The notes below the pieces were generated by a model, which was given only the letters and a program-made list of their open reading frames with translations, ran no database searches and was not told the origin of the DNA. The position numbers and the translations under genes are program-made. DNA of 64,000 nucleotides from Flavobacterium palustre (GTDB lineage: Bacteria > Bacteroidota > Bacteroidia > Flavobacteriales > Flavobacteriaceae), in assembly GCF_014639535.1 (NCBI RefSeq), contig NZ_BMGA01000003.1:1-64000 (forward strand). The letters are read 5' to 3'. The first letter of the stretch is position 1. The number at the start of each line of letters is the position of its first letter. This document shows positions 1 to 64,000 of this stretch, piece by piece.

Positions 1-666
1 AACATAACAGTTACTGATAATAATGCTGTTGTAAGCGGTGGTCCGATTGCATCTCTTGCTCCTGGAGCAACCGATACAACTACTTTCTCTGCATCTCATA
101 CAATTACCCAAAATGACATCAATAATGGATTTGTGTACAACTTGGCTTTGGCAACTGCCAAAGATCCTAAAGGAAATGACGTAACAGATACTTCTTCTGA
201 TCCTACTCCTTGTACAACCTGTCCGGTTGATCCTGAATGTACTGATTGTACGATTACTGAATTGAATCAATCACCGGCTATTACTATCACTAAAGATGGA
301 TTTTATACAGATACAAATCAGGATGGTAAAACCAATGTGGGAGATACTGTTGCTTACAAATTTGTTATCACAAATACTGGAAATGTGACTTTAACCAACA
401 TAACAGTTACTGATAATAATGCTGTTGTAAGCGGTGGTTCGATTGCATCTCTTGCTCCTGGGGCAACTGATACAACTACTTTCTCTGCATCTCATACAAT
501 TACTCAAAATGATATCAATATTGGATTTGTGTACAACTTGGCTTTGGCTACTGCCAAAGATCCTAAAGGGAATGACGTAACAGATACTTCCTCTGACCCT
601 ACTCCTTGTACAACTTGTCCGGTTGATCCGGAATGCACTGATTGTACTATAACTGAATTGAATCAA
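1..666. repeat. Tandem coding repeat, 396-bp period
   Basis: Bases 1-270 and 397-666 are about 95% identical by eye at an exact offset of 396 bp (132 codons). Most differences are silent. The near-identity points to recent duplication or gene conversion, and copy number probably varies between strains. The repeat continues past the left edge of the window. Confidence 0.9.
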
Positions 667-1725
667 TCACCAAGTATAGCCTTAGTAAAAACAGCTGTTT
701 TTAGCGATACTAATAATGATGGTTATGCTCAGGCAGGTGAAAAAATCAATTATGCCTTTACAGTCACTAATACCGGAAACGTAACAATAAGTAATATTAT
801 TATCACCGACCCATTAGTAGGATTGGTATTAGCTGGAAATCCAATAGCAACATTAGCTCCGGCTGCCAGCAATAATGCTATTACCGGAATTTATACATTA
901 ACACAAGCTGATATCGATGCAGGCAGAGTAACCAACTCGGCTTTGGTTACCGGAAAAGATCCTAAGAACAACAACGTAACTGATACCTCAGGAACAACTA
1001 TTGATAACAATACACCAACAGTTATAACACTCCCTCAAAACCCGGGATTAAGTGTTGACAAAACAGCTGTGGTCATCAGTCGTGGTAGCGAAAGTGAGGT
1101 TTACAGTTTTATTGATGATGTTATCAACTACACTATAAGTGTGACTAATACGGGCAATGTTACTATTAATAATATTATCGTTAAAGATCCATTGACCGGA
1201 TTAGACACCACAAGTCAAAGTTTTAGCCTTGCTCCTGGAGAATCTAAAGATTTTTCTCAAAGTTATACTATAACATTAAACGATATGAGAGCAGATAGTG
1301 TTACTAATACAGCCACAGCCAACGGACAAACTCCTAACAATAGTCCAATAAGTGCCGAAGATAGCGTGGTTGTTGAAAAAGCTCAAGTTTTAGGTTGTGG
1401 CACTATAGTAGTTCACAATGCTTTTACTCCTAATGGAGATACTTTCAACGAAATATTTAAAATTGATAACATTGAAGATACACTTTGTTACCCTGAAAAC
1501 TCTGTAGAAATTTACAACAGATGGGGAGTATTGGTATATGAAGCCAGAGGATACAACAATCAGGATGTATCATTCAAAGGGGTCTCTGAAGGCAGAGTTA
1601 CAGTAGACAAATCAGCTGGATTACCTACCGGAACTTACTTCTACATCCTGAACTATACCGCTGTAGATTTACAAGGAGAAAATATCGCTAAAAGAGAACA
1701 AGGATACCTATATCTTTCCAGATAA
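1..1725 (+). CDS. Adhesin-like protein with DUF11-type repeats and gliding-motility C-terminal domain (5' truncated)
   Basis: The reading frame is open from base 1, so the true start lies upstream of the window. The visible 574 residues are four DUF11-type beta-sandwich repeats, each with a TNTGNVT-like core. The first two are almost identical 132-residue units that end in a Cys-rich linker (CTTCPVDPECTDC). The third and fourth are divergent. The last ~110 residues begin at NAFTPNGD, contain VEIYNRWGVLVYEA and end in GYLYLSR; this is the gliding-motility-associated C-terminal domain that directs cargo to the type IX secretion system. A PorP/SprF gene follows after a 63-bp gap, the usual arrangement for this class. 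The protein is inferred to be surface-exposed or secreted and to work in adhesion or gliding. The ligand cannot be told from sequence. Confidence 0.88.
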   Translation, partial: NITVTDNNAVVSGGPIASLAPGATDTTTFSASHTITQNDINNGFVYNLALATAKDPKGNDVTDTSSDPTPCTTCPVDPECTDCTITELNQSPAITITKDGFYTDTNQDGKTNVGDTVAYKFVITNTGNVTLTNITVTDNNAVVSGGSIASLAPGATDTTTFSASHTITQNDINIGFVYNLALATAKDPKGNDVTDTSSDPTPCTTCPVDPECTDCTITELNQSPSIALVKTAVFSDTNNDGYAQAGEKINYAFTVTNTGNVTISNIIITDPLVGLVLAGNPIATLAPAASNNAITGIYTLTQADIDAGRVTNSALVTGKDPKNNNVTDTSGTTIDNNTPTVITLPQNPGLSVDKTAVVISRGSESEVYSFIDDVINYTISVTNTGNVTINNIIVKDPLTGLDTTSQSFSLAPGESKDFSQSYTITLNDMRADSVTNTATANGQTPNNSPISAEDSVVVEKAQVLGCGTIVVHNAFTPNGDTFNEIFKIDNIEDTLCYPENSVEIYNRWGVLVYEARGYNNQDVSFKGVSEGRVTVDKSAGLPTGTYFYILNYTAVDLQGENIAKREQGYLYLSR

Positions 1726-1743
1726 AAAAAACTCAAATCTAAC

Positions 1744-1771
1744 ACCAGAGGTTTTAATAAAAACCTCTGGT
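1744..1771 (+). other. Intergenic stem-loop between adhesin and porP/sprF
   Basis: A perfect 12-bp stem (ACCAGAGGTTTT / AAAACCTCTGGT) with an AATA loop. No T tract follows it, so it looks more like an mRNA-processing or partial-attenuation hairpin between two cotranscribed genes than a full terminator. Confidence 0.6.
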
Positions 1772-1788
1772 TATAAAACTTAAGTCCG

Positions 1789-2700
1789 ATGAAAACAAAA
1801 TTACTACTAATCAGTTTGATGTTTACAGCAGTGATAAGTTATGCACAACAGGATGCACAATTTACACAATACATGTACAACACTATAAATGTAAATCCGG
1901 CTTATGCCGGTTCGAGAGGGGCAATGAGTATATTTGCCTTACATCGCACCCAATGGATTGGATTAGACGGAGCTCCTACAACTAATGCAGTTTCTATCAA
2001 CACACCTTTTAACAATAGTAGATTAGGCTTAGGTGTATCCATTATCAATGATAAAATTGGCCCAACGACAGAAAACACATTATCAGCCGATTTATCATAT
2101 ACCATTCCTACTTCTGAAACTGTAAAACTATCTTTTGGGATTAAAGCTACAGCCAATTTATTTGATTTAGATCCTAATAAACTAAATCCTGAAAACAGTG
2201 GCGATCCTAAATTACAAGGGTTCAACAATAGATTTACACCTAATATTGGAGCTGGAGTTTACCTTCACTCTGACAAAGCTTATGTAGGTTTATCAATACC
2301 TAACTTTATTGAATCAAATCGCTACGATGATAATGATGTGGCGCTCTTTAAAGAAAAAATGACTTACTATTTAATTGCTGGTTATGTTATGGATTTAAGT
2401 TACAACCTTAAATTCAAACCTGCTTTGTTGACAAAAATGGTTCAAGGCTCCCCTTTACAGGTCGATGTTTCGGGTAATTTTATGTTTTTTGACAAATTAA
2501 CCGCCGGTATTGCCTACCGCTGGAGTGCTTCAGTAAGTGCTCTGGTTGGATTTCAAATATCCGACGCTATGTATGTTGGTTATGGATATGATTTAGAAAC
2601 AACCAAATTAGATAATTACAATTCAGGCTCACATGAGATTTTCTTGCGATACGAAATTTTCAAAAACAATAAAAAAATTACAACTCCAAGATTTTTTTAA
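1789..2700 (+). CDS. PorP/SprF family type IX secretion membrane protein
   Basis: 303 residues with a signal peptide (MKTKLLLISLMFTAVISYAQ), directly followed by the family hallmark QDAQFTQYMYNTINVNPAYAGS. The rest is a string of amphipathic beta-strands ending in an aromatic residue (RFF), as in outer-membrane barrels. In Flavobacterium johnsoniae SprF is needed for surface delivery of the adhesin SprB, and PorP-like proteins often pair with one particular adhesin. Here the partner is the adhesin directly upstream. The family call is firm; the pairing is inferred from adjacency. Confidence 0.9.
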   Translation: MKTKLLLISLMFTAVISYAQQDAQFTQYMYNTINVNPAYAGSRGAMSIFALHRTQWIGLDGAPTTNAVSINTPFNNSRLGLGVSIINDKIGPTTENTLSADLSYTIPTSETVKLSFGIKATANLFDLDPNKLNPENSGDPKLQGFNNRFTPNIGAGVYLHSDKAYVGLSIPNFIESNRYDDNDVALFKEKMTYYLIAGYVMDLSYNLKFKPALLTKMVQGSPLQVDVSGNFMFFDKLTAGIAYRWSASVSALVGFQISDAMYVGYGYDLETTKLDNYNSGSHEIFLRYEIFKNNKKITTPRFF

Positions 2701-2776
2701 AGACATATTTAAGTGTCTAAAAAAATGTGAACTCTCAACTTAGTCTGAAATGATTTAAGTAAAAAATGATGAAATC

Positions 2777-3508
2777 ATGACACTTTCAAAAACAATTATT
2801 ATAGAGAATATTATTTTTCTTTACTTAATAATAGCAAGTGTTTTTTCATGCCCTATTTATTCACAAAAAATAAATGCATCTGTTGCCAAAATAAAAGATA
2901 CTATAACAAAATCTTCAACAGACTCAGCAACAATATCTAATTTAGTAAAAACTGTAATATCCTATAAAGTAGTAGAAAAAATCAATATGACATTTGGTGG
3001 TTACACCGTTACCTATGTAGTTTCTGATATAAGTTTAATTAACACAACCGATTTAGGACCAAACAATACCAGAATTGTAACTCCTATTTTTGATATAAAA
3101 AGACAAAATATTAAGACAATAAAAAGACCTGTAATCGACTCATTGAATCTAATGCCTGTAAATTTTGATTCAAATATAACCGTAAATTTTGATATACCTG
3201 AAAAACCTGTATTTGAAGAGATAGATATAAGTAACGGTACTGAATATATTGACATTGTAAAAACCTATGAAAGAGTTGTTGACAAAGGATTCAAATCGAT
3301 AGAAATGTTAAAAAGAATAGCAAACGCATATTATTTCGACAATAAATTAGACAAAGCAGCTAAGTACTATCAGGATCTTTTTAATATGACCACTGATTTA
3401 GAACCTGAATATTATTTTAGATATGCCAAATCTTTAAAATTTATTAATAAACAAGACAAAGCCAATGAAATGATGAAAATATTCAATCAAAAAAACAATG
3501 GTTTATAA
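2777..3508 (+). CDS. Secreted protein with a PorE/SprE-like TPR segment at the C-terminus
   Basis: 243 residues. The N-terminus is hydrophobic and ends SVFSCPIYSQ, resembling the signal peptides of the two following genes. Residues ~30-155 match no family I recognise (rich in Thr, Ile and Asn). The last ~85 residues (from YIDIVKTYERVVDKGF, through NAYYFDNKLDKAAKYYQDLF, to DKANEMMKIFNQKNN) are a TPR-like unit closely matching residues ~37-110 of the OmpA-family protein at 3979. It is one of three short satellites of that TPR region. It may be a periplasmic accessory to the OmpA protein or a duplication by-product. Function unknown. Confidence 0.7.
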   Translation: MTLSKTIIIENIIFLYLIIASVFSCPIYSQKINASVAKIKDTITKSSTDSATISNLVKTVISYKVVEKINMTFGGYTVTYVVSDISLINTTDLGPNNTRIVTPIFDIKRQNIKTIKRPVIDSLNLMPVNFDSNITVNFDIPEKPVFEEIDISNGTEYIDIVKTYERVVDKGFKSIEMLKRIANAYYFDNKLDKAAKYYQDLFNMTTDLEPEYYFRYAKSLKFINKQDKANEMMKIFNQKNNGL

Positions 3509-3548
3509 CTAATTGACATGAAAAGACAAGAATTAAAACCCAATTATT

Positions 3549-3944
3549 ATGAAAAATTATTTAACTGTTTACATGATAATAATAAGTGTTTTTTCATGTA
3601 CTATTTATTCCCAAAATGAAAAAACAATAAATATACCCGATAAAAATAAAGTTGGCTATTCTGACATAGATCCTTTAAAAACCTATGAAAGAGTAATCGA
3701 AAAAGGATACAAATCAGCCGATATGCTAAAAAAAATAGGAAATGCCTATTATTTTAAAGAAGAACTGGACAAAGCGGCTAAATGGTATAAAGAATTGTTT
3801 TCCTTGAGTACCATTACTGATTTAGAACCTGAATATTATTTTAGATACGCCCGATCATTAAAATCTATTAATCAAAATGATGAAGCCAACGAAATGATGA
3901 AAATATTCAATCAAAAAAATGAGGCAAATACCGAAAAAAATTAA
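3549..3944 (+). CDS. Short secreted TPR protein, paralogue of the OmpA protein N-terminus
   Basis: 131 residues: signal peptide (to SVFSCTIYSQ), then one TPR-like block (KTYERVIEKGYKSADMLKK, NAYYFKEELDKAAKWYKELF, EYYFRYARSLKSI, ANEMMKIFNQKN). It stops where the neighbouring OmpA protein continues into PD40 repeats. It lies 41 bp after the previous satellite and 35 bp before the OmpA start. The intact frame and signal peptide argue that it is expressed rather than decaying. Possible small periplasmic partner; function unknown. Confidence 0.75.
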   Translation: MKNYLTVYMIIISVFSCTIYSQNEKTINIPDKNKVGYSDIDPLKTYERVIEKGYKSADMLKKIGNAYYFKEELDKAAKWYKELFSLSTITDLEPEYYFRYARSLKSINQNDEANEMMKIFNQKNEANTEKN

Positions 3945-3978
3945 AACTCCAAAATCCATCCTTCTAAAAACAAATATT

Positions 3979-5916
3979 ATGAAAAAAAATATACTCCTTT
4001 GCGTAGCTATAGTAAGTGTTTTTTCATTCAACATTTATTCTCAGAAAGCTAGTCTGGCATCAGCTGACAAAAAATATGACAGCTATGCCTATATTAATGC
4101 TATTAAAACTTATGAAAGAGTTGTCGAAAAAGGATACAAATCGGCAATACTGTTCCAGAAGTTAGGAAATGCTTATTATTTTAATGCCGAACTGGACAAA
4201 GCGGCTAAATGGTATGGCGAATTATTTGCCATGACTACTGATTTAGAACCTGAATATTATTTCCGCTATTCGCAATCTTTGCGTTCCATTGGCGAAAATG
4301 ATAAAGCCAATGAGATGATGAATCAATTCACTCAATTATCAAACAATGACAACAGAGGGCAATTATTCAAAAAAAATCAGAATTATCTCGATGCAATAAA
4401 AGAGAATTCAGGACGGTACAAAATTGAAAATGCCGGAATCAATTCTAAATATTCCGATTACGGAACAACAATACATGACAACAAAATTTATTTTGCAACC
4501 GCCAGAGATACCGGAAGTTTAGGTCATCGAAAACATTCATGGACTGACCAGTTTTTTACTAATATATACACCGCCGATTTAGGAGATGAAATGACTGCGG
4601 GAAATCCTAAAAAATTCAATCGGTCTATCAATACTAAATTTCACGAAGCTACACCTGCTTTTACAAAAGACGGAAACACAATGTATTTTACCCGTAACAA
4701 CTATCTCGAAGGAAAAAAAGGAAAAGACGGAAACAACGTTAATCTGGTAAAAATATACAAATCCACTTTAGTCGATGGAAAATGGACTAAAACAAGCGAA
4801 TTGCCTTTTAGCAGTGATAATTACAGCACGGCTCATCCTACATTAAGTCCTGACGAAAAAACATTGTATTTTGCTTCGGATATGCCAGGAACATTAGGTC
4901 AGTCGGATATATTTAAGGTTAAAATAAACGAAGATGGGAGTTTTGGAAATCCTGAAAATCTAGGAAATGGAATCAATACTGCCGGACGTGAAACCTTCCC
5001 ACATATAAACGATGAAAACGAACTCTATTTTGCTTCAGACGGACATCCGGGACTGGGTGGTTTAGATATTTTTGTTTCAAAACTAAACCCCAACGGTACG
5101 TTTAATGAAGTTCAAAATATAGGTGCCGACGCCAATTCGCCAAAAGATGATTTTGCTTATGTAATTGATACAAAATCCCGAAGAGGTTTTCTAAGTTCAA
5201 ATAGAGATGGCGGTCAGGGATTTGACGACATCTACAACTTTTTAGAAACCAAAAGACTTATTTGTGAACAGTTACTATATGGTGAAATCACAGATATAGA
5301 AACTAAAATACTATTGCCTGACACAAAACTAAGTTTGTTTGACAGTCAATTTAATCTGATTAGCACCACAACTTCTGACGAAAAAGGAAACTACTCATTT
5401 GCTGTAGAATGCGGAAAAAAATATAGTGTGAGAGCCGAAAAAGAAGATTATACCACTATTGAAGAAAAAGTTACTATTGCAAAAGAAAATGGAAAAACAC
5501 ATTTCCCTCTTGCGCTGGAAAAAGCAAAATGCAAAGTAACTGTGGGTGATGATTTAGGTAAATGTTTTGGTATCAAAATGATTTATTTTGATTTTGATAA
5601 ATCAGATATTCGTGTGGAGGCTGCCATAGACCTTGAAAAAATACTGGATGTTATGAACGAATATCCAAAAATGAAACTTGACATCCGTTCACATACTGAT
5701 AGCCGTGGTTCTTTTAAATACAATGAATCTTTATCAGACAGAAGAGCTAAATCCACCATTGCCTGGCTGATTAAAAACGGAATCAATCCTAACCGATTAA
5801 TTGGAAAAGGATATGGTGAAGGCCAATTGGTAAACCAATGTTCTGACGGAGTAAAATGTACTGAAGAAGAACACCAAATGAATCGTAGAAGCGAATTTAT
5901 TATCACAGCACTTTGA
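3979..5916 (+). CDS. PorE/SprE-like OmpA-family protein (TPR, PD40 repeats, CarboxypepD-reg, OmpA domain)
   Basis: 645 residues. I start it at MKKNILLCVAIVSVFSFNIYSQ, which gives a clean signal peptide; an in-frame ATG 60 bp upstream would spoil it and overlap the previous gene. Order of parts: TPR ~37-110; PD40/WD40-like blades ~165-405 (LSPDEKTLYFASD, INDENELYFASDGHPGLGGLDIF, RRGFLSSNRDGGQGFDDIY); a carboxypeptidase-regulatory-like fold ~425-505; an OmpA peptidoglycan-binding domain ~535-645 (YFDFDKSDIR, RSHTDSRGS, SDRRA). PorE-type proteins with this architecture anchor type IX secretion or gliding parts to peptidoglycan, and copies next to PorP/SprF genes are common. A dedicated partner for the upstream adhesin/PorP pair is inferred. 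It is probably not the core PorE. Confidence 0.85.
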   Translation: MKKNILLCVAIVSVFSFNIYSQKASLASADKKYDSYAYINAIKTYERVVEKGYKSAILFQKLGNAYYFNAELDKAAKWYGELFAMTTDLEPEYYFRYSQSLRSIGENDKANEMMNQFTQLSNNDNRGQLFKKNQNYLDAIKENSGRYKIENAGINSKYSDYGTTIHDNKIYFATARDTGSLGHRKHSWTDQFFTNIYTADLGDEMTAGNPKKFNRSINTKFHEATPAFTKDGNTMYFTRNNYLEGKKGKDGNNVNLVKIYKSTLVDGKWTKTSELPFSSDNYSTAHPTLSPDEKTLYFASDMPGTLGQSDIFKVKINEDGSFGNPENLGNGINTAGRETFPHINDENELYFASDGHPGLGGLDIFVSKLNPNGTFNEVQNIGADANSPKDDFAYVIDTKSRRGFLSSNRDGGQGFDDIYNFLETKRLICEQLLYGEITDIETKILLPDTKLSLFDSQFNLISTTTSDEKGNYSFAVECGKKYSVRAEKEDYTTIEEKVTIAKENGKTHFPLALEKAKCKVTVGDDLGKCFGIKMIYFDFDKSDIRVEAAIDLEKILDVMNEYPKMKLDIRSHTDSRGSFKYNESLSDRRAKSTIAWLIKNGINPNRLIGKGYGEGQLVNQCSDGVKCTEEEHQMNRRSEFIITAL

Positions 5917-6154
5917 TACTAATTAAAATGTATTGAGTATTATTTTAGAAAAAAAGAACAAAATAGTTGTACTAAAAGGAACACAAATTATAACTATTCT
6001 ACTAATAATACTTAAAAAACAGCTCTTTTTTATTAAATATATAGATATTTCTATTAAATTTAAAGCCTTATAATTATACAAAAATTATCAATACAATAAT
6101 TTTTATGTAAAAAAACAACAGTGTTATGACAAAAAAACCACATAAACTTATAAT

Positions 6155-6538
6155 ATGAAAATACCCCAAATCTATTTTTTTATTTTAGTCAGTTTAGTAT
6201 CATACAATGGATTTGCTCAAAATCCAAAAGTGTATATTACTGAGAGGGTTGGCGAAAGTTATGCTTATGTAAATGTTACAAAAACATACGAAAGAGTAGC
6301 TGAAAAAGGATATAAATCTATTGATTTATTCCAAAAATTAGGCAATGCTTTTTATACTGATTTGAATATGGGAAAAGCTGCTAAATGGTACGGTGAATTA
6401 TTTGCAATGACTACCGATTTAGATGCAATATATTATGATCAATATGCAAAATCATTATACGCTATCGGTGAAAATGAAAAGGCCAATTATATCATGGCAC
6501 AATTAAAACAAAAAGTAAACACAATCAAAAACAAATAA
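6155..6538 (+). CDS. Short secreted TPR protein, third paralogue of the OmpA protein N-terminus
   Basis: 127 residues: signal peptide ending NGFAQ, then the same TPR block as the two genes before the OmpA gene (KTYERVAEKGYKSIDLFQK, NAFYTDLNMGKAAKWYGELF, ENEKANYIMAQLKQK). It is more diverged than the other copies and separated from the OmpA gene by 238 bp of very AT-rich DNA in which I see no gene. A strong terminator follows, closing the cluster. Function unknown. Confidence 0.72.
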   Translation: MKIPQIYFFILVSLVSYNGFAQNPKVYITERVGESYAYVNVTKTYERVAEKGYKSIDLFQKLGNAFYTDLNMGKAAKWYGELFAMTTDLDAIYYDQYAKSLYAIGENEKANYIMAQLKQKVNTIKNK

Positions 6539-6566
6539 CGAAAACCAGTTTTTTCTAACCACAAGA

Positions 6567-6602
6567 AACAGTTGTAAAATCATTTACAACTGTTTTTTTT
6601 TA
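6567..6602 (+). terminator. Rho-independent terminator after the PorP/OmpA/TPR cluster
   Basis: A 12-bp perfect stem (AACAGTTGTAAA / TTTACAACTGTT) with an ATCA loop, followed by a T run. Confidence 0.85.
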
Positions 6603-6633
6603 TTATTAGCCGTCATAAAACCAAGTTCATAAA

Positions 6634-6670
6634 CAAAAAAAAGAGACTGTTTCAAATAAAACAGCCTCTT
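6634..6670 (-). terminator. Terminator for the CAP lipoprotein gene
   Basis: Read on the minus strand: AAGAGGCTGTTT, short loop, AAACAGTCTCTT (one G-T pair), then a long T run. It lies 20 bp past the stop of the minus-strand gene. Confidence 0.8.
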
Positions 6671-6690
6671 CAATACAAACTCAAACTCAA

Positions 6691-7200
6691 TTATATTTTA
6701 GCAAAAATATTAGTATAATATTTTTCACCTGTAACAGAATCCTTTTTAATAGCTAAACCAAAATGAGTAAAATTCCCCACAATATTCACCTTGTGTTTAG
6801 GACTATTGAGCCAGGCATTTAAAACTGATTTTGCCGAATCGTAATTAAACGCAATATTCTCAGCAACTGCTTTAGCTCCTAAAACCTTCATTATATTTTC
6901 TGAACGGGCATAAAAATCATAGTGATTAAAAACCTTATTATTAATCATATAAATATCATGCTCCTCTGATTTGAATGAAATATGATTAATTTTTTCTAAA
7001 CGATTCAGTCCTATACTAGCCCGATAATCATTAATTAAATCCATAGTTTCTAATTCAGCAAGATTGTAAGTGTAATTTAAAACTAATTCAGGTTTAACTA
7101 TAGCACTTAAATTCTCCGCTTCCGTATTATCAGATGAACAGGAATTTAACATAAACAAAGCTAAAAACAGCATTGTTTTAGGTAATAAATTTAATTTCAT
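6691..7200 (-). CDS. CAP-domain (SCP/PR1-like) lipoprotein
   Basis: 169 residues. The lipobox LNSC near residue 21 is followed by Ser/Asp, so it is predicted to be an outer-membrane or surface lipoprotein. The CAP domain covers residues ~55-169: ETMDLINDYRASIGLNRL, HISFKSEEH, AENIAFNYDSAKSVLNAWLNSPKHKVNIVGNFTH (split for display), YYTNIFAKI. The NAWLNSPKHxxNI and final YYTNIFAK motifs are family hallmarks. The role of bacterial CAP proteins is mostly unknown. Its tandem paralogue lies 320 bp upstream on the same strand. Confidence 0.85.
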   Translation of the reverse strand: MKLNLLPKTMLFLALFMLNSCSSDNTEAENLSAIVKPELVLNYTYNLAELETMDLINDYRASIGLNRLEKINHISFKSEEHDIYMINNKVFNHYDFYARSENIMKVLGAKAVAENIAFNYDSAKSVLNAWLNSPKHKVNIVGNFTHFGLAIKKDSVTGEKYYTNIFAKI

Positions 7201-7245
7201 TCAATTTAAGTTGGTTGGTTTTGTGGTATTCTTTTTTGGTTGCGC

Positions 7246-7253
7246 CAAACATA
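7246..7253 (-). promoter_or_regulatory. -7 box of the first CAP lipoprotein gene
   Basis: Minus-strand TATGTTTG fits the Bacteroidota -7 consensus TAnnTTTG, 45 bp before the ATG. The paralogous gene has the identical box. Confidence 0.5.
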
Positions 7254-7395
7254 CAAAGTTTATTCATCTCAATTTCAAAATAACTCAAAATCAAGTGTAA
7301 TTTTAACATTAATTAAATGTTACCAATAATTTTTCTTACGGGACAAAATGCAAGCAATAAAAAACTAGCTTTCAATTTCTTACGAAAAAAGAAAC

Positions 7396-7434
7396 AAAAA
7401 AAAGAGGCTGCAATTGGGGATTTGCAACCTCTTT
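7396..7434 (-). terminator. Terminator downstream of the second CAP lipoprotein gene
   Basis: Minus-strand stem AAAGAGGTTGCAA / TTGCAGCCTCTTT with a T run. The 320-bp gap 7201-7520 also holds a second hairpin nearer the stop (~7442-7489; AAAGAGAAT / ATTCTCTTT, extended by TAATAC / GTATTA) and the -7 box of the first CAP gene. I see no gene in the gap. Confidence 0.75.
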
Positions 7435-7520
7435 AATTTTTTTAATACCGAAAGAGAATCGATTTGGGGAAAAATTCTCTTTAGTATTAAATAATTAGTA
7501 TAAATAAAAAACCAAAAAAA

Positions 7521-8024
7521 TTAAATTTTAGCAAAAATATTAGTGTAATATTTCTTTCCAGTTGTTTGGTTAGAACGAATAGAAATTCCAAAATGAGTAT
7601 AATTACCTTCAATATTTTTCTTATGTGCCGGACTATTCAACCAGGCATTAAGAGCAGATTGAGGAGTGTTATAATTATAAGCAATATTCTCTCCAACTGT
7701 TTTTGCTCCTAACACTTTCATGATATTAGTAGAACGATCTACAAAACCATCATGACTTACTACATTATTATCAATCATATAATAATCATGTTCTTCTGAC
7801 TTAAATGAAATATGATTAATAATCTCTAATGGATTCAAACCAATACTTACTCTGTAATCATTAATCAATTTCATAGTTTCTAACTCAGTTGCACTATAGT
7901 CATAATTCTCTACAATTACAGCAGAAGTTGAATCAGCTGTTACTTCTGATGAATCTGATGAACAAGAATTCATTGTAAATATTACTGTTAAAAGCAACAT
8001 TAATTTGAGTAAATTTACTTTCAT
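7521..8024 (-). CDS. CAP-domain (SCP/PR1-like) lipoprotein, tandem paralogue
   Basis: 167 residues, with the same layout as its neighbour: lipobox MNSC near residue 20, Ser-rich linker, then a CAP domain (LINDYRVSIGLNPLEIINH, SEEHDYYMIDNNVVSHDGF, ENIAYNYNTPQSALNAWLNS, YYTNIFAKI). It differs from the neighbour mainly in the linker. It has HDGF where the neighbour has HYDF at a position usually near the CAP cavity, so the two may differ in ligand. Confidence 0.85.
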   Translation of the reverse strand: MKVNLLKLMLLLTVIFTMNSCSSDSSEVTADSTSAVIVENYDYSATELETMKLINDYRVSIGLNPLEIINHISFKSEEHDYYMIDNNVVSHDGFVDRSTNIMKVLGAKTVGENIAYNYNTPQSALNAWLNSPAHKKNIEGNYTHFGISIRSNQTTGKKYYTNIFAKI

Positions 8025-8101
8025 AAGCTAGTAGTTTAAGTTTAAAGTAGATTGTGGGGCAAACTCTTTAAATGTGTTAGTTTGTGTTCTTATTTCTTAT
8101 T

Positions 8102-8109
8102 CAAACATA
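8102..8109 (-). promoter_or_regulatory. -7 box of the second CAP lipoprotein gene
   Basis: Minus-strand TATGTTTG, 77 bp before the ATG, with a minus-strand TTG (plus 8131-8133) 21 bp further upstream as a possible -33 element. Confidence 0.5.
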
Positions 8110-8187
8110 CAACACTTTATCGGTAAACTACAAAAAAAATCGATGAAATACATCTTTTTTACTTAAAAAAGAAATTTTTCTTACATA

Positions 8188-8844
8188 TTAAGGCGATAAT
8201 CGTTCTTTTTTCCATGAATAATCTTCCTGCACAGAATAACGAATTCGATCATGCAAACGATTAGCTCTTCCCTGCCAAAATTCAACTTCCACAGGACGAA
8301 CAAGATAGCCTCCCCAATGTTTCGGTCTCGGAATTACCATACTTTCAAATTCACTTTCCAGCTGTTTTAAATTTTCTTCCAAAAAATCACGGGACGGAAT
8401 CACTTCACTTTGATTAGATACTACCGCTCCCAGCTTGCTTCCTTCTGGTCTAGAATCAAAATAATTATCAGAAATAATTTCCGAAGTCTTTTCGGCAATT
8501 CCCTTGATGATTACCTGACGCTCCGTATTATGCCAAAAAAAGGAAAGACAAACATGCGGATTCTGTTCAATAGCCTTTCCTTTTTCCGAATTATAATTAG
8601 TGTAAAAAATAAAACCTTCTTCATTGTATTTTTTTAACAACACTACTCTGGCCTTTGGAAAACCATCCAAACCAATTGTAGATACGGTCATAGCGTTAAC
8701 TTCCTCTCCCGAAGCATTGGGACCACCAAAATCTTCTGTCTCGTGAAACCAGCGATGAAAAAGGTTAATAGGATCTTCAGGAATATTGGATTCTAATAAT
8801 TCACTTTTTTCATAAGATCTTCTGTAATGACTTAAATCTTCCAT
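8188..8844 (-). CDS. pdxH: Pyridoxamine 5'-phosphate oxidase
   Basis: 218 residues from MEDLSHYRRSYEKSELLE. This start fits the family length (~215) and leaves a 31-bp gap after rnz; an ATG 57 bp further upstream would overlap rnz. The FMN enzyme oxidises pyridoxamine or pyridoxine 5'-phosphate to pyridoxal 5'-phosphate. Seen motifs: DPINLFHRWF, NAMTVSTIGLDGFPKARVVLLK, FYTNYNSEKGKAIEQNP, FFWHNTERQVIIKG, and the C-terminal VEFWQGRANRLHDRIRY, which carries the substrate-binding Arg and His. Likely cotranscribed with rnz. Confidence 0.95.
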   Translation of the reverse strand: MEDLSHYRRSYEKSELLESNIPEDPINLFHRWFHETEDFGGPNASGEEVNAMTVSTIGLDGFPKARVVLLKKYNEEGFIFYTNYNSEKGKAIEQNPHVCLSFFWHNTERQVIIKGIAEKTSEIISDNYFDSRPEGSKLGAVVSNQSEVIPSRDFLEENLKQLESEFESMVIPRPKHWGGYLVRPVEVEFWQGRANRLHDRIRYSVQEDYSWKKERLSP

Positions 8845-8875
8845 AATATTTTTATTGTAAAATTTTAATTCTAAA

Positions 8876-9781
8876 CTACAAATCAAATGTTTTTCCGTCA
8901 TCGGCTAATAAAACATTCGGAAAAACGGTTTCTGCTTCGACCTTAAACAATTCTATAGCCTCGTAGCGCGTGGAGTAATGTCCTAAAATAAGTTGCTTCA
9001 CCTGAGCTTTCTCGGCAATAGTAGCCGCTTCTATAGCTGTCGAATGCATGGTTTTTGCCGCTAAATTCACTTCTGATTGCAAAAAAGTGGCTTCGTGGTA
9101 CAGAATATCTGTTTTTTCAATTATAGGCAATACAGCTTCATTATATGCTGTATCGGAACAAAAAGCATAACTACGGGGCTGTTCCGGATCAAATGTCAAT
9201 TGCTCATTACTGACCAAAGTACCATCATCCAGAAGAATGTCTTTGCCATTTTTTATATTCTGATAATAACATTTCTCAATTTGGTATTGCTCAACCGCTT
9301 CGATGTTTAGTTTTCTTTTATCGATTTTTTCCTGAAACAGAAATCCATTAGTATAAACACGATGCTTTAAAGGGATGGTTTTTACCAAAACTTTTTCGTC
9401 TTCATAAATTAACTCACTTTGACCGGAAGTTAATTCATAAAAATGCAATCCAAAATTTGGCCAGGAATTAGATAATCGTAATTGTAACATGATGATTTCT
9501 TTGATTCCTTTAGGACCATAAATATGTAAATCGTTATTGCAATTCAATAATGAAAAAGTGGAAATCAAACCGATTAAACCAAAAAAATGATCGCCATGCA
9601 GATGCGAAATGAAAATTTGGTTAATCTTAGAAAACTTGATTTTATTTTTCCGAAGCTGGACTTGGGTTCCCTCACCACAATCGATAAGGAAAAGACGATT
9701 TTTGATTTCTAAAACCTGTGAAGTAGGATTGGTAAAAGTACGCGGAGTTGCTGCATAACAGCCTAAAATGGTTAATTTCAT
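8876..9781 (-). CDS. rnz: Ribonuclease Z
   Basis: 301 residues, metallo-beta-lactamase fold. The zinc motif SHLHGDHFFGL is at residues 59-69. Later metal ligands include LKHRVYTNG, FCSDTAYNE, YHEATF, MHST and LGHYSTRY. The enzyme cleaves tRNA precursors at the 3' end to expose the CCA-addition site; the length matches bacterial RNase Z. It is followed by pdxH on the same strand and preceded at 78 bp by a small conserved gene. Confidence 0.95.
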   Translation of the reverse strand: MKLTILGCYAATPRTFTNPTSQVLEIKNRLFLIDCGEGTQVQLRKNKIKFSKINQIFISHLHGDHFFGLIGLISTFSLLNCNNDLHIYGPKGIKEIIMLQLRLSNSWPNFGLHFYELTSGQSELIYEDEKVLVKTIPLKHRVYTNGFLFQEKIDKRKLNIEAVEQYQIEKCYYQNIKNGKDILLDDGTLVSNEQLTFDPEQPRSYAFCSDTAYNEAVLPIIEKTDILYHEATFLQSEVNLAAKTMHSTAIEAATIAEKAQVKQLILGHYSTRYEAIELFKVEAETVFPNVLLADDGKTFDL

Positions 9782-9858
9782 TTTAATTTTAGAATATAAA
9801 TTTAAACTTTAAAATTATTGACATCTAAAATCAAAAATCTCAAATCTAAAATTTTAAA

Positions 9859-10194
9859 TCAAAAGCCTAAGTCTCTTTCAATTTCTTCCATCTCAATAAT
9901 ATCATGAGCTTCTAACAAAGAAGGAACTACGGTAAATTTTTCAGGTAACGCATTGTAATCAAAATCAGCCACCACCACAACAAATGATTTTTTTGCTTTT
10001 TTATGTTGTTTAGATAATGGCAGGAATAATTTTAAATCACTTACCGGTATTTCTTCTTTGTAACCTAAAAGATCAATAATAATGTTATGCTTTTCATAAC
10101 TCTTATATTGATGCGTAACCTTCATCAAAAAAGAAGTAAAATCACCCTGAGTATCCTTAATTGTAATAGTGTGGTCTTTTTGATCTACTTTCAT
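9859..10194 (-). CDS. Small conserved protein, possible STAS-like fold
   Basis: 111 residues. The alternation VDQKDHTITIKDTQGDF, NIIIDLLGYKEE, SDLKLFLPLSKQHKKAKKSFVVVVA, EKFTVVPSLLEAHDIIEMEEIERDLGF looks like a STAS/SpoIIAA-type alpha-beta fold ending in an acidic helix. There are no catalytic motifs. It sits between pyrB and rnz; homologues in this position are sometimes mislabelled ribonuclease Z, but it has no zinc motif. Function unknown. Confidence 0.7.
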   Translation of the reverse strand: MKVDQKDHTITIKDTQGDFTSFLMKVTHQYKSYEKHNIIIDLLGYKEEIPVSDLKLFLPLSKQHKKAKKSFVVVVADFDYNALPEKFTVVPSLLEAHDIIEMEEIERDLGF

Positions 10195-10245
10195 GATGTT
10201 TGATTTTGAAATTATAAGAATCTAAAGTTACTAAGTTTTTTTTAT

Positions 10246-11172
10246 TTACTGAATTTTTGACGCCAAAAGATAAATCACTGCCATTCGGATAGCTACTCCG
10301 TTTTCAACCTGATTCAAAATCACCGATTGTCCGGAATCAGCCACTTCAGATGTTATCTCGACACCTCTGTTAATTGGTCCCGGGTGCATAATTACAATTT
10401 CTTTATTCAAAGACTCTAATAATGCTTTATCTACACCATATTGTTGTGCATATTCTCTGGTTGATGGAAAATAATTCACGTCCATTCTTTCATTTTGCAC
10501 ACGCAACATATTGGCTACATCACACCATTCTAAGGCTTTTCTCAAATTAGGTTCTACTTTTACCCCTAAAGACTCAATATATTTTGGAATTAATGTTTTT
10601 GGGCCGCAAACTTTTACTTCGGCACCCTGCATTTGCAAAGCATAAATATTAGACAGCGCAACTCTTGAATGCAAAATATCTCCAACAATCACCACCTTTT
10701 TTCCGGCAACATCTCCTAGTTTTTCTCTAATTGAATAACTGTCTAATAAAGCCTGAGTAGGATGTTCATGAGCTCCGTCACCGGCATTTACAATACTGGC
10801 TTTTACATTTTTAGACAAAAAATAAGCTGCTCCGGGATTAGCATGACGCATCACCACCATATCTACTTTCATCGAAAGAATATTATTCACGGTATCAATA
10901 AGTGTTTCCCCTTTTTTAACCGAAGACTGTGCCGCCGAAAAACTAATCACATCGGCTGAAAGTCTTTTTTGAGCTAATTCGAAGGAAAGCTTGGTTCTTG
11001 TACTATTCTCAAAAAATATATTAGCAATGGTAATATCCCGTAACGAAGGCACTTTCTTAATAGGACGATTGATGACTTCTTTAAAATGATCCGCTGTTTC
11101 AAAAATAAGGTCAATATCATTTTTGTTAATATATTTAATACCTAATAAATGATTTACGCTTAATTCGCTCAT
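10246..11172 (-). CDS. pyrB: Aspartate carbamoyltransferase, catalytic subunit
   Basis: 308 residues, normal for the family. It joins carbamoyl phosphate and aspartate in step 2 of UMP synthesis. Carbamoyl-phosphate loop STRT at residues 57-60, HPTQ at 137-140, and the C-terminal HPGPINRGVE aspartate-side loop are all present. No pyrI is adjacent, so it is probably the unregulated trimeric type. It lies 120 bp after pyrR on the same strand. Confidence 0.96.
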   Translation of the reverse strand: MSELSVNHLLGIKYINKNDIDLIFETADHFKEVINRPIKKVPSLRDITIANIFFENSTRTKLSFELAQKRLSADVISFSAAQSSVKKGETLIDTVNNILSMKVDMVVMRHANPGAAYFLSKNVKASIVNAGDGAHEHPTQALLDSYSIREKLGDVAGKKVVIVGDILHSRVALSNIYALQMQGAEVKVCGPKTLIPKYIESLGVKVEPNLRKALEWCDVANMLRVQNERMDVNYFPSTREYAQQYGVDKALLESLNKEIVIMHPGPINRGVEITSEVADSGQSVILNQVENGVAIRMAVIYLLASKIQ

Positions 11173-11186
11173 TGTTTTTTTATTTG

Positions 11187-11272
11187 TTTGTAGTTTATTG
11201 TTTTTGGTTTATAGTTTTGTTTTGCATCCTGTTTTATACATCTGCTATCAGAAAACAATAAACTATAAACAA
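11187..11272 (-). other. Imperfect inverted repeat between pyrR and pyrB
   Basis: Plus strand 11187-11205 pairs with 11254-11272 at 17 of 19 positions. The sequence is low-complexity (TTTATTGTTTTT / AAAACAATAAA). It could be a leader structure for pyrB, but it has no recognisable PyrR-binding motif, and similar simple sequence occurs in other gaps. Confidence 0.35.
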
Positions 11273-11292
11273 CAAACGATTACATTTTTAAC

Positions 11293-11832
11293 TTAATTAG
11301 TAACCAGATAAACGGTGTCTTCTCCATCATTTTCTTTCCAACTCACTTTTACCTTTTCATTATTAATGGCATCTACCTGTCTTCCTCTGTAATCGGGTTG
11401 GATTGGTAAATTACGACTAAAACGTCTGTCAATTAAAACCAGTAATTCTATTTCTGATGGTCTTCCAAAAGACTGAATGGCTGTCAGAGCCGCTCTGATA
11501 CTTCGTCCTGTGTACAACACATCATCAATAAAAATGACTTTCTTATTCTCTACAATAAAATTAATATTGGTTTTATTGGCTTCTAATGGTTTTTCGGTTC
11601 TTCGAAAATCATCTCTGAAGAAGGTAATATCCAAATAGCCTAATTTTATTTCGGGAGTAGCATATTCTTTTTCCAGTAATTCCTTAAGACGATTGGCTAA
11701 AAAAGTTCCTCTGGGTTGAATACCAATTAAAATAGTATCTTTAAAATCAAGGTGTTTTTCAATTAGCTGACAAGCCAAACGATGAAGAATAATATTGACT
11801 TCTTTGGAATTGAGTAAAACTTTTTGAGTCAT
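11293..11832 (-). CDS. pyrR: PyrR: pyrimidine regulatory protein / uracil phosphoribosyltransferase
   Basis: 179 residues, type I phosphoribosyltransferase fold. The PRPP loop FIDDVLYTGRS is at residues 101-111, with GIQPRG at ~37-42 and LVLIDRR near the C-terminus. In Bacillus PyrR binds pyr mRNA and causes attenuation; in Bacteroidota only the enzymatic side can be assumed. Its place before pyrB supports a pyrimidine role. Confidence 0.93.
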   Translation of the reverse strand: MTQKVLLNSKEVNIILHRLACQLIEKHLDFKDTILIGIQPRGTFLANRLKELLEKEYATPEIKLGYLDITFFRDDFRRTEKPLEANKTNINFIVENKKVIFIDDVLYTGRSIRAALTAIQSFGRPSEIELLVLIDRRFSRNLPIQPDYRGRQVDAINNEKVKVSWKENDGEDTVYLVTN

Positions 11833-11907
11833 AGTAAAGTGTTATCTTGGGTCATGCAAAAATAGCATTTTTTTTTCAACCCTTTTTTTAATTCTGTTTA
11901 AAAAGCA

Positions 11908-11942
11908 TAAAAAAACCGTCTCAAATTAGTATCGAGACGGCT
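11908..11942 (-). terminator. Terminator after the ABC-F gene
   Basis: Minus-strand stem CCGTCTC / GAGACGG with an 11-nt loop and a T run, 22 bp past the stop. Confidence 0.8.
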
Positions 11943-11964
11943 TGTTATTATTATTTCCAATTCA

Positions 11965-13593
<1,629 letters not shown>

Positions 13594-13608
13594 TTATAAA
13601 ATTTGCTG

Positions 13609-13616
13609 CAAAAGTA
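13609..13616 (-). promoter_or_regulatory. -7 box of the ABC-F gene
   Basis: Minus-strand TACTTTTG, fitting TAnnTTTG, 24 bp before the ATG. Confidence 0.55.
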
Positions 13617-13686
13617 CAAAAAAATAGCTATTTATCAGAATGGATTTTAAAGTTAGATCCCATCTTTATTTGTAAGAATATTTTAA

Positions 13687-13694
13687 TATATTTG
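13687..13694 (+). promoter_or_regulatory. -7 box upstream of the lipoprotein gene at 13784
   Basis: TATATTTG, fitting TAnnTTTG, 89 bp before the ATG. Confidence 0.45.
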
Positions 13695-13783
13695 AATATA
13701 GATTCCTTAGTTGGTTTAACAATTTTAAAAGTAAAATATTTATTACACAAACATATTCAAATCGCTGTAACATTTAATAAAAA

Positions 13784-14596
13784 ATGAAAAAAATAGCAAC
13801 AATTTTATTTATAGGAATTATTCTGAATTCTTGTTCAAATAACGATAATTTAGATTCTGAAAATCCAGACGCCCTAGTAACAAGTATAAAGATTGATTTA
13901 ATCAATGCAGTACAAATGGAAATTTTTGATTTTCAATTTGAGTATGACTATAAAAAAAGATTAATAAAAAAAACAACTGCTCAATTAATTCAGCAAAATG
14001 GGAGTTTTAACTATATCAATCTAGATGTATATACTACTTTAACATACAACAACAATAATGTTACTGTCGAAGATTTCTCAACTTCAAACAATTATCCTTT
14101 ATCAAAAAACACGAATTATTACACATTAAATAACAAAAATCAAATTACAATCAGGGAAATTCCTGACATCTATTATAATGAAAGATCTAAAAAAATGTTT
14201 TATAAATATGCTAATAACAAACTAACAGAAATCATAACAACATACCCAAATAGACCTTACGATGTTATTATTCCTTATTATAGCTACATACTAACCTATT
14301 CTGAAAAATTTTATTATGATACTAATGGGAATTTATCAAAAACCGAATATTACGAACAACACGATAATGTAAATGTTGGCAATAAGACAATTAGAACATT
14401 TGAAAACTATGATAGCTCCTACAATCCTACTAAAAGACTTTTTCTATTAGAAGAATACTTCTACAGATCACTTTCAAATAACAATTTTCGAAGGTATACT
14501 CAAAAAACTTATAATGAGTTTAATGATTTAATAAATTTTTCAGAAAACAATTTAAGCTTTAATTATGATGCAAATGGAAACATTATCATAAACTAA
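13784..14596 (+). CDS. Lipoprotein with YD-like repeats, unknown function
   Basis: 270 residues. Lipobox LNSC near residue 17, followed by an Asn/Asp-rich linker. The mature part has short beta motifs such as FEYDYKKRLIKKT, FYYDTNGNLSKTEYYE and FNYDANGNIIIN, reminiscent of RHS/YD repeats and of many Bacteroidota cell-surface lipoproteins. It is AT-rich with many Asn and Tyr codons, like recently evolving surface genes. No neighbour gives its role. Confidence 0.65.
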   Translation: MKKIATILFIGIILNSCSNNDNLDSENPDALVTSIKIDLINAVQMEIFDFQFEYDYKKRLIKKTTAQLIQQNGSFNYINLDVYTTLTYNNNNVTVEDFSTSNNYPLSKNTNYYTLNNKNQITIREIPDIYYNERSKKMFYKYANNKLTEIITTYPNRPYDVIIPYYSYILTYSEKFYYDTNGNLSKTEYYEQHDNVNVGNKTIRTFENYDSSYNPTKRLFLLEEYFYRSLSNNNFRRYTQKTYNEFNDLINFSENNLSFNYDANGNIIIN

Positions 14597-14600
14597 ATTT

Positions 14601-14665
14601 AGAAATAATCAGCAACTTATTCCCTGCTTACGCGAACGTTACGCTCGTGAACACAATCTGGGCTG
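14601..14665. other. GC-richer intergenic island of unknown origin
   Basis: This gap contains a segment (~14620-14655) much richer in G and C than its surroundings, with a near-palindrome CGCGAACGTTACGCTCG. It looks like a remnant of an interspersed element. No gene is visible in it. Confidence 0.35.
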
Positions 14666-15139
14666 TTGAACATTAAAATAAATTATGAAATTTTAAATAA
14701 TTATTATGGAAATAAAACCTGGAGCATTTACTCTTTATGTTGGAATTTTATTGTGTCCTTATTATTAATCCTTGTATTAATATCAGAATGGCAAATTGAT
14801 GAAAAAGGAGAACTTTATAGTGTATTTGGCATGTTTATTTTTTTCTTCTTTGCTAGCATTTATTTATTAATTCATCATTATAATTATAGAATATTAATTC
14901 TCGATAAATATATGATTATAACGGATGAACGAAAAAAAAGAAAAGAAATCTACTGGGATGAAATAGAAAAAGTCGATTATAACAAATCTTTTAACATGTT
15001 TATCATATTCAGTAACGGAAAAAAAACAAAAATTAGTTCAATTTATCCTCATTTCTTAAATTTTATTGACAAATCGAAGTTTTCCCCTAAGTTAAAAGAA
15101 GTATTAGTTGAAAACAAACCTGATAGCAAAGATTTGTAA
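14666..15139 (+). CDS. Membrane protein with two transmembrane helices and a PH-like domain
   Basis: 157 residues. The frame has no ATG near its 5' end; the first usable codon is TTG at 14666, and a stop lies six codons upstream, so the start is uncertain. Two hydrophobic helices (~19-41 and ~53-72) are followed by a soluble part with the pattern of bacterial PH-like (YdbT/YcxB type) domains: YRILILDKYMIITDE, IYWDEIEKVDY, FNMFIIFSNGKKTKI. Function unknown. Confidence 0.55.
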   Translation: MNIKINYEILNNYYGNKTWSIYSLCWNFIVSLLLILVLISEWQIDEKGELYSVFGMFIFFFFASIYLLIHHYNYRILILDKYMIITDERKKRKEIYWDEIEKVDYNKSFNMFIIFSNGKKTKISSIYPHFLNFIDKSKFSPKLKEVLVENKPDSKDL

Positions 15140-15344
15140 TCCCACAACAATGAGCAACTTGGTCGAATTACTTGATGAGATGCTTTCTCGTCAGCATGAC
15201 AAAATTAAGGGTAAGTTGAATGTTTGGCAGAATTGTTTCATTCTTCTGGTTAGAAAATAACTTCATTTGCTTCAATCTGCAAAACCTGCGTGCCATTGAA
15301 ACGTTTTAAAATAACTCACAACTCCTTATTTTCCGTAATTAGGT

Positions 15345-15352
15345 TAACTTTG
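15345..15352 (+). promoter_or_regulatory. -7 box of the nitroreductase gene
   Basis: TAACTTTG fits TAnnTTTG, 28 bp before the ATG. The rest of the gap 15140-15380 holds only a doubtful 36-codon ORF (15150-15260) and a short ATGCT/AGCAT inverted repeat. Confidence 0.5.
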
Positions 15353-15380
15353 CAGGAACTCAATTTAGAAAAATACAACC

Positions 15381-15980
15381 ATGAATATTTTAGAATTAAT
15401 TCAAAAAAGATATACTGCTAAACATTACCAATCTGACAAAGCGATTCCACAGCAAAAAATAGAAGATTTAAAAGAAATTTTGCGCCTTACACCTTCTTCC
15501 ATCAACATTCAGCCGTGGAAATTTACTTTTGTACAAAATCCGGAAATGAAGTCCAAATTAGCTGCTGTTTCCATGCACAATACCGAGAAAATCAATCAGG
15601 CACAATTATTAGTAGTTTTTAGTGTAGCGGATGATTTGGATGCTTTTCAAAAAGTAGTCGAAAACGAATTACCGGCAGCCAGGAGAGATTGGTACAACAA
15701 AATCAAAGCCAGTACTCCTGAAGCCGAATTAAAAACATGGCTGGCCAAACAAGTATATATTGCCCTTGGTGTAGGTTTGACCGCCAGTATAGCTTTAGGA
15801 TTGGATTCGACAGCTATGGAAGGCATTGAATCGGACAAATACGGTGACATTTTAGGAATGACCGAATACAAACCACTATTTGCGATGGCGGTAGGTTATG
15901 GCGCAGAAGACGATTTTAACCGTATTGAAGTTACACCTAAATCCAGAAGATCTTTAGAAAATGTAATTGAAACCATATAA
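15381..15980 (+). CDS. NfsB-type nitroreductase family protein
   Basis: 199 residues. FMN-binding signatures: the N-terminal IQKRYTAKHY (Arg and Lys contacting FMN phosphate), RLTPSSINIQPWKF (~residues 35-48), and GLDSTAMEGIESDKYGDILGM. NfsB enzymes reduce nroaromatics, quinones or flavins with NAD(P)H. The length is slightly under the usual ~217. It may share a transcript with the pirin gene 38 bp downstream, a pairing consistent with redox or quinone stress. Confidence 0.88.
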   Translation: MNILELIQKRYTAKHYQSDKAIPQQKIEDLKEILRLTPSSINIQPWKFTFVQNPEMKSKLAAVSMHNTEKINQAQLLVVFSVADDLDAFQKVVENELPAARRDWYNKIKASTPEAELKTWLAKQVYIALGVGLTASIALGLDSTAMEGIESDKYGDILGMTEYKPLFAMAVGYGAEDDFNRIEVTPKSRRSLENVIETI

Positions 15981-16018
15981 AGACAGATTCTTTAAATTGC
16001 TAAACTAAAACAATCGTT

Positions 16019-16900
16019 ATGTCAAATATCAACCTCATTATCGAAGAACGCGCTGCCGATATAGGAAATTTTCTGGTAGGCCGCTTGTTGCCTTTTCGTC
16101 AAAAACGCATGGTGGGTCCGTTTATCTACATTGACCACATGGGACCTGTAAAGATGAATGAACGTCAGAATTTTGATGTTTTGCCACATCCGCACATTGG
16201 TCTTTCTACCCTTACTTTTTTATTTGAAGGCAGTATTATGCACCGCGACACTCTGGGGAATGAAGTAGAAATCAAACCGGGTGAAGTCAACTGGATGACT
16301 GCCGGCAAAGGCATTGTTCACTCCGAGCGTACACCTGAGTATTTACGCCATTCTGAAAAAAACATGCACGGTTTACAAATTTGGGTAGCCTTGCCTAAAC
16401 ATTTGGAGCAAATGAATCCTGAGTTTTTTCATATTGACAGCAGCGAAATTCCGTCCTGGAAAGAAGATGATGTTCAATTCAAATTGGTTGCTGGAGAAGC
16501 TTTTGGAAAAAAATCCAAGGTGCCGGTGTACAGTCCGATGTATATGATTGAGATAAAATCGGTGAGCGAGAAAAAATTAAATATTGGTCAGCATCTTTAT
16601 GGTGAAGCCGGTCTCTATATTCTGGAAGGCGGTATTGAAAACGACGGCAGCGAATATGGTCCGAAACAAATATTGGTAGCTAAAAACAGTACACTTTGCG
16701 AATTTACGATCCAGGCCAATTCGACTATCTATATTTTTGGCGGCGAAGCTTATCCCGAAGAACGTTTTATCGACTGGAATTTTGTTTCAACCGATAAAGA
16801 GTTAATCGAACAGGCTAAGCAAAACTGGATAGAACAAAAGTTTGACAAAATAAAAGGCGAAACCGAATTTGTTCCGCTTCCTGTATATCCGAAAAAGTAA
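16019..16900 (+). CDS. Pirin family protein
   Basis: 293 residues, bicupin. The N-terminal cupin carries the metal motif HPHIGLSTLTFLFEG plus HRDTLGN and a later E/H pair (TAGKGIVHSERTPE). The C-terminal half holds the second cupin (YILEGGIENDG, FTIQANSTIYIFGGEAYPEE). Bacterial pirins include quercetin dioxygenases; the substrate here is unknown. It follows a nitroreductase and precedes small genes at 26 bp, suggesting one operon. Confidence 0.9.
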   Translation: MSNINLIIEERAADIGNFLVGRLLPFRQKRMVGPFIYIDHMGPVKMNERQNFDVLPHPHIGLSTLTFLFEGSIMHRDTLGNEVEIKPGEVNWMTAGKGIVHSERTPEYLRHSEKNMHGLQIWVALPKHLEQMNPEFFHIDSSEIPSWKEDDVQFKLVAGEAFGKKSKVPVYSPMYMIEIKSVSEKKLNIGQHLYGEAGLYILEGGIENDGSEYGPKQILVAKNSTLCEFTIQANSTIYIFGGEAYPEERFIDWNFVSTDKELIEQAKQNWIEQKFDKIKGETEFVPLPVYPKK

Positions 16901-16926
16901 AAAAAACAACTATAAATTTATAATCA

Positions 16927-17259
16927 ATGGACATTAAAGCATTTTTATTAGACTGGCTGGAAATCAGTAACAGTTATAATACCGAAAACTATTTGGCAAA
17001 ATATCAGGAAGATGCTATACTAGATGATCCTTCTGTTGGCAGAAAATTTGTAGGTCATAAAGAGATTCGGGAGTATTATACCAGTTATTTTATTGGCTAT
17101 AAAACACAAACAGAATTGGTAAAATTAGATATTCAGGATACTGGCGCTCATATCGAAGTGGAATTTACAGGTGAATTTCCAGAAGAAAAAATTGGAGGAA
17201 TCTTTGACTTTACTTTCAAAAACGATAAAATAGCAACCGTAATAGCCGATTTAAAATAA
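16927..17259 (+). CDS. SnoaL/NTF2-like protein
   Basis: 110 residues with the cone-shaped NTF2-like pattern: LLDWLEISNSYNTENYLAKYQEDAILDDPSVGRKF (split for display), GHKEIREYYTSYFIG, then four beta-strands (HIEVEFTGEFPEEKIGGIFDFTF). Such proteins can be isomerases, hydrolases or ligand binders. A single base separates its stop from the next start, so translation is probably coupled. Confidence 0.75.
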   Translation: MDIKAFLLDWLEISNSYNTENYLAKYQEDAILDDPSVGRKFVGHKEIREYYTSYFIGYKTQTELVKLDIQDTGAHIEVEFTGEFPEEKIGGIFDFTFKNDKIATVIADLK

Positions 17260-17260
17260 G

Positions 17261-17581
17261 ATGAGCAACAACAACTTTGACGATATTATCAATCGTTCCT
17301 TAGAGATAAGAAAAAAATACCACGAATTAGAAGTCCAACATCATGACAGCGAATGGACTGTTGAAGAAGATGCTTTAGCTTTTTTAACAGATGCGGGTTT
17401 AGTTGGTCGAAATATTATGTCGCAACAACAACGTTGGCCTAAAGCCAATAGTCAATCGGAATTAGAACACAAACTGGGAGAAAGCATTTGGTGGCTCATC
17501 GTATTAGCAAACAGAAGTAATATTGACATCAAAGAAGCAATGGAACAGTTTTTATCCAAAACAGAAAAACTTATAGGTTAA
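17261..17581 (+). CDS. MazG-like nucleotide pyrophosphohydrolase family protein
   Basis: 106 residues, all-alpha. The pattern IINRSLEIRKKYHELE, EEDALAFLTDAGLVGRNIM, ELEHKLGESIWWLIVLANR resembles the all-alpha NTP-pyrophosphatase fold, with acidic pairs (EEDA, GESIW) in metal-binding positions. NTP house-cleaning is possible. Family call moderate, activity inferred. Confidence 0.65.
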   Translation: MSNNNFDDIINRSLEIRKKYHELEVQHHDSEWTVEEDALAFLTDAGLVGRNIMSQQQRWPKANSQSELEHKLGESIWWLIVLANRSNIDIKEAMEQFLSKTEKLIG

Positions 17582-17630
17582 ATAAAAATTCCTTTTAACT
17601 ATTTTAAGTTAATAACATAAACTCAAAAGG

Positions 17631-18128
17631 ATGTCAAAACGAGACGAATTACATCAATTTCCTTTATATCAAAAAGCAGAACAAATTTACAAGATCACCA
17701 GAGGATTAATTGAAATTGTTCCTGCTGATAATGAGTTTCTTCAGGAAACAACGGTTCGATTTATGATGGAAAATGCCATGATAATTCCCGCTAAAATTGC
17801 CGGCGCTCAAGCAGTCGAATTGTATGATTTAAAAATGGAAAATGCAACCATTATTCGAAAAGCAGCCAGAGAGCTCTATGTTCAGGCAGGAAGTTTACGC
17901 TTTGAAGAAGCTATTTCTGATCAGGATTATATTCATTTATTGAGAACCGAAATTGATGAATTCCGACTTCTATTCATTGATTGGGTTGCCGGTTTTGATG
18001 TTTGGAATTACATCAAAGACAATTGGGGATTATTCAATCCTCCGGGAATAAGTGCTCACGACAAAGATCCAGATGACGACATTCCTTTTAATCCGAATGA
18101 TTTTTTTAATCTTGATGACGAGGAGTAA
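17631..18128 (+). CDS. Four-helix-bundle-like protein (S23-type)
   Basis: 165 residues. FPLYQKAEQIYKITRGLIE, ETTVRFMMENAMIIPAKIAGAQA, KAARELYVQAGSLRFEEAI and RTEIDEFRLLFIDWVAGFD form four amphipathic helices like the 23S rRNA-intervening-sequence (S23) family, with an acidic Asp/Asn/Pro-rich tail (DKDPDDDIPFNPNDFFNLDDEE, split for display). Function unknown. Confidence 0.55.
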   Translation: MSKRDELHQFPLYQKAEQIYKITRGLIEIVPADNEFLQETTVRFMMENAMIIPAKIAGAQAVELYDLKMENATIIRKAARELYVQAGSLRFEEAISDQDYIHLLRTEIDEFRLLFIDWVAGFDVWNYIKDNWGLFNPPGISAHDKDPDDDIPFNPNDFFNLDDEE

Positions 18129-18194
18129 TTTTATACTAAAATTCAATCAAAAAAATAGTAGTTTCGCAGTACTAAACAATCAAAAACAATTATA

Positions 18195-19061
18195 ATGGCA
18201 TCAGGTTTTTTCGCACTATTAGATGATATCGCAGCAATTATGGACGATGTAGCTGTAATGAGTAAGGTGGCAGCTAAAAAAACAGCAGGAATTTTAGGAG
18301 ATGATTTGGCGGTAAACGCCGAAAAAGCTTCCGGATTTGTATCATCGAGAGAACTTCCTGTTTTATGGGCAATTGCCAAAGGCTCATTTATCAACAAACT
18401 AATCATTTTACCCGTAGCCTTTCTGTTAAGTGCTTTTTCACCAATGGCTATCATCATCATATTAATCATTGGAGGATTGTATCTGGCTTATGAAGGTGCC
18501 GAAAAGATATATGAGTTCTTTTTTCCTCATCATCACGACAAAATAGCAATCACTGATAAAACTTTTACCGAAGAAGAAATTTTAACTATTGAAAAAGATA
18601 AAATTAAGTCGGCTATTATCACAGATTTTATTTTGTCTGTCGAAATTATAATCATTGCCTTAGGTACTGTAATTGGAGAGCCTTTGATGAAACAAATTAT
18701 TGTAGTTTCTATAATTGCCATAGTTGCCACTGTTGGGGTTTATGGAATTGTAGCTCTAATTGTCCGAATGGACGAAGCGGGTTTAAAATTAATTCAGCTG
18801 AGTTCCAAAGAAGAAAGTTTTACCAAATCCCTAGGTACAATTCTAGTACAGGCTTTACCAAAAGTTATCAAAAGTTTATCGTTTATCGGAACTATTGCTT
18901 TAATCCTGGTTGCCGGAGGTATTTTTGTTCACAACATCGAATACCTACATCATTTAGCACCACAATTACCGGCTATCATTAAAGAGTTTGGTATTGGACT
19001 TTTGTTTGGTTTTATAACTTTAGGAGTTGTAACTCTTTTGAAAAAAATCATAAAAAAATAG
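18195..19061 (+). CDS. DUF808 (YedI-type) inner-membrane protein
   Basis: 288 residues. It starts with the family signature MASGFFALLDDIAAIMDDVA, then AAKKTAGILGDDLAVNAE and GFVSSRELPVLWAIAKGS. About five hydrophobic segments follow, with a His-containing loop (FFPHHHD) after the second. The physiological role of the family is not known. Start certain from the conserved N-terminus. Confidence 0.88.
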   Translation: MASGFFALLDDIAAIMDDVAVMSKVAAKKTAGILGDDLAVNAEKASGFVSSRELPVLWAIAKGSFINKLIILPVAFLLSAFSPMAIIIILIIGGLYLAYEGAEKIYEFFFPHHHDKIAITDKTFTEEEILTIEKDKIKSAIITDFILSVEIIIIALGTVIGEPLMKQIIVVSIIAIVATVGVYGIVALIVRMDEAGLKLIQLSSKEESFTKSLGTILVQALPKVIKSLSFIGTIALILVAGGIFVHNIEYLHHLAPQLPAIIKEFGIGLLFGFITLGVVTLLKKIIKK

Positions 19062-19186
19062 TTTCACAATCCACTATAGAACAATACATTAAACCCATAT
19101 TTTGACACAACAGCTTTTATTTTTTTGTAACTTAGTACTTTACAAAAAACAAAAAAAACAGTACGTTAATTCTAAATCTAAAAGCA

Positions 19187-19459
19187 ATGCCAAAGTATGT
19201 TATTGAAAGAGAAATTCCGGAAGCCGGAAAATTAACTCCTGAGCAACTCAAAGCAATTTCGCAAACCTCTTGTGGAGTATTGCTTAAAATGGGTTCTGAA
19301 ATTCAATGGGTTCACAGTTATGTAACGGATAATAAAATCTATTGTGTTTACAACGCACCAAATGAGGAAATGATTCTTGAACACGCCAAACAAGGCGGAT
19401 TTCCTGCCAATTCCATCAGTAAGGTTTCCTCAATTATTGATCCCGTCACCGCAGAATAA
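19187..19459 (+). CDS. DUF4242 family protein
   Basis: 90 residues. MPKYVIEREIPEAGKLTPEQL, IQWVHSYVTDNKIYCVYNAP and EEMILEHAKQGGFPANSISKV match the DUF4242 ferredoxin-like pattern. Homologues are small, cytoplasmic and of unknown function. Its own terminator follows. Confidence 0.8.
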   Translation: MPKYVIEREIPEAGKLTPEQLKAISQTSCGVLLKMGSEIQWVHSYVTDNKIYCVYNAPNEEMILEHAKQGGFPANSISKVSSIIDPVTAE

Positions 19460-19474
19460 AATTTAAAAATCAAC

Positions 19475-19504
19475 GGCTGTTTCTTAAAAAAACAGCCTTT
19501 TTAT
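19475..19504 (+). terminator. Terminator shared by the DUF4242 gene and the convergent PorP/SprF gene
   Basis: Stem GGCTGTTT / AAACAGCC followed by a T run on the plus strand. The A-rich loop and upstream A run could also let it work for the minus-strand gene ending at 19508. Confidence 0.8.
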
Positions 19505-19507
19505 ATT

Positions 19508-20509
19508 TTATCTTCCGGTGTAATTAGGACAGCCAAAGCATTTTTTATCCAAATTGAACTGATAGGTCAATGACAACTCATAAACGCCTCCGGTTTTCCC
19601 TATTTTAGTAGTATTCATATCATACGAAAGTCCCAATCGTAAATGATCGTATTGCAGTCCCGTAAAAAGATTTACCGAAGTTAACAAATGACCATTCAAA
19701 CCATTTTTAGCAGGATTAGTAACGGCTGTAACTCCAAAAAACATCTTTTCAAACAATATTGAAGTTCCAATATCCAGACGATTGTAACGTCCTTGCTGCA
19801 TGTAATTAGCCGTAGCAAACATTTTAGTGGCATACGGAAAAAACTGCACGTCGATATAATCTGCCAAAAGGAATTCGTATCCTGTACTCAACGAGAAAAA
19901 CGTATTCAAAGGCACATTTCCATCTTTATTAAAAGCAATATTGGGCTTGTTAAGGTGTTTCATCGAAAGACCAATCCACAAATCTTCGGTATTAAAAACC
20001 ATGGCTGCTCCTACATCAAAAAAACCTACTTTATCATTTTGCAAAGCCGGATCAATTGAAGTTGCATTATTAATTCCTGTTCGAATATTAATTTGGTCTT
20101 CCAATAATAAATTTTGAAAAGCAAAAGATTTATAGCCAAAACCCACTTCTATTGCGGGTCTAAAATCCCATTCGTCACTTACCCGAACCCGGTAAGCATA
20201 ATTAGCATTCAACTGCGAAAAATTATAATTGGTAGCACTTTCTCTTTGATTTAGAAAACTAACACCAATACCACTGTTCATTTCCTCACTCCAAGTATTG
20301 AAAAAAGCATAATCGGTATTAATTTTTAAATTCAAATCAGGCCATTGTTCTCTGTGAATAATCCCCATATAAGTGGTTTCCATATAACCTGTAAAAGCCG
20401 GATTTAAAGTTTCGGGAACCAAAAAATATTGAGTAAAAACAGGGTCTTGTGCTTTAACATTGGAATAAAAGAAACACAATATCAGGATGCTAAAAAATTT
20501 AATTCTCAT
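19508..20509 (-). CDS. PorP/SprF family type IX secretion membrane protein
   Basis: 333 residues: signal peptide ending NVKAQ, then DPVFTQYFLVPETLNPAFTGY, HREQWPDL, and a beta-barrel pattern; it ends with Cys-containing KKCFGCPNYTGR, unlike the copy at 1789. It lies 16 bp after the giant adhesin gene on the same strand, as sprF follows sprB in F. johnsoniae. Inferred to deliver or hold that adhesin at the surface. Confidence 0.9.
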   Translation of the reverse strand: MRIKFFSILILCFFYSNVKAQDPVFTQYFLVPETLNPAFTGYMETTYMGIIHREQWPDLNLKINTDYAFFNTWSEEMNSGIGVSFLNQRESATNYNFSQLNANYAYRVRVSDEWDFRPAIEVGFGYKSFAFQNLLLEDQINIRTGINNATSIDPALQNDKVGFFDVGAAMVFNTEDLWIGLSMKHLNKPNIAFNKDGNVPLNTFFSLSTGYEFLLADYIDVQFFPYATKMFATANYMQQGRYNRLDIGTSILFEKMFFGVTAVTNPAKNGLNGHLLTSVNLFTGLQYDHLRLGLSYDMNTTKIGKTGGVYELSLTYQFNLDKKCFGCPNYTGR

Positions 20510-20525
20510 GTGTAATTGTATTCTT

Positions 20526-23500
20526 TTATTTGATTAATGTAACCGAACCTTCTTCGGTAATGATATGATTGTAAAATGTTTTTCCCATCATTTTGAAATA
20601 GTAATTACCATTTTCGGCATCTAAATCTTTTACTTTTCCATTCCATCCTTTGATCGTTTCGCCGGTTTCACTGTAAATCATACTTCCCCAGGTATCATAA
20701 ATATTCAAAGTAACCTCAACAAAACCTAAGAATACAGGTGCAAAACTATCATTAGTCCCATCATTATTAGGCGTAAAAGCTGTTGGCATTGCAACACTAT
20801 AGCCTTTTTCGATGTTAATAGTGGTGTTATAAACATATTGACAACCAAAAGGATAAGTTACCGTTTGTTTTACCGCATAAGTCCCCACTCTGGTATAAAT
20901 ATGCGATGGATTTTCTTCGTCTGAGAAATTACCGTCTCCAAAATCCCAGGAAATATGGGTAAAATCTCCTGTTGCTAAATTGGTAAACAAAATAGGATCA
21001 AAAATTGAATACAAATTGTAAACATCCTTTCCATAAGAGTTATACGAAAAATTAGGATTTCCTAAAACAGGTGTATTGACATTAAAAGTAAAATCTTCTT
21101 TACACCCAAAACTGTCTTCCACACTAAAAACAATTAAACCGTTGTTATTGGTATTCATTATTTGGTTGTTACTGCCGCTAACCACCCCGTCTGACCAACT
21201 GAGTGTATAAGGCGGAATTCCTCCTCTTACACGACCTACAAAAGTCTGCTTGACAAATTTTGTCTCACAATCAAAATCTGTTATGGTTTCAACTGTTGGA
21301 GTTAGTTGTTCAAATCGGGTAATTTTCCATGAACTTGTTGCCTTACAACCGTTGGCATCAGTCACGTTAACAATATAATTATCTGGAGGTAAATTGATTA
21401 AATCTTCGGTTTTGGCACCATTTGACCAGACATAAGTAAATGGCGGAGTTCCTCCGGTAACAATTAAATTAATAGTACCGGTATTGGCATTATCACAACT
21501 CAACGGATTAGCAACATCAGCTCTTAACTCAATCGGTAAAGGTTCGGTTATTATAAAAGTTTGCTCTATTTTACATCCTTTTTTATCGGTAATAATAACC
21601 GAATACCTTCCCGGAGCCAGATTATTTCGCTCCACTCCGGCTGTACTATTATCACTCCAGACTAATTGTATAGGCGCTACTCCTCCAACTAAATTCAATC
21701 GAATATGACCGTCTTTTTCTCTGTAACAACTCACTTGTTTCACATCGGGAGTAATTGAAAATTCCGGAACATTGTCAATAACAACCGGGAACACTTTTGG
21801 ACAGCCTAAAGCATCTTCAATAGTAATAACATAAGTCCCGGCCGACAAATTATTTTGTACTCTTCCTGTTCCTAAATTACTCCATTTAATGATATAGGGT
21901 TCCCCCGTTGTAAAAGGAACACCTCCTGTAATATTACTAATGGTAATCGAGGCATTGGCATCATTATAACAGGCGATTTCGGTTTTAGTGTATTGCAATT
22001 TAATTTCACTGTTTTGAGTCAAAACAACTGTTAAATTGTCCCTGCATCCTGAATTATCAGTTACTCTTAAATTATAAGTTCCGGCAGGCACATTTCTTAA
22101 ATTCTTCGTGGTGCTTGTAAATCCGTTAGCTCCTGTCCATAAATAAGTATAATTAAAAACACCCGGACTAGTTTCTACCGCTCTTCCTCCTGTTACATTT
22201 ACATCAATTTCTCCGGTAGCATAACCATAACATAGAATGTCCTGTTGCCTTGCCAAAGTAACATCCAAAAGTGGCGGATTAACAATGGTATAAGTTTCCT
22301 CAAGAACATTACAATTATTGACTTCGGTAATAGTAACATGATAAACACCTTCTGCTAAGTTTCGAAGATCTTTTGAACTGGAAAATGGATTGCCGTCTTT
22401 GGTCCAAACAAATCGGTAAGGCGTTGTTCCTCCGCTGACATTTAAAGTAATTTGTCCGTCATTCAAATTATGACAGGAAATATCTGTTTTAAATCCTGAA
22501 AAACGAAATTCATCCGGTTGTCTTACTACATAACTGGTAGAAAACGGACAATTGCCATCATCAATAATCGTCAAATTATAAGTTCCTGCAACTAAATTAG
22601 AAATATCTTCATCCGTACTTGTAAATCCATTAGGCCCTGACCAGGAAAACTGATAAGGATTACCTGTAGCAAAAGGAATTCCGCCTCTTACAGTTAAACT
22701 TATTGCTCCATCATTGGCTCCAAAACAAGTTGTATTTCTAATTACTGGATTGGAATTTATCAAAGGATCTACAATTACTGTCACTGTAAAATTAGGACCG
22801 GGACAACTTCCTGCTGTAGGCGATACAGTATAAGTAACAGTTGCCCGATTACTTGTATTGTTGATTAATGTCTGACTGATATTAGTTCTGGGACTTGACT
22901 GTGCCGATGCACCACTTATTGCTCCAAAGGGAGAAACCACTGGAGTTGACCAGGTATAAGTAGTTCCGGCAGGTACATTATCACCTCCTCCGCTTCTTGG
23001 AGTAATAGTAAAAGAGCTTCCACTACAAATTTTATCCGATTTTGGAGCAATAATGGGAGACAAAACCGTATTTACCGAAAAAATTCTCGATTTTGTATCA
23101 GAACCACAACTATTGCTTACCGTTAAAGTAGCGGTATAATTTCCACTGGTTGTATAATTAACCGGTCCCGGATCTAAAGAAGTAGAACTCGAGGGTGAAC
23201 CTCCCGGAAAACTCCATAAATAAGTCAGCTCCGAATTGGGCGCACAATTCTCAACTACTTTCGCCACAGGTCGTATTGTAGCCGAATTACAAAAATCAGA
23301 AATTGGTTCTAAAGTAATAGTGGGTGGTTTTTTGACTTCAATGGTTTTTACTCTTTCACGTTCAATACCACAGGAATTTACTGTTGTCAATCGCAAGGTG
23401 TAAGTTCCTGAAACAGTAAAATTAATTACGGGATCTTTTGAACCTGAACCGGTTCCGGCAGTAAAATACCAACCCAGATTTTCGTTTTTACAATAAGGAT

Positions 23501-24881
23501 CATAATAACCTATCATTTCCCAATAATATCGTTGAGGCCCGCAAGCCTGACTTGTATCTGTCGTATTGGTAATTGGTGTATTGGAATTGATACAAGCTCT
23601 TGTATAAGTAAAATCAGGTTGTAAAATAGGCTCTACACAAATAGTTCTGGTAAACCTTTGCCCTGTTCCACAAGGTGTTACTGCATCTAAAGTAACTGTG
23701 TAAGATCCCGGACGTGTATAGACATGACCAGGACTAACTTCTCTTGAAACAGCTGATCCGTCACCAAAATTCCAGGTATAAACATTTTGAGTACTACAAC
23801 CATTGGTATATCCCGCCACAGTAGTATTACTGAAATAAACCGCCGAATTAACGCAGGCAATACTGGTTGCATTAAAACTTACTACAGGTTTGTCCAGAAT
23901 AATAATAGGTCCAGCAGTTAAATTTGTACTACCACAAGAATTAGAGATGGTCAAAATAACGGTATTTCCACTCGGACAATTAAAACGGCTAAAAGTATGC
24001 GGAACGGGAAAATTTCGTGAAGCAGTAGGATTTGCAGCATTATAATACACTGAATTTTCTAAATCCGATTGGGTAAAATTCTTTGCTGTTCCGTCACCAT
24101 AACTTATCTGATATCTTGTATCGGAAGGATTCAATGCCCAGGATCCAATAGCAAAATCCATCGGAGCATCTAAAGGCACACAAAAATTGGTGGTGTTTCC
24201 CGGAGCAATCAAAGCTCCCACGGGATTATTGGAATTTTTTACAATATACGAAATACGATTATTACATCCGCTTCCTCCCACAGCTGTAATGACCATATTA
24301 AATGAACCTAATTTAGTGTAAGTATGTGGTTTGGGAAAACTAACATTCGTTTCGGTACTGCCATCGCCCCAATCAATATTATAAGAAGTAATACAAGCCG
24401 TTGAAGCCGACCTGTTATCAACATTAATGGTGTAATTGGGATTCGAATTATTATCTCCACATCGCTCAAAATTAGATGCGTTTAAATTGATAAATCTTAA
24501 ATCTGGTTTTTGTTGTACCGAAACTCTTTTAGTAACTGAATTATCTAAACCATTTCTATCTCTAACCGTTAATTTTACATCGAAATTTTGAACTCCGCAA
24601 CCTAAAGCGGTAAAACTATGTGTAGGATTACTATCGGTAGATGTAGTTCCATCTCCAAAATCCCATAAATACGTATAAGGAGCATCGCCACTTACATTGG
24701 GGTTAAATGTTATTGGTGTATCCGAACAGCTGTTGTTGTTATTAAAACTAAAATCGACAACAGGTGCTGCTAAAACCTTAGTTTTCCCTGCTGGATTTAG
24801 ACTAGCGGCTATTAAAGGATTAACTCCCAGCATTGTAATTAACACCAATAAAACAGCTGCAATTCGGTATCTTTTCAGCAT
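20526..24881 (-). CDS. SprB-repeat / PKD adhesin with gliding-motility C-terminal domain
   Basis: 1451 residues from ATG at 24881 (signal peptide MLKRYRIAAVLLVLITMLG...); the TTG three codons upstream is unlikely. The N-terminal half carries several PKD domains (YLWDFGDGTT, YNIDWGDGST, YTWNFGDGSA). Next come seven SprB-type repeats of ~75-85 residues, each opening with a Cys-containing strand and a GG turn (ISCHNLNDGQITLNVSGG, VSCYREKDGHIRLNLVGG); the seventh is degenerate. Then a further PKD (ISWDFGDGNFS) and the sorting domain (AMPTAFTPNNDGTNDSF, LNIYDTWGSMIY). It is a predicted type IX-exported surface adhesin, smaller than F. johnsoniae SprB. Cys spacing suggests disulfides within the repeats. 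Confidence 0.92.
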   Translation of the reverse strand: MLKRYRIAAVLLVLITMLGVNPLIAASLNPAGKTKVLAAPVVDFSFNNNNSCSDTPITFNPNVSGDAPYTYLWDFGDGTTSTDSNPTHSFTALGCGVQNFDVKLTVRDRNGLDNSVTKRVSVQQKPDLRFINLNASNFERCGDNNSNPNYTINVDNRSASTACITSYNIDWGDGSTETNVSFPKPHTYTKLGSFNMVITAVGGSGCNNRISYIVKNSNNPVGALIAPGNTTNFCVPLDAPMDFAIGSWALNPSDTRYQISYGDGTAKNFTQSDLENSVYYNAANPTASRNFPVPHTFSRFNCPSGNTVILTISNSCGSTNLTAGPIIILDKPVVSFNATSIACVNSAVYFSNTTVAGYTNGCSTQNVYTWNFGDGSAVSREVSPGHVYTRPGSYTVTLDAVTPCGTGQRFTRTICVEPILQPDFTYTRACINSNTPITNTTDTSQACGPQRYYWEMIGYYDPYCKNENLGWYFTAGTGSGSKDPVINFTVSGTYTLRLTTVNSCGIERERVKTIEVKKPPTITLEPISDFCNSATIRPVAKVVENCAPNSELTYLWSFPGGSPSSSTSLDPGPVNYTTSGNYTATLTVSNSCGSDTKSRIFSVNTVLSPIIAPKSDKICSGSSFTITPRSGGGDNVPAGTTYTWSTPVVSPFGAISGASAQSSPRTNISQTLINNTSNRATVTYTVSPTAGSCPGPNFTVTVIVDPLINSNPVIRNTTCFGANDGAISLTVRGGIPFATGNPYQFSWSGPNGFTSTDEDISNLVAGTYNLTIIDDGNCPFSTSYVVRQPDEFRFSGFKTDISCHNLNDGQITLNVSGGTTPYRFVWTKDGNPFSSSKDLRNLAEGVYHVTITEVNNCNVLEETYTIVNPPLLDVTLARQQDILCYGYATGEIDVNVTGGRAVETSPGVFNYTYLWTGANGFTSTTKNLRNVPAGTYNLRVTDNSGCRDNLTVVLTQNSEIKLQYTKTEIACYNDANASITISNITGGVPFTTGEPYIIKWSNLGTGRVQNNLSAGTYVITIEDALGCPKVFPVVIDNVPEFSITPDVKQVSCYREKDGHIRLNLVGGVAPIQLVWSDNSTAGVERNNLAPGRYSVIITDKKGCKIEQTFIITEPLPIELRADVANPLSCDNANTGTINLIVTGGTPPFTYVWSNGAKTEDLINLPPDNYIVNVTDANGCKATSSWKITRFEQLTPTVETITDFDCETKFVKQTFVGRVRGGIPPYTLSWSDGVVSGSNNQIMNTNNNGLIVFSVEDSFGCKEDFTFNVNTPVLGNPNFSYNSYGKDVYNLYSIFDPILFTNLATGDFTHISWDFGDGNFSDEENPSHIYTRVGTYAVKQTVTYPFGCQYVYNTTINIEKGYSVAMPTAFTPNNDGTNDSFAPVFLGFVEVTLNIYDTWGSMIYSETGETIKGWNGKVKDLDAENGNYYFKMMGKTFYNHIITEEGSVTLIK

Positions 24882-24887
24882 AAAAAG

Positions 24888-24896
24888 CAAAATATA
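24888..24896 (-). promoter_or_regulatory. Near-consensus -7 box just before the giant adhesin start
   Basis: Minus-strand TATATTTTG ends 6 bp before the ATG at 24881 and has one base more than TAnnTTTG. If used, the transcript would have almost no leader. Confidence 0.4.
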
Positions 24897-25055
24897 TAAT
24901 TTTCTGACAAAATTATATATAATTTTGAATTACAGCACATTTTTAAAAAATAAATGTAAAATTAACCATTCATTACAAATCAAATAACTCTCAAAGCCAA
25001 CTGATAACTAAAAATTTTTCTAAAAATCACTATTCTTACTCTTCATAAAAAAAAC

Positions 25056-25063
25056 TATTTTTG
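25056..25063 (+). promoter_or_regulatory. -7 box of aguB
   Basis: TATTTTTG fits TAnnTTTG, 19 bp before the ATG. Confidence 0.55.
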
Positions 25064-25082
25064 CAGTCTAAAATTTTTATCG

Positions 25083-25970
25083 ATGCCAAATAAAAAATAC
25101 AAAATAGCGGTTATCCAGTTAAATCTGAATGATGTTGCCGAAAACAATCTTAAAAAATGTATCTCTTGGGTAAGAGACGCTGCCGCACAAGGTGCTGAAG
25201 TGATTTCGTTACCAGAATTATACAGCAGTCATTATTTCTGTCAAAGTGAAGATGTTGACAATTTTGCCTTGGCTGAACCTTTATACAGCACTTCTTTTAT
25301 AGCTTTTAGCGAATTAGCAAAAGAATTAGGTGTAGTAATTATTGTTCCTTTCTTCGAAAAAAGAATGGCCGGAATTTACCACAACAGTGCTTATATCATC
25401 GATACTGATGGAACTGAAGCCGGATTATACCGCAAAATGCACATTCCGGACGATCCTGCCTTCTATGAAAAGTTCTATTTCACTCCGGGTGACTTAGGTT
25501 TTAAAAACAATCCGACAAAAAAAGGAAATATTGGAACTTTAATCTGTTGGGATCAATGGTATCCGGAAGCAGCTCGTATCACTGCCTTAAAAGGTGCTGA
25601 AGTTTTATTTTACCCAACTGCTATTGGATGGCATCCGCAGGAAAAAGAACAATATGGCGAAAACCAATACGGTGCCTGGATGAACGTTATGAAAGGTCAT
25701 GCTGTGGCCAATGGCGTATATGTTGCTGCCGCGAACCGAATTGGTTTAGAACAATATTTACCAAACACTCCCGGAATTGAATTTTGGGGAGCTTCCTTTA
25801 TCTGTGGACCACAAGGCGAAATTTTAGCACAGGCTTCACATGACAAAGAAGAAATCCTAATTGCTGAAGTTGACTTAGACTTACAGGAAAACGTACGTCA
25901 GAACTGGCCGTTCTTCAGAGACCGAAGAATTGATGCTTTTGGTGACATTACTAAAAGAGCGATAGATTAA
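25083..25970 (+). CDS. aguB: N-carbamoylputrescine amidase
   Basis: 295 residues, nitrilase superfamily. It hydrolyses N-carbamoylputrescine to putrescine, CO2 and ammonia. The catalytic triad is visible: Glu45 (SLPELYSSH), Lys118 (YRKMHIPDD), Cys155 (LICWDQWYPE). WDQWYPEAAR and HIPDDPAFYEKFYF are typical of the AguB branch. The partner enzyme AguA lies 3.5 kb away in the same direction with two minus-strand genes between. Confidence 0.93.
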   Translation: MPNKKYKIAVIQLNLNDVAENNLKKCISWVRDAAAQGAEVISLPELYSSHYFCQSEDVDNFALAEPLYSTSFIAFSELAKELGVVIIVPFFEKRMAGIYHNSAYIIDTDGTEAGLYRKMHIPDDPAFYEKFYFTPGDLGFKNNPTKKGNIGTLICWDQWYPEAARITALKGAEVLFYPTAIGWHPQEKEQYGENQYGAWMNVMKGHAVANGVYVAAANRIGLEQYLPNTPGIEFWGASFICGPQGEILAQASHDKEEILIAEVDLDLQENVRQNWPFFRDRRIDAFGDITKRAID

Positions 25971-26243
25971 ACCACAAAGATTCACATAGGAAACGCAGAG
26001 GCTCAAAAAGTTTTTTAGCAACCTTTAATCTTTCCATTAAAATCAAAATGGACTAAAACGTATTGTTTTAGTCCATTTTTTTATTCCTATTTCAACAGCA
26101 AATTACTCTAAATTAACACAAATTTATTTTTTTATAACTTCGAGAGCTTTACGAAAAACTTTGTGCCCTTTATGGTTAAAATTTTACCACAGATTATTTT
26201 GTGCTCTTTGCGAAAACTTCAAAAACTTTGCGGTAAAATGAAA

Positions 26244-27764
26244 CTACAACAAATCAGGTTGGAAAAATTTCACCTTTCCATCTCCTTCACTACTTACTAC
26301 CAATAAACTTCTTTTATTAGGACTTTTAGAAGCCGGAACAAACAACAAACCTTCCGGAGCATCGCCTGTTTTAATACTTTGTAAATATTGTGGTGCCGAC
26401 GGATTAGTAATATCATAAACGATGACAGTATCTGTTCTTTCCAAACCTACAAACAAAATGTTTTTGTTTCCCATTTTAGCCACTACCACTGCTTCCGGTT
26501 CTGAACCTTTATCATCACTACGATTGTCATCATAAGTACCAAAATCATTTGAACGCTTATCCAAATCATTTTTACTGTCAAAAACCAAACTTCCTGTATT
26601 TCCGTTCCAAATGGTAAAAGAACGTGCTCCAAAACTGATTAATTCATCTAAATCACCATCGGTGTCTGTATCTCCTTCTGTCGAAATCAAATTCAAACGT
26701 CCCATTGAAGCGTCTGCTTTTAAAGTTGCTGCGTTAGGGAAAACAGTAGCGTCAAGTGTTAAATTCTTCAATCGGGCTATATCGGCATAACCGTCATACT
26801 CTCTGGCATCCCCTTCATTAGCGGTAATGAAATACGGTGTTCCGCTTACCGTATAACTGGCAATAGCATCCGGCATAAACAATCCTTTTAGTTTCCATGG
26901 ATTAAAAGCAATAGCCCCGTCTTTATCACTTACATCAATTCCGTTCTCGGCAGTATTAAAATCTTTGTAACCTAATCCGAATAACGAAGTGATCTTTTTA
27001 GAAGCCAAATCTACCTTAGCTACTCCGTTATTTTCCTGTAAAGTTACCCAAGCCGTTTTAGAATCGGCAGAAATGGTGATGTATTCCGGTTCGATATCAG
27101 CTGCAAAACTGCTCGCCTTTTTTGAAACTCGAAATCCTTTTGTTTTTAAAGTAGTTAACTCACTTGCAAAACCGGCAAAATTCAAAGTGGTAACCGCATA
27201 ATCCTTATTGACTTCAATGATAGAAACCGAACCATCCGGATCTACTGTATAATCAGCGTTTGGTTCTCCTTCGTTAGCCGTCATAATAAATTTTCCATCT
27301 GGTGAGAAAGTAATCATATCCGGCAATGCACCTACGGTAATTTCTTTTATCAAACTATAATCTGAAGTGTTAAAAACCACTACTTTTCCGTTTCCTTGTT
27401 TATTTACTGTCGATTCTAATGCAACAGCTAATTTTCCTTCATAAACTGCCACACTATTGGATGCCCCATTGTAAGTAGTTAAGCTAATAGAAGCTAATTT
27501 TACAGGATTAGTAGGATCAGTCAAATCAATAACATCAATCTGATTGGTTCCACTGTTGTTTACCGTGAAAAGTCTTTTTGTAGTTTCGTCATAAGCACTA
27601 ATTTCGGCTGCGGCTTCCCCGCCAATAGTGATACTTCCAATTTCTTTGAAACTGGCAACGTTCTCGTTTACTTCGGTTTCCTGATTGTTTTCATTTCCTT
27701 TATCATTTTCACAACTCGTTAAAATAAAAAGAGCTGCCAATAATGAAATTCCAAAATTTCTCAT
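26244..27764 (-). CDS. Choice-of-anchor I family lipoprotein (LVIVD/beta-propeller type)
   Basis: 506 residues. Lipobox LTSC near residue 18, then an Asn/Glu linker. The rest is a seven-bladed-propeller-like repeat: VFNTSDYSLIKEITVGALPD, DMITFSPDGKFIMTANEGEP, YFITANEGDAREYDGYADI, EPEAVVVAKMGNKNILFVGLE. The ANEGDAREYDG motif is a hallmark of choice-of-anchor I proteins, which often accompany phosphatases or exported esterases. It is anchored here by lipid. No catalytic residues recognised. Confidence 0.82.
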   Translation of the reverse strand: MRNFGISLLAALFILTSCENDKGNENNQETEVNENVASFKEIGSITIGGEAAAEISAYDETTKRLFTVNNSGTNQIDVIDLTDPTNPVKLASISLTTYNGASNSVAVYEGKLAVALESTVNKQGNGKVVVFNTSDYSLIKEITVGALPDMITFSPDGKFIMTANEGEPNADYTVDPDGSVSIIEVNKDYAVTTLNFAGFASELTTLKTKGFRVSKKASSFAADIEPEYITISADSKTAWVTLQENNGVAKVDLASKKITSLFGLGYKDFNTAENGIDVSDKDGAIAFNPWKLKGLFMPDAIASYTVSGTPYFITANEGDAREYDGYADIARLKNLTLDATVFPNAATLKADASMGRLNLISTEGDTDTDGDLDELISFGARSFTIWNGNTGSLVFDSKNDLDKRSNDFGTYDDNRSDDKGSEPEAVVVAKMGNKNILFVGLERTDTVIVYDITNPSAPQYLQSIKTGDAPEGLLFVPASKSPNKRSLLVVSSEGDGKVKFFQPDLL

Positions 27765-27786
27765 GTTTGTTTATTTTTGTTTGAAA

Positions 27787-27794
27787 CAAAAATA
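27787..27794 (-). promoter_or_regulatory. -7 box of the choice-of-anchor I lipoprotein gene
   Basis: Minus-strand TATTTTTG, 22 bp before the ATG. Confidence 0.5.
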
Positions 27795-27895
27795 GATTTA
27801 CAATACAGGTTTTAGATTAAGACAATATTATAAAATCTTTAACTTCAACTTCAAAAACTACTCAAAAGACTGTTTGCAAAATAAAAACAAAGCAT

Positions 27896-27930
27896 AAAAA
27901 AAGCTGTTTCAACCTTAGTCGAAACAGCTT
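27896..27930 (-). terminator. Terminator after the OmpA-family gene
   Basis: Stem AAGCTGTTTC / GAAACAGCTT with a T run on the minus strand, 24 bp past the stop. Confidence 0.8.
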
Positions 27931-27953
27931 TTCTAATTTTTAATTGTATAAAA

Positions 27954-29207
27954 TTACTTCACTCTAAAAGTAACTCTTCTCATGATTTGGCGTGCTTCCT
28001 GAGAATTTTTATTTACAGAAGCATCTTCACCATTACCTTTAACAGTTAATCTTGAAGAATCAATTCCTGCATTAACTAAAACATTTTTAACTGCTTCAGC
28101 TCTTTTTTGTGATAATTGTTGGTTATAACTTGAATTTCCTACTTCATCAGCATATCCTAATACATCTGCAGTTTTAGATGGATTATTTTTCAAGTATTTC
28201 ACTAAAAAGTCAACACCTGACAATGATGCATTCGTTGGTTTTGCAGAATTGAAATCAAAATATACATTCACATAACCTCCGTTGATCAATTCTTCTACAG
28301 TACTATTAGTAGCGTTAGTAGTATTTTGTCCGTATTTATTATCTAAATAACTCTCTAAATTATCCGGAACACCATTTTTATTCTTATCAACAGATTGTCC
28401 TTTTGTATTAACTGTAGCATCTGCTGGAGTATTTGGCTCTAAATCGTATAAATCAGCTACACCATCTTTATCAGAATCAACAATACCTGTTTCGATTGCA
28501 GTAACTCTTTCTTCTAATGCGTCATATTTATCTTTTGAATACCAATCAGCATGCTTTTCGTTTTTCCCTAGGTAAAAAGTCAAACCAACAGATGCATTTA
28601 GAGTAACTCCATCAAAAGCACCAGTATATGCCGCACTCATTCCATCAAAGTTATGGTTTTGTCTTCCGTAAACCAAACCACTTAAGTCTCCTGTTAAAGC
28701 AACACTATTACTTAATTTAACTTGTCCAGTTAAACCAAGTATTCCATGTCCCATATAATCTTTTCCATTAAAACCGTTATCTGAAGATAATTGAGAAACT
28801 CCAAGTCCACCATGTGCCAATAAACCAATTGTATTAGTCCATGTCTCAAAGTTCAAGGCTCTTCCTAAATTAATAACTCCTTGTAAACTTGTTCTAATTA
28901 ATTTACTTTCGAATGGAGCAGTGTTGTCACGCTCTTGGAATTTATCATATCCAAAATCAAGTTTTAAACCAAATTGAGGACTAAACATATATCTTACTCC
29001 TAAATCAGCGTGAAATGGATTAAGTGTAGCAGTTGAATACCCAGCTGTCATAGCTCTTAGTGGTTTGTTTACACCACCATTTAACTCAATAGACCATTTA
29101 TCAAATGGATCTTTTTCAACAGTTCCCACTGAACTTGTTGATGCAACCTGAGCCGTTGCGGCAAATGTTAGTAGTAACAAAGATACAGAGGCAAATTTCT
29201 TTTTCAT
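27954..29207 (-). CDS. OmpA/OprF-like outer membrane protein with TSP3-type calcium motifs
   Basis: 417 residues. Signal peptide to ~residue 20 (ATAQ), N-terminal eight-stranded-barrel-like region (~30-220), then calcium-type repeats (DSDKDGVADLYDLEPNTP, DKNKNGVPDNLESYL), and a C-terminal OmpA domain (~310-417: NVYFDFNSAKPTNASL, VLGYADEVGNSSYN, LSQKRAEAVKNVL, LTVKGNGED). It links the outer membrane to peptidoglycan. Monocistronic with its own promoter and terminator; likely an abundant protein. Confidence 0.92.
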   Translation of the reverse strand: MKKKFASVSLLLLTFAATAQVASTSSVGTVEKDPFDKWSIELNGGVNKPLRAMTAGYSTATLNPFHADLGVRYMFSPQFGLKLDFGYDKFQERDNTAPFESKLIRTSLQGVINLGRALNFETWTNTIGLLAHGGLGVSQLSSDNGFNGKDYMGHGILGLTGQVKLSNSVALTGDLSGLVYGRQNHNFDGMSAAYTGAFDGVTLNASVGLTFYLGKNEKHADWYSKDKYDALEERVTAIETGIVDSDKDGVADLYDLEPNTPADATVNTKGQSVDKNKNGVPDNLESYLDNKYGQNTTNATNSTVEELINGGYVNVYFDFNSAKPTNASLSGVDFLVKYLKNNPSKTADVLGYADEVGNSSYNQQLSQKRAEAVKNVLVNAGIDSSRLTVKGNGEDASVNKNSQEARQIMRRVTFRVK

Positions 29208-29254
29208 GTTTTACTTTTTTTAAAATTACTTGTTTTTAATTTTTAAAACTGGCA

Positions 29255-29262
29255 CAAATATA
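29255..29262 (-). promoter_or_regulatory. -7 box of the OmpA-family gene
   Basis: Minus-strand TATATTTG, 47 bp before the ATG. Confidence 0.55.
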
Positions 29263-29477
29263 AATCATATAATTCTGATAATTGTTATTTTTAGGTTATA
29301 TAATTCCCATTATTTATTAGTATTTTTACTTAGACCCTTCTTTACAAACAAGTATTATTTTGATTATCAAAAAGTTAAAACCTCTGTTTTATCATCATAT
29401 ATGCTCTTAAAAAAATGTTATTTTTTTTAATTTGTAAGCTAAATTAACCTCATCATTTTAAATTCCCATCGAATGTT

Positions 29478-29485
29478 TATATTTG
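29478..29485 (+). promoter_or_regulatory. -7 box of aguA
   Basis: TATATTTG, 24 bp before the chosen ATG at 29510. A TTG inside this box could be read as an earlier start, which is another reason to prefer the ATG. Confidence 0.55.
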
Positions 29486-29509
29486 CGGTCATTAAATTTT
29501 AGCTTTTTT

Positions 29510-30550
29510 ATGACAACTACAAACAGAAGATTTCCCGCTGAATGGGAAAAACAAGAAGGAATTTTACTTTGTTTTCCGCACAACGGAAACGATTGGCCCG
29601 GAAAATACGAAGCAATCCAATGGGCTTTTGTAGAGTTCATCAAAAAAGTAGCTACTTATGAAAAAGTGTTTTTGGTTGTAATTGATGAAAAACTACAAGC
29701 CAAAGTAAGCGATATGCTCGACAGAGCGAGAGTAAACCTTAAACAAGTTTCATTCATTATCCAAAAAACAAACAGAAGCTGGATGCGTGACTCTGGACCT
29801 ATTGTGGTATATAAGGATGGAAAAAGAGAAGCCTTAAATTTTAACTTCAACGGTTGGGCAAAATACAAAAACTTCCAACTCGACAAACACGTTCCTGCAA
29901 AAGTTGCCGATGCTTTAAATCTTCCGCTAACACAAGTAACATACAAAGGTAAGCCTGTAATTGTAGAAGGCGGCGCGATTGATGTCAATGGACGAGGAAC
30001 TCTATTAACTTCTGAAGAATGTCTGATGCACTCAAGCATCCAGGTACGTAATGCCGGTTTTACCAAAGAAGACTACGAAGCTGTTTTCAAAGAATATTTA
30101 GGTGTGACCAATGTGATTTGGCTGGGCGACGGAATTGAAGGTGACGACACACACGGTCATATTGATGATTTGGCTCGATTTGTAAACGAAGATACGATTG
30201 TAACTATAATAGAAACAGATCCTAATGACGCCAACTACAAACCATTGCAGGACAATTTAAAACGTTTGCAAAATGCTAAACTGGAAGACGGAAAAGCGCC
30301 GATTATTGTGACTTTACCAATGCCGAAACGTTTGGATTTTGAAGATTTGCGTTTACCTGCAAGTTATGCTAATTTCCTTATCTTAAACAATTGTGTTTTA
30401 GTTCCTACATTCAACGATCCTAACGATAGAAAAGCCTTAAATATATTAGCCGAATGTTTCCCTGACAGAGAAATTATCGGCATTAGTGCTATTGATTTAA
30501 TTTGGGGATTTGGAACCTTACATTGTTTAAGTCAACAGATTCCCGAATAA
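29510..30550 (+). CDS. aguA: Agmatine deiminase
   Basis: 346 residues from MTTTNRRFPAEWEKQEG. It converts agmatine to N-carbamoylputrescine and ammonia. Family motifs: AEWEKQEGILLCFPHNGNDW, WMRDSGP, EGGAIDVNGRGTLLTSEECL, DDTHGHIDDLARFV, and the catalytic cysteine in GFGTLHCLSQQ near residue 339. Together with aguB it completes a route from arginine-derived agmatine to putrescine. Confidence 0.94.
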   Translation: MTTTNRRFPAEWEKQEGILLCFPHNGNDWPGKYEAIQWAFVEFIKKVATYEKVFLVVIDEKLQAKVSDMLDRARVNLKQVSFIIQKTNRSWMRDSGPIVVYKDGKREALNFNFNGWAKYKNFQLDKHVPAKVADALNLPLTQVTYKGKPVIVEGGAIDVNGRGTLLTSEECLMHSSIQVRNAGFTKEDYEAVFKEYLGVTNVIWLGDGIEGDDTHGHIDDLARFVNEDTIVTIIETDPNDANYKPLQDNLKRLQNAKLEDGKAPIIVTLPMPKRLDFEDLRLPASYANFLILNNCVLVPTFNDPNDRKALNILAECFPDREIIGISAIDLIWGFGTLHCLSQQIPE

Positions 30551-30797
30551 TATTTTCATTAACCGCAAAGAACATAATACCAACTTTGCGGTTATTTTTT
30601 TCACCACAGATTAACACAGATTTCATAAACATTTTCATTTATGAAAACAACTTATCTGAGCTTCTTATCCTTTCAGAAAGTATAAAACTTATATGGTGAA
30701 AAACATTTAGCCACTGATTATCACAGATTATAAAAAACTTTGCGAATCTTTGCGTTTACTCAGAGAACCTTGGCGGTAAAACTTAAAAAATTTGCGG

Positions 30798-31508
30798 TTA
30801 AATAATGGCTTTATAAAGCATCGCACATAAAATACCGAATCCAAAGCTCAACAAAGTCCCTATCAAAATATATTCAGTCAATCGGACATCTTTGGATTCT
30901 TTTAAATCACCAAATCTGAAAATAGATTTGGCAGCCAATAAAAACCCAATTCCTTCCCAGAAATTAATCATCACAAAAAAGAAAACAAACAACCGTTCTA
31001 AAATCCCTATGTATTTACCGGCATTATTAGTATTTCCGGTATCTGTTTTTATAATTTGCTCGCTCCATTTAGACAACAATACTTTTAAAATAATAGCACT
31101 CACATAAGTCACGGCAACCAAAGCCGTAATCAAAGCTAAACTTTGCTGTGAATACAAACCCGCGATAGCAATTTCGCATGGAAAATAATAAAATACCACC
31201 AAGGCTATCACAGCCAAATGCAACAACTGATCGATAAAAAACCATGATTTTGCCGTTTTCTTTTTTTCTAAATATAATTTGATACAATCAATCCCAAAAT
31301 GACTCAAAGCAATCAAAATTACCGCCGGAAAATATTGTGAACTGAACCGTGTAGTAATAAGCAATAACAGCAAATGCACGCCTACATGACAATACAAATA
31401 TTTAGACCTGACTTTTCTCTTTTTCTTATCGTTGACCCAGGTTGTAGGCTGCAATAAAAAATCACCAATCAAATGAGCCAAAAGCAAACTTAAAAATAAT
31501 ACTACCAT
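30798..31508 (-). CDS. DUF3307 family membrane protein
   Basis: 236 residues, about six transmembrane helices. The conserved N-terminus LLLAHLIGDFLLQPTTWV and the later LSHFGIDCIKLYLE and WFFIDQLLHL are DUF3307 signatures; the His and Asp residues sit at membrane edges. Its start overlaps the end of the satD-like gene by 7 bp, so the two are translationally coupled. These families commonly occur as a pair. Function unknown. Confidence 0.85.
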   Translation of the reverse strand: MVVLFLSLLLAHLIGDFLLQPTTWVNDKKKRKVRSKYLYCHVGVHLLLLLITTRFSSQYFPAVILIALSHFGIDCIKLYLEKKKTAKSWFFIDQLLHLAVIALVVFYYFPCEIAIAGLYSQQSLALITALVAVTYVSAIILKVLLSKWSEQIIKTDTGNTNNAGKYIGILERLFVFFFVMINFWEGIGFLLAAKSIFRFGDLKESKDVRLTEYILIGTLLSFGFGILCAMLYKAII

Positions 31509-32107
31509 TGTTTTTTGATTTGTTGTTTGTAAAATGCAATCATATTTTTTATTTCCTCATAGCCCGCTCTTTTTAGCGAAGCACTTATCGAGCTTTGACT
31601 TTTTCTGTTAAGCACTGTAGCCAATTGGTTTTGATTAATCTCAGGATTTTCAAAAGCTTTTTTAATCACCTCCGCAGATGTACTCGTCCAGTTATCAGCA
31701 ATCATCAGCATAAAAGATAAAATTACTTCAAAAGCAGAATTGAATTCAGCCCAGGGAGTTTGTATGCCTAAGGTTTGTTTTTTCAAACTTTCAAAGCATT
31801 CACCTGAATTAATAAAAGCAGCTCCATTAGATTCGGTCACCTTATCCGCATTATAATCAATACCACCTACACCTATCGCCATCCGTACATCGAGTGCCTT
31901 ATGTTGTTTGACAGTAGCTTTAATCAATAACGCTATCTCAAGTGCGTCTTCGGCCGAAACCAGCAACTGAAAACTGTCTCCCCGATAAATCTCCCAATCT
32001 TTGGGTTCGCTGCCATAACTGTTTAAAACAACCTTTAAATCAGCCAGCCATACTGCTGAAGCTAGTTTTCGGGAATGCATAATATCTCCTGTAATTACTG
32101 CTTTCAT
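31502..32107 (-). CDS. SatD family protein
   Basis: 201 residues from MKAVITGDIMHSRKL; nine codons of open frame upstream are not typical of the family. The N-terminal part has a nucleotidyl-cyclase-like alpha-beta look (EIYRGDSFQLLVSAEDALEI, VRMAIGVGGIDYN). The C-terminal ~60 residues look like a helix-turn-helix (NPEINQNQLATVLNRKSQSS). It heads a two-gene operon with DUF3307 and has three palindromes directly upstream, so it may be an autoregulator. That role is inferred. Confidence 0.8.
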   Translation of the reverse strand: MKAVITGDIMHSRKLASAVWLADLKVVLNSYGSEPKDWEIYRGDSFQLLVSAEDALEIALLIKATVKQHKALDVRMAIGVGGIDYNADKVTESNGAAFINSGECFESLKKQTLGIQTPWAEFNSAFEVILSFMLMIADNWTSTSAEVIKKAFENPEINQNQLATVLNRKSQSSISASLKRAGYEEIKNMIAFYKQQIKKQW

Positions 32108-32124
32108 AATTTTTGATTTTAACG

Positions 32125-32216
32125 CAAGATACAAAAATTATCGTTAAATTAAGCGATAATTAAAAATATCGTTAAATTAAGCGATAATAAATATTATCGT
32201 CAAATAAAGCGATAAT
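32125..32216 (-). promoter_or_regulatory. satD promoter with three phased 24-bp palindromes (candidate operator array)
   Basis: Three copies of ATTATCG-N10-CGATAAT occur at 32137-32160, 32165-32188 (first base pair degenerate: AATATCG) and 32193-32216, exactly 28 bp apart. The N10 spacer is nearly conserved too (TTAAATTAAG in copies 1 and 2). A minus-strand -7-like TATCTTG lies at 32131-32125, 18 bp before the satD ATG, so the array covers the -33 region and beyond. The spacing, symmetry and position fit cooperative repressor or activator binding. Confidence 0.8.
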
Positions 32217-32359
32217 AAAACCAAAATTTGCATTTTCAGAATTCCCAATTATAAACTATCTTCGTTTTCAAAATTGAAAGATGAAAGATTGAAAGATTTT
32301 ACAGAAGTAATTGCTACTAATAAAATCTGAAATCATTAATCTAAAATCTAAAATCCTAA

Positions 32360-34471
32360 ATGTCTTCTAACAATCTCCTACTTACTCCTATCGAATACTT
32401 AAAAGGCGTTGGTCCCAGCCGGGGCGAATTGCTTCGAAAGGAATTGGGGATTCATAAATATGCTGATTTACTCAATTTTTACCCAAATCGTTACATCGAC
32501 CGAACACGTTATTACAAAATCAACGAGTTGCAAAACAATATTGCCGAAGTACAAATCATCGGGAAAATTATCAATATCAAAACAGTAGAATTTGCCAAAG
32601 GCAGAAAACGTCTTGTTGCTACTTTTACAGATGATACAGGTCAAATGGAACTAGTATGGTTTCAGGGACACAAATGGATTCGGGAATCTTTGAAATTAAA
32701 TCAAATCACAGTAATTTTTGGAAAATGTACTTCATTTAACGGCATGTACAATATGGCGCATCCCGAAATCGAATTGCTGAGCGAACACGAACAAAGTTTG
32801 CGTTCGGCTATGCAGGCCGTATATCCTTCGACTGAAACCCTGACCAACCGAGGGATTTCAAATAGAGTGATTAACAAAATGATGCAGCAATTGTTTTTGG
32901 AAACACAGGCTTTGTTTACAGAAACTTTACCTGATTATTTAACTCAGGAGTTAAAATTGATTCCCAAGAACGCTGCCCTATTCAACATCCATTTTCCTAA
33001 AAGTGCCGATGCTTTGAGGAAAGCCCAATTTCGATTAAAATTTGAAGAATTGTTTTTCATTCAGATACAACTGATTATGAAAAACCTGATTCAGAAACAT
33101 AAAATAAAAGGACATCCGTTTACCAAGGTAGGTCAATTTTTCAACGAATTTTACCAAAATCATCTGCCTTTTGAATTGACCAATGCTCAAAAAAGAGTGA
33201 TTAAAGAAATCCGAACCGATATGGGAAGCAATGCCCAAATGAACCGTTTACTGCAAGGTGATGTAGGTTCCGGAAAAACCATTGTGGCCTTTATGAGTAT
33301 GCTTTTGGCAATGGATAATGGATTTCAGGCTTGTCTGATGGCTCCAACAGAAATTCTGGCCAACCAACATTTTTTAGGGCTTTCGGAATTAGCAAACAAA
33401 CTTAACATCAACATCCGAATCCTTACGGGTTCAACCAAAACTTCCGATAGAAAAATTATTCACGAAGAACTGGAAAACGGAACTTTACAAATTCTTATTG
33501 GCACTCATGCCCTACTGGAAGACAAGGTAAAATTCCATAGTTTAGGCTTGGCAATTATAGATGAGCAACATCGTTTTGGGGTAGAGCAACGTTCTAAACT
33601 GTGGAAAAAAAATGATATTCCTCCACATATTTTAGTAATGACTGCCACTCCTATTCCACGAACTTTAGCAATGAGTTTGTATGGTGATTTAGATATTTCG
33701 GTTATTGACGAATTGCCTCCCGGACGAAAACCCATTCAAACCGTGCATCGTTATGACAGCAACCGATTGAAAATCTGGAAATTTATTCGGGACGAAATTG
33801 CTTTAGGTCGCCAAATTTACATTGTTTATCCATTGATTCAGGAATCAGAAAAAATGGATTACAAAGATTTAATGGACGGCTACGAAAGCATTTCAAGAGA
33901 TTTCCCTCTGCCGCAATACGCCGTTTCTATTGTTCATGGCAAAATGAAACCAGCAGATAAAGATGCCGAAATGAAACGCTTTTCCGAGGGAAAAACCAAT
34001 ATTATGGTAGCCACTACGGTAATTGAAGTGGGTGTCAATGTTCCTAATGCTTCGGTGATGATTATCGAAAGTGCTGAACGTTTTGGTCTTTCGCAACTAC
34101 ACCAATTGCGTGGTCGCGTAGGTCGTGGTGCAGAGCAAAGTTATTGTATTTTGATTACCAGCCACAAATTGAGTTCAGACAGTAAAACCCGAATGGAAAC
34201 GATGGTACGCACCAATGATGGTTTTGAAATTGCCGAAGTTGATTTAAAACTACGCGGTCCCGGAAACCTGATGGGAACCCAACAAAGTGGTGTATTAAAT
34301 CTTCAAATTGCAGATATCGTTAAAGACCGCGAAATACTATCACTCGCCCGTGCACATGCCTTGAAAATCCTTTCTGACGATGCACCGCTACAAAAACCGG
34401 AACATGCCGTTTTAAGAGCTGTGTATATGGAATTGACTAAGAAAAAAAATATTTGGAATTACATTAGTTAA
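32360..34471 (+). CDS. recG: ATP-dependent DNA helicase RecG
   Basis: 703 residues, close to the family norm. The N-terminal wedge/OB part includes YLKGVGPSRGELLRKELGI and YADLLNFYPNRYIDR. Helicase motifs: Walker A LLQGDVGSGKT, DEQH box AIIDEQHRFGVEQR, TATPIPRTLAMSLYGDLD, and the C-terminal LHQLRGRVGRG plus TRMETMVRTNDGFEIAEVDLK (split for display). RecG remodels stalled forks and Holliday junctions. No close operon partner. Confidence 0.96.
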   Translation: MSSNNLLLTPIEYLKGVGPSRGELLRKELGIHKYADLLNFYPNRYIDRTRYYKINELQNNIAEVQIIGKIINIKTVEFAKGRKRLVATFTDDTGQMELVWFQGHKWIRESLKLNQITVIFGKCTSFNGMYNMAHPEIELLSEHEQSLRSAMQAVYPSTETLTNRGISNRVINKMMQQLFLETQALFTETLPDYLTQELKLIPKNAALFNIHFPKSADALRKAQFRLKFEELFFIQIQLIMKNLIQKHKIKGHPFTKVGQFFNEFYQNHLPFELTNAQKRVIKEIRTDMGSNAQMNRLLQGDVGSGKTIVAFMSMLLAMDNGFQACLMAPTEILANQHFLGLSELANKLNINIRILTGSTKTSDRKIIHEELENGTLQILIGTHALLEDKVKFHSLGLAIIDEQHRFGVEQRSKLWKKNDIPPHILVMTATPIPRTLAMSLYGDLDISVIDELPPGRKPIQTVHRYDSNRLKIWKFIRDEIALGRQIYIVYPLIQESEKMDYKDLMDGYESISRDFPLPQYAVSIVHGKMKPADKDAEMKRFSEGKTNIMVATTVIEVGVNVPNASVMIIESAERFGLSQLHQLRGRVGRGAEQSYCILITSHKLSSDSKTRMETMVRTNDGFEIAEVDLKLRGPGNLMGTQQSGVLNLQIADIVKDREILSLARAHALKILSDDAPLQKPEHAVLRAVYMELTKKKNIWNYIS

Positions 34472-34725
34472 AAAACTAATAACAAACAACTTACTTACCA
34501 CAATACAAAACAGCGACAGTTTTTTTTAGTAATTTTAAAAAAAGAAATAAACCTTTCTTTAAAATCAAGGTCATATTTAATTACACTAATAAAAAACACG
34601 CTTTCTACTTGTTAAATTTTATTTAAAATAAAATTGTTGTACCTACAAGTATCAAATTTACTTTTAACTTGCAAAGTCTAAAGATGTTCCTAAAAAAGGC
34701 TTTTCGACCATAAATCTACTTAAAT

Positions 34726-35787
34726 ATGAAAATTAAAAACATCGTTTACGCTTTATTGATTATCGGATTAGGTTCTTTCATTACGTATCGGGTAATGGAA
34801 AACAAAAGTGATTCTGAAAACAACAAAGACAAATCGGATAAAAAAAATCCAATTGCAGTAAATGGAATTGTCATAAAACCAGAGGTTTTTAACAGCAATC
34901 TCTCTTTGTCCGGTTCAATTGAGGCTAATGAACAAGTAGAAATTCGCTCAGAAGTTTCCGGTATTGTAGAAAGTATTCATTTCAAAGAAGGCAGCAACGT
35001 AAGCAAAGGACAATTGCTTTTTAAAGTCAATGATAGCGAATTAAAAGCACAGCTCAGTCAGGCAACAACTAAAGAAAAATTAGCCGCAGAAAATGAACGA
35101 AGAGCCCAACTTTTACTGCAAAAAGAAGCTATTAGTCAGGAAGAATACGATATTGCCAGAGCTGAATATGCTTCAACCAAAGCTCAAAGTCAGTTAATCA
35201 AAGCTCAAATTGCCAAAACTTCGGTAAGAGCACCCTTTTCGGGAAAAATCGGACTGCGTTCCATTTCTCCGGGAACTTACATCACTCCTACTGTTTTGGT
35301 TGCCAAATTAGTCAATATCGAAAAGGTAAAAATCAGCTTTTCAATACCTGAAAAATATGCTGCTCAGGTAAAAATAGGAACCCTAATCGATATCATGGTT
35401 TCGGGAACAGCCAAACCATATACCGCAAAAATATACGCCATAGAACCCGAAGTAGAAATTACAACTCGAACCTTAAAAATTCGTGCTATTGCAGATAACA
35501 CCGATGGAAAACTGTTTCCCGGAACATTTGCTGATGTAAAATTGCCTTTAAACACCATTAATGATGCGATTGTAATTCCTACCGAAGCTATTGTTCCCGT
35601 ACAAGAGGGAAAAAAAGTTTTTATTTCGAATATGGGAAAAGCCAAAGAAGTAATGGTAGAAGCGACCACCAGAACTGATGCTTCAATCCTGATTCTTTCC
35701 GGATTAAATGCTGGAGATACTCTCATAACCAGCGGTGTAATGTCGTTAAAAAATGATGCCCCAATAAAAGTGATCGTTCAAAAATAA
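34726..35787 (+). CDS. RND efflux periplasmic adaptor (membrane fusion protein)
   Basis: 353 residues. N-terminal membrane anchor (VYALLIIGLGSFITYRV), no lipobox. Beta-barrel, lipoyl halves (SGSIEANEQVEIRSEVSGIV and KTSVRAPFSGKIGLRSISPG) and a short coiled-coil hairpin (~95-165) are in the usual order. It joins the inner-membrane pump and the TolC-like duct encoded downstream. The short hairpin is typical of MdtA/AcrA-type drug adaptors. First gene of the tripartite operon. Confidence 0.92.
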   Translation: MKIKNIVYALLIIGLGSFITYRVMENKSDSENNKDKSDKKNPIAVNGIVIKPEVFNSNLSLSGSIEANEQVEIRSEVSGIVESIHFKEGSNVSKGQLLFKVNDSELKAQLSQATTKEKLAAENERRAQLLLQKEAISQEEYDIARAEYASTKAQSQLIKAQIAKTSVRAPFSGKIGLRSISPGTYITPTVLVAKLVNIEKVKISFSIPEKYAAQVKIGTLIDIMVSGTAKPYTAKIYAIEPEVEITTRTLKIRAIADNTDGKLFPGTFADVKLPLNTINDAIVIPTEAIVPVQEGKKVFISNMGKAKEVMVEATTRTDASILILSGLNAGDTLITSGVMSLKNDAPIKVIVQK

Positions 35788-35860
35788 AGGTTTTGAATTA
35801 TGGGTTTTGAGTTTTCAAAATCGAAAATCTGAAGTCTAAAATCAAAAATCTGCCATCACA

Positions 35861-38800
35861 ATGAGTTTATCCACCACCAGCATAAGAAGACCTGTTTTAA
35901 CCATAGTACTAAACCTTTTAATTATATTGTTTGGTATAATAGGCTATACTTTTTTAGGAGTTCGTGAATTTCCATCAATTGATCCGGCTCAGGTTTCTAT
36001 TCGTACCAATTATACAGGAGCCAATTCGGATATTATTGAATCCCAAATTACCGAACCACTTGAAAAAGCGGTCAATTCAATTGACGGTATCCGAAACATT
36101 ACTTCTTCCAGTAATCAGGGAAGCAGTATTATTACCATTGAATTTAATTTAGACAAAGACCTTGAAAGCGCTGCCAATGATGTGCGTGACAAAGTCTCTC
36201 AGGCCGTTAGGAATTTACCAAAAGACATCGACGCTCCTCCGGTAGTTTCTAAAGCTGATGCCGATAGTGAGTCTATCATTTCTATGACGCTTCAAAGTGA
36301 CCGCAGAAATTCATTAGAATTAAGCGATTATGCCGAAAATGTCATTTCACAACGATTAGAAACGATTCCGGGAGTTAGCGGCGTTCAAATTTGGGGACAA
36401 AAACGCTATGCCATGCGTTTGTGGATTGACCCCGTAAAATTAGCCGCTTATGGCTGTACTGTTGCCGAAGTTCGCGATGCCTTAAATGCACAAAACGTAG
36501 AACTGCCTTCCGGAAAATTAACAGGAAACAATACCGAATTAGCGGTAAAAACAATTGGAAACCTTTCCAGTGCCGAAGAATTCAATAACATTATTATTAA
36601 AACTGATGGAGATAAAATTGTTCGTTTTAGTGATATAGGAAACGCCAGTCTGGGTGCCGAAAATATCGAAACCCAAATGACACAATCAGGACTACCAATG
36701 ATTGGTATGGCTATTGTTCCTATGCCGGGAGCCAATTATTTAGATATTTCTGAAGAATTTTATAAAAAATACGAAGCCTTAAAAAAAGATTTACCTGAAG
36801 ATATCCAACTCAACATTGCATTGGACAACACCGCTTTTGTCAAAAAATCAGTACTGGAAGTTGCCGAAACATTAGGGATTTCGATTATTCTGGTTATCAT
36901 AATAATCTACTTATTTTTTAGAGACTGGGCCATTGCATTCAGACCTTTAATTGACATTCCGGTTTCGTTGATTGCTACCTTTTTTATCATGTGGCTTTTC
37001 GGTTTTTCAATAAACGTACTGACACTTTTAGCCATTGTTTTGGCCACCGGACTTGTAGTTGATGACGGAATTGTAGTTACCGAAAACATTTTCAAAAAAG
37101 TCGAAGAAGGCATGTCGCCTATCGAAGCTGCGATAAAGGGTTCTAACGAAATTTTCTATGCGGTAATTTCAATTTCAGTCACCCTGGCGGCGGTTTTTTT
37201 ACCTGTTATTTTCTTAGAAGGATTCGTAGGGCGGCTTTTCCGGGAATTTGGTGTTGTTATTGGTGCTGCGGTACTAATATCGGCTTTTGTGGCTTTGACT
37301 TTAACGCCAATGCTAAATGCATATTTAATGAAAGGCGGCGAACAAAAAAAATCCAATTTTTATATTAAAACCGAACCTTTTTTCGAAAAATTAAATAGCG
37401 GTTATACTAATTCGTTAAAAGCTTTTATGGATAAAAAATGGATTAGCTTTCCCATTTTGATTAGCTGTTTTGGAATCATTTATTTATTCTACACTTTACT
37501 GCCAAAAGAAACGGCACCTTATGATGATCGTAGTTCGGTAACCATGCGTATGACCACTCCTGAAGGTGCTACTTATGAATACACCGATCGTTTTATGCAG
37601 GAAATTTCAAAATTAGTTGATGATTCTATTCCGGAGAAAAAAGTAAGTTTAGTCATTACATCTCCCGGATTTAGTTCGGCTTCAATTAATAGTGGATTTA
37701 TCAGACTCACCCTGAAAGATGTCAGCGAAAGAGAAGCTTCTCAAAAAGATATTGCCGATAAATTATCCAAATGGACTAAACAATATCCTAATGCTAAAAC
37801 ATCGGTTATTCAACAGCCAACAATTGCCGTAAACAGACGTGGTGGTTTACCAATTCAATATATTATTCAGGCTCCAACATTCGAAAAACTGCGTGAAAAA
37901 ATTCCGGTTTTTATGGAAGAAGTGGGAAAAAGTGATGTTTTTTCAATTACCGATGTCAATTTAAAATTCGACAAACCCGAAATCAATGTAACTATCGACC
38001 GTAACAAAGCCGAAAGTTTAGGTATTTCGATACTTGATATTGCCCAAACATTACAACTTTCCTTAAGCGGGCAACGTTTTGGTTATTTTATTAAAAACGG
38101 CAAACAGTATCAGGTTATTGGTCAATTTGATCAAAAAGACCGTTCGAAACCGCTGGATTTGACTTCTATATTTGTTAAAAACAACAAAGGCGAATTGATT
38201 CAGATGGACAATGTGGTCAGTGTGGAAGAACAAAGTAATCCGCCGCAATTGTATCACAACAATCGCTACATGTCGGCAACGGTTTCAGCCGGTCTCGCTC
38301 CGGGCAAAAGTATCAGCGACGGAATTGATGCCATGAACGAAATAAAAGCCAAAGTACTTGATGATAGCTTCACCACTGATTTAGGTGGAGAATCCAGAGA
38401 TTTTGTCGAAAGTAGCTCGAATACCTCTTTCGCTTTCGGACTCGCTTTATTATTAATTTTCCTGATTTTAGCAGCTCAATTTGAAAGTTTTGTTGATCCT
38501 TTCATCATCATTCTTACCGTACCAATGGCAGTTGCGGGAGCTTTATTTTCATTATGGTTATTTGACCAAACCTGGAATATTTTTAGCCAGATTGGAACGG
38601 TAATGCTTATTGGATTAGTAACCAAAAACGGTATTTTAATTGTTGAATTTGCCAATCAATTGCGCGAACAGGGAAAATCAAAATACGATGCTATTATGGA
38701 AGCTTCCGAAGCTCGTTTAAGACCTATTTTAATGACCAGTTTAGCCATTGCCCTGGGAGCTTTACCTATCGCATTATCGCTGGGGGCGGCTTCTACCAGC

Positions 38801-38965
38801 AGAATTGGAATGGGAGTTGTAATTGTAGGGGGAACTATTTTTTCTTTAATACTAACTTTATTTATTATTCCGGCGCTTTATTATATGTGGTCCAGAGCTA
38901 AGAAACATTATCCTGAATTTGACCGTATTGACGAATATGAAAAAGCAAGTAAATCGCAGATTTAA
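35861..38965 (+). CDS. RND efflux inner-membrane pump (AcrB/MdtB type)
   Basis: 1034 residues, HAE-1 length. Twelve transmembrane segments around two large periplasmic loops. Proton-relay Asps are in TGLVVDDGIVVTENIFKKVE. Other hallmarks: VREFPSIDPAQVSIRTNY, TFSIN-type FGFSINVLTLLAIVLA, and the second-half ALSLGAASTSRIGMGVVIVGG. Uses proton motive force to export drugs or other amphiphiles. The gene lies 73 bp after the adaptor; substrate not predictable. Confidence 0.94.
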   Translation: MSLSTTSIRRPVLTIVLNLLIILFGIIGYTFLGVREFPSIDPAQVSIRTNYTGANSDIIESQITEPLEKAVNSIDGIRNITSSSNQGSSIITIEFNLDKDLESAANDVRDKVSQAVRNLPKDIDAPPVVSKADADSESIISMTLQSDRRNSLELSDYAENVISQRLETIPGVSGVQIWGQKRYAMRLWIDPVKLAAYGCTVAEVRDALNAQNVELPSGKLTGNNTELAVKTIGNLSSAEEFNNIIIKTDGDKIVRFSDIGNASLGAENIETQMTQSGLPMIGMAIVPMPGANYLDISEEFYKKYEALKKDLPEDIQLNIALDNTAFVKKSVLEVAETLGISIILVIIIIYLFFRDWAIAFRPLIDIPVSLIATFFIMWLFGFSINVLTLLAIVLATGLVVDDGIVVTENIFKKVEEGMSPIEAAIKGSNEIFYAVISISVTLAAVFLPVIFLEGFVGRLFREFGVVIGAAVLISAFVALTLTPMLNAYLMKGGEQKKSNFYIKTEPFFEKLNSGYTNSLKAFMDKKWISFPILISCFGIIYLFYTLLPKETAPYDDRSSVTMRMTTPEGATYEYTDRFMQEISKLVDDSIPEKKVSLVITSPGFSSASINSGFIRLTLKDVSEREASQKDIADKLSKWTKQYPNAKTSVIQQPTIAVNRRGGLPIQYIIQAPTFEKLREKIPVFMEEVGKSDVFSITDVNLKFDKPEINVTIDRNKAESLGISILDIAQTLQLSLSGQRFGYFIKNGKQYQVIGQFDQKDRSKPLDLTSIFVKNNKGELIQMDNVVSVEEQSNPPQLYHNNRYMSATVSAGLAPGKSISDGIDAMNEIKAKVLDDSFTTDLGGESRDFVESSSNTSFAFGLALLLIFLILAAQFESFVDPFIIILTVPMAVAGALFSLWLFDQTWNIFSQIGTVMLIGLVTKNGILIVEFANQLREQGKSKYDAIMEASEARLRPILMTSLAIALGALPIALSLGAASTSRIGMGVVIVGGTIFSLILTLFIIPALYYMWSRAKKHYPEFDRIDEYEKASKSQI

Positions 38966-39029
38966 TTTAACAAACCGATAGCTTTAAAAAGCTTTGGAGT
39001 TAAAAAATAATTTATAGCAACCATTTTCT

Positions 39030-40340
39030 ATGAGAACTACATCTATTATAAAAAGTCTGTTTGTATTGCTGTTTTGCATCGCAAATGCAAATGCACAGCA
39101 AATCCTGACTATTGAAGAAGCACTAAAAACAGCATTAGAAAACAATTACGAAATTAAAATTGCGGCTAACAATTTAGAAGTAAATAAAACCAATAATGCC
39201 ATTGGTAATGCCGGAATGCTTCCAACACTAACAGCCAATTTAGTTGATAATAATAACATTCAAAATCTATCGCAAACTCGTTTAGACGGAACGGAAAACA
39301 GTTTAAATAACGCAAAAAACAATAGTCTGAATTACGGTGTAAGTTTAGGTTGGACTATTTTTGACGGTATGAGTATGTTTGCCAAAAGAGAGCAATTGCA
39401 GGAACTTCAAAAACTGGGAGAATCACAATTAAAACTGAATATTCTAACTAAAATTGCCGATGTTTATGCTACCTATTTTGATTTAGTACAACAACAGCAG
39501 CAATTAGCCGCTTTAGACTCTACTCTGGTTATTTCTAATCAACGATTAGCCTTAGCGCAAAACCGTTTTAGCATAGGCAAAGCATCAAAACTGGAAGTTT
39601 TAAATGCACAAGTGGATTTGAACACCGACAAAGTGACGCTGTTAAAACAAAAAGAATTGTTTTTGAATACTAAAATTCTTTTGAACCAAATATTAGCACG
39701 AAACACCAAAACGGATTTTAAAGTAAATGCTGTTTTCACAGTAGATTCCAATTTAAAATTAGCCGAATTGAACGAATTGGCTCAAAAACAAAATCCACAA
39801 TTACAAGCACAAATTATCAATAAAAGAGTTGCCGAACTGCAACTAAAACAAGTAAAAGCAAGTCGATATCCTACCGTAAGACTAACCACAGGTTATAATT
39901 TTAGTGAAACAGAATCCAGTTTAGGATTTGTTACCCAGTCTTCTTCAAGAGGATTCAATTATGGTTTTAATGCTTCATTGAATCTGTTTGATGGCTTTGC
40001 CCAACATCGAAATGAGAAAATTGCTAATCTGGCTATTGAAAATGCCAAAATACAAATTGAACAACAAAATCTAAATCTGGAAACCCAACTGGCAACTGCT
40101 TATCAAACGTATTTAACAAATTTAGAACTGATTGAACTGGAAAAAACAAACCAAACCATTGCCAAACAGAATCTGTCAATTACTTTAGATAAATTCCATA
40201 TTGGCACCATAACCACTTTAGAATTCAGGACTGCGCAATTAAATTTTGTTAACGCAACCGTACGTTATACTAATGCACAATATCAGGCTAAATTATCGGA
40301 GATTGCATTAAAAGAATTGGCAGGAAATATTAGTTTTTGA
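39030..40340 (+). CDS. TolC-family outer-membrane efflux protein
   Basis: 436 residues. Signal peptide ending ANAQ, then the internal duplication of OEP domains: ILTIEEALKTALENNYEIKI, LGWTIFDG and again GFNYGFNASLNLFDGFAQH, each followed by long helices. Third gene of the RND operon; it forms the duct through periplasm and outer membrane. Confidence 0.92.
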   Translation: MRTTSIIKSLFVLLFCIANANAQQILTIEEALKTALENNYEIKIAANNLEVNKTNNAIGNAGMLPTLTANLVDNNNIQNLSQTRLDGTENSLNNAKNNSLNYGVSLGWTIFDGMSMFAKREQLQELQKLGESQLKLNILTKIADVYATYFDLVQQQQQLAALDSTLVISNQRLALAQNRFSIGKASKLEVLNAQVDLNTDKVTLLKQKELFLNTKILLNQILARNTKTDFKVNAVFTVDSNLKLAELNELAQKQNPQLQAQIINKRVAELQLKQVKASRYPTVRLTTGYNFSETESSLGFVTQSSSRGFNYGFNASLNLFDGFAQHRNEKIANLAIENAKIQIEQQNLNLETQLATAYQTYLTNLELIELEKTNQTIAKQNLSITLDKFHIGTITTLEFRTAQLNFVNATVRYTNAQYQAKLSEIALKELAGNISF

Positions 40341-40342
40341 TT

Positions 40343-40350
40343 TATTTTTG
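40343..40350 (+). promoter_or_regulatory. -7 box upstream of the bestrophin gene
   Basis: TATTTTTG, 17 bp before the ATG, so the gene may have its own promoter besides read-through from the efflux operon. Confidence 0.45.
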
Positions 40351-40366
40351 CTAAAAAATAAAATCA

Positions 40367-41230
40367 ATGACCTCATACAACCCAAAAGACTGGATTCGTT
40401 TTATCTTCTTTATCAGCAAGGCTGATACCATTCGAAAATTATTTCCAATAATGGTACTCATCGGTATCTATTCCGGAATTATTGGTTATTTGGAACTGGT
40501 ATATTGGCATTTACCTGAAAACAGCTATGTAAAAAACATTTCTGTAATGCACAGCATGCTTGGTTTTGTAATTTCATTATTGCTGGCCTATCGAACCAAT
40601 ACAGCTTATGACCGCTGGTGGGAAGGTCGAAAAATGTGGGGAGCTCTGGTAAACAGCAGTCGAAATTTAGCTCTAAAATTATCAGCAATTTTAACTAACG
40701 AAACTGATCGTAGTTTTTTTAGAAAAATAATTCCCAGTTATGCTTCTATTCTGCAAAAACATTTAGATGATAGCGACACGGCCAAACAATTGTTTGACGA
40801 TGTCGATTTGGAAATTGATCATCACAAACACAAACCCAATCAATTGGCTAAAATGTTGTTTCAAAAAGTAAATGATTTGTATGTTTCTAAAAAAATTACT
40901 GGCGACCAGTTGATTATCATCAACAACGAACTCCAATCGTTTACTGATATTTGCGGTGCTTGTGAACGCATAAAAAACACCCCTATTCCCTACTCTTACA
41001 GTGCATTTATCAAAAAATTCATTTTTATTTATGTACTTACCCTTCCTTTTGCTTATGTATTTATTCTGGGTTATTACGTCATTCCTGTAGTGGTTTTTAT
41101 TTTTTATGTATTGGCAAGTTTAGAATTAATTGCCGAAGAAATTGAAGATCCGTTTGGAACTGATGCCAACGATTTACCTACCAAAAAAATTGCCGCAAAC
41201 ATTAAAAAACATGTGGAGGAGATTATTTAA
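40367..41230 (+). CDS. Bestrophin-family anion channel-like protein
   Basis: 287 residues. Hydrophobic helices at ~25-45, ~65-85, ~220-240 and ~243-262. The bestrophin motif SMLGFVISLLLAYRTNTAYDR with WWEGRKMWGALVNSSRNLA, and the C-terminal EEIEDPFGTDANDLP, are clear. Bacterial homologues are pentameric ion channels. Function in this organism unknown. Confidence 0.9.
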   Translation: MTSYNPKDWIRFIFFISKADTIRKLFPIMVLIGIYSGIIGYLELVYWHLPENSYVKNISVMHSMLGFVISLLLAYRTNTAYDRWWEGRKMWGALVNSSRNLALKLSAILTNETDRSFFRKIIPSYASILQKHLDDSDTAKQLFDDVDLEIDHHKHKPNQLAKMLFQKVNDLYVSKKITGDQLIIINNELQSFTDICGACERIKNTPIPYSYSAFIKKFIFIYVLTLPFAYVFILGYYVIPVVVFIFYVLASLELIAEEIEDPFGTDANDLPTKKIAANIKKHVEEII

Positions 41231-41279
41231 TTTTTTTTAACCGCAAATTACGCAGATTATCGCAAATTGATTTATTAAT

Positions 41280-41306
41280 CCTGCAAGGTTTTCAGAACCT
41301 TGTAGG
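41280..41306. repeat. Interspersed palindrome of the CAAGGTT-AACCTTG type
   Basis: CCTGCAAGGTT, loop TTCAG, AACCTTGTAGG. I recall near-identical palindromes scattered in Flavobacterium genomes. It is surrounded by cacagatt/gcaaatt-like simple sequence. Confidence 0.5.
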
Positions 41307-41392
41307 TATTTGTAGTTTGGTAGCTTATAAATTTTAATTATGCCTACAAGCTCAAAAAAATCCCTGCAAAAAAATCATCCTTATATGAATAA

Positions 41393-41585
41393 AACTCCTC
41401 TCCTAGTCCTGACAGTAGTGAAAAGCCTTTAGGGGAAGAAAGCTGCTTTTTTCCCGGGGATGCAGAGCGACCAACGGAAGCTCCTGCAGCTCCTTGGAAA
41501 AAGAGCTTGAAAACCTAAAGCTTGTAGCGAATGGCAGGGAGATACTTTCCTGAAAAAGCCAATTGCTTTACTCCTAAAAATCATC
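41393..41585. repeat. Structured interspersed repeat-like element upstream of pheT
   Basis: A GC-richer block of ~190 bp inside the 438-bp gap 41231-41668. It contains nested inverted segments: AAAGCCTTTAGG (~41421) pairs with CCTAAAGCTT (~41515), and an internal hairpin surrounds CTCCTGCAGCTCC (~41480). No ORF has a coding pattern. I recall similar blocks (TCCTAGCCCTGAT... AAGCTCCTGC... AAAGCTTG...) between genes in other flavobacteria. Treat as a non-coding repeat or RNA until searched. Confidence 0.5.
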
Positions 41586-41617
41586 AAGAATATTAACAAA
41601 ATCCGGGAGTAATAACT

Positions 41618-41647
41618 TTGAAGCTCGGTTGACAATGTTTATATTTG
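41618..41647 (+). promoter_or_regulatory. Promoter of pheT
   Basis: TTG (41618-41620), 19-bp spacer, TATATTTG (41640-41647), matching the Bacteroidota -33/-7 pattern. The -7 box ends 21 bp before the ATG. Confidence 0.65.
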
Positions 41648-41668
41648 CAACCTTATTAAAATTTACAA

Positions 41669-44089
41669 ATGAAAATATCATACAACTGGTTAAAACAATT
41701 CATTAAGACCGATTGGGATTCTGAAAAAACAGCAGCATTATTGACTGATTTAGGTCTTGAGGTAGAAGTGGTTGAAAAATATCAATCTGTAAAAGGAGGA
41801 TTGGAAGGTATTGTAGTTGGTCATGTACTTACATGTGAAAAACATCCGGATGCCGACAAATTAAAAGTAACTACTGTTGATTTAGGAAATGGTACCCCAA
41901 TACAAGTTGTTTGTGGTGCCAGCAATGTAGCAGCAGGACAAAAAGTACCTGTAGCCACAATTGGCACTGTATTATATGATAAAGAAGGAAATTCTTTTAC
42001 GATTAAAAAAGGAAAAATCCGCGGACAGGAAAGCCACGGAATGATTTGTGCCGAAGACGAATTAGGTCTGGGAGAAAGTCATGACGGAATTATGGTTTTA
42101 GACAACGCTTTAGTTCCGGGAACTCCGGCAGCCAAAGTTTTCAAAATAGAAAATGACGAAGTTTTCGAAATAGGCTTAACGCCAAATCGTGCCGATGCAA
42201 TGAGTCATTTGGGTACAGCCCGTGATTTGAGAGCGGGATTATTACAAAATGGTGTGAGCGTTGAATTAATTACGCCATCTATAAGTAATTTCAGGGTCGA
42301 TATGCGTACCTTAAAAATTGACGTTAATGTCGAAGCTCCTCTTTTAGCACCTCGCTATTGCGGAGTTAGCATTTCGGGAATTACCGTAAAACCTTCACCA
42401 GCCTGGTTGCAGGATCGTTTAAAGGCTATTGGCATCAATCCAAAAAACAATATTGTCGATGTAACGAATTATGTTTTACATGATTTAGGACAGCCATTAC
42501 ACGCTTTTGACGCTGCAAAAATCAACGGAAAAATCCATGTAAAAACAGTTGAAGCCGGAACAAAATTCGTCACTTTGGATGATGTGGAAAGAACATTACA
42601 CGAAGAAGATTTAATGATTTGTGACGACAAAGGACCAATGTGTATTGCAGGAGTTTTTGGCGGTCAAAAATCGGGAGTGACTGATAACTCTACTTCTATT
42701 TTCTTAGAAAGTGCTTATTTCAACCCGGTAAGCGTTAGAAAAACAGCTAAAAGACACCAATTAAACACCGATGCTTCTTTTAGATTTGAAAGAGGAATTG
42801 ACCCGAGCATTACTGCTTATGCCTTAAAACGTGCGGCTTTGTTAATTCAGGAAGTTGCAGGTGGAAATATCACTTCTGATCTTATCGATATTTACACTAA
42901 AAAAATAGAAGATTTCTCCGTGTTTTTGAATTTTGATAAGGTTACCAAAATTATCGGGCAACAAATTCCAAAAGACACTATCAAAAAAATATTAGTTTCA
43001 TTAGACATTAAAGTCAATAGCGTTTCGGATGCCGGTTTAGGTTTGACTATTCCTGCTTACCGCGTAGATGTTCAAAGAGAAATTGATGTAATCGAAGAAA
43101 TCCTTAGAGTTTACGGATACAATAAAATTGATTTTTCGAATAAATTAAACGCTACCGTTTTTAACGCGCCGAGAAACGAAGATTATAAGTTACAGAATAT
43201 CGTTGGAAACCAATTGAATTCACAAGGATTCCACGAAATGATGGCTAATTCGCTTACTACGGCTTCTTATGTTCAGCTTTCAGAAATGCTGAAAGAAGAG
43301 CATAATGTAACGATGTTAAATCCGTTGAGTAATGATTTGGCAACCATGCGTCAGTCTTTATTATTCTCAGGATTGGAAGCCATTGCTTACAACATCAACC
43401 GTAAAAATGCCGATTTAAGATTATTCGAATTTGGTAAAACCTACCATAAATTCCTTTCAGGCTACGAAGAGCACAAACATCTTACTTTGTTCTTAACAGG
43501 AAACAGAAATCAGGAAAATTGGACTAATCCGCAGAAACCTTCTGATTTCTTTTTATTCAAAGGTTATGTAGAAGGAATTTTTTCCAGATTAGGAATTACT
43601 AAAACACAGAGCAGTCCTGTAAAATCGGATGTATTCTCAGAAGGAATTGCTATTGGAACTTCTCAAAATGTGTTGGTAGAATTTGGTGTAGTAAAAAAAT
43701 CAATCTTAAAGCATTTCGGAATCAAACAAGAGGTTTTCTATGCTGATTTTAATTGGGAAGCTGTTTTAAAAAGCATTCCTGGCAAAATTAAATTTACTGA
43801 CATCACTAAATACCCGGAAGTACGAAGAGATTTGGCTTTATTGATTGACCAAAATGTAAACTACGACAGCATTTATGCTATTGCCAGACAAACAGAGAAA
43901 AGTTTATTAAAAGAAATCAATCTTTTTGATGTTTACGAAGGTAAAAATCTACCGGAAGGTAAAAAATCATACGCTTTAAGTTTTATTCTTCAGGACGATT
44001 CAAAAACACTTACTGATGCTCAAATTGATAAAATTATGGGCAAACTGCAAAAGAATTTTGAAACTGAACTGGGAGCAAGTTTGAGATAA
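41669..44089 (+). CDS. pheT: Phenylalanyl-tRNA synthetase beta subunit
   Basis: 806 residues, the usual length. The N-terminal EMAP/tRNA-binding domain (~40-155: VVGHVLTCEKHPDADKLKV, CGASNVAAGQKVPVA), B3/B4 editing domain (GLTPNRADAMSHLGTARDL, NIVDVTNYVLHDLGQPLHAF with the split for display), B5 (~400-480), the synthetase-like core, and the C-terminal FDX-ACB anticodon domain (FTDITKYPEVRRDLALLID). pheS is not adjacent in this window. Confidence 0.97.
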   Translation: MKISYNWLKQFIKTDWDSEKTAALLTDLGLEVEVVEKYQSVKGGLEGIVVGHVLTCEKHPDADKLKVTTVDLGNGTPIQVVCGASNVAAGQKVPVATIGTVLYDKEGNSFTIKKGKIRGQESHGMICAEDELGLGESHDGIMVLDNALVPGTPAAKVFKIENDEVFEIGLTPNRADAMSHLGTARDLRAGLLQNGVSVELITPSISNFRVDMRTLKIDVNVEAPLLAPRYCGVSISGITVKPSPAWLQDRLKAIGINPKNNIVDVTNYVLHDLGQPLHAFDAAKINGKIHVKTVEAGTKFVTLDDVERTLHEEDLMICDDKGPMCIAGVFGGQKSGVTDNSTSIFLESAYFNPVSVRKTAKRHQLNTDASFRFERGIDPSITAYALKRAALLIQEVAGGNITSDLIDIYTKKIEDFSVFLNFDKVTKIIGQQIPKDTIKKILVSLDIKVNSVSDAGLGLTIPAYRVDVQREIDVIEEILRVYGYNKIDFSNKLNATVFNAPRNEDYKLQNIVGNQLNSQGFHEMMANSLTTASYVQLSEMLKEEHNVTMLNPLSNDLATMRQSLLFSGLEAIAYNINRKNADLRLFEFGKTYHKFLSGYEEHKHLTLFLTGNRNQENWTNPQKPSDFFLFKGYVEGIFSRLGITKTQSSPVKSDVFSEGIAIGTSQNVLVEFGVVKKSILKHFGIKQEVFYADFNWEAVLKSIPGKIKFTDITKYPEVRRDLALLIDQNVNYDSIYAIARQTEKSLLKEINLFDVYEGKNLPEGKKSYALSFILQDDSKTLTDAQIDKIMGKLQKNFETELGASLR

Positions 44090-44107
44090 AACAAAAGCTA
44101 TTATACA

Positions 44108-44150
44108 CAAAAAACGGCGCAAACTCTATAGAGATCTGCGCCGTTTTTTA
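44108..44150 (+). terminator. Bidirectional terminator between pheT and the convergent small gene
   Basis: An 11-bp perfect stem AAAACGGCGCA / TGCGCCGTTTT, with A run before and T run after, so it can serve both strands. Confidence 0.88.
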
Positions 44151-44183
44151 TTCCTGAAAGTCAAGAAGAGATGTTTTTTAGTC

Positions 44184-44465
44184 TTAAAACAACTTGTAAA
44201 TTCTGTGAATAGGAATCATTACTCCTTGCTTTAAAATCACATTTTTGTCAGTAACTGCCCAAACAGTTGTATCTACTATCTTCTTGGATTCATTATCTTC
44301 AAAGAAGATTTTAATTTTTGAATGTTCTAAATTACCTAAAGACAAGGCCCGATTAATATCGCTTATTCTTGTTTTTATTTCGTTATCATCGTCCAGAACA
44401 TCGGTCGTTGGAAACTTAAGAGAAGCTATGTCTTCTTTCTCAATGATTGCAAATTCTTCTGTCAT
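44184..44465 (-). CDS. Small conserved protein of unknown function
   Basis: 93 residues. Charged N-terminal half (EKEDIASLKFPTTDVLDDDN), then a beta-rich part (HSKIKIFFEDNESKKIVDTT, VWAVTDKNVILKQGVMIPIH) that ends RIYKLF. No signal peptide or membrane segment. It resembles short flavobacterial proteins with a small barrel-like C-terminus. Function unknown. Confidence 0.65.
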   Translation of the reverse strand: MTEEFAIIEKEDIASLKFPTTDVLDDDNEIKTRISDINRALSLGNLEHSKIKIFFEDNESKKIVDTTVWAVTDKNVILKQGVMIPIHRIYKLF

Positions 44466-44797
44466 AATCGTAAAATTTATTAATTAGTAAACCCGGATAT
44501 TATTTTAAAGTAAGGCATTTTTACCTTTGTACTTTTTTCAATAACCATTACTTAAAAATAAAACCTAATCTTTATTTTAAATGCCAATTTTTTATTAATT
44601 TTTTCATAATCCGACAAAAATAATGCAACAATCTATTTCTCTTGCTTTTAGATAAAAACTAATTTTAAAAATACCGGATTAGCTTTCTTTCATTAACTAA
44701 AAAACCTACTTTTGAAACTTTCGTAATACTTATTCAAAGCATTTGATTACTAATTAACAATGGTATTTTAAGTTTGAACTATTGATTTTTCTAAAAA
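44466..44797. other. 332-bp intergenic region
   Basis: Very AT-rich gap between divergent genes. The only site I can support is the -7 box at 44707; no ORF, hairpin or repeat stands out. Confidence 0.5.
44707..44714 (+). promoter_or_regulatory. -7 box of the S41 peptidase gene
   Basis: TACTTTTG, 83 bp before the ATG. Confidence 0.45.
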
Positions 44798-46366
44798 ATG
44801 AAAAAAACACTTGCACTATTCTGTATCGTACTTTTCTTTGCTCAATGCAGCAGTATAAAAAAGAACAATGCTCGTTTGCAACAACTAATCGGAGTTGACC
44901 AACTTAAAAAAGACGTTGATTTTGCTCAGAAAAAAATTCAAAAACTCCATCCTAAACTGGATTATTACATCAGCAAGGCAAGTTTAAACCATCAGTTTGA
45001 CAGTATAAAACTCACTATCGACAAAGCAATGACTCCGCTGGAATTTTATAAAAAAATCAGTCCTGTAGTTGCTTCGATAAGACAAGGTCACAGTTATGTT
45101 ATAGCTCCCGAAAAAGCATTTTCAAAAAAAGAAACCAAAGCAATCCAAAAAAAAGGAATTGGTCCTTTTTCTCAATTTAATTTTTCCTTTTACGATAACA
45201 AATTATACATTATCAAAAACAAATCGTACAATAAATCAATAACAGCAGGAACTGAAGTCGTTTCGGTAAACGGCATAAAACCCAAAGAACTTATTGAAGA
45301 ATACAACCGGTTTTACAGCTCAGATGGTTTTAATACAACTTATAAAAAACAAATTGCCCCCAAACGATTTATCTCGGCTTTCACCACCGAATACGGAATA
45401 AAAGACAGTTTAAAATATGTTTTAAAATCAAATGACAGCATTCAAACTGTCCTTATTAAAAGATTGAAACTGGACAGTATTGACAAAAAAGTTCGAAAAA
45501 CAACTCCAAAAACCGCTGTTACAACTCCGGCAATCAGCAAAGAATACAAACAAGCTTTAAGACGAAAAAAACGAATTAACGGATACGACAAAGCCACTAA
45601 TAGTTTTATTAGAACTCTTGAATTTTTCCCAAAAGACAGCAGTGTAGCCATCCTGAAAATTAAAGGTTTCAAAAAAGGGAATTTCAGAAAGTTCTATCAC
45701 GAAAGCTTCGCCAAAATACAAGAACATAAAAGTCAAACCCTAATTATAGATTTAAGAAACAACGGCGGCGGTAGATTGAGCGAAATTGTTAATCTCTACA
45801 GCTTCCTCTCTGATAGTACTTTTGTATTCTTAAAAAAATCTGAAGTGGTCTCCAGAGCCAGTTTATTCGAAGGTGCTTATTTCAACAAAGGTTCTTATCC
45901 TGTAAAAGTTGTAAAAGCAATTTTCTCACCGTTTGTTTACGGTTATTTGCTGTTTACTGTTCGCAAAGACAAAGACGGTAAAAATTACATTTGCTCCGGG
46001 ACAAAGCCTCATAAAATAGATAAAAAAGCTTTTAAAGGCAAAATTTATGTATTGATAAACGGAGCCAGTTTTTCGGCTTCGAGTATTTTGTCTTCCAATT
46101 TAAAAGGAAGCAAAAGAGCCACTTTTGCAGGCGAAGAAACAGGTGGCGATTATAACGGCACAGTAGCCGGATTTATGCCGGTTGTGTGCTTACCACATTC
46201 GAAACTAAAAATCAGAATCGGAATTATGAATATTGCTCCGTATCATCAAACCGAAGTCTTCGGACACGGTATCTATCCTGATGTTCCAATAATTCCTTCA
46301 TTAGAAGATCAAATTCAAGGGAAGGATACTGAACTAGAATGGATAAAAAACACACTAAAAAACTAA
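44798..46366 (+). CDS. S41 family (tail-specific protease type) lipoprotein
   Basis: 522 residues. A hydrophobic N-terminus ends FAQC, a plausible lipobox. The middle has a PDZ-like segment (~130-165, GTEVVSVNGIKPKELIEEYN). The S41 catalytic fold covers ~290-510: AILKIKGFKKGNF, LIIDLRNNGGGRLSEIVNLY, NGASFSASSILSSNLKG with the likely nucleophile Ser, and GEETGGDYNG. Peptide hydrolysis in the periplasm or outer membrane is inferred. A basic insert (KKTPKTAVTTPAISKEYK, ~233-255) lies before the core. Confidence 0.85.
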   Translation: MKKTLALFCIVLFFAQCSSIKKNNARLQQLIGVDQLKKDVDFAQKKIQKLHPKLDYYISKASLNHQFDSIKLTIDKAMTPLEFYKKISPVVASIRQGHSYVIAPEKAFSKKETKAIQKKGIGPFSQFNFSFYDNKLYIIKNKSYNKSITAGTEVVSVNGIKPKELIEEYNRFYSSDGFNTTYKKQIAPKRFISAFTTEYGIKDSLKYVLKSNDSIQTVLIKRLKLDSIDKKVRKTTPKTAVTTPAISKEYKQALRRKKRINGYDKATNSFIRTLEFFPKDSSVAILKIKGFKKGNFRKFYHESFAKIQEHKSQTLIIDLRNNGGGRLSEIVNLYSFLSDSTFVFLKKSEVVSRASLFEGAYFNKGSYPVKVVKAIFSPFVYGYLLFTVRKDKDGKNYICSGTKPHKIDKKAFKGKIYVLINGASFSASSILSSNLKGSKRATFAGEETGGDYNGTVAGFMPVVCLPHSKLKIRIGIMNIAPYHQTEVFGHGIYPDVPIIPSLEDQIQGKDTELEWIKNTLKN

Positions 46367-46481
46367 AACCATTCTTTTTTCAAAATTCTTTCAATTAAAA
46401 CATTGATTTTAACGCAACTGAAACCCGCTATTGTTTTAAAAATCACTAACTTAGTAGAGCCAATTTTAAACATACAGCAAT

Positions 46482-46904
46482 ATGAACAACGTAAAAGGAT
46501 TAAATAAATGGGCCAATGCGCACACTTATTTCAGCTTAGATTTAGTACGAATTGCACTTGGAGTGTTTTTATTCGTAAAAGGAGTCCATTTTATCACTAA
46601 TATTCAATATTTAGTCGATTTAATTTCTCCTATTGACAAAATTGGAGGAGGAATGTTTATGGTTCATTACATCACTCCCGCCCACATGATTGGAGGAATA
46701 ATGATTGCTTTTGGATTACTGACCCGCTGGGCTATCATAGCACAATTGCCTATTTTAATTGGAGCTATTTTAGTCAATTTTATGGGGCAAATGCAATCTG
46801 AGAGTTTATTTCTTGCCTTAGGCACTTTGGTGGTTTGTTTGTTTTTCTTAGTATATGGAAGCGGTAAAAACTCAGCCGATTATTATTTTAAAATGTATCA
46901 ATAA
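46482..46904 (+). CDS. DoxX family membrane protein
   Basis: 140 residues, four transmembrane helices. LDLVRIALGVFLFVKGVHFI, YITPAHMIGGIMIAFGLLTR and ALGTLVVCLFFLVYGSGKNSADYYFKMY (split for display) match DoxX/DoxD-like proteins. The YGSGKxSxDYYF tail is characteristic. Physiological role unknown; a terminator follows at 50 bp. Confidence 0.85.
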   Translation: MNNVKGLNKWANAHTYFSLDLVRIALGVFLFVKGVHFITNIQYLVDLISPIDKIGGGMFMVHYITPAHMIGGIMIAFGLLTRWAIIAQLPILIGAILVNFMGQMQSESLFLALGTLVVCLFFLVYGSGKNSADYYFKMYQ

Positions 46905-46953
46905 ATGCAATCTGGATAACCGATTTGCACACAAAGCAAATCTTTTCTCTATA

Positions 46954-46982
46954 AAAGCCCGATTTTGTCGGGCTTTATTTTT
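46954..46982 (+). terminator. Terminator after doxX-like gene
   Basis: Stem AAAGCCCGA / TCGGGCTTT with a TTTTG loop and a T-rich tail. Confidence 0.85.
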
Positions 46983-47034
46983 GTTGTAATAAACTCATTT
47001 AAACTTTTTTAATAATGCTCCGGAGAAGCGCATC

Positions 47035-47150
47035 CTGTTTATAGAAATCTATGTATTTACGGATATTAGCTCCGTTAGGAGCGGTCTGTTAATTCTACGG
47101 TTCGCTCCTGACGGAGCTTTCTTTTCGAATAATTTGTTTTCTATAAACAG
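47035..47150. repeat. Nested palindromic interspersed element
   Basis: The outer arms CTGTTTATAGAAA (47035-47047) and TTTCTATAAACAG (47138-47150) are perfect inverts. The inner arms AGCTCCGTTAGGAGCG (47068-47083) and CGCTCCTGACGGAGCT (47103-47118) pair at 15 of 16 positions. Each inner arm is itself nearly palindromic (GCTCC...GGAGC). A flanking GTCCCTATGGGAC lies at 47153-47165. It lies in the 639-bp gap 46905-47543, otherwise AT-rich and without a gene. It looks like a MITE or REP-like repeat. Confidence 0.7.
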
Positions 47151-47494
47151 ATCGTCCCTATGGGACGCGTTTTTTGTGTAAAAGATGTTTAGCAAAAAGT
47201 TTAAATCACTTTAATATCTCCTATCTCAAAAAAAGTCTTTAATCTAAAAGTTGTTATCGGTATGATTTTTAATTTACCTATCACATCCTTATTCTACGTA
47301 TAATTACCAAATATTCTAACAGTAATTTTTCCTACTTAGTACGTATTCGCATTTACACAAGACTAAAAACCAATGTTTTATTTCAATTTTATGTTTTTAC
47401 ACCTGTTTTTAATTGCTTTATAACAGCAAAAAAGTCGGTTTAAAAAGCTGCTTTTTGCTGCGCAAGACATTAAGCATAAGTACAATTACGTAAG

Positions 47495-47502
47495 TATGTT
47501 TG
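47495..47502 (+). promoter_or_regulatory. -7 box of the porin-like gene
   Basis: TATGTTTG, 41 bp before the ATG, preceded by a short palindrome TTACGTAA at 47487-47494. Confidence 0.5.
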
Positions 47503-47543
47503 CAGTGTAAACAATTTATAAAAAAACTTTAAAATCAACGATC

Positions 47544-48821
47544 ATGAAATTACTCAAAACACTTTCTTTATCAATAATGGGATTAGTAGGTTCTGCGGCA
47601 ATGGCTCAGGAATTCAGTTCTGACATTCAAATCAGACCGCGATACGAATACACAAACGGTTTTGGAACCTTATTAACTCCTACTACAAGCCATACTTCAT
47701 TTGTTGGAAATCGTGCGAGATTAAATTTGAATTACAAAGACGAAAAATTAGCTGTAAAATTGGCTTTGCAAAATGTGCGTACCTGGGGTGCGGTAAACCA
47801 TCTTACAGGAGGTGTTTCAAATGCAACCAATAGTTTTGTGTTGTTTGAAGGTTGGGCACAATACAGCTTTACTGAAAAATGGAGCACTAAAGTAGGTCGT
47901 CAGGTAATTTCTTATGATAACCAAAGAATCTTTGGAGGATTAGACTGGGCAAATCAGGGACGTAGTTTTGATGCTGCTTTGTTTAAATTTAAGGGAGCTA
48001 AAAGCCAATTGGATTTAGGATTTGCTTTAAATGCAGCTAATGAGAATAAAACAGTTCCAAGCTTCCCAACTTCAGTTTCATTTGGAACAGATTTAGATTT
48101 TAAAGATTTTCAATATGCCTGGTACCACACTGCTATAAAAAAATTAGGAGTAAGCTTTTTAGCCTTAAACATAGGGAGAGAATATTTAAAAACTCCAACA
48201 GAAGCAGAAACAAATTACTACCAAACATTTGGAACTTATGCTAATTATGCCGGTAAAAAATTAAGTCTTGACTTTAGTTTCTACGGACAAACCGGAAAAA
48301 TTGGTACAAGCGAAGTTTCCGCTTGGCAAACAGCTGCTAACTTAGGATATGCTTTTACACCTAAATTCAAAGCGACTTTAGGATATGAATTCCTGTCAGG
48401 AAAAGACCAGGGTACTTCTCCTTCTATGGTAAAATCATTCAATCCTGTTTTTGGTACTAACCACGCTTTCAATGGTTTTATGGATTATTTCTACGTAGGA
48501 AACCATGCTAACTCAGTAGGTTTACAAGATCTTACTTTAAAATTAGACTTCCCGATTAAAAAAGTAAATCTTTCTGTTGCTCCTCATTTATTTTACACTG
48601 CAAATGAATTAACTGCAACTGATGATAAATACTTAGGAACTGAGGTTGATGTAACAGCGGTTTACAAAGCCAGCAAAGACATCACACTTATTGCCGGTTA
48701 TTCACAAATGTTTGCTTCGGATGCTATGGTAGCTTTAAAAGGTGGTCTAAATGACACCACAAACAACTGGGCTTATTTAATGGTGAATATCAACCCGCAA
48801 ATATTCGCTTCAAAAAAATAG
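47544..48821 (+). CDS. Porin-like outer-membrane beta-barrel protein
   Basis: 425 residues. Signal peptide MKLLKTLSLSIMGLVGSAAMAQ, then alternating strands over the whole length: IQIRPRYEYTNGFG, VGNRARLNLNYKDEKLAVKL, GRQVISYDNQRIFGGLDWAN, NLGYAFTPKFKATLGYEFLSG, ending in an aromatic/basic tail. The GRQ...Y.N.R.FGGLDWANQGRSFD stretch resembles alginate-export/OprD-type porins. Substrate unknown. It stands alone between its own promoter and terminator. Confidence 0.78.
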   Translation: MKLLKTLSLSIMGLVGSAAMAQEFSSDIQIRPRYEYTNGFGTLLTPTTSHTSFVGNRARLNLNYKDEKLAVKLALQNVRTWGAVNHLTGGVSNATNSFVLFEGWAQYSFTEKWSTKVGRQVISYDNQRIFGGLDWANQGRSFDAALFKFKGAKSQLDLGFALNAANENKTVPSFPTSVSFGTDLDFKDFQYAWYHTAIKKLGVSFLALNIGREYLKTPTEAETNYYQTFGTYANYAGKKLSLDFSFYGQTGKIGTSEVSAWQTAANLGYAFTPKFKATLGYEFLSGKDQGTSPSMVKSFNPVFGTNHAFNGFMDYFYVGNHANSVGLQDLTLKLDFPIKKVNLSVAPHLFYTANELTATDDKYLGTEVDVTAVYKASKDITLIAGYSQMFASDAMVALKGGLNDTTNNWAYLMVNINPQIFASKK

Positions 48822-48876
48822 TACATCAAAAAACCTACTTAATATAAGTCCCCACAATCTTATAATTATTTTTACT

Positions 48877-48912
48877 AAAAAAATCGAAGCCTCAAAACTT
48901 CGATTTTTTTTT
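48877..48912 (+). terminator. Terminator after the porin-like gene
   Basis: Stem AAAATCGAAG / CTTCGATTTT with a T run. Confidence 0.85.
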
Positions 48913-49023
48913 ATGCCTTTTCCAAAGGAAATGAGTATTCTTGCATCAGATAAATACAACCGTAGATTGATTTAGTTTAACAAAATAATTTGCGAATTTG
49001 CGGTAATTTTTAATTACGAAAAA

Positions 49024-49374
49024 ATGAACATCGAAGACCTCGTAGGCAAATTCCAAATTACAGGCAGCAATCAGGATGCCGAAGACTACACTTACAAAGG
49101 AACCCTCACTTTGCGACTAGACCGCAACAAAAGAATCAAAGCCCAATGGTTCATTAATAACGAACAAGTACAAACCGGCAGCGGATTTTTCAGAGACAAT
49201 ATTCTGGTGATTAATTTTAAATATCTGGGCGAAGACGACAAATTTTTCAAAGGTGTGGTGGTCTATCGTTGTATTTCCAAAGATTTACTGGATGGTTTTT
49301 GGTCTGAAAAACACGGGAATCCTCAGTTTTTAGGAACGGAACGTGCTTTTAGAATTACTGAAGTATCACATTAA
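49024..49374 (+). CDS. Small cytoplasmic beta-rich protein, unknown
   Basis: 116 residues: MNIEDLVGKFQITGSNQDAE, YTYKGTLTLRLDRNKRIKAQ, GSGFFRDNILVINFKYLGED, FKGVVVYRCISKDLLDGFWSE. The pattern is an up-and-down beta-sheet with the shape of a lipocalin-like or FABP-like small barrel. No signal peptide. Function unknown. Confidence 0.6.
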   Translation: MNIEDLVGKFQITGSNQDAEDYTYKGTLTLRLDRNKRIKAQWFINNEQVQTGSGFFRDNILVINFKYLGEDDKFFKGVVVYRCISKDLLDGFWSEKHGNPQFLGTERAFRITEVSH

Positions 49375-49509
49375 TTTTCACATGTAAGAAATATTTTTAT
49401 TTTTGTATTGCGTAGTTAAAAAAAACATGCGCAACAATAGAAATTAAAATAGGCGCATAACATGCCAATTAAGTATAAAAGATGTAATAATTTATGTGCA
49501 TATAAACTA

Positions 49510-50001
49510 GTTATGTGCTATGTTACCAAAAAAACTAAACAATTATGAATAAATCCGAAATCACTGAAATATATTATTTTATATTATCACTTATTCTACT
49601 ATTCGTGTTTATTTTATTTTATGGATTTGCATTTTCACTTCAAGAATTATCGTTAAAACTTTCTTATACTAAAATGTCCAATAATCAAAGCCTAATCTAT
49701 TTTTGGCTTATTTTTATGTTTTTAATCACACTAACTAGACAAATAAAACTGAAATTCAGAAGTTATTACCCAAATTTAATTTTAATTATTCTTGGTTTAA
49801 TACTTATGTTCTACTTCAATATATTTTCACAGAATACTCGTTCATATCAACTTACTATAAAAGAAGATACAATGATATACAAAACGGAAAATTTCACAAA
49901 TGGTTATATAGCTTTCAGATTCGTACAATTATTAATCTTAGTTATATTGACTTTAAGTAGTATAAATATTATCAGGAGAAACAAAACACACAGCACATAA
50001 C
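49510..50001. repeat. Inverted repeat AGCACATAAC flanking a single gene
   Basis: GTTATGTGCT at 49510-49519 and AGCACATAAC at 49992-50001 are perfect 10-bp inverts. They bracket the gene 49545-50000; the right copy overlaps its stop codon. This single-gene unit is followed at once by the attC-like element. Confidence 0.6.
49545..50000 (+). CDS. Small membrane protein of unknown function in a cassette-like unit
   Basis: 151 residues, about four hydrophobic helices (~10-30, ~48-62, ~75-95, ~130-145), a basic loop (RQIKLKFRSYYP) and a basic end (RRNKTHST). It is more AT-rich than its neighbours. It lies inside inverted repeats and has no clear homology. Looks like an accessory gene brought in as a unit. 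Confidence 0.6.
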   Translation: MNKSEITEIYYFILSLILLFVFILFYGFAFSLQELSLKLSYTKMSNNQSLIYFWLIFMFLITLTRQIKLKFRSYYPNLILIILGLILMFYFNIFSQNTRSYQLTIKEDTMIYKTENFTNGYIAFRFVQLLILVILTLSSINIIRRNKTHST

Positions 50002-50125
50002 AGCTACTACAACTGATTTGGGCAATAGGCTTAATGGGAAAGTAGTTTTGTATTTGGGAAGTTTAGGCAAAACTGAAAATAAGGCTTAATTTAACCCTAA
50101 ACCTCTTGTAGTAAGGGGACGTTAT
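49997..50125. mobile_element. attC-like folded element
   Basis: The 129-bp gap folds into one bulged hairpin: ends ATAAC (49997-50001) / GTTAT (50121-50125), then ACTACAA (50006-50012) / TTGTAGT (50106-50112), TTTGGG / CCCTAAA near 50017 / 50095, and an inner stem AGTTTTG (50044-50050) / CAAAACT (50068-50074). A long imperfect palindrome with GTTAT-type ends just after a gene resembles integron attC sites or related Bacteroidota cassette ends. No integrase gene is visible in the window. Confidence 0.5.
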
Positions 50126-50151
50126 TTTATTAGTTACATTAAAAAAACATT

Positions 50152-50685
50152 ATGCGAAAAATATCACTTTTCATTGCTACAAGTTTAGATGGCTACATTG
50201 CAAAGCCGAATGATGATCTTAGTTTTTTGAAACTCGTCGAAAAGGAAGGCGAAGATTATGGTTATAAAGAATTTACAGATACAATTGACACTTTGATTAT
50301 TGGCAGAAAAACCTATGATTATGTTGTTAAAGAAATTGGTTCCTCTCATTACGACAATGAACAAAGAGACATATATGTTATTACAAGAACCACAAGACCA
50401 AGTGTTGGCAGGATAACTTTTTACACGGGTAAACTGACCGATTTAGTGGAACAACTAAAATCGGAAAATGGAAAAAACATATATTGTGATGGTGGTGCAG
50501 AAGTAATTAATGAACTATTAAAAAATGACTTGATTGATGAGTTAATTATCTCTGTTATTCCTGTTTTATTAGGAAATGGGACCAGATTATTTAAAGACGG
50601 GCGTCCTGAACAGTTACTAGAATTTGTAAAAGCAAAAACATTTGATACGGGATTGACACAATTGCATTACATACGAAAAAAATAA
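50152..50685 (+). CDS. RibD C-terminal / dihydrofolate-reductase-like protein (YyaP type)
   Basis: 177 residues. MRKISLFIATSLDGYIAKPN, DTLIIGRKTYDYV, IYVITRTTRP, NIYCDGGAEVINELLKNDLID, ISVIPVLLGNGTRLFKDG are family signatures. The fold binds NADPH; the substrate of YyaP-type members is unknown and they are not true folate enzymes. It follows directly after the attC-like element, a common location for such genes in cassettes. Confidence 0.85.
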   Translation: MRKISLFIATSLDGYIAKPNDDLSFLKLVEKEGEDYGYKEFTDTIDTLIIGRKTYDYVVKEIGSSHYDNEQRDIYVITRTTRPSVGRITFYTGKLTDLVEQLKSENGKNIYCDGGAEVINELLKNDLIDELIISVIPVLLGNGTRLFKDGRPEQLLEFVKAKTFDTGLTQLHYIRKK

Positions 50686-50698
50686 AAAAAACCAAAAA

Positions 50699-51550
50699 AT
50701 GAAACACCTCATTAAACTAAGCTGTTTACTTTTATTAACAATTAGTCCTAAAGGATTAGCACAACAAACAGCAGTTACTCCTAAAGTAATCCTAACCGAG
50801 GCTGAAAAAACACTTCAATCGCAATGGCAGAGCAAACGGGTGGCTTTTTTAGGAGATTCCATGACCGATAAACGCCGTGTAGGGACTACTTATGTATATT
50901 GGGAATACCTGAATGAGTTATTAGGAATAGAATCTTTGGTGTATGGTATCAGCGGTAATCAATGGAATCATATTTACAAACAGGCTGAAAAACTACAGGC
51001 TGAAAAAGGAACGGATCTTGACGCTATCATCATTTTTGCGGGAACCAATGATTACATGCACGGTACACCCATTGGGGAATTCTTTACTGAAACGACCGCA
51101 CAAACTAATTTTAATGGTAAAGAAGTAACTCGCAAATACCGCACTCCTATCTTTAATGATACGACCTTTTGCGGAAGAATCAACAAAGCAATGTCTTACT
51201 TGAAAAACAATTTTCCGGAGCAGCAAATTATTATCATGACACCTATTCACAGAGGATATGCCAAGTTTAATGACAAAAATGTGCAGCCTGACGAAAACTT
51301 TTGTAACGAACAAGGGTTATACATTGACAGTTATGTGGAGGTTCTAAAACAGGCGGCTTCCTATTGGGCTGTTCCCTTAATCGATTTGCATTCAACAAGT
51401 GGTTTGTTTCCAATGGCCGAATCGCATTTGCAATATTTTCATAAAAAAGACACTGACAGACTGCATCCTAACGCACTTGGAGATTACCGTCTGGCTAAAA
51501 CCATTCAGTACCAGTTGCTGGCACTGCCTTCAGATTTTAAGACGAAATAA
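50699..51550 (+). CDS. Secreted SGNH/GDSL-family hydrolase
   Basis: 283 residues. Signal peptide to ~residue 22 (GLAQQ). SGNH blocks: I FLGDSMTD (nucleophile Ser), II YGISGNQWNHIY (Gly), III FAGTNDYMHGTP (Asn), V DRLHPNALGDYRLA (Asp-His). Esterase, lipase or carbohydrate acetyl-esterase activity is expected. It lies 13 bp after the RibD-like gene, so the two may share a transcript. Confidence 0.88.
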   Translation: MKHLIKLSCLLLLTISPKGLAQQTAVTPKVILTEAEKTLQSQWQSKRVAFLGDSMTDKRRVGTTYVYWEYLNELLGIESLVYGISGNQWNHIYKQAEKLQAEKGTDLDAIIIFAGTNDYMHGTPIGEFFTETTAQTNFNGKEVTRKYRTPIFNDTTFCGRINKAMSYLKNNFPEQQIIIMTPIHRGYAKFNDKNVQPDENFCNEQGLYIDSYVEVLKQAASYWAVPLIDLHSTSGLFPMAESHLQYFHKKDTDRLHPNALGDYRLAKTIQYQLLALPSDFKTK

Positions 51551-51647
51551 TGCTACACAATTAAAATTGCAGATTTAAAAGGTCAAGAGCTAAAACAAAA
51601 CTTGCAGAAAGCACTCAATAAGTGTACATTCGCCAAAAATTTTTATA

Positions 51648-52226
51648 ATGAGCTTAGACAGAGAATTAAATAAACGCAGTGGAGGAAAATGTGAACTTTG
51701 TGGCGCAACCGAAAACCTAAAAGTGTATCAAGTTCTTCCTACCAAAAAAGGAGGAATTGACGAAGCCATTCAGGCTTGTTCAACTTGTGTGGAGCAAATT
51801 GAAAATCCGGGCAACGAAGATTTAAACCACTGGAGATGCTTAAATGACAGTATGTGGAGCGAACACATTCCGGTACAGGTAGTAGCCTGGCGAATGCTGA
51901 GTCGTTTGCGCACTGCGGGTTGGCCACAGGAATTATTAGACATGATGTATCTTGACGATGATACTTTAGAATGGGCAAAAGCAACCGGAGAAGGCGAAGA
52001 CGACGAAAATAAAATTATCCACCGCGACAGTAACGGAGTAATTCTGGAACACGGAGATTCAGTAGTTTTAATCAAAGACCTGAAAGTTAAAGGTTCGAGT
52101 ATGGTTGCCAAGCAGGGAACCGCCGTTAGAAACATTCGCTTAGACCACGAAAATGCCGAATACATTGAAGGAAAAGTCGATGGACAACAAATTGTGATTA
52201 TTACACAATACGTGAAGAAAATATAG
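51648..52226 (+). CDS. PhnA-domain protein
   Basis: 192 residues. N-terminal zinc ribbon with CELC (~17-20) and CSTC (~44-47). C-terminal PhnA domain (~130-192: ILEHGDSVVLIKDLKVKGS, AKQGTAVRNIRLDHENAEYI). A middle segment (DLNHWRCLNDSMWSEHIPVQ) is typical of the longer Bacteroidota form. Named after E. coli phnA but not shown to act in phosphonate metabolism. Confidence 0.85.
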   Translation: MSLDRELNKRSGGKCELCGATENLKVYQVLPTKKGGIDEAIQACSTCVEQIENPGNEDLNHWRCLNDSMWSEHIPVQVVAWRMLSRLRTAGWPQELLDMMYLDDDTLEWAKATGEGEDDENKIIHRDSNGVILEHGDSVVLIKDLKVKGSSMVAKQGTAVRNIRLDHENAEYIEGKVDGQQIVIITQYVKKI

Positions 52227-52405
52227 TCAGCAGAACACAGAGTTCAGAATGCAGAACGCAGTCAGCAGAAGGCAAGTTTGAACCTAAAAATTAGAAAGCA
52301 GATTCCAGATAAAAATATAAAATATTTAATCTGAAATCTGCTTTTTTTTCTGCGTTCTGCATTCTGAAATCTGCATTCTAAACACTGCCTTCTGCAAACT
52401 GAGTA
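52227..52405. repeat. Low-complexity CAGAA/TTCTG inverted array
   Basis: CAGAANGCAG-like words in the first half are mirrored by CTGCNTTCTG-like words in the second, around a central AATCTGAAATCTG. They form a long degenerate hairpin between convergent genes. A second array of the same words lies on the other side of the helicase gene. Confidence 0.6.
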
Positions 52406-53755
52406 CTACTCCTCTACTTTCTTAATCACATTCCGGGCAACCTGAATTTTATATTTCTTGCCTTTCATTTTTTCATCCTTAATATGATGGAGTAAATCTT
52501 TTACTTTACTGAATTTTACTGCAGCAAACGAAATAAAATCTTTCACTTCGATTAATCCCAAATCGCCTTTTTCCAGTTTTCCTTTTTGAGAAAAGAATCC
52601 CACGATATCAATTTTATTCAACTTATTTTTCTTCCCGCCACTGATATAAATGGTTTGAAATTGCGGAGCTTTTGGTAATGATTTTGCATTTTCAACTGAA
52701 AAAACTTCTGTGTTTTCATAATCCACATAATCCATTTTTTTCTCCGATTCATGTGCAATAATATAAGCCGTTCCTGTGGCTGTCATACGGGCCGTACGAC
52801 CATTTCTATGGGTAAATTCGTCTTCTTTTAATGGCAAATGATAATGGATTACATGATTCATTTCAGGAATATCGAGGCCACGTGCGGCTAAGTCAGTTGT
52901 AACCAGATAACTTACACTACCATTTCTAAACTGAATCAAAGCACGTTCACGCTCTTCCTGATCCATGCCTCCATGATAATAGGTCGAATAAATACCTTTT
53001 TCATTCAAAGTATCACTGATACGTTCCGCCGCATCACGGTGATTACAAAAAATAATTGCCGATTCGGATTGCAACGAACATAACAATTGAAATAATGTAT
53101 TTAACTTATCTTTTTCCTTAGAAATAACCAATTTGGTAGAAAGATTCGATTCCTCTTCATTTTCAGGTATAAAGTCTAAAATGGTTGGATTCGCCACTCT
53201 GGTAAATTTTGGAATCTCAATATCAGAAGTTGCAGAAACTAAAACACGCTTGCTTACTTTAGCTAATTTCCCGATGATAAAAGACATTTGTTCATGAAAA
53301 CCCAATTGCAAAGACTTATCAAATTCGTCTAAAATCAAAGTCTGAATTTTATCCAATCGGAAAGTTCCTCTTTCAATATGATCAACAATACGTCCCGGAG
53401 TCCCAATTAAAACCGCCGGCGGATTGCTTAAATTCTTTATTTCGGTATCGATGGAATGTCCGCCATAACAAACATTAACTTTATATAGAGTTCCCATTTT
53501 TTTCCAAACCTGCTCAATCTGCAAACCTAATTCACGTGATGGAACCAGAATTAAACATTGTACAGAAAGGATTTCAGGTTGCAGTATTTCTAAAACCGGC
53601 AACAAAAAAGCCAGTGTTTTTCCGGAACCCGTTGGCGAAAGCAGTAAAACATTATTGTCATTCAGAATAGTTTCCTGCGCTGTTTCCTGCATTTCATTCA
53701 GGCTTTGGATACCTAAATTGGAAAGTATATTGTTGGGATGGTGTTTCTTATTCAT
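52406..53755 (-). CDS. DEAD-box-type RNA helicase with DEFD motif II
   Basis: 449 residues. Motifs: I SPTGSGKT (~40-47), Ia VPSRELGLQ, Ib TPGR, II DEFD (143-146) in place of DEAD, III SAT (174-176), V TTDLAARGLDIP, VI HRNGRTAR (family usual HRxGRxGR). The C-terminal ~75 residues resemble a DbpA-type RNA-binding domain (IDIVGFFSQKGKLEKGDLGL). The second Asp of motif II, needed for metal-linked ATP hydrolysis, is kept. Ribosome assembly is a plausible role. Confidence 0.88.
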   Translation of the reverse strand: MNKKHHPNNILSNLGIQSLNEMQETAQETILNDNNVLLLSPTGSGKTLAFLLPVLEILQPEILSVQCLILVPSRELGLQIEQVWKKMGTLYKVNVCYGGHSIDTEIKNLSNPPAVLIGTPGRIVDHIERGTFRLDKIQTLILDEFDKSLQLGFHEQMSFIIGKLAKVSKRVLVSATSDIEIPKFTRVANPTILDFIPENEEESNLSTKLVISKEKDKLNTLFQLLCSLQSESAIIFCNHRDAAERISDTLNEKGIYSTYYHGGMDQEERERALIQFRNGSVSYLVTTDLAARGLDIPEMNHVIHYHLPLKEDEFTHRNGRTARMTATGTAYIIAHESEKKMDYVDYENTEVFSVENAKSLPKAPQFQTIYISGGKKNKLNKIDIVGFFSQKGKLEKGDLGLIEVKDFISFAAVKFSKVKDLLHHIKDEKMKGKKYKIQVARNVIKKVEE

Positions 53756-53769
53756 GCGGCAAAGGTAGT

Positions 53770-54020
53770 GTTTTTAGTCAGCAGTTTTCAGTCTTCAGAA
53801 GGCAGTTTTCAGAAGGCAAAAATTTAGAAGGCGGAACGCAGTCGGCAGAATGCAGTCGAATAAAGACTATCATAAAAATAAAAAAACAGATTTCAGATTA
53901 GAAGTTTATATTTCTAATCTGAAATCTGTTTTCTTTTTGCTTTCTGCGTTCTAAATTCTGCGTTCTGCTTCTATTTCCAACTCCCCACTTCTAACTTCCT
54001 ACTTCTGACTTCCTACTTCT
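53770..54020. repeat. Second low-complexity CAGAA/TTCTG and ACTTCTAACTTC array
   Basis: CAGAAGGCAG-like words (53785-53850) are mirrored by TTCTGCGTTCT-like words (53942-53968), around AATCTGAAATCTG. A run of (A)CTTCTAACTTCCT words follows. Spans the gap between the minus-strand helicase and Nudix genes. No gene seen. Confidence 0.6.
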
Positions 54021-54624
54021 AACTTTTTATAATATTTTCTTCTTCAAATAATAATTTGATATTCTCATAAGAGTTTTTCAAAACCTCCGGAATATCATTT
54101 GGATGAATCCAGGCTACTTTTTCAATTCCTTCTTCTAATTGTCCCTGTGGTGTTCCTTCAAAGTCAGAGTACATTTCGAACCAATGCGTAATTTTTAATT
54201 TATATACGCCATTTCGTTTGAAAACATGATAAGTTTTTTGCAACTTATTGGTAATTTTTAACTGACCAACCCCTGTTTCCTCTTCCACTTCCCGCATGGC
54301 GGTTTGCTCAATTTCCTCTTTTTTTTCGACACCGCCTTTTGGCAAATCCCATTTTCCATTTCGAAAAATAAATAAAACCTCCCCTTTTTTGTTGTAAACT
54401 AATCCTCCTCCGGCTTTATTTACAGGGATTTTAGCTTTCAGGGTTTTCATAATCTCTTTTTCATCAGGGTGATAGAGATAAGCTTTCTGAATTTTATTTT
54501 GAAAAATTTTGATAATAATTTGTTCAATATCAATACTTTCTAACAAAAAAAGCTTAAAATCTGTTTCTTTTGAGATTTTATTTGTCAAAAAAAGTGGTTT
54601 GTCGTTCACAAAAACTTTATACAT
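54019..54624 (-). CDS. Nudix hydrolase
   Basis: 201 residues. Complete Nudix box at 97-119 (G97, E103, then REVEEETGV), preceded by KWDLPKGG. The N-terminal ~65 residues are an extra domain of unknown role. The enzyme should cleave a nucleoside diphosphate linked to another moiety; the substrate is not predictable. Its start codon lies inside the pyrE promoter on the other strand. Confidence 0.9.
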   Translation of the reverse strand: MYKVFVNDKPLFLTNKISKETDFKLFLLESIDIEQIIIKIFQNKIQKAYLYHPDEKEIMKTLKAKIPVNKAGGGLVYNKKGEVLFIFRNGKWDLPKGGVEKKEEIEQTAMREVEEETGVGQLKITNKLQKTYHVFKRNGVYKLKITHWFEMYSDFEGTPQGQLEEGIEKVAWIHPNDIPEVLKNSYENIKLLFEEENIIKS

Positions 54625-54627
54625 TTG
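54599..54627 (+). promoter_or_regulatory. Promoter of pyrE, overlapping the divergent Nudix start
   Basis: TTG (54599-54601), 18-bp spacer, TACATTTG (54620-54627). The -7 box ends 4 bp before the pyrE ATG, so pyrE mRNA would be leaderless or nearly so. The Nudix ATG (minus, 54624-54622) lies within the box. Confidence 0.65.
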
Positions 54628-54631
54628 TACT

Positions 54632-55285
54632 ATGATTTTTAATAAAGATACAGCCGAAAAAACAGCCGAATTGCTTTTACAAATAAATGCAATTAAATTG
54701 AATCCTGAAAATTCTTTTACATGGGCTTCAGGATGGAAATCACCTATTTATTGTGATAACCGTCTAATACTTTCATTTCCAGCCATAAGAAATTATGTGA
54801 GAGATGAATTTGCAAAACACATCGAAAAACAATTTGGAAAACCAGACGTAATTGCCGGAGTTGCCACCGGAGCTATCGGAATTGGTATGCTTGTAGCTGA
54901 AGCTATGGGATTACCTTTTGTTTATGTACGTCCTGAACCTAAAAAACACGGTCGTCAAAATCAGGTGGAAGGTTTTTTACAAAAAGGACAAAACGTAGTT
55001 GTGGTAGAAGATTTAATTAGTACCGGAAACAGTAGTTTACTTGCTGTTGAAGCTTTACGCGCTGCAGGTGCCAATATTAAAGGAATGGCAGCTATTTTTA
55101 CTTATGGATTTGATGTTGCCGAAGAAAACTTTAAAAATGCAAAATTAGACCTATACACTTTAAGTAATTATCAAAATCTGCTAAATTTAGCCGTAGCCAA
55201 AAAATACATTACTGAAAAAGAAGAAAGTACTTTAAGAGAATGGAGCGTTACTCCTTCTACTTGGGGACAGGTTGAGACCAAATAA
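54632..55285 (+). CDS. pyrE: Orotate phosphoribosyltransferase
   Basis: 217 residues from MIFNKDTAEKTAELLLQ; the open frame upstream belongs to promoter DNA and the Nudix gene. It makes OMP from orotate and PRPP. PRPP-binding VVVVEDLISTGNSSL, plus GVATGAIGIGMLVAEAMGLP and YVRPEPKKHGRQNQVEG, are diagnostic. The third pyrimidine gene in the window, 43 kb from pyrR-pyrB. Confidence 0.96.
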   Translation: MIFNKDTAEKTAELLLQINAIKLNPENSFTWASGWKSPIYCDNRLILSFPAIRNYVRDEFAKHIEKQFGKPDVIAGVATGAIGIGMLVAEAMGLPFVYVRPEPKKHGRQNQVEGFLQKGQNVVVVEDLISTGNSSLLAVEALRAAGANIKGMAAIFTYGFDVAEENFKNAKLDLYTLSNYQNLLNLAVAKKYITEKEESTLREWSVTPSTWGQVETK

Positions 55286-55295
55286 AAACAATAAC

Positions 55296-55688
55296 ATGAA
55301 CTTAGAAAGTCCAAAGGTAAACGTTGAAAAATCAGCTCAGGAATTATTCAATTTATTGACAGACATGAAAAATTTCGAAAAGTTAATGCCTGAAAACATT
55401 GCTAAGTTTGAAGTTATTGGCGAAGATTCATTTCTTTTTGGCCTAAAAGGAATGCCTGAAATTCAATTAAAAGTAACCGAAAAAACGGCTCCAAACAAAA
55501 TTGTTTTTGGCGCTGCCAATGATAAAGTTCCTTTTACATTGATAACTAATATTGATTCGGTTTCAGCAACTTCCAGTGCTGTAAAACTCGATTTTGAAGG
55601 TAGTTTCAATCCCATGATGGCTATGATGGTTAAAGGTCCTATTGGGAAATTTATTGAAACCCTTGTTAACAATATTCCCAAGTTATAA
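55296..55688 (+). CDS. SRPBCC-family protein
   Basis: 130 residues from MNLESPKVNVEKSAQEL; 10 bp after pyrE, so likely cotranscribed. The pattern VEKSAQELFNLLTDMKNFEK, LKVTEKTAPNKIVFG, AVKLDFEGSFNPMMAMMVKG, FIETLVNNIPKL is the START/Bet v1-like cavity fold. Ligand unknown. This pairing with pyrE recurs in flavobacteria as far as I recall. Confidence 0.78.
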   Translation: MNLESPKVNVEKSAQELFNLLTDMKNFEKLMPENIAKFEVIGEDSFLFGLKGMPEIQLKVTEKTAPNKIVFGAANDKVPFTLITNIDSVSATSSAVKLDFEGSFNPMMAMMVKGPIGKFIETLVNNIPKL

Positions 55689-55713
55689 TTTAGATTTTTC
55701 TAAATCCACTTAT

Positions 55714-55747
55714 AAAAAACGTCTCAAATCTGAGGCGTTTTTTTTTA
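55714..55747 (+). terminator. Terminator of the pyrE operon
   Basis: Stem AAAAACGTCTCA / TGAGGCGTTTTT (one G-T pair), loop AATC, T run. Confidence 0.88.
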
Positions 55748-55926
55748 TATTCCGCATCAAACATTTTCCTTTTCTCACAAACACAAATCTTTGTTAATCA
55801 GTACAAATAAAATTAAAAAATCAACAAAAATTTGATACTTGTACCCTGATAAAATAGAAGATAAATGCTTAAATTTAACATACAAAGTTGTTTCTAACCC
55901 ATAGTACTAATTTAAACAGATTCATC

Positions 55927-56181
55927 ATGAGCTTATTGACAGACAATATCATTCCGGGTGAACACGGAAAAGTCTTTGGCACTAATGCCAATGAAGAAAT
56001 GGAGTTGATTGAAATAAAAAACAAACTCTTAAATCTAGACGGTATCTCCGAAGTTCATATTAATAATTCCATTTTTCCAAAAGAATTTACTGTATTTACA
56101 AACAAAGTAATCAGTGTAGCGGAAATTGAAAAATCAGTAAAATCTATTGGCTTTCACGCTATTCCAAAAGAACTAATCTAA
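55927..56181 (+). CDS. Small HMA-like (heavy-metal-associated fold) protein without CxxC
   Basis: 84 residues from MSLLTDNIIPGEHGKVFGTN. The pattern MELIEIKNKLLNLDGISEVHI, FPKEFTVFTNKVISVAEIE, KSVKSIGFHAI is the beta-alpha-beta-beta-alpha-beta HMA shape, but the metal-binding CxxC is absent. It may be a regulator or a degenerate metallochaperone. It precedes the arsenic operon but has its own terminator. Confidence 0.7.
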   Translation: MSLLTDNIIPGEHGKVFGTNANEEMELIEIKNKLLNLDGISEVHINNSIFPKEFTVFTNKVISVAEIEKSVKSIGFHAIPKELI

Positions 56182-56196
56182 CCGATAAAACAACTT

Positions 56197-56243
56197 AAAA
56201 AAACTCCTCTTGAAATTTATCACTTTTTAAGAGGAGTTTTTTT
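56197..56243 (+). terminator. Terminator after the HMA-like gene
   Basis: Stem AAAACTCCTCTT / AAGAGGAGTTTT with a T run. Confidence 0.88.
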
Positions 56244-56277
56244 GTAACAAAAAAATCAAATATTCAATTTATTATCG

Positions 56278-56291
56278 TAATATTGCAATAT
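56278..56291 (+). promoter_or_regulatory. arsR promoter with overlapping palindromic operator
   Basis: ATATTGCAATAT at 56280-56291 is a perfect 12-bp palindrome. It overlaps a -7-like TAATATTG (56278-56285) and ends 6 bp before the arsR ATG. The arrangement fits autorepression by ArsR. Confidence 0.65.
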
Positions 56292-56297
56292 AAATAT

Positions 56298-56633
56298 ATG
56301 ACAATGGGAATTAGCAAAACAGAACACTTCACAGAAGAACAAAACGAACTGGCAACTTTAGCTAAAGCCATAGGACATCCTGCACGTATTGCCATCATAC
56401 AACACCTTATAAAAGTCAACAGTTGTATTTGCAGCGATATTGTAAACGAACTTCCCCTGGCTCAACCAACAGTTTCCCAGCATCTGAAAGAATTAAAAAA
56501 CGCAGGATTAATCAAAGGAAACCTGGAAGGAAACGCTATTTGCTATTGCCTTGATGAAAACGGATTTGAAAAAATAAAAAACTTTTTCGAAATCGTAAAC
56601 AAGCATTTAGAAAACAAAAATCAATGTTGTTAA
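56298..56633 (+). CDS. arsR: ArsR/SmtB family transcriptional repressor
   Basis: 111 residues from MTMGISKTEHF; an internal ATG two codons later is an alternative. Winged helix: LAKAIGHPARIAIIQHL, CSDIVNELPLAQPTVSQHLK, NAGLIKGNLEGNAICYCL. Possible metalloid ligands: CIC (~44-46), CYC (~91-93), and the terminal CC. First gene of an operon with DUF6428, arsC-like and acr3 genes, so arsenite or antimonite sensing is likely. Confidence 0.9.
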   Translation: MTMGISKTEHFTEEQNELATLAKAIGHPARIAIIQHLIKVNSCICSDIVNELPLAQPTVSQHLKELKNAGLIKGNLEGNAICYCLDENGFEKIKNFFEIVNKHLENKNQCC

Positions 56634-56651
56634 TTTTTAAAATTACAAATC

Positions 56652-57125
56652 ATGAAACTATCTGAAATTAAAAATCATTTAAGCAACATAGAAACCGTTG
56701 CTTTTGTATTAGCTGACGGAACTTATGTTCCGGAGCATTTCCATGTAACTGAAGTAGGTTTAATTACCAAAAATTTTATTGACTGTGGTGGTACTGTAAG
56801 AAACGAAACCGTAGTTAACTTTCAATTATGGGACGCCCATGATTTTGAACATCGTTTGAAACCTAAAAAATTACTGGACATCATTACTCTTTCTGAAAAA
56901 ATATTAGGAATTGGAGATTATGAAATTGAGGTAGAATACCAAACCAAAGAAACCGTCGGAAAATACGACTTGGAATTCAACGGAAAAGATTTTACACTTT
57001 TGAACAAACAAACAGCTTGTTTAGCTTCAGATCAATGCGGAGTTCCTTCTGCTAAACCAAAAATGAAACTATCTGAAATACAAGCTCAAACCAGCTGTTG
57101 TACTCCCGGAGGAAGCTGCTGCTAA
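56652..57125 (+). CDS. DUF6428 family protein with Cys-rich tail
   Basis: 157 residues. Conserved block LSEIKNHLSNIETVAFVLAD, YVPEHFHVTEVGLI, FQLWDAHDFEHRLKPKKLLD. The C-terminal ~40 residues contain CLASDQC and end SCCTPGGSCC, a likely metalloid-binding tail. The family is known for its place in ars operons; its biochemical role is not established. It lies 18 bp after arsR. Confidence 0.82.
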   Translation: MKLSEIKNHLSNIETVAFVLADGTYVPEHFHVTEVGLITKNFIDCGGTVRNETVVNFQLWDAHDFEHRLKPKKLLDIITLSEKILGIGDYEIEVEYQTKETVGKYDLEFNGKDFTLLNKQTACLASDQCGVPSAKPKMKLSEIQAQTSCCTPGGSCC

Positions 57126-57130
57126 TTACC

Positions 57131-57178
57131 CTAACCTGTTGGATGAAATTATTAAAAACTAATTTCATCCAACAGGTT
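57131..57178 (+). other. 20-bp perfect intercistronic stem-loop
   Basis: TAACCTGTTGGATGAAATTA (57131-57150) pairs fully with 57159-57178 around an 8-nt loop. No T tract follows, so it is not a standard terminator. It sits between DUF6428 and the arsC-like gene and could set their expression ratio by processing or attenuation. Confidence 0.8.
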
Positions 57179-57213
57179 ATATCTATCAAATTTAAACTCA
57201 AAAAAATTAAAAA

Positions 57214-57846
57214 ATGACATCGACACAAATTAACGTATTTCAGGAAATCGAAAAAACAATCAACAACTTTAATTTCGAAACTATATCCGAAGAACGCAAA
57301 CTTGTTTTACAGCCTTTAATCGATTTTATTCAAAATAAACACAACAATCAGCAAGAAATCAGACTAAATTTAATTTGCACACACAATTCCAGAAGAAGTC
57401 ATTTGTCACAAGTTTGGGCCCAAACAGCTGCTGCTTATTACAATATTAAAAATGTATTTTGTTATTCAGGCGGAACCGAAGCAACTGCCTTGTTCCCTAT
57501 GGCAGCACAAACTTTAGCCCAACAAGGTTTTCAAATCAAAACTATCGCCGAAGGAAACAATCCGATTTACGCTATAAAATACTCCGAAAACACACATCCA
57601 ATTATAGGATTCTCCAAAACCTTTGACAGCGAATTCAACCCACAATCTGAATTTGCCGCTATCTTAACCTGTTCCAGCGCTGACCAAGGCTGCCCTTTTA
57701 TTGCGGGTGCCGAAAAACGCATTCCAATTACTTTTGAAGACCCTAAAGCTTTTGACAACACACCACAACAAGCCGAAAAATACAAAGAAAGAAGCATACA
57801 AATTGGAACAGAACTCTTTTATGTTTTTTCACAAATAAAAAAATAA
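57214..57846 (+). CDS. Low-molecular-weight phosphatase-like arsenate reductase
   Basis: 210 residues. P-loop CTHNSRRS with the catalytic Cys55 and Arg61 (C-x5-R), later Asp-Pro (EDPKAFDN) as general acid region, and extra cysteines CSSADQGC. Bacteroidota arsenate reductases of this type are annotated as protein-tyrosine-phosphatase or ArsC-like. Three bases separate its stop from the acr3 start. Arsenate reduction is inferred from context. Confidence 0.85.
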
Positions 57847-57848
57847 GC

Positions 57849-58916
57849 ATGTCAGCAAACAATTGTACACCGGCAATAGCCCGAAAAAAATTAAATTTTC
57901 TGGACAGCTATTTAACGCTTTGGATTTTTCTGGCTATGGCCATCGGAGTGGGTATTGGGAATTTTATTCCTTCCAGCGGTAATTTTATTAATTCATTTTC
58001 AAGCGGAACTACTAATATTCCTCTAGCAATTGGATTAATATTAATGATGTATCCGCCATTAGCCAAAGTAAAATACGAACAAATGGGCGAAGTATTCAAA
58101 AACATCAAAATTCTAAGTGCTTCCCTGATTCTGAATTGGATTATTGGTCCTGTTTTAATGTTTTTCTTAGCACTACTTTTTCTAAACGGATACCCCGAAT
58201 ACATGATTGGTGTTATATTAATTGGTCTCGCAAGATGTATCGCCATGGTAGTTGTATGGAATGATCTTGCCGAAGGAAACAGAGAATACGCAGCCGGACT
58301 TATTGCTTTAAACAGTATTTTTCAGGTATTACTTTATAGCGTTTACGCCTATATTTTTATCACCATACTTCCTCCTTATTTTGGTTATAACGGATTTGAA
58401 GTCAACATCAGCATTGGACAAATTGCCGAAAGCGTGGGCATCTACTTAGGAATCCCGTTTGCTTTAGGAATAATCAGCAGATATACTTTGATCTATATAA
58501 AAGGTGAAGATTGGTTTCAAAACAAATACATTCCGGTGATTTCACCAATCACATTAATTGCTTTATTATTCACAATTATAATAATGTTCAGTCTGAAAGG
58601 AGAAATGATTGTTCAAATTCCGATGGATGTTGTACGAATAGGAATTCCATTAGTTATCTATTTTACAGTAATGTTCATCATCAGTTTCTTTACAGGGAAA
58701 TATTTTGGCGCTGATTATTCTAAAAGCACCGCCATTGCTTTTACCGCTACAGGTAATAATTTCGAATTAGCCATTGCTGTAGCTATTGGTGTTTTTGGCA
58801 TCAACAGCGGACAAGCCTTTTCAGGGGTCATTGGACCATTAGTAGAAGTTCCTGCATTAATAGCATTAGTAAATGTTGCTTTTTGGCTCCAAAAGAAATA
58901 TTTCACCAACACTTAA
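57849..58916 (+). CDS. acr3: Arsenite efflux permease, ACR3 family
   Basis: 355 residues, ten transmembrane helices. The ACR3 signature cysteine lies in [44 protein letters not shown] is the second conserved region. It exports arsenite using the proton motive force. Last gene of the ars operon, with a good terminator behind it. Confidence 0.94.
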
Positions 58917-58955
58917 GTAATCCTACTTAAAAAAAGTATCTTTTTAAAATTTAAC

Positions 58956-59003
58956 AAAAGCATCAGAATAAGTACATTTTTAAACTTATTTTGATGCTTT
59001 TTC
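58956..59003 (+). terminator. Terminator of the ars operon
   Basis: A long stem AAAAGCATCA-G-AATAAGT / ACTTATT-T-TGATGCTTTT (one mismatch) with a T run. The rest of the gap 58917-59255 is AT-rich and has no gene; its right end carries the nirB control region. Confidence 0.85.
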
Positions 59004-59193
59004 GCAATATAATTTATGCGAATCCCTTTTTCAAGGCTCAATATTCGTCCTAAAAACACTAAAAACTTCATTTTAACAACATCTTTAACTCTAAATTGAT
59101 TAGAAATTAAAAAAAACAAGCTTTATTTTTTACACATTTTCCATTTTAACCCACTCCTTTTCATAATATCTCAATTAACAACCAAAAACAAAA

Positions 59194-59246
59194 ATTAAGT
59201 AATAAAATTAAGTATTTATACGTATATTTGCTTCGTAATACTTAAT
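59194..59246 (+). promoter_or_regulatory. nirB promoter with a 10-bp inverted repeat around the -7 box
   Basis: ATTAAGTATT (59207-59216) and AATACTTAAT (59237-59246) are perfect inverts, 20 bp apart, straddling the -7 box TATATTTG (59223-59230). A third half-site ATTAAGTA starts at 59194, 13 bp before the first. A small palindrome TATACGTATA lies at 59217-59226. The right arm ends 9 bp before the ATG. Confidence 0.65.
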
Positions 59247-59255
59247 AATGATATT

Positions 59256-61763
59256 ATGATTAAAATAATTGTAGTCGGAAACGGCATGGTGGGCTTCAAA
59301 TTTTGCGAAAAATTCGTTTCAAAATCTGGACAAGAAAAATATCAAATTACCGTATTTGGTGAAGAACCGAGACGTGCTTATGACCGTGTTCACCTTAGTG
59401 AATACTTTGCAGGAAAAACAGCTGATGATCTATCAATGTCAACTGCAACTTGGTACGAAGAAAATAATATCATATTAAACACTTCTGAATTAGTTACTGA
59501 TATTCATAAAGAAAACAAAACCATTACAACACATTTAGAGAATACTCACTCTTATGACTATTTGGTTTTAGCAACAGGATCGGCTGCTTTTGTACCTCCT
59601 ATTGAAGGAGTAGAAAAAGAAGGGGTTTTTGTTTACAGAACTATCGAAGATCTGGATGCAATTATGGCTTACGCCAAAAAAATAAAACAAAACGGCGCTA
59701 CTGAAGCTGCTGTTTTAGGAGGTGGATTACTAGGACTTGAAGCTGCAAAAGCAGTACGTGATTTGGGATTAAATCCTCACGTAGTTGAATTCGCACCACG
59801 CTTAATGCCAAGACAGTTAGACAAAGGCGCCAGTAATATGTTGCGTTCTAAAATTGAAGAATTAAACATCAAAATACACCTAAGTAAATCTACTCAATTC
59901 ATTGACGGTGAAAACGCTATCACCGGAATGATGTTTGAAGAAGAAGAACTTTTAAAAGTAGATATGCTGGTAATCTCAGCAGGTATCAAACCACGAGATG
60001 AACTGGGAAGAGGCGCAGGTCTTGAAGTTGGTGTTCGTGGCGGAGTTGTGGTAAACAACAAAATGCAAACTTCTGATCCAAATATCTTTGCTATTGGAGA
60101 AGTTGCCCTATACAACCACATGATTTACGGATTAGTTGCTCCGGGTTATGAAATGGCTGATGTAGCTGCCGAACAAATCCTTCAAGGTGAAAAAACCATG
60201 AGAGAAAGCATCGATATGTCAACTCAATTGAAATTAATTGGTGTTGAAGTAGCGAGTTTCGGAGATCCGTTTATCGAACATCAGGAAGGAACTCCTATTA
60301 TCTACGAAAATAAAGTAAGCGGAATTTACAAAAGAGTAAACATCTCTAAAGACGGTACAAAACTTTTAGGAGGAATCTTAGTAGGTGATTCCAGCGATTA
60401 CAACACTTTATTCCAAATTTACAGCAACGGAATGGCTATTCCTAAAAACCCGGAAGATTTGATTCTGGGAGCAAGAGGCGGTGAAGCTTCTTCAATGGGT
60501 AGCGCAATGGACTTGCCTGATACAGCCGTTATCTGTTCTTGTGAAAATGTAACTAAAGGAAGCATCTGCTGCTCTATTACTGACGGAAATGCTGAAACTT
60601 TAGGTGATGTTGTAAAATTAACCAAAGCTACTTCGGGTTGCGGTGGTTGTAAACCAATGGTTGCCGACTTAGTAAAAGAAACTCAAAAATCATTAGGAAA
60701 AGAAGTAAAAGACGTTGTTTGTGAGCACTTTGCTTACAGCCGTCAGGAACTATATGATATTATCAAAATCAACAAATTCACTAATCATAACGAAGTTTTA
60801 GGAACAATAGGTAAAGGTGATGGTTGCGAAGTTTGTCGTCCTGTTCTTTCTTCTATCTTCTCTAGTATCTATAATGATACTGCTAACAAGCACGTTACTT
60901 CTCAAGATTCAAATGACCGATTCTTAGCGAATATCCAACGTAACGGAACTTACTCAGTAGTACCAAGAATGGCCGGAGGAGAAGTTACTGCCGAGAAACT
61001 AATCGCCATTGGTGAAGTTGCTAAAGAATACAATTTATACACTAAAATCACCGGAGCACAACGTGTGGACTTATTTGGTGCTGAACTAAATGACTTACCT
61101 GCTATCTGGAAAAAATTAATCGATCACGGTTTTGAAAGTGGTCACGCTTACGGAAAATCATTAAGAGCAGTAAAAAGTTGTGTAGGTAACGCCTGGTGTC
61201 GTTACGGAATGGATGACAGTACTACACTGGCTATCGAACTGGAAAACCGTTACAGAGGTATCCGTTCTCCACACAAATTAAAAGGAGGAGTTTCGGCTTG
61301 TATCAGAGAATGTGCTGAAGCAAGAGGAAAAGATTTTGGGGTTATTGCTGTTGAAGGCGGATGGAACTTATACATCTGCGGAAACGGTGGAGCAAATCCT
61401 AAACACGCTGTTCTTTTAGCTGAAACTATTGATAAAGAAACTGTTTTCAAATACATGGATCGTTTCTTAATGTACTACATCCGCACTGCGGGACCATTGG
61501 TTAGAACTTCTACCTGGTTAGAAAAACTGGAAGGCGGAATCGATTATTTGAAAAATGTAGTAATCAACGACAGTTTAGGAATCAACGCTACTCTTGAAGC
61601 CGAAATGCAACAATTGGTTGACACTTTCGAATGTGAGTGGAAACAAGCCATTGAAGATCCGGAAATGATGAAACGTTTCAGACATTTCACTAACTCAGAT
61701 GATCGTGATGACAACATTGAATACATCCCGCTTAGAGATCAAAAAATGCCTAAAGCCTGGTAA
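59256..61763 (+). CDS. nirB: NAD(P)H-dependent nitrite reductase, large subunit
   Basis: 835 residues. Order: FAD/NAD oxidoreductase (~1-405; VVGNGMVGFKFCEKF, EVGVRGGVVVNNKMQ), two BFD-like [2Fe-2S] regions (CSCENV...CGGCKP; GCEVCRPVLSSI), ferredoxin-like nitrite-reductase half domain, and the siroheme/[4Fe-4S] domain (SCVGNAWCRYG, GGVSACIRECAEARG). It reduces nitrite to ammonia for assimilation with NirD. All cofactor-binding Cys motifs expected are present. Confidence 0.95.
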   Translation: MIKIIVVGNGMVGFKFCEKFVSKSGQEKYQITVFGEEPRRAYDRVHLSEYFAGKTADDLSMSTATWYEENNIILNTSELVTDIHKENKTITTHLENTHSYDYLVLATGSAAFVPPIEGVEKEGVFVYRTIEDLDAIMAYAKKIKQNGATEAAVLGGGLLGLEAAKAVRDLGLNPHVVEFAPRLMPRQLDKGASNMLRSKIEELNIKIHLSKSTQFIDGENAITGMMFEEEELLKVDMLVISAGIKPRDELGRGAGLEVGVRGGVVVNNKMQTSDPNIFAIGEVALYNHMIYGLVAPGYEMADVAAEQILQGEKTMRESIDMSTQLKLIGVEVASFGDPFIEHQEGTPIIYENKVSGIYKRVNISKDGTKLLGGILVGDSSDYNTLFQIYSNGMAIPKNPEDLILGARGGEASSMGSAMDLPDTAVICSCENVTKGSICCSITDGNAETLGDVVKLTKATSGCGGCKPMVADLVKETQKSLGKEVKDVVCEHFAYSRQELYDIIKINKFTNHNEVLGTIGKGDGCEVCRPVLSSIFSSIYNDTANKHVTSQDSNDRFLANIQRNGTYSVVPRMAGGEVTAEKLIAIGEVAKEYNLYTKITGAQRVDLFGAELNDLPAIWKKLIDHGFESGHAYGKSLRAVKSCVGNAWCRYGMDDSTTLAIELENRYRGIRSPHKLKGGVSACIRECAEARGKDFGVIAVEGGWNLYICGNGGANPKHAVLLAETIDKETVFKYMDRFLMYYIRTAGPLVRTSTWLEKLEGGIDYLKNVVINDSLGINATLEAEMQQLVDTFECEWKQAIEDPEMMKRFRHFTNSDDRDDNIEYIPLRDQKMPKAW

Positions 61764-61800
61764 TATTTTCAATAAAGTAGTCTAAAATTTATGAATCTTT

Positions 61801-61840
61801 TTTTGTTTTCCTGACTCAGTTTAAAGTCAGGAAAACAAAA
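61801..61840 (+). other. 15-bp perfect stem-loop between nirB and nirD
   Basis: TTTTGTTTTCCTGAC / GTCAGGAAAACAAAA around a 10-nt loop. No T run follows on the plus strand, so transcription probably continues to nirD; the hairpin may stabilise the nirB 3' end or limit nirD. Confidence 0.75.
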
Positions 61841-61859
61841 AAACCAAAAACAAAAAAAC

Positions 61860-62237
61860 ATGGAAAACGTACTAAACCAATATGAAACAGTTGCCCTTAA
61901 TGATGTAAAAGTATGGTTCAATGCAGGAAAAACTGCTGATTTCCCTGCTGATGGTGGCGGATGCGTAAAATACAAAGGCAAACAAATTGCAGTAATCAAT
62001 TTCGAAAGAAGAAACGAATGGTATGCCTGTCAAAATGTATGTCCTCATAAAATGGAAATGGTACTTTCCAGAGGTATGATTGGTTCTGTTGAAGACACTC
62101 CAAAAATTGCCTGCCCGATCCATAAAAAAACCTTTTCATTGAAAGACGGAAGCAACCTGAGTGGTGACGATTTAAAAATCGCAACATATCCTGTTAAAAT
62201 TGTTGAAGGTGAAGTATTGATTGGCTTTATCGATTAA
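61860..62237 (+). CDS. nirD: Nitrite reductase small subunit (Rieske-like)
   Basis: 125 residues. Rieske-type fold with ligand pairs CPHK (~61-64) and CPIH (~84-87), preceded by YACQNV and followed by KKTFSL. Pairs with NirB in the cytoplasmic NAD(P)H nitrite reductase. The Rieske ligands are complete here, whereas some NirD proteins have lost them. Confidence 0.92.
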   Translation: MENVLNQYETVALNDVKVWFNAGKTADFPADGGGCVKYKGKQIAVINFERRNEWYACQNVCPHKMEMVLSRGMIGSVEDTPKIACPIHKKTFSLKDGSNLSGDDLKIATYPVKIVEGEVLIGFID

Positions 62238-62242
62238 ATATG

Positions 62243-62267
62243 TATCTTTGAAGTATTAAATAATACT
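62243..62267 (+). promoter_or_regulatory. Promoter and palindrome upstream of the DUF4202 gene
   Basis: -7 box TATCTTTG (62243-62250), then AGTATT-aaat-AATACT (62252-62267), ending 4 bp before the ATG. The half-site AAGTATT is the same as in the nirB control region. Confidence 0.6.
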
Positions 62268-62271
62268 CCAA

Positions 62272-62859
62272 ATGACTACAACACCATTCCAACTAGCAAG
62301 CCAATGGATTGATGCCGAAAACGCACAAGATCCCAACATAGAAATAAACGAATCCATAAGTTTTCCTAAAGAACTTCTATACTCTAATAGAATGTATGAA
62401 AAACTTATGGATTTTTTTCCTAATGCCTCCGAAGAAGTACAAATTGCTGCCAAAGCACAACATATTTGTCGCTGGAAAATAGCCCGGGAATCCTACCCAA
62501 TGGATCGTGTAGGTTACTTAAAATGGCGCGAAGACCTGAAAAAATTTCACGCTAAAACTACTGCCGAAATCTTAGAAAAAGCAGGTTATAGTCCTGAATT
62601 TATTGACAGAGTTTCATTTTTAATCGAAAAAAAATTACTCAAAAAAGATCAGGAAACCCAATTACTGGAAGACGTAATATGTCTGGTGTTTTTAGAACAT
62701 TACCTGGAACCTTTTGTTGAAAAACACGATACCGAAAAACTAAAAAATATTATTCTGAAAACCTGGAATAAAATGTCTGAAAACGGGCATCAGGCAGCTT
62801 TAAAAATAAATTACAGTCCTGCCAACCTACAACTAATCAAAGACGCTATCGGACTCTGA
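62272..62859 (+). CDS. DUF4202 family protein
   Basis: 195 residues. ASQWIDAENAQDPN, YSNRMYEKLMDFFPNASEEV, AAKAQHICRWKIARESYPMD, LEDVICLVFLEHYLEPFVEK, GHQAALKINYSPA. The His and Asp spacing (QHICRW, EDVICL) looks like an HD-type metal site, but no activity is known. The family is often found beside assimilatory nitrite reductase genes. Own promoter, 34 bp after nirD. Confidence 0.85.
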   Translation: MTTTPFQLASQWIDAENAQDPNIEINESISFPKELLYSNRMYEKLMDFFPNASEEVQIAAKAQHICRWKIARESYPMDRVGYLKWREDLKKFHAKTTAEILEKAGYSPEFIDRVSFLIEKKLLKKDQETQLLEDVICLVFLEHYLEPFVEKHDTEKLKNIILKTWNKMSENGHQAALKINYSPANLQLIKDAIGL

Positions 62860-62864
62860 TTTAA

Positions 62865-64000
62865 ATGACCATGCCTAGAGAAACCAAAGCCTTATCTGAA
62901 AAACTTAATTTTAAAAAATTAAAGCGACTGTATATTTTCGCCTTAATTACTATTGCTGTTACGGTTCTTCTAAGTCAGTTACTTATTCAGCACAACATCA
63001 AAAGTCAGCTTAACGATTCCCGTTTGATTAATATTTCGGGAAAACAACGAATGTTGAGCCAAAAATTAGCTAAAGAAATACTGATTTTAAACTCTTCTTC
63101 AAACCAATTGAATTTTAATCAGGAAATTGCTGCGGTCAAAAAAACATTGGCACTTTGGGAATTTACTCATCAGGCCTTAGAAAAAGGAAACGACAGCCTT
63201 AAATTCCCTAAAGAGAAAAGTCCCGAAATGATTGCGTTGTATCAGGACATACAACCTAATGCAGCAATCATAATTAAGTCAACAAAAAAGTATCTTGAAA
63301 ACAGTCAAATCCTTTTAAAATCTCCTAAAGATCAGCAAGAAGTACAAACTATACTGGACAATATTGCCATTTTCCTGTCTAAAATGAACCGTATTGTAGA
63401 GCAATATGAATACGAAGCCTTAGAGAAAGTTACCCGACAACAAAATATAGAATACCTTATTTTAAGCTTCACACTACTGGTTTTATTTTTAGAATTCCTC
63501 TTTATTTTCAAACCTACCAATAAGAAAATTGAACTACTTATTTCCAAACTTCTAACCTCAGAAAAAAGAGCCATCAAACTGGCACGCGATACCGAAATTA
63601 TTAGCGCCATCAAAGAGAATTCAGTAAAAGAATTAAAGTCACTGAATTATGCTATGGAAAACACTTTGTTGTATTGCAGAATTAGTCCCCATGGAAAAAT
63701 TATCCACATGGGAGATAAATTTGCTAAACTATTACAATACAACCCTAATTTTGATACCGACAAAAGTTTCACCAAAGCCTTAACAGCAGTAGAAAAAGAA
63801 CAACTGGACATTGACCGAATTATTGCCGACAAACATCGAAGTGGCTGGCAGGGAGAATTAAAAACGACCAATCGAAACGGCGAACCACTCTGGCTGGATA
63901 TGTCGATGATTCCTGTTCGAATTAAAAAAGAAGAACTGGAACTACTTGTTATTTGTTTCAACATTAGCATTCGTAAAAAAGCAGAAATTGAAATCGAACG
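62865..64000 (+). CDS. NarX/PilJ-type sensor protein with PAS domain (3' truncated)
   Basis: The frame is open to the window end (378 codons seen). The start is ATG at 62865, or 62871. TM1 (~21-43, LYIFALITIAVTVLLSQLLI), a periplasmic type-IV-pili/NarX-like domain with RLINISGKQRMLSQKLAKE, which resembles the nitrate-binding P-box helix, TM2 (~195-215), a coiled-coil linker, then a PAS domain (~260-378, RISPHGKIIHMGDKFAKLL, WQGELKTTNRNGEPLWLDM). A kinase or output domain should follow. Five bases after DUF4202. Nitrate or nitrite sensing for this cluster is inferred. Confidence 0.82.
   Translation, partial: MTMPRETKALSEKLNFKKLKRLYIFALITIAVTVLLSQLLIQHNIKSQLNDSRLINISGKQRMLSQKLAKEILILNSSSNQLNFNQEIAAVKKTLALWEFTHQALEKGNDSLKFPKEKSPEMIALYQDIQPNAAIIIKSTKKYLENSQILLKSPKDQQEVQTILDNIAIFLSKMNRIVEQYEYEALEKVTRQQNIEYLILSFTLLVLFLEFLFIFKPTNKKIELLISKLLTSEKRAIKLARDTEIISAIKENSVKELKSLNYAMENTLLYCRISPHGKIIHMGDKFAKLLQYNPNFDTDKSFTKALTAVEKEQLDIDRIIADKHRSGWQGELKTTNRNGEPLWLDMSMIPVRIKKEELELLVICFNISIRKKAEIEIE

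What the first reader, a model, noticed from the sequence alone, without database searches (positions are those of the whole stretch)
32125..32216. Three 24-bp palindromes at an exact 28-bp period upstream of a SatD/DUF3307 operon
ATTATCG-N10-CGATAAT occurs three times at offsets of exactly 28 bp, next to a -7-like box, ahead of a gene whose C-terminus looks like a helix-turn-helix. The spacer is conserved too, so each 24-bp unit is under constraint. It looks like a cooperative operator array and suggests that this poorly understood SatD/DUF3307 pair is a self-controlled module. The regulator may be the SatD protein itself.
Basis: partly seen in the sequence, partly recalled or inferred. Interest (0 to 1): 0.8.

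Follow-up and report, generated by a model that had tools for sequence, protein, structure and literature searches.

The report
SatD controls its own operator array
Three evenly spaced mirror-image DNA sites in front of an uncharacterised gene pair are very probably binding sites for the first gene's own protein, and comparing many bacteria shows which amino acids of that protein read which bases.

Summary
In detail: TATCG-N10-CGATA occurs three times at exact 28-bp steps upstream of satD-DUF3307, and the array occurs nowhere else in the 3.97-Mb genome. The architecture is family-wide. Of 234 distinct Bacteroidota satD upstream regions, 187 pass an array criterion, 168 at 28 bp and 19 at 29 bp; other periods from 20 to 40 give three loci, shuffles none, and 490 kb of flanking DNA none. 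The half-site core changes between lineages, in step with SatD's own C-terminal helix-turn-helix. With phylogeny simulated, the five best co-varying columns of 166 are 176, 173, 172, 177 and 170, all in or at the start of the recognition helix. Residue 176 follows classic pairing: Glu with C (55 of 58), Gln with A (46 of 48), Arg/Lys with G of the opposite strand (30 of 31). So SatD very probably binds this array and controls its own operon; repression and cooperativity are inferred. DUF3307 directly follows satD in 230 of 235 loci. SatD's N-domain resembles class III nucleotide cyclases, both metal aspartates conserved, not confirmed by fold search. Eight literature searches showed no description of this.

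The parts
32137..32160 (.). operator 1 (nearest satD), core TATCG-N10-CGATA 32139-32158
32165..32188 (.). operator 2, core 32167-32186
32193..32216 (.). operator 3, core 32195-32214
32124..32131 (-). -7-like box TATCTTGC (near, not equal to, the recalled Bacteroidota consensus TAnnTTTG)
   Evidence: the same string stands before satD in 9 of the 10 nearest named loci L033-L042, L035 having TATATTGC (read)
31502..32107 (-). satD-like gene, 201 aa: N-terminal cyclase-like domain plus C-terminal helix-turn-helix; the proposed autoregulator
   Evidence: PF16264, 22.8 bits, below the curated cut-off of 29; AF2 mean pLDDT 95.3; HTH families in up to 22 of 50 relatives
31568..31597 (-). recognition helix, residues 171-180; 176 is the main specificity residue
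32084..32086 (-). Asp8, aligned with the first metal-binding Asp of class III cyclases
   Evidence: D in 228 of 229
31976..31978 (-). Asp44 of RGDSFQ, aligned with the second metal-binding Asp
   Evidence: D in 229 of 229
30798..31508 (-). DUF3307 gene, overlaps the satD end by 7 bp; second gene of the pair; membrane protein judging by its hydrophobic sequence (no topology prediction run)
   Evidence: (PF11750, 106.3 bits, cut-off 23)
32360..34471 (+). recG, divergent neighbour; not thought to belong to the module

Best explanation
The array is a tandem operator for SatD itself. SatD binds each 20-24 bp palindrome, presumably as a dimer, through its C-terminal helix-turn-helix. Residue 176, helped by 170, 172, 173 and 177, reads the core bases just inside the outer TAT. 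In the loci where a promoter box is recognisable, the operator nearest the gene mostly overlaps it, so binding should shut off the satD-DUF3307 operon: negative autoregulation. The fixed 28 (or 29) bp step sets neighbouring dimers at a defined distance and angle (about 2.7 turns), which suggests side-by-side assembly. The N-terminal cyclase-like domain would be the switch that frees the promoter when it binds or makes a nucleotide. SHOWN by computation: the array, its conservation and uniqueness, the recognition code, gene linkage, promoter overlap in part of the set. INFERRED: dimer binding, repression rather than activation, cooperativity, the nucleotide switch, and what DUF3307 does.
For: Array criterion met with best period 28 in 168 and 29 in 19 of 234 upstream regions; periods 21, 26 and 30 give one locus each; Markov-shuffled upstreams 0. 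Without any palindrome criterion the best direct-repeat period is 28 in 175, 29 in 22, 56 in 11 of 234; shuffles give 28 in 32 of 1170. Flank control 0 in 490,446 bp against 72 of 80. Of 174 variable SatD columns, 176 best predicts operator similarity after correction for N-domain identity (r 0.535; next 173, 170, 172; 14,588 pairs of 40-70% N-domain identity); partial Mantel operator-HTH given N-domain 0.199, 0 of 200 permutations, operator-N-domain given HTH -0.035. Traits simulated on an N-domain tree: top 5 of 166 columns are 176 (z 8.5, 0 of 400), 173, 172, 177, 170. At 176: Glu with C at dyad position 7 in 55 of 58; Gln with A at position 6 in 46 of 48; Arg/Lys with C at position 5 (G opposite) in 30 of 31. 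Five helix residues predict the core between proteins under 45% identical in the N-domain: similarity 0.482, against 0.329 for nearest by N-domain and 0.310 random (columns chosen on the same data). TAnnTTTG at or after the last operator in 85 of 186, shuffled 12; in 64 of the 85 it overlaps that operator (offsets +8, +6, -3, -4). DUF3307 adjacent in 230 of 235. Arrays end in whole palindromes, flanking half-sites at random level (0.29-0.32 against 0.31; up to 171 arrays). Beyond the phylum, 28 or 29 is the best period in 6 of 11 plasmid-borne satD records looked at.
Against: No binding or expression data. The distance-corrected test on 93 path-disjoint pairs ranks 176 first and 173 second of 171, but p = 9e-4 does not survive Bonferroni. 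Background columns also score above zero in the simulation (median z 1.65), so that null is somewhat weak. Single palindromes are mostly imperfect: only 31 of 234 loci have two centres of at least 7 of 8 matches at lag 28. The operator finder rewards TAT/ATA flanks, so the near-invariance of TAT is partly selection; sites without TAT exist (L016, L018, L163, L165, L196) and mostly failed the cut. 47 of 234 loci fail the array criterion. TAnnTTTG is absent in 101 of 186 loci and in the window. The array lies 143 bp from recG, so an effect on recG is not excluded.
Confidence: 0.82

Rival explanations
1. SatD binds the array but activates its own promoter, or does both, rather than simply repressing it.
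For: In 13 of 186 loci the box starts 35-36 bp after the last centre, where an activator could sit.
Against: In 64 of the 85 loci with a box, the operator overlaps the box itself, which favours occlusion.
Confidence: 0.1
2. A different regulator, encoded elsewhere, binds the array and controls satD-DUF3307 or recG.
For: Nothing found for it; a genome-wide search for other candidate regulators was not made.
Against: The operator core follows SatD's own recognition helix with classic residue-base pairs, over at least 69 core-class changes and 47 changes at residue 176 by parsimony on the N-domain tree. The array goes with satD and not with the flanks.
Confidence: 0.03
3. The repeats act as RNA: hairpins in a leader, or a repeat RNA as in type III toxin-antitoxin systems; symmetric changes would then be compensatory pairs.
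For: Each unit could form a hairpin of about 7 bp; symmetry is kept while letters change. RNA folding of the array was not run.
Against: Where a promoter-like box is found it lies inside or downstream of the last unit, so the array would not be transcribed with satD. A hairpin gives no reason to follow the recognition helix.
Confidence: 0.03
4. The array is a centromere- or iteron-like site of a plasmid-type element left in the chromosome.
For: Evenly spaced palindromes next to their binding protein; satD-DUF3307 also rides on small plasmids.
Against: The pair holds no partition ATPase or replication protein by Pfam; on pEC34A other annotated genes serve replication control and mobilisation.
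Confidence: 0.02

Closest known systems
SatD (PF16264; secretion and acid tolerance gene D of Streptococcus mutans)
   Same: 39 of 50 relatives match the Pfam model at E up to 10, best 6.8e-13; similar length
   Different: The window protein scores 22.8 bits, below the cut-off of 29. In the passages read (PMC11323703) satD is linked to acid tolerance in S. mutans and called essential in S. pyogenes Tn-seq studies; DNA binding is not mentioned there. Streptococcal upstream regions were not examined.
Class III nucleotide cyclases (PF00211), incl. cyclase-like families such as DUF2652 (PMC4886424: outline with abstract and passages read)
   Same: hhalign score 32.4, P 1.2e-4, against at most 20.9 in 100 column-shuffled controls; Asp8 and Asp44 fall on the two metal-binding aspartates in the extended alignment; the order of strands and helices in the AF2 model fits in my reading
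   Different: Probability only 54.9; fold search could not be run; purine-selecting and transition-state residues not established; fused to a helix-turn-helix
Autoregulated operons with tandem palindromic operators (e.g. phage repressors, toxin-antitoxin operons; recalled)
   Same: Regulator gene first, operator near or over its promoter, several spaced palindromes
   Different: Step fixed at 28 or 29 bp while the recognised letters turn over freely; regulator carries a cyclase-like domain
Pycsar / CBASS / Panoptes nucleotide-signal defence systems (recalled)
   Same: Cyclase-like protein next to a membrane protein; one copy lies beside a gene annotated as Pycsar system effector on a Sphingomonas plasmid
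   Different: No PADLOC match for either protein at E up to 0.1; the three tblastn queries found no phage record, though one jumbo phage is reported to have a DUF3307-like ORF (passage of PMC8504454)

Membership tests
Autoregulated operon with tandem operators | Palindromic sites directly upstream of the regulator's own gene, absent elsewhere | tested here: met
   (uniqueness tested in the own genome and in 490 kb of flanks, not in whole relatives)
Autoregulated operon with tandem operators | Operator sequence co-varies with the regulator's DNA-reading residues | tested here: met
   not significant after correction in the strictest pair test
Autoregulated operon with tandem operators | Operator overlaps the promoter | tested here: inconclusive
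   85 of 186 loci have TAnnTTTG at or after the last site (shuffled 12), 64 of them overlapping it; the window has only a near-match
Autoregulated operon with tandem operators | Protein binds the DNA and lowers expression | not testable with these tools
   needs EMSA/footprint and reporter assays
SatD (PF16264) | Pfam score above the curated cut-off | tested here: inconclusive
   window protein 22.8 against 29 bits; relative in G037 30.9, over the cut-off; 39 of 50 relatives match at E up to 10
DUF3307 (PF11750) | Pfam score above the curated cut-off | tested here: met
   106.3 against 23 bits; 45 of 45 relatives match
Class III nucleotide cyclase | Two metal-binding aspartates | tested here: met
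   D8 in 228 of 229, D44 in 229 of 229, aligned with the cyclase aspartates
Class III nucleotide cyclase | Significant family-profile match | tested here: inconclusive
   hhalign probability 54.9, P 1.2e-4; no cyclase family among the 25 of 73 families shown in the Pfam scan of 50 members
Class III nucleotide cyclase | Catalytic fold by comparison with solved structures | not tested
Class III nucleotide cyclase | Makes a cyclic nucleotide | not testable with these tools
   needs an enzyme assay
Known anti-phage defence systems (PADLOC) | Match to a PADLOC model | tested here: not met
   0 families for the window SatD and DUF3307 at E up to 0.1

The most novel reading that the evidence does not exclude
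SatD-DUF3307 is a two-gene nucleotide-signal module in which the cyclase-like protein is at once the enzyme or nucleotide sensor and the repressor of its own operon, and DUF3307 is the membrane effector. It would be a mobile stress- or phage-response system that keeps itself silent through a 28-bp SatD assembly and has evolved private operator codes so that copies do not cross-regulate.
Probability: 0.2. Interest if true: 0.87.

Novelty: new variant of a known kind. Interest (0 to 1): 0.7.

Why it matters
It gives a first concrete function to SatD, which the papers seen here know only from an acid-tolerance operon name and essentiality screens, and ties it to DUF3307. It also offers an unusually clean natural data set of a DNA-recognition code: one operator layout, one main specificity residue with nine amino acids seen in four or more loci, 186 natural protein-operator pairs. 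It makes directly testable whether a cyclase-like domain can gate a repressor, and what a 28-bp step is for.

Tried and rejected
Rejected: exact-motif searching as the test of conservation (the core changes between lineages); the RNA hairpin and unlinked-regulator readings (see rivals); reading the array as CGATA-N8-TATCG units (midpoint dyads give lag 42 in 24 loci), because arrays of three or more units end in whole N10 palindromes with flanking half-sites at random level. GGDEF as closest relative of the SatD N-domain gave only probability 5.3, P 0.007; the GGDEF-against-cyclase control itself gave 1.6. HMMER against solved structures gave nothing convincing (best E 0.098, in the HTH part). 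No match in 50,697 phage records for the window SatD, the Vibrio SatD or the pEC34A DUF3307. Two DNA queries, from the Enterobacter locus and from pEC34A, found nothing in the E. coli genome collection.

Literature: eight searches, several with capped lists (40 of 319, 6 of 554 and 6 of 125 papers listed), showed no paper on SatD as a DNA-binding protein or on DUF3307 function. PMC8504454 only lists a DUF3307-like phage ORF (passage); PMC10326533 only assigns the name SatD (passages); PMC11323703 passages.

Dropped before counts: of 257 loci (23, 80, 30, 24 new, 100), 256 gave a SatD hit, 235 distinct proteins, 234 with usable upstream DNA. The co-variation analysis uses the 186 with a confident array; one search counts 187 by a near-identical criterion. 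The '20 pairings' printed are one and the same pairing because the tree is binary, so it counts once. Asp8/Asp44 were counted on 229 proteins (ATG start, no X). Near-identical relatives were kept unless the protein was identical; the named set is the best 80, not a random sample.

Mended on checking: confidence lowered from 0.88 to 0.82 and rival odds trimmed, because operator-promoter overlap was seen directly in only 64 of 186 loci and the odds must add up; a supposed broken satD in L108 was withdrawn (the requested stretch simply ran past a stop; the same contig shows an open frame of 197 aa without inner stops).

Full report
WHAT IS THERE. The window is part of a Flavobacterium-like genome (the nearest named SatD relatives are from Flavobacterium). 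Between divergent genes satD (31502-32107, minus) and recG (32360-34471, plus) lie three palindromes TATCG-N10-CGATA at exact 28-bp steps. The gene after satD, overlapping it by 7 bp, encodes a DUF3307 protein. The array is unique in the 3.97-Mb genome: the two-unit pattern with up to three mismatches hits only here, and the six other single palindromes all lie inside open frames of 233 codons or more.

IT IS FAMILY-WIDE. satD homologues were collected from Bacteroidota: matches in 22 of 60 near relatives, 238 of 397 family genomes, 93 of 395 phylum genomes, and the 80 best of 586 confirmed named loci. After collapsing identical proteins 234 upstream regions remained. With no palindrome assumption, the best direct-repeat period is 28 in 175, 29 in 22 and 56 in 11 of 234; in 1170 shuffles it is 28 in 32. 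With palindrome plus repeat criteria, scanning periods 20 to 40, the best period is 28 in 168 and 29 in 19; other periods give three single loci and shuffles none. The three-unit criterion finds no array in 490,446 bp flanking 80 of these genes, against 72 of 80 in front of satD. Most confident arrays have three units (127 of 186; 2 to 7 seen). Single palindromes are often imperfect: with 7 of 8 matched pairs required at both centres, 31 loci show lag 28. 47 of 234 loci fail the criterion, among them all six fetched loci of one unnamed family, f32 (L207, L210, L211, L212, L215, L218; scores).

THE LETTERS CHANGE, THE SPACING DOES NOT. In the confident set the outer TAT of each half-site is nearly invariant, partly because the finder rewards it; sites without TAT exist (L016, L018, L163, L165, L196). 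The next three bases differ between lineages: CTG, TAG, CGG, TAC, AAG, CGT, CGC, ATG, TCC, GCC and others. This turnover allows a test of who reads the site.

SATD READS IT. For each of 174 variable SatD columns I asked how well residue identity predicts operator-core similarity after removing the effect of N-domain identity (14,588 pairs of 40-70% N-domain identity). Column 176 stands out (r 0.535), then 173 (0.217), 170 (0.195) and 172 (0.146); partial Mantel for the HTH given the N-domain is 0.199 (0 of 200 permutations), for the N-domain given the HTH -0.035. With each column simulated along a tree built from the N-domain only, the five highest z-scores of 166 columns are 176 (8.5), 173 (5.8), 172 (5.1), 177 (4.6) and 170 (4.4). 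They lie in, or one residue before, the predicted recognition helix 171-180 (AF2, mean pLDDT 95.3). The code at 176 is chemically sensible (pairings recalled): Glu with C in 55 of 58, Gln with A in 46 of 48, Arg/Lys with G on the opposite strand in 30 of 31. Asn at 173 goes with T or A at dyad position 6, Ser or Thr with G (mean frequencies). Helix matches predict the core even between proteins under 45% identical in the N-domain (0.482 against 0.329 and 0.310, columns chosen on the same data). Against: in 93 path-disjoint pairs with distance correction, 176 and 173 are still the top two of 171 columns, but p = 9e-4 does not survive correction for 171 columns, and the simulation null is somewhat weak (median z 1.65).

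ACROSS PHYLA. satD-DUF3307 pairs also occur on plasmids of Proteobacteria. Of 11 plasmid-borne satD records looked at, 28 or 29 is the best period in six: Vibrio lentus (28, 32 of 40 matches, three TTAGCC..GGCTAA palindromes), two Pseudoalteromonas and two Salinivibrio records (28, 26 of 40) and E. coli pEC34A (29, 25 of 40). It is not the best in Enterobacter and Klebsiella LR890364 (29 second, 22), Pseudomonas fragi, Sphingomonas and Segatella. No shuffle control was run for these 11. By my own hand alignment residue 176 is Lys in the Vibrio, Salinivibrio, Pseudoalteromonas and enterobacterial proteins, whose sites carry CC/GG, as the code would have it; this was not run as a formal test.

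HOW IT PROBABLY WORKS. In 85 of 186 loci a TAnnTTTG box (recalled Bacteroidota consensus) stands at or after the last operator, shuffled 12; in 64 of the 85 it overlaps that operator (offsets +8, +6, -3, -4) and in 13 it starts 35-36 bp after the centre. In the window the near-match TATCTTGC begins 17 bp after the last dyad. So binding should block the promoter; in a minority activation would be possible. 28 bp is about 2.67 turns, so successive sites turn by about a third of a circle and three sites span 84 bp or 8 turns; neighbours would meet along a spiral, not on one face. That is geometry, not evidence of cooperativity.

WHAT SATD AND DUF3307 ARE. The SatD N-domain matches class III cyclases in profile comparison (score 32.4, P 1.2e-4, probability 54.9; best of 100 column-shuffled controls 20.9), and the extended alignment puts conserved Asp8 and Asp44 on the two metal aspartates. 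DUF3307 directly follows satD in 230 of 235 loci and has residues invariant over 45 sequences that include H12, D16, H41, H70, D74 and H97. On the 3.77-kb E. coli plasmid pEC34A the pair is the only annotated cargo besides a short hypothetical protein and plasmid functions (PLSDB's gene table is incomplete), which hints at a selfish or protective role. PADLOC has no match for either.

VERDICT. Observation confirmed, interpretation supported and sharpened: a dedicated, family-wide SatD operator array with a readable recognition code. The kind (autoregulated operon) is known; this regulator, its fused cyclase-like domain, the fixed step and the code were not seen in the papers searched.

Noticed in passing
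L275 (NC_019077.1, 3,770 bp), L277 (NZ_LR890364.1, 4,424 bp): satD-DUF3307 is nearly the only annotated cargo of tiny Rop-type plasmids of E. coli and Klebsiella, suggesting a mobile, self-contained trait.
   Followed up: partly
L281 (NZ_CP048421.1, Sphingomonas insulae plasmid), 1983-4348: satD-DUF3307 lies next to genes annotated as Pycsar system effector family protein and E2 domain-associated cysteine-rich protein, a defence-like neighbourhood.
   Followed up: no
L188, L197, L199, L200, L216, L219 upstream of satD: A second class of arrays has an exact 29-bp step; which protein feature sets the step was not worked out.
   Followed up: partly
L207, L210, L211, L212, L215, L218: All six fetched SatDs of one unnamed Bacteroidota family (f32) lack an array in front of the gene.
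   Followed up: no
window 30798-31508: DUF3307 has invariant His and Asp residues (H12, D16, H41, H70, D74, H97) and a conserved C-terminal block; it may be a membrane metalloprotein.
   Followed up: partly
window 29483-30550 and 34726-40340: Neighbours look ordinary: a Porphyromonas-type peptidylarginine deiminase family protein, and, by its translations only, an RND efflux operon with an outer membrane factor (no family search run on it).
   Followed up: no
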